Below, in pieces: positions 1-64,000 of a stretch of 64,000 nucleotides of DNA. Source of the stretch: Branchiostoma floridae (Eukaryota > Chordata > Leptocardii > Amphioxiformes > Branchiostomatidae); the NCBI RefSeq assembly GCF_000003815.2, contig NC_049988.1, positions 16,787,166-16,851,165 on the forward strand, in the 5' to 3' direction. The stretch's first letter is position 1. Each line of letters opens with the position of its first letter. The notes beneath the pieces are model-generated. The model had not been told where the DNA came from. It saw only the letters and a list, made by a program, of their open reading frames with translations, and did not search any database. The position numbers and the translations under genes were made by a program.

Positions 1-207
1 ATGATTTTGGATAATGGACAATCGCACACATAGAATAAGTTCTGAGGCAGTCTGCACCAGCAGCAGAGTACTCCCAAAGTGTCATATTAATCTTCTTCAA
101 GATTGTTGGCACTGATTGTCTGTAGTATCAATGACATTTTATCAGCATACACTAATTAAGAACAGCTTGTTTCAAATTTCATTCATTCATTTCTTCTTCC
201 CCCATAG
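1..207. other. Intron of BET1 (left edge of window)
   Basis: No coding similarity is visible here. It ends in a pyrimidine-rich tract and an AG acceptor just before the first BET1 exon in the window, so it is read as intron. The exon or exons carrying the BET1 start codon lie outside the window. Confidence 0.7.
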
Positions 208-1303
208 GTGAAGGGTATGGCCAGGCCACACATCAGATGTATGAAGACGAGAACGAACATCTGGTGGATGGACTCAAGGACAAAGTCTCTGCCCTGAAAT
301 CGGTACAGAACTTGCCTAAAATCTTCTTCTTCTTCTTTTGTTTGAGGCAGCTTACTTTATTGTATTGAAGATTCTGCTTCCCTTAGATGCCTTAGTTGCA
401 CCAAATGTTGCTATACTAGTGATTTGTTATACCCAGTTTTATGTTTTTGGTCTTGTTGAAAAATTGTAGATTGGTGTAACTTACACTGTAAGAATATGCC
501 TTGTATGCCAAATCATTCTAGAAGTGTTAGTAGAGAGACTGACATCATGGTACTTAGAGTTTAAGGCAGGAAAAGAAGAGATGGAACTGTAGCCTGGATT
601 CCAGCTTTGTTGGCTTTGGTCCACTCTCAATATACATGTATGCAACCTGTGGGAGCGAAACCTTGGGAGCAGACCAAAGCTTACAAGGCTGTATTCCAGG
701 CTGATGGAACTAGGGTCTTACGTCAGCCTTAAGTATTGTCTGAGGCACTGAATAAGGAAAGGAAGAGGGCTAGATTATTACCGGTGTACTAGGGCTGTGA
801 GGGTATTGTCCTGGCTATCTCAGTGGTAATACACTCACCTCACCACACTACCTGGGGTCTAAGTCTGTTATTTAACTTTTCTGTATGGTAGTCTAACATG
901 TGTTTTTGTTACATACAGTTGTCAATTGACATTGGAAATGAAGTCCGAGAGCAAAACAAGATGCTGAATTTGATGGTGAGTTACATATGTCTGATAAGCT
1001 CCGCTCTGTTGGCTTGTTAGTCGTAGTAAAAACAGTAGCTCATGAGTAAGAACAACTAATTCAATAAGGTCAACACGTCACAGCAAAATCTGTCATCTCC
1101 GATTGCCTCGTTGCTATAGTAATTTTCTGGACATTTTTTCGCAGGACAGTGACTTTGACTCGTCAGGTGGTCTGCTTGGAGCCACCATGGGGCGGCTACA
1201 GAGGATGGCGAGGGCGGGACACAACAAGATCTGGCTCTACATGTTCTTCTTCGTTCTCTTTGTCTTCTTTGTCACATACATGGTCCTGAAGTTTCAAAGA
1301 TGA
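208..1303 (+). CDS. BET1: BET1, ER-Golgi Qc-SNARE (3' part of gene)
   Basis: Three exons: 208-302, 919-975 and 1145-1303, all with GT-AG borders. The stop is TGA at 1301-1303. The joined product covers about 103 residues and lacks the start, which lies off the left edge. The SNARE motif runs across all three exons: YEDENEHLVDGLKDKVSALK, then LSIDIGNEVREQNKMLNLM, then DSDFDSSGGLLGATMGRL. The glutamine in REQNK fits the zero-layer Q of a Qc-SNARE. A C-terminal membrane anchor of about 20 hydrophobic residues (WLYMFFFVLFVFFVTYMVL) is followed by only four residues, as expected for a tail-anchored SNARE. BET1 is known to act with syntaxin 5, GOS28/membrin and SEC22/YKT6 in ER-to-Golgi vesicle fusion. 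The paralogue BET1L is the alternative, but the KSLSIDIGNEV stretch matches BET1 better. Confidence 0.9.
590..706. repeat. Fold-back (inverted-repeat) element in BET1 intron
   Basis: The left arm GTAGCCTGGATTCCAGC pairs with the reverse complement of GCTGTATTCCAGGCT at the right end, and the arms continue inward (GGCTTTGGTC against GACCAAAGC). It looks like a short non-autonomous DNA element or fold-back repeat. A similar GTAGCCTGGAATCCA start occurs near 44163. Confidence 0.55.
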
Positions 1304-1455
1304 AGATACTTTTCATCCCTTCTCAGAAAAATATATCTACAATAATGATATAGTGATTTTGTAAGAAAAGGTAAGGTACTGTGTTTGTGATCACAAATTG
1401 TACAGTAAAATATTTACAGTATCAAAATGGTATTATATGTTATGATCAATAGTAA

Positions 1456-1461
1456 AATAAA
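1456..1461 (+). terminator. AATAAA polyadenylation signal of BET1
   Basis: A canonical AATAAA lies about 150 bases after the BET1 stop in AT-rich 3' UTR-like sequence. It is the first such hexamer downstream of the stop. Confidence 0.55.
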
Positions 1462-2507
1462 GTCTTATTTTTAAGAAATTAGGCTCAATATTGACATGTA
1501 GTTGCATACTAGTTGAAGTTCAAAACCTTTGTTGTTCAAAGCTATGATAGTACATGTAAATGTAACATGCCAAATTTCAATTTTAGAAATATTTGAAAGT
1601 TTTTCAATTATTGTACAAATTTGAAGAAAATTGAAGGCTTCAGCATGTGATGTTTGGAAGAAAAATGAAAATTTTGCAAAGAACAGCTCCATGAATTAAG
1701 GTATACAAAGCATATCTCACAGAAAATAATTGTGCCTTATATAGTGTAAGAGCATTACTGGTAAGTGTCCAGGTACATTCATCTTACAATCATTGTGCAA
1801 TGGGAAACAGGGCATACCTAATACAGTCTGTAGTAAGATGGCTGTTCATACTTCATGTTGTGCAAAAGTCAGCTGTCCTGTTAAGGAAAAAATCCTGCCA
1901 TAATCCATGTTGGCCATTGCTTCTGTGTGAAAATTCTGCATTATCAAAATTGTCCAACAGATTACAAAAAGTGTGGCTGCCAGAGATGTACATGTATAGA
2001 TAATAAGTGAAACATGTCAACAAGGTATAGGTTAAAATAAACTAGCCCAGTTGATGATGGTCCCATATATTTAAATAAATGTTGTTCTACTACACATTAA
2101 AAGTTCCTAAATGTGTTTTCGTCTGCTATGTTTGTAAGTGTTATGGTTGTAGGATGGATTAAACTGTAGAAGACTGTTTAAAGATGTATAGAAAGGAAAA
2201 ACACATCAGAATGTTTCACTAACACTGTGTTATCATCTGTAATATGGTTGATATGGCATCTTATTTGTTATTCCTATTGGAGTAAGTTAATGGACTATCT
2301 GTATCAAAATTTCTGTTCAACTCATCCACAGCAATTGATAGCTTTTGCTTTTCAACAGACCTTACTCAGGGTCATTGACAGTGGATGCCATCTGAAATGT
2401 GTTTCCAAAATCATATCAATTTGCTTGAGTATATGTAACTTGGTGTTAGAGTACAGTTGCATTCAAGATGTAAAATACTGAATGTTTTGACACAATAGAG
2501 GAAAATG

Positions 2508-2703
2508 TATAGTCTCTACCAGACTCTGGGTTGCTGGAAAAACCATAGAAATGGAACAAATAGCGGCGTAAGCTGGCCAGAGAACTATAGCCGGCTAGGG
2601 AACAGCGCGCGACTTGCCGGCTACAGTTCTCTGGGCGGCTTACTCCTCTCTTTGTTCCATTTCTATGGCTTTTCCAGCGACCCGGAGTCTGGTAGAGACT
2701 AGA
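2508..2703. repeat. Fold-back MITE-like element with ~85-bp arms
   Basis: The left end AGTCTCTACCAGACTC and the right end GAGTCTGGTAGAGACT are exact reverse complements. The arms continue through TTGCTGGAAAAACCATAGAA and AATGGAACAAA to a GC-rich centre, with few mismatches over about 85 bp. This is an almost perfect hairpin of about 195 bp, typical of a young non-autonomous DNA element. Confidence 0.8.
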
Positions 2704-3109
2704 AAATGGACAATGGCAAGAAAATAAAGCATTCCCACAACCTACATGTACGCCTGGAATAGTTTTATTGCTCTGTCAACTGTGCCACATACAACGCAAC
2801 ATAGAAGATATACAAATATAGCCGGCATCCTTCTATCAGGACCTGTGGAATGACCAAATAAGGGCTGTCTACAACCTACCTCATGATCTACCTCATTATG
2901 TATGCGCATATTTTATGTTCTACAGCTTGTGTCTTTGAGCAAGGAGGTTTTATCATGCTTTCATTTGAACTACCGTTACCTCTGAAAACTCAAAGTGAAT
3001 GCAAAGACTCCAGTGTATTGTTCAAATTCAAAGCTGCCAAAAGGTGGAAGTACAATATGAGGGAACAAGTATGTTACTTCTTACTTTTACATAGACCTTC
3101 GGCAGAAAT

Positions 3110-3296
3110 TCGGCTATGGCTGTTTTTTGACACGTTTTTAGGCATTTTGACAATTACAGGCTTTCTATTTTGTGCTGTTTTCTTCACATCCTCCAGACAA
3201 CAGAGGTTTGGCTGCAAGACAGAGAAATCAGCACAAAACAGAAAGCCAGATAAAAATGACTAAAAATGTCAAAAACAGTGCCAAACCTCTGCTTGG
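3110..3296. repeat. Inverted-repeat element
   Basis: The segment GGCTTTCTATTTTGTGCTGT on the left recurs inverted on the right as CAGCACAAAACAGAAAGCC. Flanking parts (TGTTTTTTGACA / TGTCAAAAACA and CAGAGGTTTGG / CCAAACCTCTG) pair as well. It is probably a degenerate fold-back MITE. Confidence 0.6.
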
Positions 3297-4498
3297 AGAG
3301 TACGGCATGTAGAATGTCTGGTAGTGCCAGACCAAAATGTGCAATAGTTGCAATAAATGGGTTAGATTATGACTGCAAAATGCATTGAAAAGGTAATGCT
3401 TTAAAGCTAAACTTTGGAGATTTTATTAAGTTTGTGGTACTATCGTGTATTGTAATGCAAAATCTACTCCATCACAATGCATGGACTATGACTTAACTGC
3501 ATAATTTATACATCCATTGCCCTACACAATGAAAATGCTGTGTGAAATTCAGCACATCGGATACACTTGTCACTTAATGTACTTCTATACCAGTTGCTTC
3601 CTTCACCTAGTTATACCTACCTCTGACAATCAAGACTTAGTGAAAGATTTACAGATCGGAGCAAGGGGAAAAATTTTTCAGAAATCCTAAACTCCTAAAC
3701 ATTTTCAGCACACTTTAGATTGGAATTGGAGATCTACTTTTTCTGTTCCGAGAATTTTCGGTACCTACTTTAAGTTTTATTGGAAGATACTCATACTCAT
3801 AGCCGCAAACATTGTCCATTAATCGCTTACTCTAATACTATACACCATTCGTATAAATAGCAAAGAAATTAAATCTAGATGCCAAAATCATTTTTGGCAG
3901 TGACTGTAGAACTAAGGCCAGGTTTTAGCTGTATATATCCAGGCATACTTGCTATGAGGAGAAAGGAATTAAAAATGCACTGCATTAGCTGATTTTCCAA
4001 ATGATTTCCTTCTTGATCACACTAATCTTGATCATACATATTAACACACACCTAGATATCTTAATGCTTGCATCTGGGCTATAATTGGACAATGCAAAAT
4101 TGGTTATGGGCATTGCTGCTATCACAGCTGGTGTTTCAATGTTAAAATGTACTTCCTGCCTCTATATCCTGGACACCCCTACTTCTCCAGTGTTATGGCC
4201 CACACCATACATCGAACTGTACAGACCACACCATTGGCAAGGCAAAATGGGGATGATAGCTCTTACACGAGCAAAAAAAAAAAAAAAAACATTCATAATT
4301 TCATGACCTATAATTGCTATATTATGTGACTTTGGATTTCTTTTATGCAAGTATCATATTCTAGACTTGGAAATAAAGGTTTGATACATAAAGAATCAGA
4401 TGATTTTCCTGATACAATTCATTATAAAATGCTAGCAGTATAAAATATCAGAAGAGAACACTAATTCTTTTTTTTTCTAACAGCCTGTGCGTCTACAG

Positions 4499-7400
4499 CT
4501 AGTTGCGCTGTTGGAATGACCTTCCTCTGAAAAGACAAAACAAAAAGAAATGTTACATTTTACGTATCTCAAAGTACCAACTTGTTTTAATACCATTATT
4601 AGTATCAATGTATGTCACTGATGATTATTTATTAACAATTCATAAAGAACTTTTGTGGAAAGTCAAGCCTTAATAAAAGATGAAGGATACAAATACTTTG
4701 TCGTGAAATGTAATTTAGAATCAAAGATAATAAAAAATGTTACAAAAGGTATAAGTGAGGCAGACATTTATCTAAACGTCAGCCTATCACTTGTAATCAA
4801 CCATTATCATGCATACTACATTTCTCTTTCTCTCCAACCATCCCTCTCTCTCTCTCTCTCTCTCTGAGTTTAGACTTCACAGGTGTCAGGTATATTTCAT
4901 AACATCAGTACTAGTAAAGAAGGAGACTCTTTTTTACACAACCACTGCTTTATTTCTACCAACGTGTCTGTGACCGTCTGTCACATTCCTTGGGGCAATT
5001 CTGACTGGTTCATATTGTATTGCATCAATAAGTACTAGTAGTTGTAGCAGGGCTGTCTCCATCTTTAAATTTCTTTCTGTCCTTCTCATTGTTTGGGAGC
5101 TGATGTTCTTGAATATCCTTGTAAAATCTGTCATTTTAAGTTTATGAAAATACATTTTCATCAATTTTATGGACTGAAGTTCAGATTTTGGGGGACAGAT
5201 GGTGTGAAGTTTGTGTCCTTCCCAACAAGCAAATTTCTGTCCCAGGATAGGGCCCTGAAGACAGCAAGGAGTTGTACTACATTCTGAAGAAAAGTTTGTC
5301 CTTACGTGATGGTCCGCTTTTCCTTGACGTTGTTCTCGGGTCTGGCTCGGTTCAGCACCTTGAGGAAGTCGGAAGTTTTGGCCCTCATTCTGCTGTGAAT
5401 GTACGCCTGCAAACAACACAAGGTAGAGGTGAAGATGAGTTTATGAAGGTCAGACATCCAGGTAAACAATATTCAAATACTATTCAATCTCCACAACTAG
5501 ATAAAAAATGGAGATTTACTTCTAGATGTTTCGAGTGACATTCATCATTCTTCTTCAGCAACACTAGAAGGTAAAGTTAGTTCCATAGCCTTTTAAAGTG
5601 GGTTGCTATCCACTGTGTCTAGGGCACAGTATTGGAAAGCAAAGCCAATCTCTCTCCTCCCAACCAAGTCTAGTACCAATTTTTACACATGACTAGTCTT
5701 CCTGGCCTTGAATGAAGTACATTCCTTTCATTTAAGCACAACACATACAGAACTTTACTATTGGCATGGGTATTGTAGAGGGATCTTGAGACATCCAATC
5801 GACCTTCCACGGTGTATTTTAGAGGATTTTAAATTAAAATGGTGCATTCTAAGGTATTCTGACGGGCAAAATTACTGTCAGAGAGGTCACAGTGGAAGAC
5901 CTAGTAGCACCCTGGGTCAATCAGAACTTTATGCAAGGCAGAGGATCTGCTCCCCAGTTTAAAGACACTTAGTGTGTCCAATTTTGTATTACTTTATGAA
6001 CAGCAGGTCCAAAAGATGCACAGGCATCCAAAAGACCCACAGGCGAATGCCTGGCTAAAGGCCTGGATTAGTCTTAATAGATGAGTCTACTGACACCCCT
6101 CACCTTTGAGCACTTGATGTGGTAGTGGAGATAGTCTCTGAAGGTGTGGATCAGGTTGATGGTGTTGTCACGGGCAGCCTTGGTGATGTGGCGGGGGTAC
6201 AAAACTGGAGAAGAGGCAGAATAGGCAAACATCAAGACTAGACACTATGAACCGCAGAATGTGGTTTTGGGCAACTAAAGTGTCTATTACGTGACATCTC
6301 TTTATGTGGCAAAATCTATAAGGGGCCAGCCCATAAAAACAGAACTGAAAAAATCAGTGGACCAGATTTTGGACCAAGTAGAAAATGACCAGTTTCGGTA
6401 GGGGTTTAAATGTTTTGGCACTTAACAGTTCCAGAAAATAATGAGAGCAAAGTAGAGGAGACTTTATTTCATTTAACCAAGTTTCTACAGTTAAATGTAC
6501 AGAGTTTACATGAAGACAGGACAAATATGTGCCTTCAGGACCACGCAGGGCTACAAAACCTACAGCCTCAAATTCTGGCCAGGCATTGTTTCAGAAATTT
6601 TAACATTAAAAGACCCTTACCAAAGGTGATGTAAGCGATGTTGTCTCCCGTAGCAGCGTCCGTACCCTGCAGTTCCAGGGGAGGTTCTCTGTGACTGTAC
6701 AGGACCATCGGAGCCTGGTGGCTCGCTCGCCTGCCTTCTTTAAACTCCTGTAAGGTACGACAAAATTACCATGTTTAGTTTTGTACAAAATACACAATAT
6801 TGCTATGTTTACTTTTGTTCGAGAGAGGTGTCAAAGAGGCCATTCACATCAACTACACTGAACCGAGACCCTTTAGACTTGAAGAAAACATGGCGGATGC
6901 CTGGTGAAAGCTTCTCACAGCAAACTTTAAGTTGTGTGTACTACTTTGATTTCCTTGATTCCTATGTGTTTACTTTTGCATTTGCACAAACAATGGAGCT
7001 TGCACTATTAAGATCAGAGACCAGAACTTTCTTTGATTCTTTAGTTCAAATTCCTGCTGTAAGTTATCACAACCTTACTGAGCTTAGACGTACTCTTAGA
7101 CTAATATTTGTATAAGCAACGGAGCTTGCACTTATTATATGGGTACGGAAAAAATGTTGGGGTCAACTTGCACTGGTCCAAGACCTGAAGAAAACTGCAC
7201 CCAAAAGAAAATTAAGTGCACAATCAAAAGTAGTGAATTATTACCCTTACATCTCCTCTTCTGATGTTTCAAACTGACTATCGCAGCCCATGTTATTGTT
7301 GACTTAAAACTCTACCAACAGTTTCAGGAAGAGATGAATTTGCTTTGATACAGGATTATATTTTCTTACTTCTCATGGTCTAAACGCCAAAGCTCCTTGC

Positions 7401-9844
7401 TAGTCAGAGGATAAGTTTGAAACTGTGACCTCACATTGCACTTCCAGCTTGAAGTGTAAAGAAAGACTCTATAGAGGGATTCTCTCCAGACCTCTCACCA
7501 CTTTAAAAAGCTGTATCATGTCTCCTATTCTTCTTCTATTCTCTAAGGAGTCTTAACACAACTTTTCCATGTTATGAGTTTATGACTCACCTGCATGAAG
7601 ACTTTACCGATCACTACATCATCCTCATCCTTGAAGACTGTACTGAAGATGACAGTGACTCGATCTCCCTTGGCTTCTACATACCTATGGATATACAGAA
7701 AAACACTTTGTTATAAAAAACTAGTGCTGTGTATCTGTACATTGGACCTCTAAACACATTTAGGTTTTTATTAGTTTTAAAAAAAACTAGTATCAGGAAC
7801 CAGTTCCAGACTTACAAAAAAAATCTTGTGTTTATATCCTACATTTTGTTCTTAACCATCTACATGTATAACTTTCCATAAAATATTTGCACTTTTCCAA
7901 AAATACATGTATCAAAGTATGTATCAGTTTTATATCCATAGACTGACAGAGAATATCAAATATGTAGTAATTTCTTAACTAGTAATTCTACAATATGCAT
8001 CACTAGCATGGGGCTCACGAAGGGTTTTAAAGACCTACATAGTTTCATCATCTCTGTAGTTGATGACTGCTCTCTCCTTCCCTTCTTGGCCCTCCTGTTG
8101 GAACTGGAAGTACTTCTCAAACACAGAGGCAAAGCAGTTCCTCTTGAGGAGTCCAGCCTTCTTTACTGCCTCTTCCTTATTCTCAGGGACGTTCTCCAAG
8201 TCAAACAATATGGAAACATCATAACCTGCACAGAGAAAAAATAGTCTATTTTAGGCGTGTTGTGTTTATCTTTTCCTGCTGAAGAAAAGAACACTAACTG
8301 TTACTGTACATCACCAAGTTAAGGTGCCTATATTTTTTTTCCTTTAAGTAAGTATGATTAAATTGTAGGTTGAAAGGAAAGTGCCGGGGTCTAGCTCTAA
8401 GTTTACTCACTGTTCCTTAACTAGAATAACGGCTTGAATAAAGATTTAGTTAAGAAACTAACTACCATAAGAATGCCACTTATATCATAACAAGACAACT
8501 GATGATCTATGTGAAGTCCCCTTTGGTAGCTATATACTAAAGTAAGCAGGGTCACTTAGCAAAAGACTATGTACATATGTATGCACACTACATGAAAGGA
8601 TCCATTACAACAGCTTCTGCATTTGACAAGTCCTCTAACTTCTAAGCATCACCTTTTTCTGCACTTGTTATAAACGCTCCATACTCTCTCTGTAGAAGGG
8701 TGTCGGCGCCATGCTGTTGTAGTTCCTTGTAGAACTTGAGAGAGATGCTGACCATCACCTTGGTCTTGTCTCCTCCAGGGTTGGAGATGTGGTAAAGGAC
8801 GCCATCGAAATCTGAAAATACAAAAATCACTACATCTCACACAGTAGATCTAACGTTGGATCCTACAGGGGCATGGGTGCCTACCTCTCTCAATGTGCTT
8901 ATATCTGTGTCAATATTAACAACTAGTAGTTGAACTACAGCATGGCATTTTAGAAAAAAAAAGTACATTAAGGTAAAAATAATACAAAATATCACCAAAA
9001 AATTAACACAATTCCATATTAACATACTGAGAGAAAGATTCTGTATGTCAATGACGGTTAGACTTCCAGGTAATAAGATACGCCAAAAAGCAGTTACTCA
9101 AGCAACTGGATATGATTTTGGAAACGGTCAGATTCATTAACGAAAGACACCGGGGGTTGTCTGAAACATCTGAACATTTAAAAATCATATCCAGTTGCTT
9201 GAGTAACTCCTTTTTGGAGTAAAATTCTATCAATTACTATATACAATTGTTTGATTTTCATTAGAACAAAATTATGATCAGAATCTCAAGAAGAAAAAAT
9301 GTGCTGACAAACGTACCCGCTATTGTGATATCCACACTCTCCGGCTTGTTCCTGTAGCAAAGAGATAACGTCACAGCAGGAATTTAGGACGTGACCGTCA
9401 AGAAATCCGTCACAACAAATCACGCTTTCAGATGTGGTACTTCCTGGATGTGTGCCCCCCTCCCACTAACTTCCACACCCTATACTACATACATGGCACC
9501 TGCTTCTCCAACGTTATTACCCCTCCAAAAAAGGCTGTAAAATGCACTTCTATCTGAATTTCCGTGCTTATGTTAGCTTATTTACGTACTATTACTATGG
9601 TAGTATAGTTGTAAAAGCTTGAAGACACACTTTTGTTTGTTTAAGCTGTACAAATACAACATTTACAAACGCCGAAAAAAAATCACGAGATGTAAACCGG
9701 CTCGGTGGGATGGTTCGTTCGCGACCCTAACCGGAAGACGAGCGAATTTCTTCGGAAAACTCCGACTTACCCGGCCAAGGCGTTGTCGAACTTCTGTCGT
9801 AAAGTATCCTCGACTATCCTGTTGTGGATCTCCAGAAGGATCAT
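4499..9844 (-). CDS. ARPC2: ARPC2, Arp2/3 complex subunit 2 (p34-Arc)
   Basis: Nine exons, in order of transcription: 9771-9844, 9317-9351, 8653-8811, 8039-8225, 7591-7684, 6621-6747, 6104-6204, 5306-5406 and 4499-4526. All have GT-AG borders and the phases close to 302 codons (301 residues; the human protein is 300). ARPC2 and ARPC4 form the core dimer that holds the Arp2/3 complex on the mother actin filament. Recognisable blocks, in order, are [20 protein letters not shown] at the start, [48 protein letters not shown], the helix [20 protein letters not shown] and [12 protein letters not shown] near the end. The last exon has only 28 coding bases (ending SFQQRN). The donor after exon 8 reads ACGTAAG, so retaining that intron would stop translation at once and drop the last eight residues. 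Confidence 0.97.
4837..4866. repeat. (TC)n microsatellite
   Basis: An uninterrupted CT run of about 12 repeats in the last ARPC2 intron. Confidence 0.85.
5045..5285. repeat. Dispersed repeat in ARPC2 intron 8
   Basis: This shares blocks with intronic sequence near 23590-23735 and 25985-26215: CTCATTG, GAAGTTCAGATTTT, GGACAG, and AGCAAATTT followed by TGTCCC. All three copies end near a GGGCAGAC/GGACAGAC and TGTCCC motif. It is an interspersed element of unknown class. Confidence 0.5.
9046..9236. repeat. Fold-back element, family member in ARPC2 intron 2
   Basis: The left arm GCCAAAAAGCAGTTACTCAA continues into GCAACTGGATATGATTTT. The right arm is its reverse complement (AAAATCATATCCAGTTGCTT, then GAGTAACTCCTTTTTGG). 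Partial relatives occur at about 22560-22650, 36466-36545 and 55998-56115, so this is a dispersed MITE family. Confidence 0.75.
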
Positions 9845-9923
9845 CTTTGTTCCTCAAGTTTTCGGCGACTTTCTCGGCGCGGAAATTGGCATGGGGGAGA
9901 GGAAGTGCAAATGGGAGGTGCAC

Positions 9924-9934
9924 AAAATGGCGGC
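9924..9934 (-). promoter_or_regulatory. YY1-like site upstream of ARPC2
   Basis: AAAATGGCGGC lies about 80 bases upstream of the ARPC2 start codon. The CAAAATGGCGGC core is the known YY1 motif of housekeeping animal promoters. Its use here is inferred from position only. Confidence 0.4.
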
Positions 9935-10904
9935 TGGGTCATGTGACCTGATGTGAACTTTGACCTGCCTGGGCGCATTCCTTTGGTGTAATGTAATGTC
10001 ATTGATAAAACTCCTTTTAATGCTCGTTAAGAAAAGATTCAAGGTCATCTTATCGAACTTAACACCACTAAAGGTTGAGAAGAAACGGAAACTACTTTTC
10101 TCACATATGAAAGGTCGTTGACCTTTGCGATGAGAACTAGTTTGTTTTTGGCAACGCCTCAGGAAAGAAACCTTTTCAGCCAAGAATGAATCTAACGTTA
10201 CGTCACGGACAGAGAAGACTCCATTTGTGGTTTTTCATGTTGGTTGCTACTAAATGAAATCAAAGCACGTTTGTGCATGTGTGTGTGTGTGTGTGTTTTG
10301 TGGAAAGTGGGAAATTAATCAATTTCTACAGCTTCTAAGGAAATATCTTAACAGATGTCCAATATTTAGCATGGAGTGCCACTAGTGGTGTCCTATAATG
10401 TTACCTTGTCCACGTTAGAGATTGTTATCACATTCTATAATAGGACTCACAAACATCTGACGTATGTAATGAAAAATGGAACTATTGGTAGATGTGAATT
10501 ATGCAAATGAAGAACTAATTTGCATAATGATAGTTAAGGAGAAAATTCTTTGTCAAATTTTGATCAAAGAATAGCAAATGATGGGAATTTTATGTCTGCA
10601 GCATACATATGTTGGTGAACATCAGTAGACATAATGATGTGAATTAGGGTCTCATTTTTATGATACACGGCAAAACGCTACTTAATGGCCTTAATTGCCA
10701 AGAGAAGACTTTAACTTGTGTTCTTTGGGTAGAGATGATCTACTTACTTTATGCAAATACAGACATAATTTTGTTCAGGTCTCTGATATGACAAAGTTTT
10801 GGACCACTGACCTTCAAAAAGGAATACACTTTACTCATTATGTCATTGCTATTAATTCATGATCCTTAAAATTGTCATTTACAGCAAGAAAGTAGTTCTT
10901 CTGT

Positions 10905-11185
10905 ATCTGTATCTATATAGCCGGTATAACCGCCCTTCGGCGTAACACACCAGCTTCGCAGGCACGCGGCGCGGCAGCAGCTGGTTATATTACACTGAAC
11001 GATCCGTCACACCTAACTTTTGCACATCTATATGCAAGTGTTCTCTGAAACTATCCAGAGAAGACGCCCCTACTGTGCTTGGTGATAACATATTCCACTC
11101 TACAATAGTTCTGGGGAAATAGGAATTCTTATCTCAAAGGTGAGGTTAAGATTAAAATCCTTATCAAAATCTAAAGAAGAAAAAG
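10905..11185 (-). mobile_element. LINE 3' end: RT-ORF tail plus 3' UTR
   Basis: On the minus strand, bases from about 11140 to 11000 read FPRTIVEWNMLSPSTVGASS, then LDSFREHLHIDVQKLG and a stop. This is the familiar C-terminus of CR1/L2-type non-LTR reverse transcriptases. It continues into a 3' UTR (CGTTCAGTGTAATATAACCA, then GCTGGTGTGTTACGCCGAAG) and ends in a (GATACA)n tail. The same tail is found alone at 57181-57236 and in fifteen tandem copies at 33.6-34.5 kb. Confidence 0.8.
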
Positions 11186-11366
11186 ACTGATAGTGTGATA
11201 CCACCATAGTAGAAATATCATATTTGGTTTAATACTTTCAATACAACCACAGATCGAAGTGGTCAACAGTTTTGTTAAGTTGATGCCAGTTGGGACTAAA
11301 ATAATCAATCCATTCTTCCTTTTGACTTCTCATAATCAATACTAAAATAACTGAATTATAAAAGAA

Positions 11367-11372
11367 TTTATT
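11367..11372 (-). terminator. AATAAA signal of WDR75
   Basis: TTTATT on the + strand, that is AATAAA on the minus strand, 40-45 bases after the WDR75 stop. Confidence 0.55.
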
Positions 11373-11411
11373 TTCTCCAGTCTGAACATGTGTAGAAGTT
11401 GCCAGATGTTG

Positions 11412-14400
11412 TTAGAAGATTCTCTTCATCCATAAAAGGTCACTACTTGATAACTCTTTAAGTTCTTCCATATGCATCTTCCCAGAATCTGATTGGTTGG
11501 AAGTTTGGTCATGTGATGAACTGTCCTTCTCTGATTGGCTGGTTGACTGTTTGACAGTTGAGGCAGAACCAGTGGCAGCATCCTCCTCCATTTCAGAATC
11601 GCTGGTTTCTGATTGGTTGTTATCTTCCTCTTCATCAGAATCCGACTCCATATCTTCATCATCTTGCCTGTAAGGTATAAGAGAAATGTTCATACATGTA
11701 GATCTAACAGGGCATATCAATGAGTAATGATCATATTTGCTTCCTATTCAAAAGATGTATCAATGAGACTTTTCTTATAGTGTCTCAACACTTATCTTTC
11801 ACAATGCAATGAAGTCTTATTTCAATGTCTTATTTCAATACGCCAACCAAGACATCAGTTGTATTGCCGTTGCTCAAGAGTTGTATATGATACTAGGGTC
11901 ATCTTCTGGACTCCTCCCTCTATGGCAATTGTTGGAATGGAAAAATATTCCATCCCATCCATCCAAATATCTACTCTTCATGACATGAAACTGATAAGTT
12001 ATAACTTTCTTAAGCTTAGACAAGGGCCACTTAACAAAGAGTGCGATGAACAAAGATTTAAAGCTGGACTACAAAAGGCTATTTAGCATGGAATGATTCT
12101 AGAATTTCAGAAGCTCTAAAGATTTATACCTAAACAAGTAATATATACCTTTCTTGAGATGACTTGGAGACCAGCAGCATCTGGAGGAAAGACTGGCACA
12201 AGGTGCTGACAGGTGGCAGCACGTGGGCAGGTGTCTGGAGCATCTACAACAACATAACAGTAACACCTGAGTGAGATACTCTGCCTCCTACATGTACCTA
12301 CCTACATCATGTACCTAGTCCAGAGCTCTAGCCAGCTCAAAATTTTTTTCCGTCAGCCAATTCCCATTGTCACAAAAACCGCGAAAATTAAGTTAGAAAG
12401 ACAGAACTGAGACCTTGAAAAACATGTTTTAATGAGATTTTCGTATGCGAAAGGGCTTCGACCCAATAGATTACCATAATTAATTTTGAAGTTCTATGGG
12501 ATTCATAGTTTTACTAGTATGCAAGTATTACAACTCTGCAAAACTCACTGTTAAATTTTAATCAGTAAAATTTGTATGCTTTTAGCAGTGGATTGGATTA
12601 ATTCTGTAAAATTTGCCCATAATCCATGAAATTCACATGAATTTCATAATATTTGCTAATTTGCTTATTCATAAACAAATCTCTACCTATTCACTTTTGG
12701 ACATTTTAAACACCATGTACAATGTAATTTCTATTCTCACCTGCTGAATGGCCACAGATCCAGGTGTGCCGTGCTGGACCAGGGCATGGCTGTCCTCCTC
12801 CTGCTTACCTTGTCTCACCTGGCTCAGGTACATGGAGAATGGGGTGGGGGGCAGGTTCGACTCCAACTGGTCCTGGATTTAAGAAATAAAAACATAGGAT
12901 TGTGACTCAACTGGTACAGGGAGTAAATATCAACTGATGTTTCTAGAATGCTTCCACAATATAGAGGGAAAGAACACAAATAGATGGCATTGCCATGCTG
13001 ATTAGTAGGGATTATGGACTGACAACATAGGGGATGGTCTTTATCTCCTGAAATTATACAAAGTCAAAAAATCTAAAACTAATGGCTGCTGGCGAGCTAT
13101 CATCAAGCCTCCACATCTACATGCAAGCACATCTAACCCTCAGTAAGTGTGTATGGGTGTGAGCGTTTCATTACAATTGGGTCAAGATGTAAGTGTACTG
13201 TCAGTACAATACTCTAGGCTATGATGGGCATACAATTTATAATATATAGATGATGCATGTTCACTCTTTTATCTTATTCCAAACTACACAAACAGCTCCT
13301 ACCACTTGAGTCATGTCCTTCCTTGTTTGTTGTGGAGCATCTTTCTGCAGTGTCAGAAGATCCTGTGGAACAAGAAAAGATGGGGTAACAATTCATCTAT
13401 GGAATTTTCAAGCATAAAGCACTTTAACAAATACACCAGGTATATATTTGTCACATTTTACAAGTTGTTGAAATGCTATTTTCAAAGTGTCCAGTGAAGA
13501 AAAATAAATTCAGTATTACTAAGAAAAAATGTATTAAAAAATACATCATAGCACATTTAGGTATTTTGTTTTTAAAACTAAATTACTAAGTTCTAAGTTG
13601 ACCAATGTGCTGACACTGACCTGATCGTAAGTCATGAAGTACAGTTCCGACCGTTTCTGCCAGGGGGCCTCGTCTGTCTGCTCCTCTGCTCCCTGGTTCT
13701 GCTTGGGGAAGAAAATGGCAGCCACCACAGAGGGCTCCACGACCTTGTTGTGCATGTAGACTGGGTCAGGACTGGATGGCTTGAACACTGTCACTAACGT
13801 GTAGAAAAAGAAAGTTTGGTTTTTATCAATTATACTGAAGAAAAATTGTTAAAATACACATTTAATGTAACAAAATAACTGAAAGACCAGAAGTGTTTCC
13901 TTGAATGACATAATTGTAAAATGCTAGATCTCAAAATATCCTACAATAAAAAAATATCATACATTTAACCAGATTTATTTGACACAAGTTTACTATTTAT
14001 TACTAAGCTATATATTTAGACCTTGAGTTCCATTTCAACACTTTTTTTACTTCACGTGTTGTCAAAAGTAGACCCTTCTTATCTTACATTTACTACTACC
14101 AATAAGTAACAAACCATGCAATGTATTATTGCTAGAATAAACATTGCAGTAAATAGAGTAATGCATATTAGTAGGTCAAAACATTTCAATTTTTTAAACT
14201 TTAAACTCACAGTCTGAAGTTGCAGAGAATACAGCCATGTACTCAGACAGTGGGTCTGCCACCAACACTGCACACTCACAGGATACAGTCCACAGTACTG
14301 GGGGAGACAGTATCAAGAGTCAACATCATATAATACATATACTATGTCTTGGACATTTAAATCACATCAATTAATGCCAAGTTTTTATTTGCAACTGTTG

Positions 14401-17400
14401 GAAATCTGACCAGGCTGAACTCCAGGCTTAACCTTCCCTCCTGTGTGTAAAAATTAGGACCATCAGCCGACCATGCCATACTGCCAACAATGTCTGGAAG
14501 AACCCACAGGCACTGCAAGAGACATGTATGGACCAAATCTGAAATATGAACCCTGAGCTTTTCTACTGGTATATGTTTTTGTACCATGTGTATCTATGTT
14601 GATAGATATTTTAGGACTCCATGTAGTTATATCTTATATGACCTGTACCTCCCTCAAGACTTCAATGAAAACTGTCATGTAGGACAATTTGAGCTTCTCA
14701 TGAATAAACAAAGGTTAAAACTAACGAACAAAGAAACGAACACTCACATGAACATGACAGTATGTTCCACACACTGAGGTGCGAGGATGTGGTACTGATG
14801 ACGTAGGGACAACAGTTGCCGTGTCCAAACTTCACCTGCCTGGAGAATCAAGAAAAACATGGAGTTAACAATAAGAAATGCTTCTATATTCATCAAACTG
14901 CCATTCCAATCTAATTTTTTGGCTCATGCAGTTTTGTAGAAAAGCAATGGAGTATTCTGTGTAACTCTACTGTCCATGGCTATAACTGGCCCCTCCCTGC
15001 AGAGTCAGAGTGCCATTTAATCAGGCTGGCTATGGAGTAGGTGGTCAAAATATAAAAGAGATACAATGTAGGCATTTAGGACTTTAATATGGACCAAATT
15101 GGCTCAAATTCAATTGCCCAGAACCCAACAAGTTAGTTTTGCATGGTTTTAAGTCACTCTTGTCCAGTAATAAGATATTCAATGAGAAATGCATACAATA
15201 GCAAAGTAAAACACAGCAGCTGCTATGTACAAGAGTTTAAGTGTTGGATAGTTGCACCCTTACCTGATACAGTCTTTTTCTGTACAGAAGGTGTGACAGA
15301 AGGTTGTCTTCAAGTCTATGGTGTAAGGGTCCCAGATGGTAAGGCTCTGTCCAAAGGCCACGGCAAGGAGCGAGCCGTCCTCTGAGAAAGCTGCGTCCTT
15401 GGCTGCAAGGTCGCGATATGTTCCAACCGAGTCACATGTCCAGCAGACATTCTCTCCTGGAAAATACAATTTACCATTAAATATACATAGGGTAGAGAAT
15501 GTCAAAATAATGTATGGTAATTTCTAATGTATTTAAGGTATGACATCTATGTCATGTATAGTTACATATAAATAACTGGTATTTGGCCTTAATGCATATC
15601 ATACCAGTTTTGTATTGTGCAGGCTGCAAAAGACCAGATAGGTAAATTTGATTTACTGACACTGGGATGGATTCCAACTTAAATGATAGGTGTGATGTGC
15701 CTTTTAAAATACTCCATGGCCTTAGCTAAAGTTAGGCCCTCATTTTCACCTGATTTGAGTGAGGAAATAGGTATTAAAGGGACATAATGTAGAAATATGG
15801 CGCCAAAATTTCAAATGTTTTGAACTTGAAAATCTCCATTCAGATTGACATTTGCAACTTATTTCTAACTTATCTGCGTCATTTTATCACATTTCTAGTG
15901 CTAATTAACGACGCCAAAGTAAGCCGCGACCAAATTTACTTACTTCCGGGTAGCCTACCGGAAGTAAGCCGACCGTAGATTTCCGAATCGACCGTTGCGG
16001 TCGCAGATCTTCGGAGCTTAGCGGGGACTTTTAACAAACTTCAGTTATGATTCGAGCGAACCACCGAACGCGTTCTAAAGCGCACTTTGGCTCGCCGGCG
16101 AGTTGAAAGAATGGCGGACAACTCAAGCGGCGGAGGGAAGTGCACATATTTCAAGACATCCTCACGGCTCAACAAAGTCGTATCCATACGTTGTAAATAT
16201 TGCTGTGCAGTGTAATAAGGTAGACTCAACTCATTATGTAGAGAAATGACCGAAAACAGTGACTTTATTTTTACATTATGTCCCTTTAAGTGACTTTTAC
16301 ATGTACACAACATTGATCCCTGTGAGGGATTCAACCTCAGAACCTTTAGATTCTTCAACACCCCTAGCCACACAGCCACCTTGCCAGCCACAAATGGTCT
16401 CTATAATATTACACAAAGTCTACACTTACTGTAAATATCTGTGTCATCAACAAGAGTCCAGATCTTAAATTTCCCATCATCCCCTGCGCTGACAGCCGTG
16501 GGGGGCAGGTCTGCGCCAAAGTGAGGCTGGAAGACGAGGGCATTGACCTTTCCCTGGTGGGGGCAGTCCACGGTGGTGTTCAACTCAAAACTGGGAAATG
16601 GAAAATTGTACATACATTTATAACAAGGCAATCAGAGATGGCTGACTTCACTTCCTTACTCATACTGCTTTGCGGCTCTTCCACCTCCGCAGACAAAGAT
16701 AGTAACACAGAGGCTGTATCATAGTGCTAGCGCTGCATTAATTTACAATGTAGATACTTTAGGAATCAGAGATACAGTCATACAATTTGACAGGCAAACA
16801 GGCACATACAGAAAGACATCCACACACAGATATACACACTGACACACTAACTGAAAGACAAAGTTCTATATGTACACACACATACATTTGTACACATAGT
16901 ACACAGAATCTGATTCAAACAGTAAGACAAGAAAAGTCATACACAGACAGAAAGTCAGAAACAAACACAGACACAGAAAGACATGACAGACAGACAGACA
17001 TTTGTATACCTGTCGGATACACACATGCATTCAGAGATACACATTAGTTTGACAGTATACATCATAGTAACTGTGATTTGACTTGATGTGTCCATTTTGG
17101 CAAGCCATGTGCTTGATAAAGGAAAAGCTGCTAAATCTACACAACAAATGTGTAAAGCATACTATAGACCTCTGTTTTTCCTTGTTGAAACTCCAGAACT
17201 TGAGTTTGATCTCTTCTGCCATCAAGCCATCTGCCCTTCTCTCCAACGTGGCCAGCCAGTCTCCCTTCTGGTCAAACGCTGTCCTCTCGATCTCCGTGTA
17301 GATGACTTCAGGAGCTTCCCACGGTCTGCGACTACTCACAAAGTTCTGCCACACAATGTCAAGCTGTAGTGGAACAGATTATCACTCTGGCTTTAGACTG

Positions 17401-20400
17401 CGTTTTTGGAGTGGAGTAAGAAATAATTATGTCTCGATATGCAGCTTGTACTATTCAGCACAAACCTGGAGTGTTATGCCTTGAGGCGGATATACACAGA
17501 AACAAACAAAGAAATGTAGCCATTTCTCTGTAAAATTATGTAGCACTACTCTGTAAAATCATGTACTACTGTAAGTCTACTACCCTTCCAATTCTAACAA
17601 GAAATCTGCCCATCGATCATGAATTAGCAATGTCATGGAGTGGTCAGGAAAAGGCAGTCCAGCTGACCAAACTGGCTGATGACCCGAAGAGGAGAAATAT
17701 TGTCATATATAACTTGTTAAAAATTTTGAAGTTAGCTTTAGAGTTTCTGCATGCAGGTACATGTAGTACAACTATGACAGTACTTACATTGTAGAGATGT
17801 CTGTCTGTGTGGAGGTTGTACCACTGTACTTACATTGTAGAGATGTCTGTCTGTATGGAGGTTGTACCACTGTACTTACATTGTAGAGATGTCTGTCTGT
17901 ATGGAGGTTGTACCACAGTACTAACATTGTAGAGATGTCTGTCTGTATGGAGGTTGTACCACTGTACTTACATTGTAGAGATGTCTGTCTGTATGGAGGT
18001 TGTACCACTGTACTTACATTGTAGAGATGTCTGTCTGTATGGAGGTTGTACCACAGTACTTACATTGTACAGATGTCTGTCTGTATGGAGGTTGTACCAC
18101 TGTACTTACATTGTAGAGATGTCTGTCTGTGTGGAGGTTGTACCACTGTAGATGCCCAGGCCTCCCGTTCAGTACCAAGGTGTGACTGCGAGGGTCCATC
18201 AGGAGTCCAGTAGGTACAGGGTTCGGAGATCTGATCAACTGGGGGATGTGAACTGGAGAAAACACAGTTATAGGTTTAGAAAAGAAAAACATGTACGTCT
18301 GACAAGTTGCCCAAAATCGCCCTAAGCCCTAGCAATCGCCAGGACATTGGTCATAATAATTTGGCCAAAAATGCCAGCTTTTTGGAGCATTGGCCAAGCT
18401 CGGTTGACTTCTTGATTTGTGATGGGGGCTTTACGAATTCGTACTCAGAACCTCCAGACTTAAGGTTACTCATAAGCCTTGTGACCCCGCGCTGGGAGGG
18501 TCAGGGGTTTAGTCTCTTCTAAACGCTCTAGCGTTTGCAGTTTTGAACCTAAGCCCATGAAATTCACACACAATACATAAAAACATGTTAGAATTTCTAC
18601 TATGTTGATATCTTGGGCAGGTTATGGATAATTTATTAAGAAAATGGCATCAAAAATGAACTTCCGGGATAGAAAGCCGCTATACGATTGGGACAAATAT
18701 AGTGCCTGAAAACATGCAAAACTTGCCAAAAACTTGGTCACAAACAATAACCTATGTACCAACACATGTACTCATTGTATTATTGTAGTTATATTTTACC
18801 AAATATAAAAGAAAATCAAGGAAAAATGCTTGATTTTCTTCCAAAACTTCGCGCGGTGTGGCAAGCTCTTGCTTTCACAGAGTCCTCATTCAAATCTGCA
18901 GGCACTCGGCTTACATGTTACTAATCACCACTTGGTCTTTCCATATAAGGCATGGCCCCAAGGAATACCGAGAATTAATGTCCCAAAAAGAAAGGTTTCT
19001 GTTGGCTTACGGCTCTCCGAATCCTCCCCGAATCCTCCCGAAGGTTAATGAGGTGTCAATCACATACACTAGGAGAACCCCTGGGACAAGCAAGCCTCTT
19101 CCGCCCGGCATGCTATCCACACACATGTTGTGGATTACGTACTAAGAGCTACCACTGAAAACTGTGGAAAACACTGTAAAGAAAAGACAATACTAGGTAT
19201 TTTATATGACTAAAAAGGTCCAAGAAGTTTTAGACTCTGTAGCATGTAATAGTATTGTGTTTGTATGAGAACTATAGCCTTTCAGAAGCTCTGTGGCAGT
19301 CTGTTGACTGATTGGCTGTAGTTTTCTCCTTACTGTGGGCTATACCAAATGTATCCAAAGATGGAAAGAAAATAAGTACAGATTTATTGAATCGTGGTGT
19401 TTTGTGTATTTACTTTCATGTAATAGGTGTGTAGATGTTTTTACTAATACATGCTTAAAAATTCAATCATATTTTATAAGTTTTAATACAGATATAAAAG
19501 CATGCCTATCTCCTCTATGTTGGAGTTTCCCTGCATATTTGATCAAGTGTGCATGTCCTGGACCTGTAGTATTGTCACTCACTCATTCATGGCCCACATC
19601 ATACAGGTCGAGAAATATTCCAATGGAAAGGTAGATACACGCTGATTTGTGCCACAACCTCTCTGATTTTATAGTAATTTGGTACATAAAGTGGTATTAT
19701 GCTTTCCAAGTTGCATTTCAACCAAAGAAACCAAGCATGATATACGACCCGACCGACCCTACCTCTGCACCACAGGTGGTACAGCTTGTCACCGCCCAGG
19801 CCAGCAGGGCAAGATCTGATAAGGCCTGGCCTGGCCACTTTGGGGGAACTCGGAAATCGGTTCCACATGAGTGATTCTCTCCCTTATGAGTAACCTTAAG
19901 TTAACAACCATAACCACTAGACCTCTCTGCCACCTTCCAAATTGTTAAAACCCTATGTCTTAAAGCAGCATTGAGCCAGTGGTTGGACACTGATTTTAGT
20001 ACAAACATGCATATAGAGCTTTATAGCCTATTCAAACAATAACTAACTTTTGGTGGCTACTATTCACCATACTATGTTATAAAAAAAACTCCAAGAAACT
20101 CCAGGAGTTAAGGAAGCTTGCAGAATTCAAAGCACAGTAGAAAAAGGTGAAGAAAGACTGAATGCAGCTAAAAGACTATAGATGCAGAATGCAGTGAATG
20201 ATGATAATGATGATGATGATGTTATAAAAAAATGTAAGAATTCACCTCTAGTGAGTCCCTGGAACACTTGTACCACCTTATTACTCCTGGTAACTATTTG
20301 GACCACTGGAAAGAAACAACACACAGAAAAAAAAAAGCTATCATAATGAATTATAAAATGACACATAAGACATAGCAAGTAATGTATACAGTCCCATAAT

Positions 20401-23400
20401 TCATAAGTAGCAAATTTCATACAAAATATAACTGACAAAATTTTGTAGGTAGAATAAGGTAAGTAAAATGGTTTCAACAAGTTTTTGAGGATGGCACCCA
20501 CGTGCACCCCTTGACCACCACTGATCCAGGCCCATGATTTTAACACTCTATTACTTTGAAAAAACACTGAGAAGAGCCACATATATACATGTACAACATA
20601 CTCTCACCATTTTCCACCTGACTGACAGCTAACAGACTCCCATCAGGTGAAGAGCTGATGCAACACAGCGGTGATCCCATTCTGGGTAGGAAATCTTTCT
20701 TCTCTGTGTTATACTGCCAGAGTACCAGCACACACTCTTGTCCTACACTCATCAGGTATGTACCTGTAGTCAAGCATGTTATTACATTGTACCTCCATAA
20801 AAATGCTTATTACATCTACCTCCATGAAAAGGGGGGTAATGTTTTCAGTCTGTCTATCAGATCTTCACTTATTTGTCTTGTACCACTATAAATGCATTCA
20901 AAGCGAAGTGTTTTTACTTTTAACCCTTCCCTACACCATTGTAGCCTTTAAACATCAAATATGCACTGGCTACAGAGTGATACAACAGGAAGAAAGTTAA
21001 TCCTCCTCTCAGAGAGCTTACAAGTGTTCTAACAAACATATGGCTGTAGTATGTATATCCCATTGGTTGAAGACTTTCATCTCATTGGCTACAAAACTGA
21101 TATACATAAATGATTGACAGCATTAACTGACCTTCAGGTGAGAAGGTCAGATCCCCCACAGGAAGGGTGTGCCAGTGGTAAATGGTCCTCACAACTTCCT
21201 TCTTCTGAAACAGTCCCCTCCTGCGGAAAACATAGAACGTCTTAGAGGTTCAAATACAGCCTTCAGATCTTAGCTGGGGTGCAAAGCACAGTTGATATGT
21301 CACTGTGGAAACTCAATGCAAAATAGAAAAACAGGACAGTTTCAATTAGAAACACAACTGCTCAAACCATGGCAACCATAAACTTTATAGCTCAAATTCT
21401 GACATGCTAGAATGTCAGATATTGTTCCACATAACTATTAAACTGCCTTTAGGCTTAACACACCAGCTTTGTACAGTTGGTTAAAGCTGCATAAGACTGG
21501 ACAGTAAGGTTTGATCCACCCGGATGGACCCCTACTCTTCTCAACAAGTGTGCTGGGTTTTTACTGTGCTTTGATGTGCGTACTTACATTTAGAAAATGT
21601 GGTGATGGTAGCAAGTCTTAAAAGCTTGAAGGCCACTTTCAGTACTGTCTCTGACCACACTGTCAAGGAGCCTGTTTGATGACTGCTAGAGCCACTAGAT
21701 TTAATCAGGTTACTTTCCACTTACCAGAGGAAGATCTTGCCATCCTGCATGCCTGTAGCAATGCAGGCATCTGTTGGGTGGCATGCTACACACCGGAACT
21801 CGTTTTTGGGTCTCTCAAATCTGGAAGAAAGGAGGAAAATCACAAGATTATCTCCAAGGAGTCTGAGGTGTACTGGGCTAATTTTTTGTCCTTTTTATTT
21901 CTTTTTACTTGGAAGAACTGAAAACTTTTCACCTTAAGTCTTGGTATAATGTATTCTGGTCATTAAAGATCAATTAAACTAGTTAACGTCATATATCATA
22001 GAAAAGGCCTCGAAATATGTTCGTTCATGTGTATATCAAGGAATCAAATTACTACATAGGAGTATTTCCATAGATTATTTCATGTAAAGAAATGCAATTG
22101 TGACTTACTCTTTGACTTTTTCACTCTTTGTAAAAAGTACAGTCAACTTGTTACATGTAACAGAAGCAATAAAGGAGCCCTGAAAATAGATATGGAACAA
22201 CTGTTAGTACAGAAGAAAAACATGACATAACATCTTAGCTGGCATACCGACAGTAACAATAAAAAGAAGATTGTAAATAAATATCAGCCTTTAGCCTGGA
22301 AAGGTAGCCTTCGGCACATGTAGCAGGAAGAGTGTTAAGACAATGCTTGCAATTTCTTTATATTTAGCAAAGAAACCATCTTGATAAAAATGCATTTTGC
22401 CTCTAAAAGTCATACACAATGAAGGTTAGACATCCAGGTTCTATTGGAATCCAAATTGTCTTCAGTCTGAAATTGTCTTACAATGTTTCCTATTGGACAT
22501 CTAAAATTGTCATTCATAGTTAGGGTATAATATAAAAGGCTTTCTTCCAGATCTTTTCAGTGTCACTGACGAAAACTAGTGGATACTTGTTGAAACGTCT
22601 GACCGTTTCCAAAATCATATCCAGTTGCTTGAGTAACTGCTTTTTGGCACATGTTGTGTACTGAATACAATTTCGTCATGCATCATCTATGTTGTTGTTG
22701 TTTTTCAAAACTGATATAAACTGATTCCTATGTACCTCAGGACCAAAGGCCAGATGTTTCTCCTGACCTGACACACGTTTCAGAACTTCCCTGGTCTCCA
22801 CCCTGATGGTGTGCCCTTTCCTGTTGGTCCAGCTGAACCAGATAAGGTTTAACACACTACCTGTGAAGAAAAAATGAACAAAGGAGCTGATGTCAGAGTT
22901 GTGTTGCACAGAAAGGCATATTAACCCTGTGGCATATTGTATTTAACCCTGTTTTCTTTGAATGATTATAAATGGTGATAAGGTAGAGTAAGACCCTTGT
23001 GACTTACTGGTGAACAAGAAGATTTAAGATTGAAATACAGGTCAATTGATTTATGAAGCCTTATGTCCATGCAGTTTAACATCCTTTCCCATAGGCAGCC
23101 ATAGACTCTTATAGCTACTAGTACCAAGTCTCTTCCCTTCTCTTTGGCCAAGGGTGCATCAAAGTAATGGCAGTTGCGTACAATCTCTCATTGAACACAA
23201 CAACATACAGAAGATATTAACTTTACATACATGAACTATACCTTACACTTACTAGAAGTACATGTAATACCGGTACTTTTAAGTGACGTGTTAGTTATCA
23301 TACAAGTAGACCATACCTTTGCCCTTGATGACTGCATACCCAGCTTCCTCTTCTTGTTTAAGTAGGTACAAGGCATGAACGGGGAAGCCAACACTGAAAG

Positions 23401-24990
23401 TCTGAGGAGAAATCAGGAGTTCAGTAGTTGAATTTTTTTCTATTCTCTCAATAACAATGGAACAAGAGGAAAAAACAGAGTTCCTATAGCACAATAACAA
23501 ACTTAAACAGACAGAATTCAAAGCCATGACCTCTTGGTTTCTCTGTCCCACTCAATGTTTAGGAGCCTATGTTAAATGTTTCTTTTAAATAATTTAAGCT
23601 TACAAAAAATTGATTTTCACCAATTTCATGTTATAAAATTCAGATTTTCAGGACAGACTGGGTGAAATTTTTGTCTGCCCCAACCACAAGCAAATTTTTG
23701 TCCCATGACGGAGGGAATTCACTGGAGACAGCATGATTTTAATTGCTGATGTTAACATGTAACCCTATTTTTACCTTAAGCAGCTTGCCATCAGGATAGT
23801 CCCACACCTTGACTGTTTTATCCAAGGAGCTGGTGAAAGCCTGAAAAATAGCAGTGATTAACATTTTCATTTGCATATCATTCTCTCTACTTACCATCTC
23901 AGCTAGAAATATGAACAGTGGCAATTTAAAGTCTATTTTCTTCTCTTGATTGAAAATTTTGAGGAGTTATTTTGCATTTGTACCTGGAACTGGTTGTGAG
24001 GGTTGATCTTGACCCCTGTGATGAAGTCCTTGTGTCCAGCCAGCTCCCGGACACACTCCCCACTGGCCAGGCTGAACACCTTCACCACATACCCACAGCA
24101 GCACAGGACATATCTGTACAAAAAATAAACAATCAATAATAATCATCTGGTGCATTTTGCCAGCCAGTAGGTACCCCAAGTATGAGTAATGAGGCTGTTT
24201 AACGTGGTCAAGGCACCTCCTCGAGCACGGGACCCCCGTTTTACGTCCCTCCCGGAAGACGATTTAGTGGAAAACATCGTGAGGCTACAGCAATCCGGAC
24301 GTCCTTGGTTGGTCCCCCATCCAAGCACTATCCGGACCGCGCGTTGCTTAACTTCCGAGATCGAGGGATCGGGTGTACCAACGCGGCCGTAAGAAATTCA
24401 CATAATCTTTGTGTGATATTTTTTATTTCTTATAATGCCATAGTCGTATCCTTGTCATGCTCAACAAGTCTCGAGCGACCCGAGTGCCTCAAATTGAAGC
24501 CATTACCCTCGCCAGGCACACCAGCTGTTATAACAGTAAGGAAGTGTTGGCCTGTAATACTGCAGTACCTCAAAAATCTGCTAGGGGATAAAGTTGCCAC
24601 GTTTCTTTGGGCTTTATTACCTATATACATAACAAAATGTATACATTAAGGTGTCAAAACGCAAACACAACAACAACAAAAACAGTACCCGAATCTGAGA
24701 CGAATCTCCTTTCTTGTGATAACATTTAAAGGCAACCTAAGCAATTTACAAGTTTTTGTTACGTTTCGTGTTGTAGTTTGCAAGTCCAAACTTTCCGCCC
24801 CCCTCCCCCACACAATCCAACCCCCAAACAACTGCGTAACCGGAAATATCAGGCACGAAACCGCCGCTAAGCAATCTTAAAGATACTGAAGTTTTTACCT
24901 TGAGTCCGGAGAGAAGACAGGCCTTTCGCTGACCAGATTGGCCCCGGCTTTTTGCACGATCGCCATTTCTTCATCCATGGAGGCAGCCAT
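11412..24990 (-). CDS. WDR75: WDR75 (UTP17/NAN1), small-subunit processome WD-repeat protein
   Basis: 21 exons, in order: 24899-24990, 23984-24113, 23775-23840, 23317-23401, 22736-22860, 22109-22179, 21725-21820, 21132-21220, 20608-20763, 20246-20305, 18110-18252, 17170-17363, 16430-16590, 15264-15456, 14748-14839, 14211-14297, 13621-13793, 13303-13362, 12741-12872, 12149-12243 and 11412-11667. Phases close to 852 codons (851 residues; human 830). The protein is a tandem beta-propeller of the t-UTP/UtpA subcomplex, needed for pre-rRNA transcription and 18S processing in the nucleolus. WD signatures include TVKVWDYPDG, FRCVACHPTDACIATG, ECVLVLWQYN, LDPRSHTLVLNG-like text, GKFKIWTLVDDTDIY, EDGSLLAVAFGQSLTIWD and SHLSVWN. 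The last exon encodes an acidic stretch (DDEDMESDSDEEED) before the C-terminal helix. The donor of exon 11 sits inside a 46-bp tandem array. The gene shares its 5' flank with TOMM7. Confidence 0.95.
14580..14735 (+). mobile_element. LINE 3' tail in WDR75 intron 15
   Basis: In translation this segment reads YVDR, then a short stretch, then GQFELLMNK, matching the sequence at 40225-40400 on the opposite strand (YVDRLIRTQ, then SGQFELLMNK). It is therefore a 5'-truncated copy of the same LINE 3' end, ending near AATAAACAAAG. Confidence 0.65.
15775..16290. mobile_element. piggyBac-like MITE flanked by TTAA, in WDR75 intron 13
   Basis: TTAAAGGGACATAATGTA at the left end and TACATTATGTCCCTTTAA at the right end are exact inverted copies, about 515 bp apart. 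If the outer TTAA is the target duplication, the terminal inverted repeat starts AGGGACATAATG. The centre is GC-rich with its own palindromes (CTTCCGG, then TAGCC, then TACCGGAAG). It has no transposase and so is non-autonomous. The piggyBac assignment rests only on TTAA. Confidence 0.7.
16780..17050. repeat. CA/GACA-rich simple sequence
   Basis: Imperfect (ACACAGA)n and (GACA)n low-complexity sequence in a WDR75 intron. The open frame through it is a simple-repeat artefact. Confidence 0.6.
17783..18150 (-). repeat. 46-bp minisatellite built from a WDR75 exon end and its splice donor
   Basis: Eight head-to-tail 46-bp units start at 17783, 17829, 17875, 17921, 17967, 18013, 18059 and 18105. 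On the coding strand each unit reads TACAGTGGTACAACCTCCA, then ACAGACAGACATCTCTACAAT, then GTAAG. The 18105 unit is the real end of exon 11, encoding WYNLHTDRHLYN plus the donor. The other seven lie in the intron. The unit at 17921 has a damaged donor (GTTAG). Because 46 is not a multiple of 3, only the first donor joins the next exon (LDIVWQN) in frame. Confidence 0.95.
21420..21565 (-). mobile_element. Degenerate SINE/LINE tail in WDR75 intron 7
   Basis: On the minus strand this reads GAGAAGAGTAGGGGTCC, then TGGATC, and later GCTGGTGTGTTAAGCC. The first part matches the SINE copy at 33.2-33.3 kb and the last part the LINE tail described at 10905-11185. Confidence 0.5.
22545..22655. repeat. 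Half copy of the TTACTCAAGCAACTGG fold-back family
   Basis: TTCCAAAATCATATCCAGTT, then GCTTGAGTAACTGCTTTTTG, matches one arm of the element at 9046-9236. The other arm is missing or diverged. Confidence 0.6.
23585..23735. repeat. Dispersed repeat, relative of 5045-5285
   Basis: It shares AAATTCAGATTTT, GGACAGACTGG, AGCAAATTTTTGTCCCATGA and the same block order as the copies in ARPC2 intron 8 and TOMM7 intron 2. Confidence 0.5.
24185..24392 (-). mobile_element. 5S rRNA-derived SINE in WDR75 intron 1
   Basis: On the minus strand the segment 24390-24290 reads ACACCCGATC, then TCGATCTCGGAAGTTAAGCA, then a GTGCTTGGATGGGGGACC block and TGCTGTAG. This is the order of 5S rRNA helices and the internal A-box/intermediate/C-box promoter (GATCTCGGAAGTTAAGC, TTGGATGGGAGACC, GCTGTAG). 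It is followed by a non-5S body (TCTTCCGGGAGGGACGTAAA, then ACGGGGGTCCCGTGCTC). A 5S head joined to an unrelated body is the SINE3-type design. The first ~40 bases of 5S are diverged, so this is not a working 5S gene. Confidence 0.8.
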
Positions 24991-25319
24991 GTTTTTTCCC
25001 TACACGTGCTGAAAATGGACTCTACCATGTATGGGGAATTTCGGAGCAAATGACTCAAATATTTTACATAAAAGACTCCTATAAAACAGGATATTAATCA
25101 AATCTTATATTTGAGATACTTATTATATTGCAAGAAGGTTTGTCTTTGTTAGTTTGAATTTGCCGGTGGATTATAGATGAATTTCCAAGGTAGCACCCCT
25201 ATTTGCGTAGTGGTACAGCCTAATTTCACTCAGCGATTCGTCTGACGAACAGGACACCAACATCTTCCTCAGTTCTTCCCGTTTTTCTGGACCAAACGGA
25301 CGGCAGAGAACCCAGCAAG
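24991..25319. promoter_or_regulatory. Divergent (bidirectional) promoter WDR75 / TOMM7
   Basis: Only 329 bases separate the two start codons, which point away from each other. A perfect E-box CACGTG lies at 25003-25008, 13 bases upstream of the WDR75 start. CACGTG is the known MYC/USF site and ribosome-biogenesis genes are classic MYC targets; its use here is inference. No TATA box is evident. Confidence 0.65.
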
Positions 25320-26445
25320 ATGGTAAAGATGAGGCCAGAGACGAAGGCGAGAGTACAGACGGTCGTCGGGATCGCCAAGACGATCTTCCACTGGGGATAT
25401 GTTCCATTTATTATCTATCTTGGTGAGCCCCCCTCCCCTTTTTTTTGAGGACATAAATTTTGTTTCACACTTTTCCTTTACGATTCTGTTTATGTGGAAG
25501 CAAGGACGTTATATCAGCTTTTCCCGTTACGATTTTTTGCCACACAAAGCATGATGATGGAAAGATATGCAGATATGACTAATATAATTGTAGAAGTAGA
25601 ATTGATTTGAATACAACATAATTTTTGGTTGACCTCCAAATTTTATTATATCGCTCTATTATTTATTGACCTCTACTATACCTAGAAATTATATGGGGTT
25701 TAATTCATACATTATTTGTATGTTAAATAATTATAGCAAAGTCATAACAATGTGAAGAAGAATTAGAGTTTTTAGATGTTACAAACATGCTATTTTCATA
25801 TATGTATAATTTTCTCTCACCACATGCAACATTAATTTACATGCATCATTTAACGTTACACGATTACATTTTTTACAGGTTTCAAGAAAGGCGCAGACCC
25901 AGGGATGCCTGAACCAAACTTATTAAGGTAAGACTTACTACTGTATGGACCAAGCTTGATGTTTTTGTTGTTTTCTGTTTGGCGGCTTTGTATTTCTCCA
26001 TCTTTAAGTTAGTTTTAATTTTTTTCATCCTTCTCATTGCTAAGGAGCCCATACTGTTGGTTTTCTATGTTAAATTGTTGTTTTTATAAAACGAAGAACA
26101 AAGAAAAAATCTGAACTTCATGACACTGAAGCATAATTTATGCTTACGAGAATCTCATGAAGTTCAGATTTTTGTCTGTCTCAACAACTAAATTTTCTGT
26201 CCTGAGACAGCCCTGTATTACTTCACCTTAATAGTACAATGTAACTTTGTTCAATAGGAACATGGATATGAATTACTTATTGTGTAGTTGGTTACTGGTG
26301 TTACCTTTCAGCTACAGGGTAGGAACTCAGATTGTTGTAGGTTTGAATCCTTGGACTGTTACTTACTTCTACATTTATCCCTTAGTTCATGTATACTAAA
26401 GTTTGCCACAATGTTCCTTCTATCCACAGTATCCTGTGGGCATGA
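25320..26445 (+). CDS. TOMM7: TOMM7, mitochondrial import receptor subunit TOM7
   Basis: Three exons, 25320-25422, 25879-25927 and 26430-26445, give 56 codons (55 residues, the same length as human TOMM7). The product starts MVKMRPETKARVQTVVG, has one membrane-spanning stretch (IFHWGYVPFIIYLGF) and carries the family block KKGADPGMPEPNLL before ending SILWA. TOM7 is a small subunit of the outer-membrane TOM complex that modulates its assembly and, in animals, PINK1 retention. The last exon has only 16 coding bases. The family hallmark GADPGMPEP makes the identification secure despite the small size. Confidence 0.96.
25985..26218. repeat. Dispersed repeat with hairpin in TOMM7 intron 2
   Basis: AAAATCTGAACTTCATGA and TCATGAAGTTCAGATTTT form a short inverted pair around 26107-26176. 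Surrounding blocks (CTCATTGC, TTTTCTGTCCTGAGACAG) match the copies at 5.1 kb and 23.6 kb. Confidence 0.55.
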
Positions 26446-26780
26446 AGTCATGGTATCCACTGCAAGCATCACTCTAGCTGAACAAATGTGAACTGTCGGG
26501 TACAAGCATCCAAAAAGTCAAAAGAAAGGCAGCTGTCTTCATCATTGCACTGTCAAGCACCAATTGCAAGGATTCATCAGAGAACTTTCATCAACAGGAC
26601 TTGAGGACATGGTTTTCAGGGGACTTTGCTGACTGGGATATTTTTCTGCATCCTAAATCATGATGCCATACAGATCATTTTTTATTGTTGTGAAATTGTC
26701 ATATCCATTCCTTGATTGATTGCCATTGTTCTTTGTATCTTTGATGATATACAAAAGAGACATTTTCTGTTGTTAATAAC

Positions 26781-26786
26781 AATAAA
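26781..26786 (+). terminator. AATAAA signal of TOMM7
   Basis: AATAAA about 335 bases after the TOMM7 stop, followed by T/TG-rich sequence. Confidence 0.6.
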
Positions 26787-26963
26787 ACAAAATTTCATCA
26801 TCTCTTCCCTTGTCGTCTTATTCCATGACAGTTGAATGTGATGAAATCCATGTTACTATATTGTTAGTTTATTCATAGTACTATAAACTGTATACACACA
26901 TCATCTTCGTGGCTATCTTTCAGAAAATTGTGATGGTCTGACTGCACAGTTCCTAAAGGGACA

Positions 26964-27014
26964 GACACATGCACACACACACATTCATTCATTTATACAC
27001 ACACACACACACAA
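26964..27014. repeat. (CA)n microsatellite
   Basis: Two ACACAC runs between the convergent TOMM7 and MYCBPAP 3' ends. Confidence 0.8.
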
Positions 27015-27262
27015 AAGAATGACACAGAATTGCAAATTCCTTTATATGACAATCTCATCCTGTTGAACAGTTGCATTTTTGCAGGATAGTGTGATTTTTT
27101 AACAGTTGTCAGTAAACAGAAAAGATATATGAACTATCAACTGCTGTTACAACTGCTTAAACTTAAATTTGGTGAATCTACCAGAAACAATACAGGCTAT
27201 TTTTTACAATCAAAATGTACAGTTTGTATTGGTTAATTCACTGGAACAATATTTCAAATTCT

Positions 27263-27268
27263 TTTATT
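27263..27268 (-). terminator. AATAAA signal of MYCBPAP
   Basis: TTTATT on the + strand, about 75 bases after the MYCBPAP stop on the minus strand. Confidence 0.5.
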
Positions 27269-27341
27269 TTTAAAAACAGTACTTTTGCAGGAATCAATGT
27301 GTTAACTATAACAGAAATAAAGTAACGGGTATATAATTTGT

Positions 27342-30300
27342 TCAGAAAACTACTGGGGCCGCATCTTTAGCTTCTGTTTCTTGAATGTCCTCATACACCA
27401 TAGTCATTTTATCAAACATCTTTTCCAGTAAGTTGTAGGTCTGGGCGTACATTTTCTCCCGCCACTTCTGCCTCAACTCTGGATCAACACTGTCGTACAC
27501 GGACGGTACCGGTGGCTCTTTCTCCTTGGGTGGTTCCACTTCCTTTTGCACTGCGGGGGTTTCCTTCTTTGGTGTGGCTGCCGGTTTATCCTTTCCCTTC
27601 CCGCCTTTGCTTTTGGGTCGCTCTTCCTTGTCTTTCTTCCCTCCCTTTTTGTCATCCTTCCCTTTGTCCTTTTTGGCGTCCTTTTTGTCTGGTTCTTTCT
27701 CCTTCTCTGGCTTCTTGTGTTGGATTTTGTGGATGGGCTCGACGTGAACCGGCTCAGTGTGGAGCTCGGGCATCCCCAACACACCACAAATAACAGCTGC
27801 AGCTCCAGCCATGTTGTCTATGGTGTCCTGCAGGAGTTCGTAGGTCATTTGGCGCATGACAGGCTGGGACGGCACCGACAACGGAACAGACATCTCCATG
27901 ACGATATCGTTCATGCGCTTCAAGAAGTCTTCCCTCTGTTCGTCTTCCTCGATCGCGAGGAGTTGCTTCTTCAGGTTCTCCAAGGAAAAGTCCCACTGTT
28001 GGGCCTCTCTTTCTTCTTCAGGGTAAAGCTCCTTGTAAAGCTCTTGGACTTTCTGTATAGCTTCAAAGTTCCACTGAACTCCTTCGTTCTTCCTCAGGAA
28101 GATCTCCTCTTCGGTGATGTATGCATCCAGCGGCGACCGGGCCCTCTCCGGGGTCCGAACACCCTCGAGGATGCTGTTCAGTATGTCGGTAACCCCCAAC
28201 ACAGCCTCCTTGTGCGCAAGCTCCTGTTCGAGTCGAACACGAGACTCCTTGTTGACATCATCTTGGATGGCGACGCCACGCAGGGTGATCTGAATGGCCG
28301 CCCCGCCGCACAGGACCGGGCTCGTGTGCAGCTCCCACAGCTCTGTAAAGATGCCAGCATTCTGCGACTTGAAGACAAACGGGTACTTCATGCTGTCACC
28401 CGGGAGGATGACCCCGCTGTTGGTGTTGAAGTAGAACCGCTGCACGGGGTCGGGAGGCTTGCAGTCGAAGGCGTTCTTGATGGGGATCTTCCTCCAGTTG
28501 TAGTAGACCGCCGTGGTGCCGTTGTTGGTCAGCTCCAGGAACTGCAGCTTCCTCTGTGCAGTGTTGGCTTCGAAGGCAATCCTGCAGGAGATGCCCACAC
28601 CACCTTTCTCAGAGTGGTCATCCCCCGTCCACAAGGCGTAGTGACCGCCGACGATCATCGCTGGTCCAACGATCGGCTCCTCAAACCTATCTGGGTAGGC
28701 TGCCAGAGGATCGTTGGCTGTTTCAGCCGTTTTCATTGGCCGGATGTTTTCCTTGTGATCTTCCGGGACGTCAAACTCATCCAAGGTTTCTTCGTCATCG
28801 ATGGCCGTCAGGACTCCCTTGTTGGTGCCGATGATCTCCAGGTTTTCCAGATCAGGTCGCGCTGGGACCAGCTCTTCCATGAATGGCTGGAGCTGTTTCT
28901 GACGGGTTTTCAGATACCCTGACCGCTCCCACTGGAAGCTGGCTGTACTCTTGGTGGGCAGGCCCTGTATGCCCGTCTCCATCTTTACAAAGTTGGGTTT
29001 TGCCACGTGCTCGAAGGGCGGGGGGTACCCTCTCTCCGTTTGGGTGAGGGTCATGTTAAGGCCTGTCAGGTCGTCGCCAAGCCTTTCGTGCTGCTTCCAG
29101 AACTCACTCCCAACGCGGTACCCCTTACCGTAGTTGATGGATGGCATGGTGCGGTCGATGAGGTACCGCTCTTCCTGCGTCTGGCGGTAGTTCTCGCTCT
29201 GGTTCATGAGAAGCGTGTCGGTAGAACGCTGCAGGAGTTTGGAGATGTACCCCTGTTGGCGCTTACGCTCGCGCATCTTGTTTTCCCAGTTGCGGAGGGC
29301 GTTGCTCTCGTCTTCCGCGGGTTTGCGCGCCCTCTTCTCTTTCTTCTTCTTCTCGTACTTGATGGAAGGTGAAGTGGCAGTCGTCATGTCCAGGTTTATA
29401 CCAGGGGGAAGGACCTAGGCAACAACAAAACACTTTGATTAGATAATAGGAAAATACAACAGAACGTAAATAATCTGAAATGCAGAGATTTTTAACTGTG
29501 ATCAATGATACTATTGATGGTGGTATGGTATAACAGGCAGAGCATTAGGCTCAGAACCATTAAGTTATGGCTTTGATACTCACTATACCCTGATGTTGTG
29601 CGCTACATGATATACCAACCATGACACCCTCAGAGCCTCTTTGGGTAAATTGTCAAAAGTGTGCCATAGATGCTTAAACCTGCATATTTAATACCAAGAG
29701 CAATCCATAATATAATACACAATGTACATGACTACACACCTCATCCTCCTCTCCCCTAGCAATAGCCTCCTGTTTAAAGTCATCCACAGAACCCAGGATG
29801 GTGTGAGCCAAGATGTCACCAGTCATGTCCAACCCTGGACCGCCTGTACAAACATGGAGAAAATTAGTAATCATTGATGTTTGTTTTTATTGCATACCGC
29901 ATCATAGCATAACACACCAGGTTTGAAGAGTACAAGTATGTCTGGTCAGATTTATTTGATTCGTTCACACTGCGGGGCTCGAAATACTGTACATAGGCAG
30001 GTTAGTGCAGGTAAAATTTGAGCTGTGCAGGTATTTCTGATGTCTACCTGCACTGATCTGTGTACAGGGTTTATATATGCTATGATTTAGGTGTATGTAG
30101 GATATTTACTAGCCCTTGGATTGTTACCAGTGACGAAGTATGAAAGAAGTAATAGCAATAGTTTCTGAACATTTCTAGTATGAACAGTACTTCCAAAATT
30201 CTGAGTGGTGCAGGTATTTGTCTAAGTATGCAGAAAAAAGTACTTTGAGCCCTGGCTGCCCTGCACTGGGAAAAACTCCTACACTTTTGGATTAGTGCAG

Positions 30301-31604
30301 CTCACGGTAAGGCTTTTCTCGATTCTTCCTTGAAAACATCAGATGATCAGTGATCTGACAGGAAATATATCAACTCACCTGCACCCAGGTAATCCGTGGG
30401 TTTGATCGGTGCATCGTAGGGCGCAGGGCGGGCAATTGTGATCTGGCGGAATTTGATCCTAGCGGGATCGTCTGGCCCGCGTAGCCGTTTGACCATGATC
30501 CGGTTGGACCGGGCGGTACGCTCAGTCTCGGGAGGAGGTTTGGGCACCCGGATCTTAGTTAGGTCTTCTTCCCTGGAATAGAGATTATAAGCAGTGAGTG
30601 ACTGCATGAGTGAGTGACTGCATGAGTGAGTGACTTGGTGGGTGGGTGGTTGAGTGAGTGAGTGACAGTTGGTGTGTGTGAGTGAGTGAGTGTGAGTGAG
30701 AGAGCAGGTGACAGAGTGAGTAAAGCTAATATCGTTACAATTTACATAACTTGAATTTAAAACAATGCAATAAAGATATTTATGACTATTAGGCACATGA
30801 AATTTACATAATAAAATTATGAGAGTTAAACTTCCTACATTTTGGGCATCCAGAATGTGTGCAGCTTATAATATGTTCAGGTAAAGAACTGACAAAAGTA
30901 TTTTGTTGGTTAACAATAAGGGGCATAATTCATATTAGATGTATAAATCCGATGTTCTGGAATGATCGACATTTCCCTCCTATCCTTGAGTATATTTAGT
31001 GTCTATGTCTTCTTCTTTAGCTTTCCTTTTTAATCCATGAGATCTGTCAAAAGTTTTAAATTTTCTTGTGACCCCGATTGTAGTCCAAACCCACATACAG
31101 ACCCTTCGTTCCGTAGCGACCACATTGTAATGTCATTCACAACTGTTTTCACAACCCCAAACTCCCTCATATTTAGTCGAAATCATCCGTGAAATTTGCG
31201 ATAAACTTTCACAACAAAATAACGTTTACCCTCATTTGATATGACAGAGAAAAAGTCAAGATTCAAGTTTATACAAGGTACGATCCATTTAACCATGAAG
31301 TCAAAATGGCGGATGGGTCTGTATGTTTACGGATTGTTTGGTAAGAATTTTTGATCGTAACAGTTGTAAAAGTGGGTAAAATAAGATCGTCTTGGATTCC
31401 TAAGACACTTGTTGTTTACCTTATCTGTAATGCCTGGATATCTTCGCCATTGATGACGTTTTTAGCGGGTCCTTCCTCGTCCTCCATGGTGTTCGACTGG
31501 CTCGGAGAGTTCAACTTGTCGGGCGTTCCGTCTCGATTCTTTCTCCTTCCCGAACTCTTGGGTCGGTCTTTCTTTGACGACCTGACCGCCAGCTTGCTAC
31601 TCAT
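27342..31604 (-). CDS. MYCBPAP: MYCBPAP-like ciliary/axonemal protein
   Basis: Four exons: 31420-31604, 30379-30572, 29740-29843 and 27342-29414. Phases close to 852 codons (851 residues). The start ATG at 31602-31604 has an A at -3. The last exon is unusually long (2,073 coding bases). The N-terminus is basic and Ser-rich, followed by DDPARIKFRQITIARPAPYD. Around residues 435-548 an Ig-like MSP/ASH-type domain is visible (CRIAFEANTAQRKLQFLELT, then NNGTTAVYYNWRKI, GVILPGDSMKYPFVF, GIFTELWELHTSPVL and IQITLRGVA). Residues ~750-820 are a Lys/Glu-rich charged tail rich in KKDK and KEKEP. MYCBPAP is known as a MYCBP partner and a conserved central-apparatus/axoneme component. I assign it by overall layout plus these blocks. 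Its large antisense open frame on the + strand is a shadow. Confidence 0.85.
30594..30715. repeat. (TGAG)n-rich microsatellite in MYCBPAP intron 1
   Basis: Imperfect GAGTGAGTGACTGCATGAGT arrays starting about 20 bases from the acceptor of exon 2. Confidence 0.75.
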
Positions 31605-32844
31605 TTTGTTCGGCTGTTTATATTGTAACCAAACGTCCAAGCAACTGAAGAAATTCTATCCAGAAAACGAGGAAAAGATACGGTCCAGGCGAAAAACTAT
31701 ACCTCCAACCTCGCCGTAACTATGGCGGCCACTGTACACAAATGGTGACCTTTGACCGAGTAGTATAGAGGGCGCTTTTCAATAATTCTCGAAGAGGGGG
31801 AAGTGTTGTTGCGTCACAATCTGCAGAAACCAGACCTGTTTTGTGATATCACAGGACATTTCATAGTGAGATACCATAGTGATGTTACAATAGCAAGGCT
31901 AAGAATGACTCGTTTCTTTCGGCACACTATGGCAACGTCAAAACAGACTGAGCCCACAACATAATTGCATTAGAATGGATGCAGCAGCTATTAAGTTAGC
32001 CATGTGATTTGGTGTAAATATGCACATGTATTTCAGTCTTTTCTTTAACCAACGGGTGCTTGTCTCACCAGTGACTGGGCATTGCTTTCCATGGGTCTCT
32101 TACAGACTGACTACGTTGGCCACAGTATAGGGAAATTAAGGAGTGTTTTGCTACCAGAGGATTTGGCCGGCCGCACAGTGGAGGGGAATATTATTGTGTT
32201 GAAATCAACCTTTAATAGCATAGACTGACTCTAGTAGACTTATTCCCTGACCAATTTCCCGATCTTTCTTTTTTTGGTGAATTCTACGAACCCCGTACCT
32301 CCGTGGGAAGGACTGGTAGAGGCTAGTTTTCCAGCGTCCCGCCTCCGGAACTCTTTCATTTTGTGCCAGCACGTAGCTCTTCCATGAATACGCAGGTAAC
32401 GGTCAGAAGGCTTCCATGACAACTTAGTTTGTGTTCTCTTTAAGGAAATCTCTTTCCCTGTATGCTCGAGGCGGTGATCCTACAGATTTTGGTTAAGTGA
32501 GCGGTAAAGTCTAGTTAAGGCTGCCTAACGTCAATGACATGATTGTGGCATTACCTTAGGCGTGATAAAAGGTAAACACAAATGTCAGCCTGACAGTTCA
32601 TTCATCTGCGTTGGTTTATGACATTATTATATAGGCAACACTGACTAAATTATTAGAGGAGTTTATTTGATTCAATCGATAAACACTAGTAAAATACATC
32701 AGCAGAAGACGCTGCAGCTGAATGGCGCACTTTAGACTTACTACATTGTGCAAAATCTAGTTTTTGCATATAAAATCAAAATTTTATGGATGACACCGGC
32801 GCTCGTTTATTTTCGCCCGTTCTTAAAAAAACTGTGTTCAAATG

Positions 32845-33117
32845 AATGAATGAATGAACTTTATTGCACAACATTTGTACATGGTACAATTGTAAGGCAA
32901 CAGTAACATGTCAATAAATACAATGATACTCGTCTAAGTTCTATAACTACATACATATATAGTATAGAAATGTGAACATAAATGGCGTATTGACATAGTG
33001 TAATGTGACCCAGTCTTGTCAGGGCATTCGGCCACAACGTCTCTTTTTTGCGTCTCGCCGATGTATGGCCTTTTTTTCGCCCTTTGTCTATTTCTTGTGC
33101 CCTGGAAGGCACTTAAC
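32845..33117 (-). mobile_element. LINE/SINE 3' tail with (TTCA)n end
   Basis: On the minus strand the segment ends GCAATAAAGTTCATTCATTC, the short tandem tail and AATAAA typical of CR1/L2-type retroposon 3' ends. No protein remains. Confidence 0.5.
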
Positions 33118-33325
33118 ATGACATTCCTCACTTCACTCAGAGGAAAATAAGTACCTTACTTCGGTTAGGGCCATCCCTCCGATAGGACGTTATGTACATC
33201 CCACATTTGAGGAGAGTCACAACAACGATCGCGTAAAAAAACACCACTCTTATCGAAAAGAGTAGGGGTCCCTTCATGGTTTGAGTGGATCGAATCTTAC
33301 AATCGGTATACAGTCTACAGAATAT
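33118..33325 (+). mobile_element. SINE body fragment
   Basis: Matches the SINE at 51.03-51.41 kb in block order: TACTTCGGTTAGGGCCATCC / AGCTTTGGCTAGGGTCGTCC, GATAGGACGT, GAAAAGAG, GAGTGGATC / GAGTAGATC. The 5' tRNA-like head is missing. Confidence 0.6.
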
Positions 33326-33589
33326 TTCTCAAGTTGAAGTAGGTAGCCTCAAAAACAAAGAAAGAAGAAGGAAAGAAAGTCCGTAGGAATTGACGCTCCT
33401 CTTTCTACAATTTTAGACACAAACATCAGGTGCATGTGGGCATAGGATCTGCTGCTTTTTCATAAATTAAGTGTTAACATGATGTTTGATGTGTTCCAAA
33501 AAATCGTATTTTCCCAAAACTATCATGGAGTAAAATTTGTAATCACCAAGCACCATCATCGTTGGATAGTTTTGATTTGAAAAGCATTG

Positions 33590-34525
33590 TCAGATAGATG
33601 TGCAACCGCTAGGTACGACAGGTCGTTCAGTGTAATATAACCAGCTGCTGCCACGCCGCGGTCCTGCGAAGCTGGTGTGTCACGCCGAAGGGCGGTTATA
33701 CCGACTATATAGATACAGATACAGAAGCTGGTGTGTTACGCCGAAGGGCGGTTATACTAGTGCCGGCTATATAGATACAGATACAGAAGCTGGTGTGTTA
33801 CGCCGAAGGGCGGTTATACCGGCTATATGGATACAGATACAGATGCTGGTGTGTTACGCCGAAGGGCGGTTATACTAGTACCGGCTATATAGATACAGAT
33901 ACAGAAGCTGGTGTGTTACGCCGAAGGGCGGTTATACCGACTATATAGATACAGATACAGAAGCTGGTGTGTTACGCCAAAGGGCGGTTATACTAGTGCC
34001 GGCTATATAGATACAGATACAGAAGCTGGTGTGTTACGCCGAAGGGCGGTTATACCGGCTATATAGATACAGATACAGAAGCTGGTGTGTTACGTCGAAG
34101 GGCGGTTATACCGGCTATATAGATACAGATACAGAAGCTGGTGTGTTACGTCGAAGGGCGGTTATACCGGCTATATAGATACAGATACAGAAGCTGGTGT
34201 GTTACGTCGAAGGGCGGTTATACCGGCTATATAGATACAGATACAGAAGCTGGTGTGTTACGTCGAAGGGCGGTTATACCGGCTATATAGATACAGATCG
34301 ATACAGAAGCTGGTGTGTTACGCCGAAGGGCGGTTATACCGGCTATATAGATACAGATACAGAAGCTGGTGTGTTACGCCGAAGGGCGGATATACCGGCT
34401 ATATTATATAGCTACTGATACAGAAGCGGTGTGTTACGTCGAAGAGCGGTTATAGCGGCTATATAGATACAGATACAGAAGCTGGTGTGTTACGCCGAAG
34501 AGCGGTTATACCGGCTATGTAACGT
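33590..34525 (+). repeat. 15-copy tandem array of a LINE 3' tail (56-62 bp units)
   Basis: A LINE tail starts near 33590 (GTCGTTCAGTGTAATATAACC, as at 11000). From 33671 the unit GCTGGTGTGTTACGCCGAAG, then GGCGGTTATACCGGCTATATA, then GATACAGATACAGAA, recurs at 33671, 33727, 33789, 33845, 33907, 33963, 34025, 34081, 34137, 34193, 34249, 34309, 34365, ~34425 and 34481. Most units are 56 bp. Some carry a 6-bp insert (CTAGTG) and are 62 bp. Long frames through it are artefacts of the array. Confidence 0.93.
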
Positions 34526-36108
34526 TAGGTACATATCAAACAGATGTGACGTCTCTCACAGTTGTTACTAGTGCTAGCGTCATCCATACCATACGACGGT
34601 TGCGCTACCAAATGCATGATGAAAGCTAATACAAATGTCAATGACATTAGCATGACGAAATTCTAATAATCCCTTAAACCATGTCCGTTCCCCTGAGCGT
34701 CTTTACTTGGAAATACTACTTCCATTCGAAGAAAAATCGGAGACTACAAATAGCGAAGACTTCTTGGAACGAAAGAGTTAAGAAGATGAACTTAAATCTC
34801 AGTGGGTAAGAGTAAGTCGGACGGTCTGTTATATACGTAAGAACTATTACGAGTTACCAAAGAACTCTTACGTCCCCGGTTTTTACTTTTCTTTTTTGTT
34901 GATAAATCTCTCACCCACTTCCTGCGGAGGATGTGTTGGCGTTATGTAAGTCTCCAGAATCCGTTCAAGACCAAGTGCCGCTTTAAGTGTGCTTTGTGAC
35001 ATGGAACTTAAAGAAACCCATGACTCAACGCTATGCGCATGAAGGTTGATATTCACCCTTTACTAACACAGTTCTTTGAAATTTTATCCTTTTTCTCCAC
35101 ATTCTCTTTCGTCCATTTTTGCTTTCTTTCGACTTTTTGTCGATGATTTGTCCGTTGTAATTTTTGTTGCTTTTGTTTGCATCTTATGCTATTCAAGCAT
35201 GAGAAATACCTTGTTGTAGATATTTCCTCTTTTCGTGGACGTACATAATGTACGTGTAATGTGGGTCAAAATATACGAAACCAAGTGCAAAGCCTTGCGC
35301 ATGCCTGTGTCTATGTGTGAGAACTATTCACTGCTTTGTAGGTATTAGTTAGTGACGACTAAGGGCAAGCATTAGGGGTTGATGAAAGCTCTTTGTTACA
35401 AAGATATTAGATAAGATTAATGTCCTCCCTACGTAACCAACCAACAAATTAAACATCAACATATGTCTTCTTAACCTGCTTAATTCTTTGACAAACCAGA
35501 GTACCTGAAAGCTTCTCCATACGCCGACAGTTGACAGCCCAGGTGCCTTTAGAAAAAGCGTCTGCGTCGTTCTTTGAAATCCCTGGCGTTGCCAAAGCGG
35601 GGAAACGAGCGCAAGCGACGGCAGTCTTATGAAAATACCAGTCATTATCCGTCTGAAGCACATCAAATCATGTCTCTTTTCAGTAATACCTGGTTGACAA
35701 CGACAAAGGCGAACTCAAGGAATGAGAGGCGACAAACAAAGAATACCAGGAGAAAGTTGTGAGAGTTTTCTGAGTGTTTGACAATACAGGATAAAAAAAT
35801 GCTTACGCGTTTTTTGTAAACCACTCTCACTGCGTCACGTGGATTTGTCAGGATTTGGCTGGGTCTGTAGCGGCGTTTTTGTCTAACGAGAGTTGCCAGA
35901 CATAAAAGTCCGATCAACCGGTAACTATGGCTTAACTAAATATCAAGTTACTTTGTCAGTTCCGTCCAAATCCGCCCGCTTAACCATCAGCTTGTTTAAA
36001 ACCAGCGAGTGAAATGTTAGTGATTCCACCAAAGCTGTTCAAAGAGGACAACACCCATTCCCATAGTTTCAAAGTCTTCCTGTTTCTGACTTTTTGTCGT
36101 TGAAGTCT

Positions 36109-36116
36109 TATATAAA
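36109..36116 (+). promoter_or_regulatory. TATA box of prokineticin-like gene 1
   Basis: TATATAAA, 84 bases upstream of the start codon. The same octamer lies about 100 bases upstream of the third gene (61807-61814). Confidence 0.6.
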
Positions 36117-36199
36117 GACCAGCAGACAGTTAAGATTCTGCGAGTAGAACACCGTGAAAAGTTAGTTAAACAAGAGGTGATTTGTATTACTGCCAACAA

Positions 36200-38963
36200 A
36201 TGTTTTCCCACTATGTTTTTCTGCTGCTCGCCTGTGTCTTCTTTGTTGGAGGTACCGCTGCGATCACTGTGACTGGGGTAAGTGTGTTCTTTATCTTTTA
36301 GTTTTTGCTAAAATTCCTTCTAAAATAATTAGAACTTGTTTGTGGCACGCGTTCCCTTGACTTTGACTCGACCATTTGTTTATGCGGTTATGAAACTATA
36401 AGCTCAGTCCGCCTGCATGGATAATATTGCTCTTACAGTAGCTCTACAAACTTGTTTCAATTGTAAATACGCCAAAAAGTAGTTACTCAAGCAACTGGAT
36501 ATGATTTGGAAACGGCCAGACGTTTCCGAGACAGCAGACGGCGTCTTTCCTCTGTGACGATGGAGAAATCTTGCTGGAGAGAATTTTTATGTCCTAGCTG
36601 TGAACGGATTTACAAAGGAGGTCTAGTTGTAGATCAAGTTTATCCTGACTATGCAAAAGTAGGAAGAAGACAGATTCAATTGTAAATACCCCACAACTTA
36701 CAGTGGAATGTTCTTCGCAAAGATCAGCGATTTTGTTTCTAGGCTTCGGGAAGAACTATCCTCAGGAGGTACAGAAAACGTTACTGTTCGTCGCAATGTA
36801 CAAAGACTCCAAACCATTTCATCGTAGGTTGTACCATGCATGTTGACGATAGAAATATCATATCTAGTTATATAGTAATACGCTCACATTAGACATATGT
36901 ATAACACCGAAAAAAATCATATTCTTGATGCGCTTTGGCAAACCGATTATAGCTAATAGCCTGAACCCATACAATCCTATATTGTGACCATTACCATGAA
37001 GCGAGGAGAATGATATTGTGTCCATGGGACATTTATACGACTTTCCTTACTCCACCCAGGTGTTATAATGGGTAGCTGAAAGTTCGATTCGCTAGGGTGG
37101 TAATACCCCCTTTCCACTTGGACGGCGCTCTCGCCGCGCTCTCTCTGCGACCTAGTTTTTGACAGATCGCTCAACGAATTCTATAGAAAAGAAACGAATT
37201 TGTTTACACTTTGTGTGTTTTGTTGTCTTCTCAATCGCACTTGTACGTTTTGTATGATATACCAAGTGTGAAAGCGAAGGGTACCCATATCCTATTTAGG
37301 TCGCTGTGAGAGCGCAGCGCGATCGCCGTCTAGTGGAAAGGGGGCCTAAAAGACAATGTAAGGAGAGGGATGGGCTCCGCCTTCCAATACCGTGCCCTAG
37401 ACACCAATGATAACAGCCCGCTATACCTACGGTCTTTAAAAGGCTATGGGACTACCTTTAATTTTACAATTACCTTTGCTAATGAGTCTATTAGATATTA
37501 TTACAATTTCAGACAAAACAACGACATAACGACTGCTAATAATGTTCATTTCATCCATGTACCAGGCATGCACGTCCGATGAAGACTGTATCGCTGCTCG
37601 CGGCGGAGGGTGCTGTGTAAGATGGAACCCAGGATCAGCAGTGTTTGTAAGTACACACCTCGTAATTACTTACTTACTTACTTACTTATCCCCTTCATCC
37701 CATGTGGGAAATAAGGCTGTGATAAGTTTCCTCCACTGGGGTCTGTTCTGTGCTAGGGGCTGAGCAGCATCCCAGGGGATCCCAATGGCCGCTAGGTCTT
37801 TAGCCACAGTACGTCTCCATGTAGTTTTAGGACGTCCCCGTTTTCTCTTCCCCTCAGGGGCCCAATGTAGAGCAACTTTAGTTAGTGGATACGGTCATCC
37901 GACATCCATAGAACATGGCCCAGCCATTTTAGTCTTCTGATGGAAAGTTCAGTAGACAACTGTCCTGTGTGTTTTTTTCTGTACAGTTCTTCATTACCGA
38001 CTATTCAGTAGTATACAACACATACTACTAGAAAAGAATAGAATAGAATATAATAGAATAGAATAGAATAGAATAGAGTATAATAGCCATCTACATCTTC
38101 CCTACTACAGGTGTGTAAGGACATGGGTCAGGAGAACAACCAGTGCCACATCTCCGGTAACATCCTGCCGTACCCGTTCCCGGGGAAGCGGGTGTACTGG
38201 CGCTGTCCCTGCGGGGAGGGGCTCACCTGCGCCCGAGCAGACGGAGAGTCAGGGTACGGTAACAGCTCCTGCTCTTGTTCATCAACATATATTGTTTGAT
38301 GTGATAAGTTTCGTTGATAATGTACACGAAGTATTAAATAAAGTTTTTGCTTGTGACAATATGCATATGCACAATTGCACATACATGCAAAACAAGAAAC
38401 AGACATGGATGAATTACTTACATCCTAGTGAAAACGATGCACAACAAAACAAAGTACTTCCTGAAGATTACATAAAAACTTCCAGGCTCGCAAACTGTAC
38501 TCCTCGGCCATCTCACTCCTCTGGCGTGTTGTCTGTCTTATTTGGCCATTTTCTACTATTTTCCGAGCGACCGTACTCGTCTGTGTGTGGAGCCTGGTAG
38601 AGGCTATGTAACCGATGATGACAAAAACAATACCTCTTTTCAAGGTGGTAACTCATTTACTATTTAGTATTATATAGTATTCTCTATTGAAATTCCCCAA
38701 ATACAGTGTAAAGTATGGCGGAATAGGTGTTCTTGTTGTATTTAGAAGACGTCTTTTCAAGGCCGCCATACCGAAAACAATGTTTTAATCATTATCATCA
38801 TCCCCACAGTGGTGGAACTTGCCAGGCTGCAGCTGAAAAACGTTCAGTCCACATGGAGAGACAGCGGTGGCCGCTAGTGCAGAAGCGTCTACGGGAAAAC
38901 CAGGCGAAGGCGGCGACGTTCGGGCAACCGAAGCGGCCGCGGAATTCGTCCGACTGCAAGTGA
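36200..38963 (+). CDS. Prokineticin/AVIT-domain secreted protein 1
   Basis: Four exons, 36200-36277, 37566-37646, 38111-38253 and 38810-38963, give 152 codons (151 residues). Exon 1 is a signal peptide (MFSHYVFLLLACVFFVGG) followed by AAITVTG, ending in phase 0. Exons 2-4 carry ten cysteines: C-x5-C-x7-CC-x11-C-x9-C-x19-C-x-C-x5-C and a last C in GGTCQ. This spacing matches the prokineticin fold, and KDMGQENNQCH corresponds to the GREGEECH region of vertebrate prokineticins. Known members are secreted ligands of G-protein-coupled receptors. A basic C-terminal tail of about 50 residues with KR and RQR sites and an NSS sequon follows. The N-terminal motif has one extra residue compared with AVITGAC. 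Receptor and tissue are unknown; astakine-like cytokine function is also possible. Confidence 0.85.
36466..36545. repeat. Arm of the TTACTCAAGCAACTGG fold-back family
   Basis: GCCAAAAAGTAGTTACTCAA, then GCAACTGGATATGATTTGGA, matches the left arm of 9046-9236. It lies in intron 1 of prokineticin-like gene 1. Confidence 0.65.
37017..37465 (+). mobile_element. SINE interrupted by a MITE
   Basis: The SINE parts are 37017-37108 (GACTTTCC, then CCACCCAGGTG, ATGGGTA) and about 37347-37465 (AAGACAATGTAAGGAGAGGG, then TGCCCTAGACAC, then ACCTACGGT). They match the SINE at 40.95-41.47 kb base block by base block. The interruption is the element at 37109-37346. Confidence 0.75.
37109..37346. mobile_element. 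Harbinger-like MITE A, TSD TAA
   Basis: The left end TACCCCCTTTCCACTTGGAC, then GGCGCTCTCGC, and the right end GCGATCGCCGTCTAGTGGAA, then AGGGGGCC, form terminal inverted repeats. The element is flanked by TAA on both sides. A second copy with the same ends and flanking TAA is at 49271-49487. The 3-bp TAA duplication suggests the PIF/Harbinger class. No transposase is present. Confidence 0.8.
37660..37965 (-). mobile_element. LINE reverse-transcriptase C-terminal fragment in intron 2
   Basis: On the minus strand, with minor frame breaks, the text includes RRLKWLGHVLWM, KVALHWAPEGKRKRGRPKTT, WRRTVAKDLAAIG and QNRPQWRKLITALFP. This is the well-known C-terminus of RTE/CR1-like non-LTR elements. 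It ends in a (TAAG)n tail at 37664-37690, so the fragment is a 5'-truncated insertion. Confidence 0.85.
38036..38086. repeat. (AATAG)n microsatellite
   Basis: Pentanucleotide AATAGAATAGAATA run 25 bases upstream of the exon 3 acceptor. Confidence 0.8.
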
Positions 38964-40209
38964 AGGACTCAGTTACTACAGCACCAATACCGACAAAATG
39001 TTATAAAAAGTGTGACCAAATAAAAATGAAACACGAAGACCATGTATGGACACTCAGACAATGTATACAACGATAAAATCATGCCGAATGACATTGCGGC
39101 ATCAGAGGAAATTATGAAATTATGAAGTTATGAAGTATGTATGGAACGCTTCATAAACAGCTGTATGATATGGAACAATAAGGTAACGGAATATGTTACG
39201 TTACCTACAAATAACGCTGCATGACAGAAAAAAATTAGAAAAAAAGAAAGTGATAGAAAATAAAGATATTGAATTAATGAGAACACTCTTCTGATTGTAT
39301 TTTTGATTAGAATGATGCTCTGTATATAATTACGTTAGGTAGTGAAATGTACGAATAGAAATATTCTGAAACTTCAACACCTATACTCCCTATTTCTCTC
39401 ACATCAAATGCTACTAGTGTCTGCCACCAACATTTATCAAGACCACAGCATGTCCAAGACAAAAGATTTTTTTTAATGGTTTATGCATCACTGGCTAATG
39501 TCACCAGGGGGCTTAAATCAACCCTAACCTTCGTCTTTTCAATGCCTAGACACATCAAATATTAGCACAGTCCATTCAGAGGTTCTAAAGTAATGATGAC
39601 TACAAATATCCGGAAACACAGATAGGTATTAGGTAGATACACCAAAACTGTCTCTTGCTCAAATGAATTTTATGCACACTAGGTGGGTAGGGAGCTATTA
39701 TCGAACAATGGGGGAAATCTGGGAAACTTGGGGTCCAAGTTAGTTGCTACGTGTTGCTGGGGGAGCCAACGCCCACTTCACTGGGGGTCTTCAAAGTGAC
39801 TTAACCCTCTGAACATGCTCGCATCAGTTTTGGGATGTCCGGGGGAACCGGTAAGGTACAGAGAATGGCCCTGCAAAGGTAGAAAGGTAGAAATGCAACA
39901 TGGTCTAGAATAAGAAGAAGAGGATCTCTTAAAGGTCTTCAATGATTACCAATGTTCTCAATGATAGTTCCGTGCGCCTGACTCACAGGCTGAGGGGCAA
40001 TTTCGTGATGTCTTACATGGCCCCGACACAGTCACGGTAAAATTCCCGACTCTCAATCATTTTGCTTAAAAACTCTCCAAAGGTTTCAATATTTTTTTTA
40101 AACAGTGATATCAATGACTAATGATCTCAAATACTTCTTACGGTATCAAATCTTGACATTCCTCGCGAGACTTTGGAAAGGTGCAGACATCGCGAGAGCT
40201 CGTTTGTTT
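38964..40209. other. 3' flank of prokineticin-like gene 1
   Basis: A polyadenylation signal AATAAA lies at 39019-39024. The rest is AT-rich and without recognisable coding sequence. Confidence 0.55.
39019..39024 (+). terminator. AATAAA signal of prokineticin-like gene 1
   Basis: AATAAA 56 bases after the stop codon. Confidence 0.55.
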
Positions 40210-40765
40210 GTTTGAACCGTTATTTTATTTATTCATCAGAAGCTCAAATTGGCCCGAAGGCCGTTTTTTATTGCGGTCATGAGGGAGGTAAGGGTCGGAT
40301 AAAATATAACAGAGATACAGATTACATTGGGTCCTAATCAATCTATCAACATATATTGTAACATAAACATGGTACAAACATGAGTAGAGCGAAAGCTCAG
40401 TGTTCATAGTCCGTGTCCGTTCGTTTTGGTCATTTCTTTTACTTCAAGAGCCTCTTAAAGCAGGTCAGATTTGGAGCCGTACGTGTGTCTGGTGGCAGGT
40501 TGTTCCAGACATTGGGTCCACGGTAGGCTATCGATCTTCTTAAGGTCTCTCGCTTAGGTTTTGGGACGACCAGCTGACTACTTGAATGTGCTTTGTCTGG
40601 TTGTCCACATACTCTGGTCCGCGCAGTACACCAACATCTGGCGCATAGGGCCATGTAGATTTGCACTTATCCGAATGAAAGCTCATCTGTGTTGGTTGTA
40701 TCCATAGTTGTAAAGTTTAAACTTCCGGAACATCAGTGAAGCGAATCGTACATCTGAAGAAGGTC
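40210..40765 (-). mobile_element. LINE: reverse-transcriptase ORF tail and 3' UTR
   Basis: On the minus strand, 40600-40439 reads KPKRETLRRSIAYRGPNVWN, then NLPPDTRTAPNLTCFKRLLK and a stop. This is the classic C-terminus of CR1/L2-like reverse transcriptases (YRGPxxWNxLPxxxR, FKRxLK). The 3' UTR follows down to about 40210, where (AATAAA)-type sequence ends the copy. The 3' UTR matches the fragment at 14580-14735. Confidence 0.85.
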
Positions 40766-40944
40766 GACGTACTTGACAGAAAATTTATGGTGAGTTCTTC
40801 TACTTGTTGTGTTGGAACAAAGTCTAAACTTTACAACTAACGTTATGAATAAGAATTTACTTTGCTTCATATCACTATCAGCTTGTCTCGTCGGGTGTCG
40901 CCGAGAAACCGAAATCCCGCCCACATTTCCTTTTTGAAGTGGTG

Positions 40945-41475
40945 CCGTGTAGGCGTAATGGTTAGGGTTTTGGGCTGATAAGCCAAAGGTACTGGGTTTG
41001 AATTCCCTGGCCTGCAACCGATTGTGTGCCCTTGGGACAGGCACTTAACAAGACTTTCCCAAGCCCACCCAGGTGTAAAAAAAATGGGTACCTGACTTCC
41101 TTTGGGGAGTTAAAAGACAGTGGAAGGAGAGGGACGGGCTCTGCCTCCCAGTGCCGTGCCCTAGACACAGTAAATAACAATCCACTGTACCTACAGGCCC
41201 CCTCTCACTTGACGTGCGGCACGCTTGCGGCATTGCTGCGTTCGTTCACTGCGTCACTGTTTTGTTATTTTCTTCGATTTTTATGATTCAGATATTGCGC
41301 AATACGTAAAAGTATAACATAAAAGACGACAAAATATACAACAAGTAAGAAAATTCGTTCTTTATCTCTGAAATTCGTTGAGCATCTTCCGAACGCAGCA
41401 ATGCCGCAAGCGTGCCGCACGCCAAGTGAGAGGGGGCCTTACGGTATTAAGAAGGCTATGAAACTACCTTTACCT
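40945..41475 (+). mobile_element. tRNA-derived SINE interrupted by a MITE
   Basis: The head has a pol III A-box-like block (GGCGTAATGGTTAGGG) and B-box-like block (GGGTTTGAATTCC). The body carries TGTGCCCTTGGGACAGGCAC, CCACCCAGGTGTAA and GGAAGGAGAGGGACGGGC, then ACCTAC. It resumes after the MITE with TACGGTATTAAGAAGGCTAT. The order matches the SINE at 37.0-37.5 kb. Confidence 0.8.
41192..41437. mobile_element. MITE B with ~50-bp inverted ends, TSD TAC
   Basis: The left end AGGCCCCCTCTCACTTGACG, then TGCGGCACGCTTGCGGCATT, is matched by the inverted right end (AATGCCGCAAGCGTGCCGCA, then CGCCAAGTGAGAGGGGGCCT). The element is flanked by TAC on both sides and splits the SINE at ACCTAC/GGTATT. Related elements are at 45325-45510 (half) and 56343-56578. 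The centre shares the TTTGTGTATTTTGTCGTCTT core in inverted form. Confidence 0.85.
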
Positions 41476-42351
41476 TTAGTTTTTACCTTTACCTTTTAGC
41501 CTTTTAGTTTTCAAATTCTCATTATCGTCACACTGTCGTCAACGATAGCAGACTTCCTAATGTCAAGTTGAAACCGGTAAATGACAGATTGTCTCTTCTG
41601 TCGTCATATCCCTCCAACTTTTCATAGAATGTTTCGTCAGAGGTAAACTTTGTCAAAGCGTCAAAGACAAGGATAAGATTTGATCGTTTTCAAGTTCTGT
41701 TATCGTCACACTGTCGTCAACGATAGCAGCTTTTCTAATGTAAAGTTGAAACCGGTAAATACCAGATTAATCCTTGCCAACTTTCATCAAATGTTTTGTC
41801 AGCGTTTCAAGGCAAACTTTGGAAACGCTTCAAGGCTCAGGTACAGACGTCATGACGCAATAACTTCCCCGTACATCCTTCACTCGTACATGTAAGAAGG
41901 TAGCAATGTCGTAGGTGTTCTCTATCTGTTGACCTCTATACATAAAAGAAATGTTAAGATCTCAAAGATAGGTTACGTGGTCCAGACGCACACTAAGAGA
42001 AGCCGACTAAAAGAAAAGACGGTTTTCCTCTCAAACTGTTACGAAGGAGGTAACCTTTATGTTACGTTCTCGCTTCCAGTTATTTTGGACGAAAGGTATT
42101 GAAATGAAAGATTTAGCTTCACCGCGAGAGATCTACAGGATTAGATGTATAGAAGTTGTTCATTTGTGGGTAAATGTTCAAAAAGAGGAGAGACCCCCAC
42201 CTGCGGAAACGTCGTCTTAAATACGGCAGCTGCCAAGGTGTCTTCAAAGTTGCTGCAAAGCACGAGTCGTGACGGCTAGCTCCTGCTGTTTGGCACCTTA
42301 GTATATTTTGCAAAGGTTTTTGGTCGGTCTTTGCTGAGCTCAGGAGCGAGA
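41476..42351. other. 5' flank of prokineticin-like gene 2
   Basis: This contains an imperfect direct repeat of about 110 bases (TTATCGTCACACTGTCGTCA at ~41522 and ~41700, then ACGATAGCAG, TTGAAACCGGTAAAT). No convincing TATA box or coding sequence is seen. Confidence 0.5.
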
Positions 42352-45300
42352 ATGCTTCGCTGTTGTCTGACGGTGGTTTTCGTCGTTGGTTTGTCTTCAG
42401 ATTTTCTTCAGTGTGATGCTGGTATGGCCATCACTGGGGTAAGTTGTGAAGAATTTTGTTCATTCGTTTTTCTGTTTGTAGTTCTAAATCAATTCTTAGT
42501 ACATATAGTGCGATCAAGTTCTTCGAACAAGACATTGCTTATGATATTCCTCACAATATGCCTGAAATAATCAGCACCTCGTCTTCGCGAATTCGTTTTG
42601 TTTCTTCAAATCTATAAGAAAAACTACAAAACTGTAGCTAATGACACGTGGTTCATGGTGATAAATAAAGTTTTTTTGCAAATTCTTGCCCGTGGCTTAA
42701 TTGCAGGTAACATAAAAGATTCAAACAGTGTAATCACAATATCACAAGTGTCTACTCTAGTCTAAAGCTAGTTAAAAGCTAACTCTAGATCCTGGGTTAT
42801 TGGGTACGACTCCTTGATGATATGGCAAGATTCAAAATTCTATAGCGCTAGATCTAATTCAAACTGAGACACATTTGCGAGATAGTTGTACCGTATGTCG
42901 AAGATATCTTGAATTCAGTCTTGTTTTAGTTAGTGTGGCCATGTAGTCAACCCTGGATCTAGCGGTTCTGGGTTCAGATCTTCAGCGGGCCTGAAGTTGT
43001 GCTTAAGTTCCAAAGATCACAATATTGGGACCTTCCCGGGATTCGAACCCAGAATCTTCAGATTTGAAGTCAACAACCCAAAGGCTAGCATCACATTTTC
43101 ACAAAGCGACACAAACGGGCAGCTTTTGGGGAACGGAAAAGTACGATATAAAAGACGACAAGAACACAAAACGAACCAAAAATGATTCAACAGCATGTCT
43201 TGTGTATATCTATTTTTCGTTTCCGCGAACAGCCCGGTCGGGCCCCGGGAAATGTGACGAAGGCCTAGCCACAAAACCATCGCACTGTTAGGCTTATGTC
43301 CCAGCTTCCAACCCGGGAGCTTTCGGAAACGAAAAATAGGATATAAAAGGCAGAAAAACACACAGAACATAAACAAATTAGCCATGAGCATAATTTGTGT
43401 ATATTCATCGATAATCACTTTTATTATTCGTTTCCGAAAACATCCCGACCGGGCCCTATTTCGAAAATTCCAATTCGGGGCCCGGTCGCGATGTTTTAAG
43501 AAACAAAAAATTAAAAGGTATACCTAGAAATATACACAGGTCATACCCATGAATTTTGTTTTGACATTTTGTGTATTTTGACGTCTTTTATATAATTCTT
43601 TTTGCTCCCGAAAGAGGTCCGGCTATGTCCCAGTTTGGAAATGTGACCTAAGACTAACATGGGCCTGACCACAAGTCGATGGCACCACTGATGTTTCTGT
43701 CTGTTTGCTTGTTTCAGGTGTGCAGCACGGATGAAGACTGCATCGCGACCCGGGGAGGGGGGTGCTGTGTGAAGTGGAACCCAGGTTCAGCAATACGAGT
43801 AAGTCGAAGTCTAAACAGTTAAGACGTAAGTGGCGTCTGGCGTGGCGTAACTGGTAGAGCGTTCGGCTCGGAATCTATAGGTCCTGAGTTCGATACCCAC
43901 AATGCCCCCTATTTTGTACCCCTGGGAGAGCACTTTACACGACTTTCTTCACTTCACCCAGGTGTAAAAATGGGTACCTGACTTCGGTCGGCATTGTTAA
44001 TATAAATTACAAAACGTAAGTGCAGTGCCAGTCGTCTGTCCAAAAGTAAATAGAAAAAAGTCTAAACCGTTACGTTAGGCTCCATCAACGCATTCAGTAT
44101 ACCTTCCCAAGACTTTATTCTAGAGAATCTAGACCATTCTACAGCCAAGATAGGCATTGGAGTAGCCTGGAATCCACCCGATATTCTAGCTACAGTTTGC
44201 TTCCCATTTTCGATTTTTCAAAATCTATAGTTGAATGGCACAGACGGTTTCTAAAGACCAACTCCTGGTTAGTTTAAACGTCTTGTTTGTGCTATAGAAT
44301 ATCAACATAATACTTGGAGTGAATCGCATTTATTCCTGTATTACTTTTTGTACCGACAATCCTGTACTTTCGTTCGCAACACGACCCCAACTAGCCACCA
44401 ATATACCTACATGGAGATCAGAAGTATTGTTTAGTGTTACAAACCGATACATAACTACTTTATTCTTAGTAGAATTTGCCTGGAAATGACCTCCTTCTTG
44501 TTACCTTTCTCACCCGTGAATGTTACACACATTTTTTGTCTTTTTTTGTCTCTAAAATTCACATGAAATTTCCTTTCTCTCAGGTGTGTAAGGAGATGGG
44601 TAGAGAAGGTAACGCCTGTCATGTGTCGGGTAATGTCCTGCCGTACCCGTTCGAGGGGAACCGGGTGTACTGGCGCTGCCCTTGTCGGGAGGGCCTGACG
44701 TGTAAGGCCGACGGGGAGTCAAGGTGGGTCCGGTCAGATTTTTGCTCCGTGGGGTAGCGCTGGTGCAAGGTGTTAGAGCTAGAGCTAGAGCTAGAGCTAG
44801 AGCTAGAGCTAGAGCTAGAGCTAGAGCTAGAGCTAGAGCTAGAGCTAGAGCTAGAGCTAGAGCTAGAGCTAGAGCTAGAGCTAGAGCTAGAGCTAGAGCT
44901 AGAGCTAGAGCTAGAGCTAGAGCTAGAGCTAGAGCTGGAGGTAGGGCTTGAGCTAGAGCGTGGTTTTGGGCTAGAGCTAGGGCTAGGGATACAATGTAGG
45001 AATAGGGATATGGTTTGAACTAAGGCTGGAGTTATGGCTAGGGCTGTGGCTAGGGCTGTGGCTAGGGCTAGGGCTGTGGCTAGGGCTGTGGCTAGGGCTA
45101 GGGCTGTGGCTGTGGCTAGGGCTAGGGCTGTGGCTAGGGCTGTGGCTAGGGCTGTGGCTAGGGCTAGGGCTGTGGCTAGGGCTAGGGCTGTGGCTAGGGC
45201 TAGGGCTGTGGCTAGGGCTAGGGCTAGGGCTAGGGCTAGGGCTAGGGCTAGGGCTAGGGCTAGGGCTAGGGCTAGGGCTAGGGCTAGGGCTAGGGCTAGG

Positions 45301-45748
45301 GCTAGGGCTAGGGCTAGGGCTCAACGAATTTTAGAGATAAAGAACGAATTTTCTTACGCTTTGTGTATTTTGTCGCCTTCTAAGTCATACTATTACGTAT
45401 TACGCAATATCTAAACTATAAAAAATCGGAGAAAATAACAACACAGTGCCGCAATGAACGAACTCCGCAGTGCCGCACCGGTGCCCCAAGTGCAGTGAGA
45501 TCCCACTGTGGGCTATCTGACTTTATATCTAACACAAGGAATGCCTTTTATTTTAAGCGGGTCCATGACTTCTGTTTTAATATTCTAAGCTTGACAACAT
45601 TTTTTCTCGACGTTACAGAGAAGGAATTTGCGCAGCTGGCAACACCAAACGCAACGGACTAGGGGAGCGGCTGAACCGAAAGCTCGACATTTTTGACCGT
45701 GTCGCCGATCTCATGACGGAGGTGATGGAAGACTACGTGGACAACTAG
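42352..45748 (+). CDS. Prokineticin/AVIT-domain secreted protein 2
   Basis: Four exons, 42352-42438, 43718-43798, 44584-44723 and 45619-45748, give 146 codons (145 residues). Exon phases (0, 0, 2) are identical to those of protein 1. I chose the ATG at 42352 because it begins the hydrophobic signal sequence (MLRCCLTVVFVVGLSS). Exon 1 ends in MAITG. Ten cysteines follow in the same pattern: VCSTDEDC, GGGCCVKWNPGSAI, VCKEMGREGNACHVSGN, RVYWRCPCREGLTC and EGICAAG. KEMGREGNACH is very close to the vertebrate prokineticin loop. The tail differs from protein 1: it is a 35-residue amphipathic, acidic stretch (RKLDIFDRVADLMTEVMED). Intron 3 carries two large hexanucleotide arrays. Expected to be secreted and, by family, to act on a GPCR. 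Confidence 0.85.
43105..43655. repeat. Cluster of GGGCCCGGTCGGGA-type elements in intron 1
   Basis: Three related units: TTTTTCGTTTCCGCGAACAG, then CCCGGTCGGGCCC (~43210); TATTCGTTTCCGAAAACATC, then CCGACCGGGCCC (~43425); and the inverted GGGGCCCGGTCGCGATGTTT, then TAAGAAACAAAAA (~43477). Each is near a GATATAAAAG or TTTTATAT block. They look like nested inverted-repeat MITEs. Confidence 0.6.
43837..43998 (+). mobile_element. tRNA-derived SINE in intron 2
   Basis: The tRNA-like head is TGGCGTAACTGGTAGAGCG, then CCTGAGTTCGATACCC (A- and B-box positions). The body matches the other copies (TGTACCCCTGGGAGAGCACT, then TTCACCCAGGTGTAAAAATG and GGTACCTGACTTCGG). It lies 40 bases after exon 2. Confidence 0.75.
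44773..44940 (+). repeat. (GAGCTA)n hexanucleotide array
   Basis: About 27 near-perfect AGAGCT units beginning 50 bases after the exon 3 donor. AGAGCT can pair with itself (AGCTCT), so the array is partly self-complementary. Translated frames are pure dipeptide runs and not genes. Confidence 0.95.
45028..45321 (+). repeat. (GGGCTA)n / (GGGCTGTGGCTA)n array
   Basis: About 48 hexamers. The first part alternates GGGCTA with GGGCTGTGGCTA. The last ~110 bases are pure GGGCTA. The unit differs from the metazoan telomere repeat (TTAGGG) by one base. It is interstitial, not a chromosome end. Confidence 0.93.
45325..45512 (+). mobile_element. Right half of MITE B-type element fused to the hexamer array
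   Basis: ACGAATTTTCTTACGCTTTG, then TGTATTTTGTC and AACGAACTCCGCAGTGCCGC, then CCAAGTGCAGTGAGA, match the right half of 56343-56578 and the family of 41192-41437. The left half is missing, its place taken by the array. Confidence 0.7.
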
Positions 45749-45852
45749 AGAACCGTTCCCGACAACTTCTAGAGACTGAGCTGTGACCATTTCTTCGACC
45801 AAAAACACAAAAGAACATATAAAGACCTAATCTAGAACTCCAGCGTTCTCAA

Positions 45853-46125
45853 GATTAAAAATGAAACATGCAGGTACAATCATGGCATGCAAAACTAATG
45901 ACAATTTCAATCCTGAGGTGGTACGTAATACTCACAACTAACTCACAACCGTGGACTGGAAAAGGTCGGAAGACCATGGCAGGCTATTTATTTATTTATT
46001 CATTTCATTAACATGAAACATGCATGTACAGTTATGGTATGAAATAGCTAATGATAACTTCAATCCTGAGGTGGTAATACTCACGACTAACTCCCAACCA
46101 TGGACTGGAAATTTCGGAAGACCGC
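45853..46125 (+). repeat. Imperfect direct repeat (~130 bp, two copies)
   Basis: AATGAAACATGCAGGTACAAT at 45860 and CATGAAACATGCATGTACAG at 46012 start two copies that run through CAATCCTGAGGTGGTA, ACTCACAACTAACTC and TGGACTGGAAA. They are separated by a (TATT)n stretch. They lie in the 3' flank of prokineticin-like gene 2. Confidence 0.75.
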
Positions 46126-47825
46126 ATTCGGCCATGTATGACATGTATATGAGACATGTAGACAATAGTTTAAGACCCACACATGAATGTGGCAGGCCAT
46201 TCAACATGTACATCTTATTCCATGGTTCTTTAGTTTTACCTTTAGTTTTACTGTCATTTCTGTGGTTCACAACATAGAATAATTTCGTCAGTAAAAATTT
46301 GGCAACCATTTTTGACTAGTACTGCACAGCTAACAACACAATTAATCTGATAAATGCTCTCTCTCGTTGGTGTGTGAGTTTCTCAAATTCGGGCAGTTTG
46401 CCTTTGTCTTGATAGAATGATGTCTATGTCATCAGCTTCAAGTATCATTATTAAACCATAATTAATCAATAAAACATAAATAAAAAATAGTACAGAATTG
46501 GCTTCTACAACCATATTCATCTCGACACTTTCTTCTCGTTTGGAGGTCGGGTAAAGTGTCTTTCAAAAGGCTGTTTTATAAAACAAAGGCGGGAAAGTGT
46601 TTTTGATTGTGGTTCAACGGGATTTTACAACCGTGTGAAGTATAATGGCAGACCAGGGTTAGCGCTTTGAAGTCTGCACGTAAGACACCACGTGTGCCAA
46701 ACATAGGAAAAGGGTGATCGTCTGGATCTTTTCTTTACATCTCAAACCTCACAGACCAGCTGCTTTAGTCTTCAAACGCAGTAAGAAATGGCCCACGATT
46801 TGTAGGAAATAATCCAAGGTCGGGAAATACGTGTTGAGCATAACTACGTGCACGAGTTAAGAGGAATTATCGAGATAAATCGGTATTACTTTCTATCAAT
46901 TAGAGCTACATTTTTGATTTCTTTATGTCTTTAGAAGATTACGAACTTTGGCTATTGAGGACATTTTAGTAGACAAAACGTAAGTGGAAAAACATTACCA
47001 TAATGCGGAGTGAGAGGGAGGGTAAAAAATTAAATGAAAGAATTTTCTAACGTTCTTCTTAATAGAAAAATTATCCGGGCCGAAAACAACAGCACACAAA
47101 CTGACACAAAATTATCTACAACATACGTCAATTAACCTGGTACTCTTGATATCACATTATCTTTCTGTAGGTGGATGGACAACCAAAAAATACAGCACCA
47201 ACAATCATGCTTCACAGTTTATTTCTCTTTCATGATCCAGCAATGAAACTTCTCAGTTGATAACATTACAGCTAGATATCCCAGGTGATATTTCACAATA
47301 TCTACCAGTTAATATTAGAGCTCAATGAAGCGGTAACAGATCCAAATCCTTGTTCTGTCTCGTTAACAGTCGCGTATCAGCATGCTCCGTCACTTATAAG
47401 GTATTTTAGCACATTCTGTACACAGAGTGATGTTTCGTGGTGTAGTTGGTTAGGGACTAGGGATGTGACTTTGTTTCTGTATTTTTTTACCATCTATCAT
47501 GACACTGTTTCTTGCATTTGAAACATCGCTTTACTAGTCTGATTAAACCTCGCTTATAGCAGTCCTCCTCGCCACACCCAGCCTCCTATACAGGGAGGAG
47601 AGAGTTACAGCCCCAGACAGCAGAGTTTGTGCTACAAAGACTATTCCTTTGCATACGTTTTTGCTTCTTGTCAGCACCCCCAAAGGTTATAAAACGCTCA
47701 GATATGTTATCAAGCGGTCCGCGATTTGGTGATGACCGTTTCAAATGGCAACGACCGTTTTTGGGAAAGACTCGAACATCGATCCGACGTCCAGCTCACG
47801 TAACCCATGACTCGAGTCAAGTACC
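46126..47825. other. Intergenic, nothing recognised
   Basis: AT-rich with no convincing coding sequence. AATAAA clusters near 46466-46485 could serve as distal polyadenylation signals of prokineticin-like gene 2. Confidence 0.45.
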
Positions 47826-48840
47826 TCATTGGGAGTCTGAGTTCGACCCTGAGTCCGACGCAGATCGCGTGTCTGAAAAGATATGAAAATGGAAATATTT
47901 CAGTGTGCATATTTCCAGGATCCGGTTTGTTGTTGTTGAGATAGCAACAAGAGGGAGAAAGGGAAAGGGTGAAGGGAGAGAGAGGGAGAAAGAGGTATGA
48001 GAAGGGAGAGAAAGGCAAAGGAAAAGAGGTAGAGCAGAGCAGATATTAGAGAAAGCAGAGAGTAAGAGAGAGAGGAACAGGAATAGGAAAATAGGGGGTA
48101 GAGATAGAGAGAAAGAGAGAATGAGAGGGAGAGAGGGGAAGAGAGAGAGATCCGTGTACAGATTGATGGGCATATGTAATGTACTCCACGGCCACGTCTA
48201 CGCAGAGAGAGAGAGACAGAGAGAGACACAGACAGACAGAGACAGAGACAGACACAGAGACACAGAGAGAGAGAGATCCGTGTACAAACAGATGGACATA
48301 AGTAATACACACCACGGCCACGTCTACGTCCACCGCCGCCTCCAAGTTGCGCACCGTCACGAACTCCCTCCCAGGGGGGTAGTTGGGCGCCTTCGCCGTC
48401 GCCGAGGTCGCGAGCCCCTCGGCCCTTCTCCGTCTCATCCCCAACAACCCCCCGACGCCGTGTTTTGCCGCCCCCGGGCCTACGGCCTCCCTGAGCTGCG
48501 TCACCGAGCTCGCGAACCCCACGGCCCTTCTCCGACGCATCTTCTTCAAGAACCCCGCGTCTTTTCCCGCCCCCACGGCCTTCCTCTGTTGCGTCACCGA
48601 GCTCGCAAACCCCTCGGCCATTCTCCGACGCATCTTCAAGAACCCCTCGGGTTTTTCCGCCTCCTACTTCTGCGGCGTCACCGAGGTCACGAACCTCACG
48701 GCTGCTCTTCTGCCCACGCGGAGGGGCCTCGCGCTTAATACGTATACGCCTGTTTCTGCTGGCGTCGGCGCTGTCCGAGAGAACGGCCGCCGCGATCACC
48801 AACACCAGGAGGATTCTCACGTGCATCCCCATGGCTCTGT
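47826..48840 (-). CDS. Novel secreted repeat protein S1 (paralogue of S2)
   Basis: I do not recognise a family. The start exon is 48313-48840 (ATG at 48830-48832, acceptor just upstream). A plausible last exon is 47826-47872. Together they give 188 residues. The start exon opens with MGMHVRILLVLVIAAAVLSD, a clear signal peptide nearly identical to that of S2. A furin-like RIKR follows, then four repeats of a two-part unit: EKGRGVRELGDA plus GGGKTRGVLEDAS (variants REVRDLGDAAEV, RGVCELGDATEE, RGARDLGDGEGA). The protein is Arg/Gly/Asp-rich with one cysteine. The donor (CCGTG then GTGTGT, phase 1) is conserved with S2. The last exon (short Ser/Asp-rich end) is the weakest part. Antisense frames are open too, but only this strand has the signal peptide and the conserved splice sites. 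Possible roles include a propeptide, matrix or mucus protein; none is shown. Confidence 0.6.
47940..48290. repeat. GA-rich low-complexity DNA and duplicated exon-end block
   Basis: (GAGAGG)n-type purine runs fill the S1 intron. The block ACGGCCACGTCTACG with an adjacent ATCCGTGTACA occurs twice (about 48188 and 48314), a local duplication of the S1 exon end. The distal copy reads GAGTAC instead of GTGTGT, so it has lost the donor. Confidence 0.75.
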
Positions 48841-48865
48841 CTGTAGGAGATGAGCAGCATTTAAT

Positions 48866-49270
48866 AATTAATGAACAGTACGTGCCTTAAAAGTGGCATA
48901 AGTGGAACTGGTTAAGCGAAGGGCATAACCCGCCGTACGCGCCAACTTGTGGGCAATCTTTTGGGATCCGTAAGTGGTAAGTACCGCCTCCGTACGAACT
49001 CGTAGGGAATCCGACGGATTTTTGAGCGCGCAGACACGCCGTAGAACTTTACGTGCAGGCAAAACTTTATCTGCCATCGGGCTGCGGATTCGCCCCCCGT
49101 ACGTGCCAGTACGGGTGACGCGCCTGCCCTGTACAGTCTGAACGTTTTCAGAAATACGTGGCGGACGTGGCCTCCAAAAAACGTACGGACAAATTGCACG
49201 TACGGCGGGTTGCGCCCTTAGCTTTAATGAACAGTACCTGCTTTAAAAAGTGGCACAAGTGGAACTGGTA
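48866..49270. repeat. Duplicated 45-bp flank around a TTAA-bounded inverted-repeat element (S1 intron)
   Basis: TTAATGAACAGTACGTGCC, then AAGTGGCATAAGTGGAACTG, at 48868-48911 recurs at 49225-49268. The element between them runs from TTAAGCGAAGGGCATAACCC, then GCCGTACG, to CGTACGGCGGGTTGCGCCCT, then TAGCTTTAA (48911-49226), with inverted ends bounded by TTAA. A right-end fragment of the same element is at 55912-55980. Confidence 0.7.
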
Positions 49271-49487
49271 ATACCCCCTTTCCACAAGGACGGCGCTCTC
49301 GCCCCGCACTCTCTGCGACATAAAATTTGATAGATCGCTCAATGAATGGAATAGAAAAAGAAACGGATTTCGCTGTCCTCTCAGTAAAACTTTTACATTT
49401 TGTATGATATGCCCAGTATGAAGTCAAAGATTACACATATTTTATTGAAGTGGCAGTGAGAGCGCCGTCTAGTGGAAAGGGAGCTTT
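49271..49487. mobile_element. Harbinger-like MITE A, second copy, TSD TAA
   Basis: Ends TACCCCCTTTCCACAAGGAC, then GGCGCTCTCGCC, and GCGCCGTCTAGTGGAAAGGG. The element is flanked by TAA. Internal blocks (AGATCGCTCAA, TTTTGTATGATAT) match the copy at 37109-37346. Confidence 0.8.
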
Positions 49488-49687
49488 AAACAACCCAATG
49501 CTTCAGAAGGACAATGACACTGGCATATGCACACTGAACAATCAGCAAACTTCGACACACTTAAATAATGAAAATTAAACGGGATACTTGAGTGACTGCC
49601 CTTGTTCACCTACTATATACTAACTACAAATTCAAGAGATATCCTTATTTCTAAATGAAACTTATTCATAAAGCCAAAACAACTTAC

Positions 49688-49909
49688 CAATCCGTCGAAA
49701 AACGTTCCCAGTAGGGCTGATAAAACAACTTTACAGTGTGTGGTGGGACGTCTGTAGTCGGTAGTGTGTTGATCAGAAGTATGAGATATGTATCCACAAG
49801 ACAGCAGGATATACGGCACTGCGACACAATGTGTACACAACAACACACAACCACCTGATAGGTGCGCAACGGAGCGATATTCCAACAGCGTTGTACATGT
49901 ACAAGGCCA
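49688..49909 (-). ncRNA. Probable 5' untranslated exon of S1
   Basis: About 220 bases are conserved with 55342-55555 upstream of S2: ACCTATCAGGTGGTTGTGTG, CCACACACTG, TACTGGGAACGTTTTTC. Both end at the same donor, GGATTG then GTAAGTT. The reading frame is not conserved between the copies, while the acceptor 8 bases before the S1/S2 start codons is, so this reads as a spliced 5' UTR exon. The exon's own 5' end is unknown. The intron-side conservation continues to about 49515. Confidence 0.55.
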
Positions 49910-51904
49910 CGTATAAAGGTTGATGTCCGGTCTTGTTGGTTATTACCGGTTAAGAATTTCGACGTCTGCAACTCTGCAGTCTTAAGGTTATGGGTTCGAA
50001 TCCTAGGTAGGTCTTAATGCTGTGCTCTTTCATTGGTAAATTAAAGGCACTTAATATCAATATCCTCACTCGTCTTGCTTCTAGCACGTGTGAATTGTTT
50101 ACTTTGATCATGACGATCGTGGCTGAACCAGTGCAATGACCGAGTGTGTAATGTGTTTGCCTTGCATTCTGTAGTTCGTGAGTTCAATTCCCGGCCGAGT
50201 CATACCAAAGAATTTTGAATTGGTGCATACTGCTTTCTTTGCTTAGCACTCAACATTCAGGAAAGAATATGGAAGTTGAACACACATCACTACCAGTGGA
50301 CTATCCCCTGCTGTAGTTATTTCACAACGTTATGTGGCCCAAGGCTACTGAAACGGGCCCTACGTACATACGAGACATCTAGCGGACTTTAACTGAATGG
50401 TCGTGGATCAACATAGACTTCAGAGGCCCGCATGTTCAATGTATGCCATATAGCTTTTCATCATCTTCACATCATTATTATCATTACTATATGCGCTTAT
50501 GAAACGTAGAAACATTGCAAGAGTCATTATAAAGCTCTAATCAATCTGTCTAGTAGTATAACAGGGCGGTTTTTAAACTTTGTTCTTGCAGAACGAAATT
50601 TTCAGCACTGTATTTTGTACACTGATCGATACGCTGTGTAAAATCAATTTTAAATTCTAAATAATAATCTTTATTGCAAATCAATGTGTTTGCTTATCGA
50701 TATGCAAAGGTGTATTTTGTACGATGTAGCAGGATTTGCAACGTGGATCACTGGTTTGGTATTCAAAATAAGATGTGTAAAGGGCCGAATCAGACATCAA
50801 ACCTTTAACGATTGGATTATTTTTCAAGTGTATGACTTACTCCATGACATTGTCTAACCTAATATGAATGATTTATATTATAAAAGAAAGCTGCTATGAA
50901 AATAACAAAAGCAGTACAGTAAGTTTACAAAATAAAGATCTGTCAATTACGTTCTGCAACAGTAACGTCTAAATCCTGTCGCAACGTTGATAAAATAAAC
51001 TTGCCAATCAGATAAATTGATTACAGTAGCCTTGAGGTTGAGGTTATTGACTCATCAGAACCTGGAGGTACTGAGTTCGAATCCCTGACAGCTTCTAGTG
51101 TTGTGCCTTTGGGAAAGGCACTTAACACCAATTTCTGACATTTCTTTATCCGACTCAGGTGAAAATGAGTACCTAGCTTTGGCTAGGGTCGTCCCTCAGA
51201 TAGGACGTCAAATGGAGGTCCCGTGTTTGAGAACAACCACACCTCGAGGACGTTAACTTATGGAAAAGAGAAAGGGTGTACCCAGGCGTGAGTAGATCAG
51301 GTAAATTTGTACAGATATACAGCTTCTAGTACTGTTCAGTAAAAACCTGGTATGTTACGCCATCTGGCGTTTTGTTACCGGGTATGCAGTATAAACAAGA
51401 AGAAACATGATAACTCTAATTTCTTTAGAGACTCTAAAGATAGGAAGAAATCTTAATTGACGCGACAAAAGTACGGCGACTTTCGTAAGTTCTACATGTA
51501 TACAGCTCTGTATCTGGACTTTGCTCGGCCATTGTCATAATGAGAAACAAACAAAAACAACACAAGATTCAGCTTGACTCTTCGAGAGGTTTTATTTACC
51601 CTTTCAGCAGCGGCAATGATTATTATAAGTTTGGTCATCCTTGTTCTTGCTTTCAAGCGCTCATTCCATTCTTGTTATTTGAAGAACATTATATGGCGAT
51701 TTAAATGCCAGCAATGTTTCTCTATTTCTTTCGTATCTTAAATTCTTTTCTAATATATGTATATCTATAATGTAAAGAGAGACCTGACAGAAACATATGT
51801 TTGCGTTTCATACCTTCAGTAAGTACTGTCTATGTTGTGCTTATACTAGAATTTTAATCAACCGTGAATATATTGAAAGCAGTGTATCGCATAAAGCTCA
51901 ATTC
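49910..51904. other. Intergenic between S1 and S2, SINE-rich
   Basis: SINE-like B-box blocks occur at about 49985 (GGGTTCGAATCCTAGG), 50190 (GAGTTCAATTCCCGGCC) and 51075 (GAGTTCGAATCCC). No gene is seen. Sequence 50230-51000 has no recognised feature. Confidence 0.5.
51030..51415 (+). mobile_element. SINE with LINE-like 3' tail
   Basis: The tRNA-like B box (GTACTGAGTTCGAATCCC) is followed by the common body (GTGCCTTTGGGAAAGGCACT, GACTCAGGTGAAAATGAGTA, GTCGTCCCTCAGATAGGACG). It ends with CTGTTCAGTAAAAACCTGGT, then ATGTTACGCCATCTGGCG, a diverged form of the LINE tail at 10905-11185. Confidence 0.7.
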
Positions 51905-52672
51905 CCATGATCGTCGCTAGGTGGCGTCTTTTGATCGTCAAGCGGTCGGTGCCCAAAAAGATCATGCCAACGATTTCTGTATAAAAAGAAAAGAAGTTGT
52001 CAGATATAACCGCAATCATCTGGAGCAAAGAATCTGTCCTGTTTGTACTTCAAATACAACAGAAGATGAAGTGCACTTCGTCATGATTTGTGGTCTGTAT
52101 GTTAGCGATGAAATATCCCCTAAGTTATACATGTATGGGACATAAATTCCATAAGTTTACATATATACACCACTGAAAAATCTTGTGCAGTTTGGTGTCT
52201 ATTACAACATATTTTTCATTCCCGAAAGCTGCTCGGCTGGCGCATGGTCTCCACTTTTTCTGCGATGAAATAGACACATTTATATATCTATATCTATCAA
52301 TGAATCTATATCTATCTATCTATATATTTATCATATAACAATGAATTATATGTAGCAGCACAAAAATAACTCGGTTTACTCATCACCAAAAAAGAGACGT
52401 ACTAGTAAGGATCTGACGCGTCTCCGATACAAGATTGATAAAGAAGATGATAGACAATTTCTACAGATCATAATGGTTTTATTGTATATAACCCTCTGAC
52501 CTCATGACTTCTTGACTTTATGTACATATATGTATTTGTATCTGTTTTGAGTGTATGTTATCTGTCCATCCACTTGTACAATGTATATACTGTGTGTGTT
52601 TTCTAATGAGCCCTGGAAGATTAGCTCAATGAGCTAAAGGGTATCACAATAAACTCAATAAACTCAAACTCA
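51905..52672 (+). mobile_element. LINE: RT-ORF tail and 3' end, abutting S2
   Basis: The + strand encodes EVVRYNRNHLEQRICPVCTS, then NTTEDEVHFVMIC, the zinc-knuckle-like C-terminus of non-LTR retrotransposon ORF2. An AT-rich 3' UTR runs to GGAAGATTAGCTCAATGAGC, then AATAAACTCAATAAACTC. The copy ends about 25 bases beyond the S2 stop codon, in antisense orientation to S2. Confidence 0.8.
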
Positions 52673-52697
52673 CGCGGCCACATCCCAAGGAAACGTA

Positions 52698-54177
52698 TCA
52701 ACCCTGCGGTGGCGGTTCCGCCATGGACTCGCGACGTCCGCGACCGCCGCTACTGGGTGGAGGTTGTGGGGGTTGCAACTCCCGCTGGTTACGCTCCGCT
52801 ACGACGGTGTCGGGAGACGAGCGACCTCCACGTCGGTGGGGCGGTTGTGGTTCCGCCATGGAGTTGCGACGCCCGCGACTGCCGCTACCAGGCGGAGGTG
52901 GTGGTGGTGGCGGCAAATCCCTCGGGATACGCTTCTCTGCGTCGGCGTCGGCAGCCGAGCGACCTCCGCGACGGCGAGGCGGTTGCGCCATGGACTCGCG
53001 ACGTCCGCGACCGCCACTACTTGGAGGAGGTGGTGGTTCGGCCGCGTCCAGATCCCTCGTTGACCTGCCGCCTGTGCTCAGACAAGGAACAACAAATGAC
53101 AATGGAATCTTGTATTTTGATTAGTATTAGCTTACTTAGTGAAGGGGGGCTTGTAAAAACCATGCAGGCTTCTGCCCTCCTCCGGCACTTTTCTTTACTT
53201 CTCCTTACTATATTGATATTGTTTTTTATGCGCAAAATTACAAACCAACAAACTGAATTCATAGGAACACAAGATAGACAGAGGGAAGAACGCTAGAAAA
53301 GGGGAGAGAAAAAGATGCAAAAGGGAAGAGACAGATAGGAGGAGAGAGAGGGAGCGATTGATGAGAGAGAGAGAGAGAGAGAGAGACTGTGCATGAGAGC
53401 ATAGACGCGTCATACTGACGTATAGATAAATGCCCAAGTCCTACCACTAAGACCAAATGTTACAACAGAGAGAGACAGATAGGGGGAAGAGATATTCATG
53501 TGTAGATACATGATGAGCTGGCCATGTGCAATATACACCAGCTGAATTGGCGTCATAAATTACACGACGACGGAGAGTTTCGTCACGCTCACCTTCGACT
53601 TCTGCGGCGTCGCCGACGTCGCGAACCCCGCGTCCTCTCTCCGTCTCATCCACAACAATCCAGCGTCTGTTTCCCCGACGTGGGACGCCTCCATGGCCGA
53701 ATCCACGACCACGGCTGTCTACACGGCCGAATCCGATACGGCCTCGACGGCCTCCGACACGGCCGTCTCCACCGCCGTCTCCACCGCCGCCTCTACCGCC
53801 GCCTCCACCGCCGCCTGGCACTTGTGTGGCGTCACGAACGTCACGAATTCTTCCCCAGGGGCGCCTGGCGCCCTCGCCGTCACCGAGGTCGCGAACTCCG
53901 CGTCCTCCACGGCCGTATCCTGCCCAGCTCGCTACATCTGCGGCTTCACCAACGATCTCACGAACCCCGCGACCGTCCTCCGTCTCATCACGGCCTCCTT
54001 GTGTTGCGTCACCCAGGTCACGAGTCGCCCGGCCGTTCTCAGACCCGATTTCACCCGGATAACCGTACCCGCCGTGCCCCCCACCCCCATGTCCGTCCTG
54101 CCCATCGCCGGCCGAGAGAACGGCCGCCGCGATCACCAACGCCAAGAGGATTCTCATGTGCATCCCCATGGCTCCTC
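52698..54177 (-). CDS. Novel secreted repeat protein S2 (paralogue of S1)
   Basis: No family recognised. The start exon is 53539-54177 (ATG at 54167-54169) and the last exon 52698-53071. The junction phase (1 to 1) keeps frame and gives 334 residues. The N-terminus MGMHMRILLALVIAAAVLSA is a signal peptide with two differences from S1 over that stretch. A Gly/His-rich segment (GGGGHGGYGYPGE) follows. Repeats include NGRATRDLGDATQGGR, DGRGVREIVGEA, GRGVRDLGDGEGARR and RGRGVRDVGDAAEVEG, with long Gly/Arg runs between. Exon 2 begins RSTRDLDAAE, the same motif, then has three ~35-45-residue units: a Pro run, GGRGRRESMAEP and RRGGRS. No cysteines. Many RR sites suggest proprotein processing, but this is inference. 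The high-GC antisense frames are judged shadows. Confidence 0.62.
53352..53390. repeat. (GA)n microsatellite
   Basis: Uninterrupted GAGAGA run in the S2 intron, at a position similar to the GA-rich sequence in the S1 intron. Confidence 0.8.
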
Positions 54178-54319
54178 CTGGAACATTTGAGCAGCATTAC
54201 ACGAATGTACAGTTATGAATAGATATAGTACATGTATCTGAATTTACCTTCTCCCTGCAGTCTAAAGCTTAGGTCCCAGTTGTGCCGGTGCCCGTCAGGG
54301 ATGTAGACCCGGCCGGGCG

Positions 54320-54345
54320 TCTATGTTTTTTTTTTTTTTTACTTC
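54320..54345. repeat. Poly(T) tract
   Basis: T16 in the S2 upstream intron; possibly the tail of an inserted retroposon on the minus strand. Confidence 0.6.
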
Positions 54346-54374
54346 GGTCAAAACTAAAAAAAATACATACTTCA

Positions 54375-54975
54375 GCCAACTACGACGTAATTTGACAAGG
54401 CACATCGTACTTGGACGAACAACGACATAGCTCAAATACACTTCACCGAGAACAAAATGTTAGTAACTTTTGAGCGTATCGCCATTTTGAAGACCAGAAG
54501 AATTCCCTGAGGGTAAGGATTTGGTGGCTTTAAACATAATATCAGGAGATATCAGTACATGCTTTCTAGAATGATAACTACGTGTCTACGTGTCGTACTA
54601 ACTAGACATGTATACGTAGCTTTACAAACCTTGTTCACAGCGGCAAAAGGCAGCCTCACTCCTTAACCTAATATCTGTACAGTAAACATGTCCTCACAAG
54701 ACAAAAGTTGCGACAACATTTTGAAGTGCAGGTCTGTCCTTGTAACACCCTGTCTGTTAATGCTGTCTAACCGGTAAACCCGTCTCTTCACATCATTTGA
54801 GCCTAAATGTCAAAGTTAAAGAACTGACGTGGGAAACGTAACGCTGTAATTGAGTCAGATGTATAGATCGTTAGCAACTACGACGTACTTTGGGAAGCTA
54901 AGAAGCCAGGTGTTTGAATCAAAGTACGTCGTAGTCCGCCCAAGTACGTCGTGACTTGTCAAATTACGTTGACTT
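54375..54975. repeat. Inverted-repeat element with ACGACGTA subterminal motifs
   Basis: ACTACGACGTAATTTGACAA, then CATCGTACTTGGACG, at 54380-54420 is mirrored near 54905-54970 by CGTCGTAGTCCGCCCAAGTA, then CGTCGTGACTTGTCAAATTA. It lies in the long intron between the S2 5' exon and its start exon. Confidence 0.6.
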
Positions 54976-55341
54976 TTGACCAGATGGCTGTGTGTGCATC
55001 AAGCTTTGGACTTAGAAGCCACATGAGGGCTCACCCCCAACCCCACCGTCCTGACGAGTGCACCAGAGAAATCATCTTCGACACCGAAGGACTATCAAGC
55101 AAGCATGTCTTGATAAGTGTCCTGAGCAAGGAAAATGGTGCGAACTACATGAAAGAGCAATTGCACTGGCATATGCACACTCAACCACCAGCAACTTCGA
55201 CACACGCAAAAAAATGAAAATGTAACTAGATATTCTAGGACTGCTCTCTTTCACCTATCATACATGTATGTACTTACTACGAATTACTTTCAAATATATC
55301 CTTATACATAGTGAAGATTACTTTTATCCAATAGAACTTAC

Positions 55342-55555
55342 CAATCCGCCGAAAGATGTTCCCAGTAGGACTGATAGAGCAACAGTGTGTGGTGGAACGT
55401 CTGTAATCGGTGTAGTGTTTTTGTCAGTAGTAGTGTCAGGTATCCACAACACAGAGAGGTATATCGAATAAATACTGTGTACAAAACAACACACAACCAC
55501 CTGATAGGTGCGCAATAGAGCGATATTCCAACAGTGCTGTACATGTACAAGGCCA
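55342..55555 (-). ncRNA. Probable 5' untranslated exon of S2
   Basis: Homologous to 49688-49909: CACCTGATAGGTGCGCAA, CGATATTCCAACAG, CCCAGTAGG, and the same donor GGATTG then GTAAGTT. Frames are not conserved. The MITE at 55556-55730 begins exactly where the homology stops, at what may be the exon start or proximal promoter. Confidence 0.55.
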
Positions 55556-55730
55556 TAATCTCCAAGCAGATCCTACAGTGCCATAAGATAGCATCAAAGT
55601 TGGCCAAGGAGTATAGCCGGCCAAAGGGAGTCAGTCGGGCACATGTAGCACACTCGGCATACACACTCCTCTGCCAGCGTTTGGTACTACATTTGTATCT
55701 TATGCTACCGTAAGGTCTGCTTGGAGATTA
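55556..55730. mobile_element. hAT-like MITE, 8-bp TSD CAAGGCCA
   Basis: The inverted ends are TAATCTCCAAGCAGA and TCTGCTTGGAGATTA. The element is 175 bp and flanked on both sides by CAAGGCCA (55548-55555 and 55731-55738). The paralogous S1 region has a single uninterrupted CAAGGCCA at 49902-49909. An 8-bp duplication is typical of hAT elements. Confidence 0.9.
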
Positions 55731-55911
55731 CAAGGCCAATTTTACAAGTAAAGTTGTATTTTGTGCGATTTTTAGGGCGTCCGTACAAGCTTCCCGGTAT
55801 ATATTCCTTTCCCAGCATTTTTCCTTTTCCGGCATATTTTTCTTTCCCGGCGTATTCCCGGTTAATAATCGCGAATCCTCTAGCCACCATCCCTACCCCA
55901 GAAATACGTGG

Positions 55912-55982
55912 CGGACGTGACCTTAAAAAAAGTACGGACAAATTGCACGTACGGCGGGCTGTGCCCTTAGCTTAACCGAAGC
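55912..55982. repeat. Right-end fragment of the TTAA-bounded element of the S1 intron
   Basis: GAAATACGTGGCGGACGTG, then GTACGGACAAATTGCACGTA, then CGGCGGGCTGTGCCCTTAGC, TTAA, matches 49150-49226. Confidence 0.7.
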
Positions 55983-55994
55983 GCAATCAAATGT

Positions 55995-56118
55995 GTTTCG
56001 CCGAATAGCAGTTACTTATTATCAATAATCAACTGGACATGATTTTAGGGAACGGTCCGACGTTTTAGGTAGTATCCACTGTCTTACTTCAGTGACTCAG
56101 CTTGAACTGCTATTTGGC
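55995..56118. repeat. Diverged member of the fold-back family at 9046
   Basis: AGCAGTTACTTATTATCAAT, then CAACTGGACATGATTTTAGG and GAACGGTCCGACGTTT, followed by a right end AACTGCTATTTGGCATATC. Confidence 0.5.
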
Positions 56119-56342
56119 ATATCTTATTACCTGGAATTACGAATCGATGTGTTTGTTTATGTACATGCAACAGATGTTTTGGCAAGTGTGGTGCAGGATT
56201 TAGACGTCTTTCGCAACAAACAAAATTGGAGTGCAACAACCTGAAGAATCAGAGGGTCGCACATTATTGATTAGACAGGCGGTTATTAGCATGAAAACTT
56301 AGTTGTTTTGGTAAGATCCATGTTGCAAATTTCAACATACTT

Positions 56343-56578
56343 AGGATGCACTCTCACTCTTGCGTCAAGCTTGCGTCACTGTGGGGTTCGTAAGAAACTC
56401 AAAGATAACGAACAAATTTACTTACTTTTTGTGTATTTTGTCGTCTTCTAAGTTATACTTTTACATTACGCAATATCTAAATTATAAAACATCGGAGAAA
56501 TAACAAAACTGTGACGCAGTGAACGAACCCCGCAGTGACGCAAGCGTGACGCAAGTGCAGTGAGAGGGCACCTTTTAA
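56343..56578. mobile_element. MITE B family, complete copy
   Basis: The left end GGATGCACTCTCACTCTTGC, then GTCAAGCTTGCGTCACTGTG, pairs with the right end CAGTGACGCAAGCGTGACGC, then AAGTGCAGTGAGAGGGCACC. The core TTTGTGTATTTTGTCGTCTT, then CTAAGTTATAC, is shared with 45325-45512. Confidence 0.75.
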
Positions 56579-57180
56579 AACAAAGACAGTCGTTTGCTTG
56601 CGCACACGCCGGCGCGGTTCAAAAGAGACGCTTGGCGGCTGAATGAAATATTGCAGCATACACTTAGGAGTAGATTGGTCACGATAAACGTACACAGCTA
56701 TCTACAGTGACACGGTTTATGTTTCAATTTATCATTCACCGTTGATTTCCGTTGAAAAAGATATAACATTAGTTGTATCGCCAAGATATATTCTTATAGA
56801 ATTTCTTGAATTAAATGATAGAAAAAATTAGGACGGTGGAGTTTCTTATGCGCATTTGGCATACTTTAAAAGCGACTCCATACGGCTGACTGAAGTACTG
56901 CAACCAATGGCACAAACGACCCAGTACAAAATTAAATGGCCAGCAAAAGTGTATTATCAGCAAAAGAAAGACGAGAAAGGCCCAAATTTCCTGCTATGGA
57001 GGCTAGTAATTGTGTAAGGTCACAGCAAGTAAATTTTGTGACATCCTATGGAGAGTGCAAAAATAATGAGATAGTGCGAAAAAAACAAGATGGGTAAAAA
57101 AAAACAAGATGGATAAATTTTTAAAATCGACACCATAAACACCGGAACAAGATTTGAAGTGACAAAAGGTGGCATCACAA

Positions 57181-57236
57181 TCTGTATCTGTATCTATATA
57201 GCCGGTATAACCGCCCTTCGGCGTAACACACCAGCT
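57181..57236 (-). mobile_element. Isolated LINE 3' tail (single unit)
   Basis: On the minus strand, GCTGGTGTGTTACGCCGAAG, then GGCGGTTATACCGGCTATATA and GATACAGATACAGA: one unit of the array at 33.6-34.5 kb. It is an extremely 5'-truncated insertion. Confidence 0.8.
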
Positions 57237-60164
57237 AACAAGGTATCCGCATTTCCTGTATTAAAGAAGTGAACTAGTGTAGTAAAAGTGATAACAAATT
57301 TAGTATGGTACACTGGTATCACTTGCCAAGCTGGCAATTACATTAGACGGGTCCATTCCGTGAATAAGGCTGACGGAGTCGGCTGAAATTTTTGGATAAG
57401 GCCCAATCAATTTTGGTGTTGGTTAGGTGAAGTTTAGTTTAACCATAACTCAATTATCGTGTTGAATAAATAAAATACTCTGTTGGCGCAGCAGCTACGC
57501 ACAAGATTCATTAACTGTACTTAAGACGTTGGGATGATATTTGCCAAGTTGAACGTTAACCTCATCCATAACACTTAAAAGATGTATTCAAAAAGCACCT
57601 TGTGGGCGTAGTGGTTGCGTACGCGTTTTTAAGATCTGCAATCGGCGATTAGGAATGTTTGGTGACATTTGCCAAACGATTTATCCTTGGCGTTGCAGAA
57701 ACATGAACATTGTCTTTTAAGTGTTAGGACAAGGTTAGGTCGGCAAATACGTATTACACATAACAAGAGTTCTTCGAATCCCATGATCTTTTCCAGCAAC
57801 TCTACGTATACGGCATGGCAATGTCATGTTTAAGAAGCTGACGTTGATCCCCTCTCAAGGACAAACGTTTGGACAAGATCAAGGATCCATTTTGGTTGTT
57901 CTTAAATGTCAGATATTCTTCAAGTGGTCAAACAAATTCCACTTATCCTTGAGATTCCGCGTTCTTTTACTCCTGTTAAAGGTTTAAGTGATAGATACTG
58001 TTTGATCCCTGGTTACATCTTCTGGTTTGGCAGAAAGGCAAAAAACAAACATTTTAGAAGGTCAACGTTAAGGAAATACGATGGGAGATTTCTAATATTT
58101 ACTGTGGTTCTTTGTTTTCTCCATGGACCATTCTAGAGATTACGATGTTATGAGAGTAGGCGTTAAACGGTACTCGTATGCGATTCAGTCTGCGGATATA
58201 GTTTTCATATCTGATCATAATGATCATAGCGATACAATCATCGACATTCATTCATTCGTTCACCCCTTCCCTTTCCTTCATTTATTCATACATTCATTCA
58301 TTCATACATTCATACGTTCATTCATTCATTCATCCTCATTCGTCCATTCGTCCGTTCGTTCGTTCGTTCGTTCGTTCGTTCATTCATTCATTGATCCATT
58401 CCATATCTCGAATAACAGATAGTGGACTGTAGTTTTTCTATTGTTTAAACTGTTGATCAACACTTTGATCAATTTTGATAAGCATAAAGAAGGAAAGAGA
58501 GCGCACAACTCTATTATTTGCTTGCGTCTTCATGTCTTTGCCACAATTCGTCTGCCTCTACAACAGGAAGAATAGCGTCTTGAGACGGTACGTTTGGACA
58601 AAGCTCAAACTTCCAAAGAGGGATTGCCTAAGCATAACGTTTCTCAGACTGCGACCTTCCGTGTCTTTATCTGTCCGTATATGTGAATTTTGTTTTACAA
58701 AGCAAAGATAAAGGAGTACATTATGCAGCGACGGCAGAATCACTGTACGTTGGAGTTTATATATTCGTACCCTTGATGAATATCTCCACGACTTCCCGTC
58801 TCTGTGTAGGCGTTTATCAAAACAGTACAAAGAAACCATATGTTAAACAATTATCGGGGTCCATTGACGTATAAGGCCAAGCTGATTTGATTATACGGAT
58901 GACATCCTCTGGGAACCCGAAAACTGATGCGAGCGTGCGAATAAAAAATTAAAAAAATTGACAAAAAAGTTGCCTTCATTATGAAATCTAAGTGGTCATA
59001 AAGGTTGAGCAAATGACTGAACACACGGAATATAGTATACCGAACAATGGATTCTTCATTTTTGTTCTTTCAATTCTTCTTTGACCTTTGGATATTCTAT
59101 GACATTAGCGTACGTATTTTGATATTTGGTTTTCCAATCAGCGCATATATTTGCTTATTTTGAAGCTGATTTGTACAATTTACAGTATAGTTGAAAACTT
59201 TTTTATTTTCATTTTTGGATACGGCCGAAAATTGATGCGCGCGCGGATGTCAGTCATATAATCAAATCAACATGGCCTTATGGATTTGATCAACACCAAT
59301 AAAATCATTATATTTACAATCAGCCTTTGGGCATGAATTTGCAATTTTAGATTCGTATTGACGTATAATGCTAAAACGATGGATTGAACATTTATGACCA
59401 CCTAGCATGACATATACAAAATGTACTAATTAGAATGAAATATGTGTGCTGGTGTGTTCACCAATTATTTTTCCTTTGACGAATATCCATGTTTTCTATC
59501 AATAAGCACAAGACGCATTTATTAATGTCCATGGTATTCTTTATTATGTTTCTTCGTGGATTCAGTTCCGAGATATGAACTGAAGAAATTTAGATTATCA
59601 ATTCTAAAAGGCACATTGCCCACAGTTTGTCACTCACTGTGTACTGTAGCAGTACAGTAGTCGGGCACAACCAGAGTGCAAATTCATTTAGGTCAGAAAA
59701 ATTCGTCATTTACTAGACTATTCTACAATCCAAAATATATAATCCGCTTCAAATAGCGATCCTGCCGTAGAGTTTTTATAAAGAATAACATTTGCTGAAT
59801 GTCTGATAAAGCTGCGATTGGGTACATAACGGTAAACAAGAATGATATCAAGCAATAAGAAAGCTGCTATGGTGTAATATCCGAGGATAGCGCTAGATTT
59901 TCGTAAAGCATCACATATTCACATTTTGTTAAATGTCTAACAATGTCATGATTGAGTCAAGAAGCATAATATCAAGCGAAAGGAAAATCCAAGGATGGCG
60001 CTGGATTTTGTAGTTTCTTATTTCACGTCAGTACCAGATATTTTCGTAAAGTATCACAATGTCACATTCTGTTAAACGTCTAACAATGTGTTGACTGGAA
60101 AGCTTAAGGAAATGAAAGCTATTGCGGTGAAATATCCGGAAATGGCGCTGGATTTTCTAGTTTC
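57237..60164. other. Intergenic, nothing recognised
   Basis: AT-rich with no recognisable coding sequence. Near 59880-60150 a sentence-like repeat recurs two or three times (GGATAGCGCTAGATTTTCGT / GGATGGCGCTGGATTTTGTA / AATGGCGCTGGATTTTCTAG with TCACATTCTGTTAAACGTCT, AACAATG), just downstream of prokineticin-like gene 3. Confidence 0.5.
58240..58396. repeat. (TTCA)n / (TTCG)n tetranucleotide array
   Basis: ATTCATTC repeats passing into CGTTCGTT repeats and back. The translated frames (His/Ser/Phe-rich) are artefacts. Confidence 0.9.
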
Positions 60165-60170
60165 TTTATT
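60165..60170 (-). terminator. AATAAA overlapping the stop codon of prokineticin-like gene 3
   Basis: The minus-strand text GAATAAAG contains both the stop TAA and a perfect AATAAA. If used, the 3' UTR would be only some 15-25 bases. No other candidate was examined in detail. Confidence 0.4.
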
Positions 60171-61706
60171 CTATGTCATTACCCTGCGCCAGCGCCAGGT
60201 TGTCAAACGTGTCACAGTGGCCGATCTTGGCGGTCTCCGTGGCGGTGCAGCCGAGGGCCGGGCCGCAGGGACAGCGCCAGAAGGCCCTCGGTGCGTCCAG
60301 AGGGTACGGCATGAGGTTGCTGGAGATGTGACACTCGTCCCCGACGCGGCCCCTGGGCTTACACACGGCGATGCCGGAGCCGAGGTTCCACCGCGCACAG
60401 CACCAGTTCTCGCCTTTGTTCGCGATGCATTCGAAGTCACTGCGGCAGCCCTAGTGGGGTGAGAAACGTATAAAACGTTTAAGCATATTTGTTATAGCTT
60501 AAAGAGAAATTTATTAGAAAAATTTGTTGGAAAACACTGTGAGGCGAAATGAACAATATGATATATATATATAACATATACTGAGGCAACCCTAACATAT
60601 GGCGAGAAAAGCATATATTGGTTTGATCGTTTAGAGAGCAAACAAGTAGAAATCTTCTATAGGACAATTTTTACCTTTTTGGAAAACACAACGTCAAAAC
60701 AGAGGACTGTCAGGGTAAACGGACACTCCAGAATACACTTACATGTAGACAGTGCAAAAAAGAACACATCGTTAATGATGAACATAAGCTCGCTCTGAGA
60801 AATAAGCTACAGTAAAAGCGATCCAGTACAAAAAGAAATTGATAGCAAAACTGTATCATGAGCAAAAAATAGACAAAAAAGGCCAAGAAAGCAGGCTGCT
60901 GTGTACGTACGGTGAGAAAAAGGAAAGAAAGAGAGAGCGGACTTGTGAGACACACCAATAACAATACTTTGTAAATGTCTTTTTGCGCCTCTGCAATACA
61001 ATAACACTTCCTTGGGGGCAAGGTAACTGCAAATCAATCACCTGGCATGGAAATACTAACAATCATCCTTTTCTTATCATACTGTCTTACTAGTGAGAAA
61101 CAAAGGGAAGCAACAACAGCCGGAGAGACACATAGCCTAGTTGTCAGTTGGAGATATATGTCAAATTATCCTTCGCAGCATCGAGGAAGAAATTGAGAGG
61201 TTATGCAAGGTCCAACCTACATGGAATGCTCTATATGTTGCACTATTCAATAGAAATAGAAATAAATAAATATCATGAAAACCCATCCGCAATTCATCTA
61301 TGGTCTTTTGAGTAGATGCTTGCCAAAGTAGTAGGTCGGAAGCATGCACAGAAACAAATACAAGCACATGCACAAGTACACACGTACCCACAGACAAACC
61401 GACAATAAGGCGTCGCTCACGGATGAAATGAAAGTGACACCAGAATGGAAATAAAGAACTGCAGAATTGAAGCACAAACAAATACTATCTGAAGATTGGA
61501 AGTAAAAAGCAAAGACTAACAGTTACTGTAGAATGGAAAGAAAAGGCAAAGACTAGCAGTTACTGTAGAATGGAAAGAAAAGGCAAAGACGAACTGTAGA
61601 ATGGACGTAAAGGATAAAGACTCACCCCTGTTATAACTAGCGGAGATGCTACTTTGAACACCGCGGCAGCACACAACATGGACAGCTGTAGAATGATGGT
61701 CTTCAT
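60166..61706 (-). CDS. Prokineticin/AVIT-domain secreted protein 3
   Basis: Two exons, 61626-61706 and 60166-60450, give 122 codons (121 residues). Exon 1 encodes a signal peptide (MKTIILQLSMLCAAAVFKVA) and ends SPLVITG in phase 0, the closest of the three to AVITG. Exon 2 holds all ten cysteines: GCRSDFEC, NWCCARWNLGSGIAVCKPRG, GDECHISSN, FWRCPCGPALGC and GHCDTF. The CC pair is one residue further from the second cysteine than in proteins 1 and 2. Introns present in genes 1 and 2 inside this region are absent, so this copy has lost two introns. The tail is short and acidic, without the extensions of proteins 1 and 2. The stop TAA lies inside AATAAA (60165-60170). Compact size and motif make it the most prokineticin-like member. 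Confidence 0.88.
61490..61625. repeat. 37-bp tandem repeat abutting the exon 1 donor of prokineticin-like gene 3
   Basis: Units start AAAGACTAACAGTTACTGTA, then GAATGGAAAGAAAAGGC, and recur at about 61511 and 61548, then shortened. The array ends in AAAGACTCACC, which on the minus strand is the donor GTGAGTCTTT. Confidence 0.75.
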
Positions 61707-61806
61707 CTCCGATGGCGTCTTGAGTGTTCGGCAGTGTAAGTCTTGGTTCGCAGCTCGGTTCGGCTCTCTTCCCGATGAAAATTGCAAGAGCGAGGACCGG
61801 CGCTCG

Positions 61807-61814
61807 TTTATATA
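61807..61814 (-). promoter_or_regulatory. TATA box of prokineticin-like gene 3
   Basis: TATATAAA on the minus strand, about 100 bases upstream of the start codon, similar in sequence and distance to gene 1. Confidence 0.6.
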
Positions 61815-63805
61815 GTTTCGATGCATTACCTGGGCGGAAGTAAGGTGAGTGGGCACGAAAGGGTCTCACATGACAACCGGTTTCGAAAAAAACAGATGGA
61901 TTAAAGTCAACGCAGCGAAAGCCTCACGCTCTGATAGCGCTGAGGGCGGTTTTTAAAACGCTGGGGATTTCGAAACATTTCCTAACATAAACAAGTCAAA
62001 GTTAGCCTGAGTGATATCATATTTACGTGTCATAACCTGCGAATTAAGAGGAGCAGGTGGTTGATATTAAGACAAAGGACGACGACTTACGCGCTGACGC
62101 ATTTTACCCTAACGTGATACGCTATGACGTTCGCATCCTTATCTGTTCTCAGCTATGCCAACAGTAGAACTACAACAGTTTCGTTTTTATTTGAAGTTAA
62201 CGGGAGATACGGGAAGCGAGTCTGTAACGATATAGGGGGGTCAGCTGTTCATACCTGGCGCTAAGCGCATTTCACGTGGATACAAATGTCATTTCACCAC
62301 TTTCCCAAAGATTCGTGAGCTTAGCGTACCGTCATATTAAGTGCGATACACTTTACGAACTTTGCAGAACAAAGACACCGGTAAAGTGAGGGTAGCGAAA
62401 GATTTAACTCTGAGTATACTCGATAGGCTTGACGACTGAATATCAGAATAGTAAAATGTACGAAGTGAATACATTTAAAAGATCTGTACGGAAAAGGGGT
62501 TATATAAAATATTGAGAAAGTCGTATCGAGTCGCCGTTTTCCTGATCGCTTTTCATTCAAGATATGTCTTCAAAGAGTTGAATAGTCGTCACCTTTTTAC
62601 CACAACATGCTCTTTTATACTTCATTTTTGGTCCCTCAAAGTAGTATCAATCATATTGAGTCGCGAATATGACGATATCATAAACACTGATCCAACTAGC
62701 AAACTGGTCAAAATGTCAAAAATCTAGGACAGTGAAAAAAAGTCGATGAAATGTTGTTTATTCGAAAATATTTTGTCTACAGTTCTCTTACTTTGCACTG
62801 ACCATTAATCATTGATTTTAATTGTGTATTTGGTCTTCTGTAACTTTTGTTAAATTTGATAGTCAACCTGATTATATCACTTTCGCAGTTATTTACTATT
62901 TTCCAAGTTTCTTGTATGTCTAAAACGATTGGCTTTTTTCATTTTGTTTCGTTTTAGTTGCTCATATATGTCTGAATCAAATCAGTAAATGTTATAATCA
63001 TATGTAAGATATGGAGAAGACATACGAAAAACCTTCAAGGTTTCTAGTCTCCCCTGCACTTTTTTTTTCACTTCTGTTACTGAATAATTTTTCTCTTATA
63101 TGTGCAAATAAACTTTAAAAACAGTGCTGAAGAAAAGAGCTACCGACTCAGATATGGATGGACCTGGCAGATCCTCACAGAAGATATCCCTGGTCTATCT
63201 TGGTCGGTTGCTATCTCTGCGTGCACAGGGGCAAGCTTCGTTTACTATGGATCAGGAACCGATTCCCCTTATGAGATATCCATTGCCCCCCTCCCACCGG
63301 GAATTAGACACACGAATGACGGGATCAGGAAGTCGGCCTTCAATTTTCCTATTCGTTTTGTTTCATTTGAAGGGAGTTTAAAAGATTATGTGCTTGCGTC
63401 ACACTGCAGCTTGGTATACATGCGGCAAAATTCTAGCATTGGTAAGTTTTGTCTATTCTGTATCTGCTTGGGGCGCAATGTAAGGTAGCTATTGAGAGAA
63501 AGACGAAGAAAACGCCACCAATAAAATCTAAGTATGGCCAGGGCAACAAATACAAACGCGGCAGTTCTGCTGCAGTAATGAGGGAAGCCGCTAGGCCCAA
63601 CCCACATACCAAATATCATCAGATGAATCTGAATCCTTACAACTGCTCGGCCGGATCATCTAAACAACTGTTACTGTTCTATGTAACTTTCATGAGCGAA
63701 CTTTAGATGCATGACAGAAATTTTGCTAGTTAGACAAGTTAGATTTTCGGCCCCACGCGACTTCTACGGGAACTGCAGCTGTCAGTGTGTCTTCGAATAC
63801 TAGTA
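61815..63805. other. Intergenic / unresolved
   Basis: No recognised gene. An open stretch of about 110 codons at about 63102-63440 (+) ends at a good donor-like site (GCATTG then GTAAGTTTT). It could be an exon of an unidentified gene, but I see no motif and the overlapping frames are also open, so I do not call it. Confidence 0.4.
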
Positions 63806-64000
63806 CAGTCAAACCTGCCCAAGTCGACCACCCGGGGGACCGGAAAAAAACGGTCGATTTGGACAGGTGGTCGCTGAGAGGAGTATCGACTCAAAACATG
63901 CCCGATGCAAAGTATAAATGGTTTCCGCTGTGTTGAATGGCAAATAGCAAGCACACTGCACGCACGCAAAGAAGCGAGGTATTTAATTTCAAAACAACAC
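63806..64000 (+). mobile_element. Left terminus of a DNA-transposon-like element (cut by window edge)
   Basis: ACAGTCAAACCTGCCCAAGT, then CGACCACCCGGGGGACCGG, then GGTCGATTTGGACAGGTGGT. The CAGTCAAACCTG terminus with an inner copy in inverted form (TTGGACAGGTGGTCG) is the pattern of common invertebrate DNA-element ends, of the Tigger/pogo-like kind. The right end is outside the window, so class is uncertain. Confidence 0.45.

Follow-up and report, generated by a model that had tools for sequence, protein, structure and literature searches.

What do two neighbouring minus-strand genes in Branchiostoma floridae, here called S1 and S2, encode? They lie within a 64,000-nucleotide stretch of DNA (the window), whose exons also include matches to models of WDR75, MYCBPAP and prokineticin, as would fit an animal genome. 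A sequence-only reading had described a duplicated pair of secreted repeat-protein genes outside known families, about 5.3 kb apart, which might specify either a multi-peptide precursor or a protein of the extracellular matrix or mucus. The predicted ATG codons are at 48832 (S1) and 54169 (S2) and are separated by 5,337 bp, in agreement with that description. Each gene would consist of a non-coding leader exon, an exon for the signal peptide and repeats, and a tail exon (Table 1). With the junctions that we prefer, the predicted proteins have 188 (S1) and 316 (S2) residues.

Table 1. Predicted features of the S1 and S2 genes; positions are those of the window.
Feature	Position	Strand	Description
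S1 exon 1 (putative, non-coding)	49688..49909	minus	conserved block = 49909-49830; donor 49687
Element in S1 intron 1	48913..49223	minus	inverted-repeat ends (GCTAAGGGC...)
S1 exon 2	48313..48840	minus	ATG 48832, signal peptide, four RDLGDA-type repeats, phase-1 donor 48312
S1 exon 3, frame of the sequence-only reading	47826..47872	minus	phase 1, TRSASDSGSNSDSQ stop, 15 residues; acceptor 47872 scores 5.8
S1 exon 3, alternative frame	47741..47872	minus	TRDLRRTQ...GLRELDVG...VVAI stop, two R-[DE]-L motifs; requires a phase-0 donor
AATAAA, possible S1 poly(A) signal	47218..47223	minus	pattern match only
S2 exon 1 (putative, non-coding)	55342..55555	minus	homology to S1 leader, donor 55341
S2 exon 2	53593..54177	minus	ATG 54169, signal peptide, Gly-rich and RDLGDA-type repeats, preferred phase-1 donor 53592
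S2 exon 3	52698..53071	minus	123-aa open frame, three ~44-aa repeats: Pro runs, GRGRR(E/N)SMA, R[DE]L; then TGA
AATAAA, possible S2 poly(A) signal	52478..52483	minus	~215 nt past stop; pattern match only

Comparison of S1 and S2 indicates that one minus-strand gene was duplicated in tandem and that the two copies have since diverged. BLAST homology between them starts at 49909 and 55555, extends over the leader block with its donor and into intron 1, and picks up again at the signal exon after a break within the intron. The leader blocks of 222 nt (S1) and 214 nt (S2) correspond to the upstream exon of about 220 bp proposed earlier, and both end at the same donor, GGATTG/GTAAGTT, which is located at 49687 and 55341 and scores 4.4 in either copy. 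The first 80 nt of this block are identical at 75 positions, and the remainder at 107 of 129 aligned nucleotides. Identity is 143/175 aligned nucleotides (82%) in the 5' stretch of intron 1, 28/37 (76%) in its final 40 nt, and 5/8 in the short interval between the acceptor and the ATG. The signal sequence from the ATG to codon 19, which specifies the near-identical peptide MGMH[V/M]RILL[V/A]LVIAAAVLS recognized before, is identical at 54 of 57 nucleotides, and the highest value among 2000 random pairs of 57-nt segments from the window is 0.68. The 60 nt that directly follow retain only 33 of 52 aligned nucleotides. The signal sequence has been conserved (95%) while the intron has drifted, and DNA identity drops immediately past the signal sequence. 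The mature chains encoded by exon 2 are still related, as their local alignment score of 174 is reached by none of 1000 shuffles (maximum 130).

The leader exon was also considered as a conserved upstream ORF, a candidate set aside after inspection by eye alone. The inverted-repeat element within S1 intron 1 sits between direct repeats of 46 nt that are 91% identical (window 48868-49269), and an end related to this element is also found at 55899-55973. Target-site duplications are usually shorter than 46 nt.

The splice sites were scored with assumed base frequencies rather than frequencies trained on this genome, on a scale where a value of 6 or more is attained by 28 of the window's 7932 GT sites. 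The acceptor that the two copies were said to have in common just before the start codon is present 8 nt ahead of each ATG, scoring 4.2 in S1 (48840) and only 0.4 in S2 (54177). A phase-1 donor after the repeat exon had likewise been assigned to both genes, and this assignment is acceptable for S1 (48312, score 3.0) and weak for S2 (53538, score -0.3). We prefer for S2 the donor GAAG/GTGAGC at 53592, which is located 54 nt upstream, is also in phase 1 and scores 7.2; use of 53538 would add 18 residues. The frame into S2 exon 3 (acceptor 53071, score 4.9) is kept from either donor. This exon begins with GRSTRDLDAAE, resembling GRATRDLGDAT of exon 2, and the score of its protein alignment with S2 exon 2 is reached by 1 of 1000 shuffles; its alignment with S1 exon 2 is not significant (78/1000). 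A tblastn match between S2 exons 3 and 2 (E 0.006, composition correction off) was discarded as evidence, because seven plus-strand low-complexity matches outrank it.

The last exon of S1 is ambiguous between the ends 47826 and 47741. The frame of the sequence-only reading aligns with S2 exon 3 no better than shuffled sequences do (243/1000 reach its score). The alternative frame carries a combination that is rare in the window, where 9 of 16325 overlapping stop-free stretches starting outside exons have at least two R-[DE]-L motifs per 43 aa. As an S2-like tail, this motif-bearing version was rejected, since its alignments are also within shuffles (294/1000 against S2 exon 3, 59/1000 against exon 2). 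No good phase-0 donor for it was found near the end of the S1 repeat exon, where the best candidate scores -4.9, and use of the phase-0 donors with higher scores (48820, 48694 and 48667) would delete most of the repeats. Points against the overall gene model include the weak S2 acceptor and the lack of a significant alignment of either S1 tail with S2. A 63-nt stretch over the end of the S1 repeat exon and its donor recurs in the intron with 87% identity (window 48140-48328), and the unspliced S1 frame is open for 310 codons.

Several observations bear on whether these frames are translated. Seven aligned RDLGDA units differ in pairwise comparisons at 61, 103 and 155 sites by codon position, and dN is less than dS in 20 of the 21 non-independent pairs. 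The same holds for the S2 exon 3 repeats in 3/3 pairs and 1/1 pair of two alignments. Column shuffling was applied to two overlapping seven-unit sets and to the three repeats of S2 exon 3. The mean substitution score observed for changed codons is attained in 26/2000, 6/2000 and 3/2000 shuffles, respectively. The repeat copies vary in the manner of coding sequence. It had been suggested that a dN/dS near 1 between the copies would count against the proposed frame, and here the outcome is mixed: the repeat units favour the frame, and the signal region has a dN of 0.090 and a dS of 0.066, values that rest on 21 codons and five changes, such that purifying selection is not shown by this measure.

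One might consider that the plus strand is the coding strand, mirrored by the frames on the minus strand, given that stop-to-stop frames of 245, 238 and 223 aa are present there. Moreover, the mirror frame scores 1.12 versus 1.11 for the minus frame in the first set of repeat units, and 0.93 versus 1.21 in the second. In S2 exon 3, however, the minus frame wins with 2.45 versus 1.00, and only this exon separates the strands so clearly. A rule for a hydrophobic leader, which is a simple hydropathy rule of our own and not a trained predictor, selects 5 of the 67 ATGs in the window that open ORFs of at least 80 aa on both strands, and all five are nested S1 or S2 start codons. The rule is thus passed on the minus strand only, and usable splice sites also lie there, in site lists that for this region cover the minus strand. 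We regard coding by the plus strand as highly improbable.

Another explanation is that the copies are decaying or non-functional, with a proper tail missing from S1 at least, or with no translation of either gene. S1 lacks a convincing tail in either frame, several splice sites are weak, and the intron is rich in microsatellites. Nevertheless, the greater identity of the signal sequence relative to both intron stretches, the open repeat frames and their coding-type variation argue against this, and decay is considered unlikely.

The predicted mature chains contain 23-24% Gly and 17% Arg, with a GRAVY of about -1.3 and pI values of 10.1 (S1) and 11.1 (S2). The net charge is only +5.8 (S1) and +10.2 (S2), since the basic residues are counterbalanced by acidic ones. 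Charged residues make up 0.39 of S1 and 0.31 of S2. Charges in S1 cluster more than in shuffled chains (494/500 lower or equal), and S2 shows the same tendency weakly (457/500). Judged from composition alone, the proteins would be disordered. Cysteine is almost absent, as previously noted, with one residue in mature S1 and none in mature S2. The repeats described around GVRDLGDA and GVRELGDA are also evident, with copies of the RDLGDA/RELGDA type in both proteins. The more general motif R-[DE]-[LIV], which was chosen only after the proteins had been read, occurs 4 times in S1 where 0.6 are expected (4/5000 shuffles reach this count) and 8 times in S2 where 0.7 are expected (0/5000).

Searches among known families returned little. 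For S1 exon 2 (174 aa), no Pfam model reaches its cut-off, and the best is DUF5974 (E 0.21, 12 bits vs 38.5); S2 (334 aa, with the junction at 53538) has no Pfam match. A PDB search with S2 only yielded nothing significant (best E 0.5), and five motif and signal-peptide strings have no occurrence in a literature text search. Back-translation scans gave 7 pattern matches for S1 exon 2 in viral contigs and 182 for S2 exon 3 in bacterial and archaeal genomes, with no relative among them, in collections that are not meant for animals. Within the libraries searched (Pfam for both proteins, PDB for S2), and together with the leader rule and the mature alignment, these results support the original description of a duplicated secreted pair outside known families. 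S1 and S2 probably encode secreted, disordered repeat proteins with no known family among those searched.

The proposal of a multi-peptide precursor, in which convertase cleavage at basic pairs would yield several bioactive peptides, can be examined through these chains. Multicopy neuropeptide precursors resemble S1 and S2 in having a leader, internal repeats and basic sites. Many RR, KR and GR sites had indeed been noted, of which RR and KR match the composition and only GR is in excess, and in S2 only (21 vs 12.1 expected; 12/5000 shuffles). Basic pairs number 9 in S1 versus 7.3 expected (1403/5000 shuffles reach this count) and 11 in S2 versus 8.7 (1126/5000). Likewise, RX[KR]R is not over-represented (1218/5000 for S1, 798/5000 for S2), and neither is G-[KR]-[KR], with 3 sites in S1 and 4 in S2 (1175/5000, 775/5000). 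Over 13 motif copies there is no fixed distance to a basic pair, which is found 2-41 residues upstream (three copies have none) and 6-49 residues downstream. Cuts at basic sites would release pieces that span 4 to 80 residues. Thus, unlike in the known precursors, the cleavage sites are neither enriched nor in register with the motif repeat: the signal peptide expected of a neuropeptide precursor is predicted by the hydropathy rule, and convertase flanks in constant register are absent from the motif repeats. Since the basic pairs do not exceed composition and hold no fixed register, the precursor idea loses its main support.

What still speaks for such a precursor, besides the leader and the repeats, is the presence of the G-[KR]-[KR] sites, of RNRR and RIKR in S1, with RIKR near its start, and of RGRR in all three repeats of the S2 tail. 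Because RGRR is regular there (3/3 repeats), furin may trim the S2 tail. Overall, we consider the release of several bioactive peptides doubtful. Granins are also secreted and disordered with basic pairs, but they are acidic, whereas S1 and S2 have basic pI values.

The basic pI raises the possibility of a secreted Gly/Arg-rich defence protein. The Gly-rich N-terminus of S2 and the duplication and divergence of the genes are in line with this function, which is nonetheless distinctly unlikely given the small net charge of both chains and the absence of a Pfam match.

The reading that we favour, with a probability of roughly 0.45, is that the product is a charged, glycine-rich chain that acts in bulk in an extracellular gel, mucus or matrix. 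The chains would be secreted and remain disordered, and their function would arise from composition, through numerous weak contacts between the charges of different chains, whose charged fraction is 31-39%. The proteins may undergo furin trimming at the RIKR site near the S1 start and at the three RGRR sites of the S2 tail. Secreted low-complexity disordered proteins of matrix, mucus or adhesives have a leader, Gly-rich repeats, few cysteines and a constraint on composition instead of on a fold. S1 and S2 have a predicted signal peptide and a low-complexity, cysteine-poor chain, and they differ from this class in lacking a Pfam match, in carrying their own R-[DE]-[LIV] motif and in having nearly balanced charges. 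What can be read directly from the DNA is the duplication, a hydrophobic start that resembles a leader, and the repeated R-[DE]-[LIV] in a cysteine-poor chain rich in Gly, Arg and acidic residues; the matrix or mucus reading fits this composition, as would several other uses.

A more speculative version, which we think unlikely to be correct, is that the pair represents a new animal family in which the short R-[DE]-[LIV] motif, repeated along a charged and disordered chain, would serve for binding or self-assembly. As the paralogues place this motif on two backbones, one rich in Gly and Glu and the other in Gly and Pro, it might then be tuned for two materials.

The surroundings of the pair include several other features. 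Prokineticin-type exons flank S1 and S2 at 60169-60450 (minus strand) and 44473-44754 (plus strand), with Pfam Prokineticin E values of 1.6e-9 and 5.2e-7; a third, suspected by eye near 38.1-38.6 kb, gave no match with the two ORFs tried. Just past one of the prokineticin-type exons is a hexamer array (44774-45321) of 548 bp and ~91 units, which begins with TAGAGC and has the consensus TAGGGC. Other tandem arrays are located at 33668-34518 (56-bp units, 14.7 copies) and 17780-18150 (46-bp units, 8.1 copies).

Secreted low-complexity genes without an assigned family are common in animal genomes, and S1 and S2 are therefore a familiar kind of gene. If expressed, they would be of local interest to annotators of this genome and would offer a clean view of the divergence of secreted disordered proteins after a duplication, in which the repeat chain is remodelled and the signal sequence is conserved together with part of the leader.
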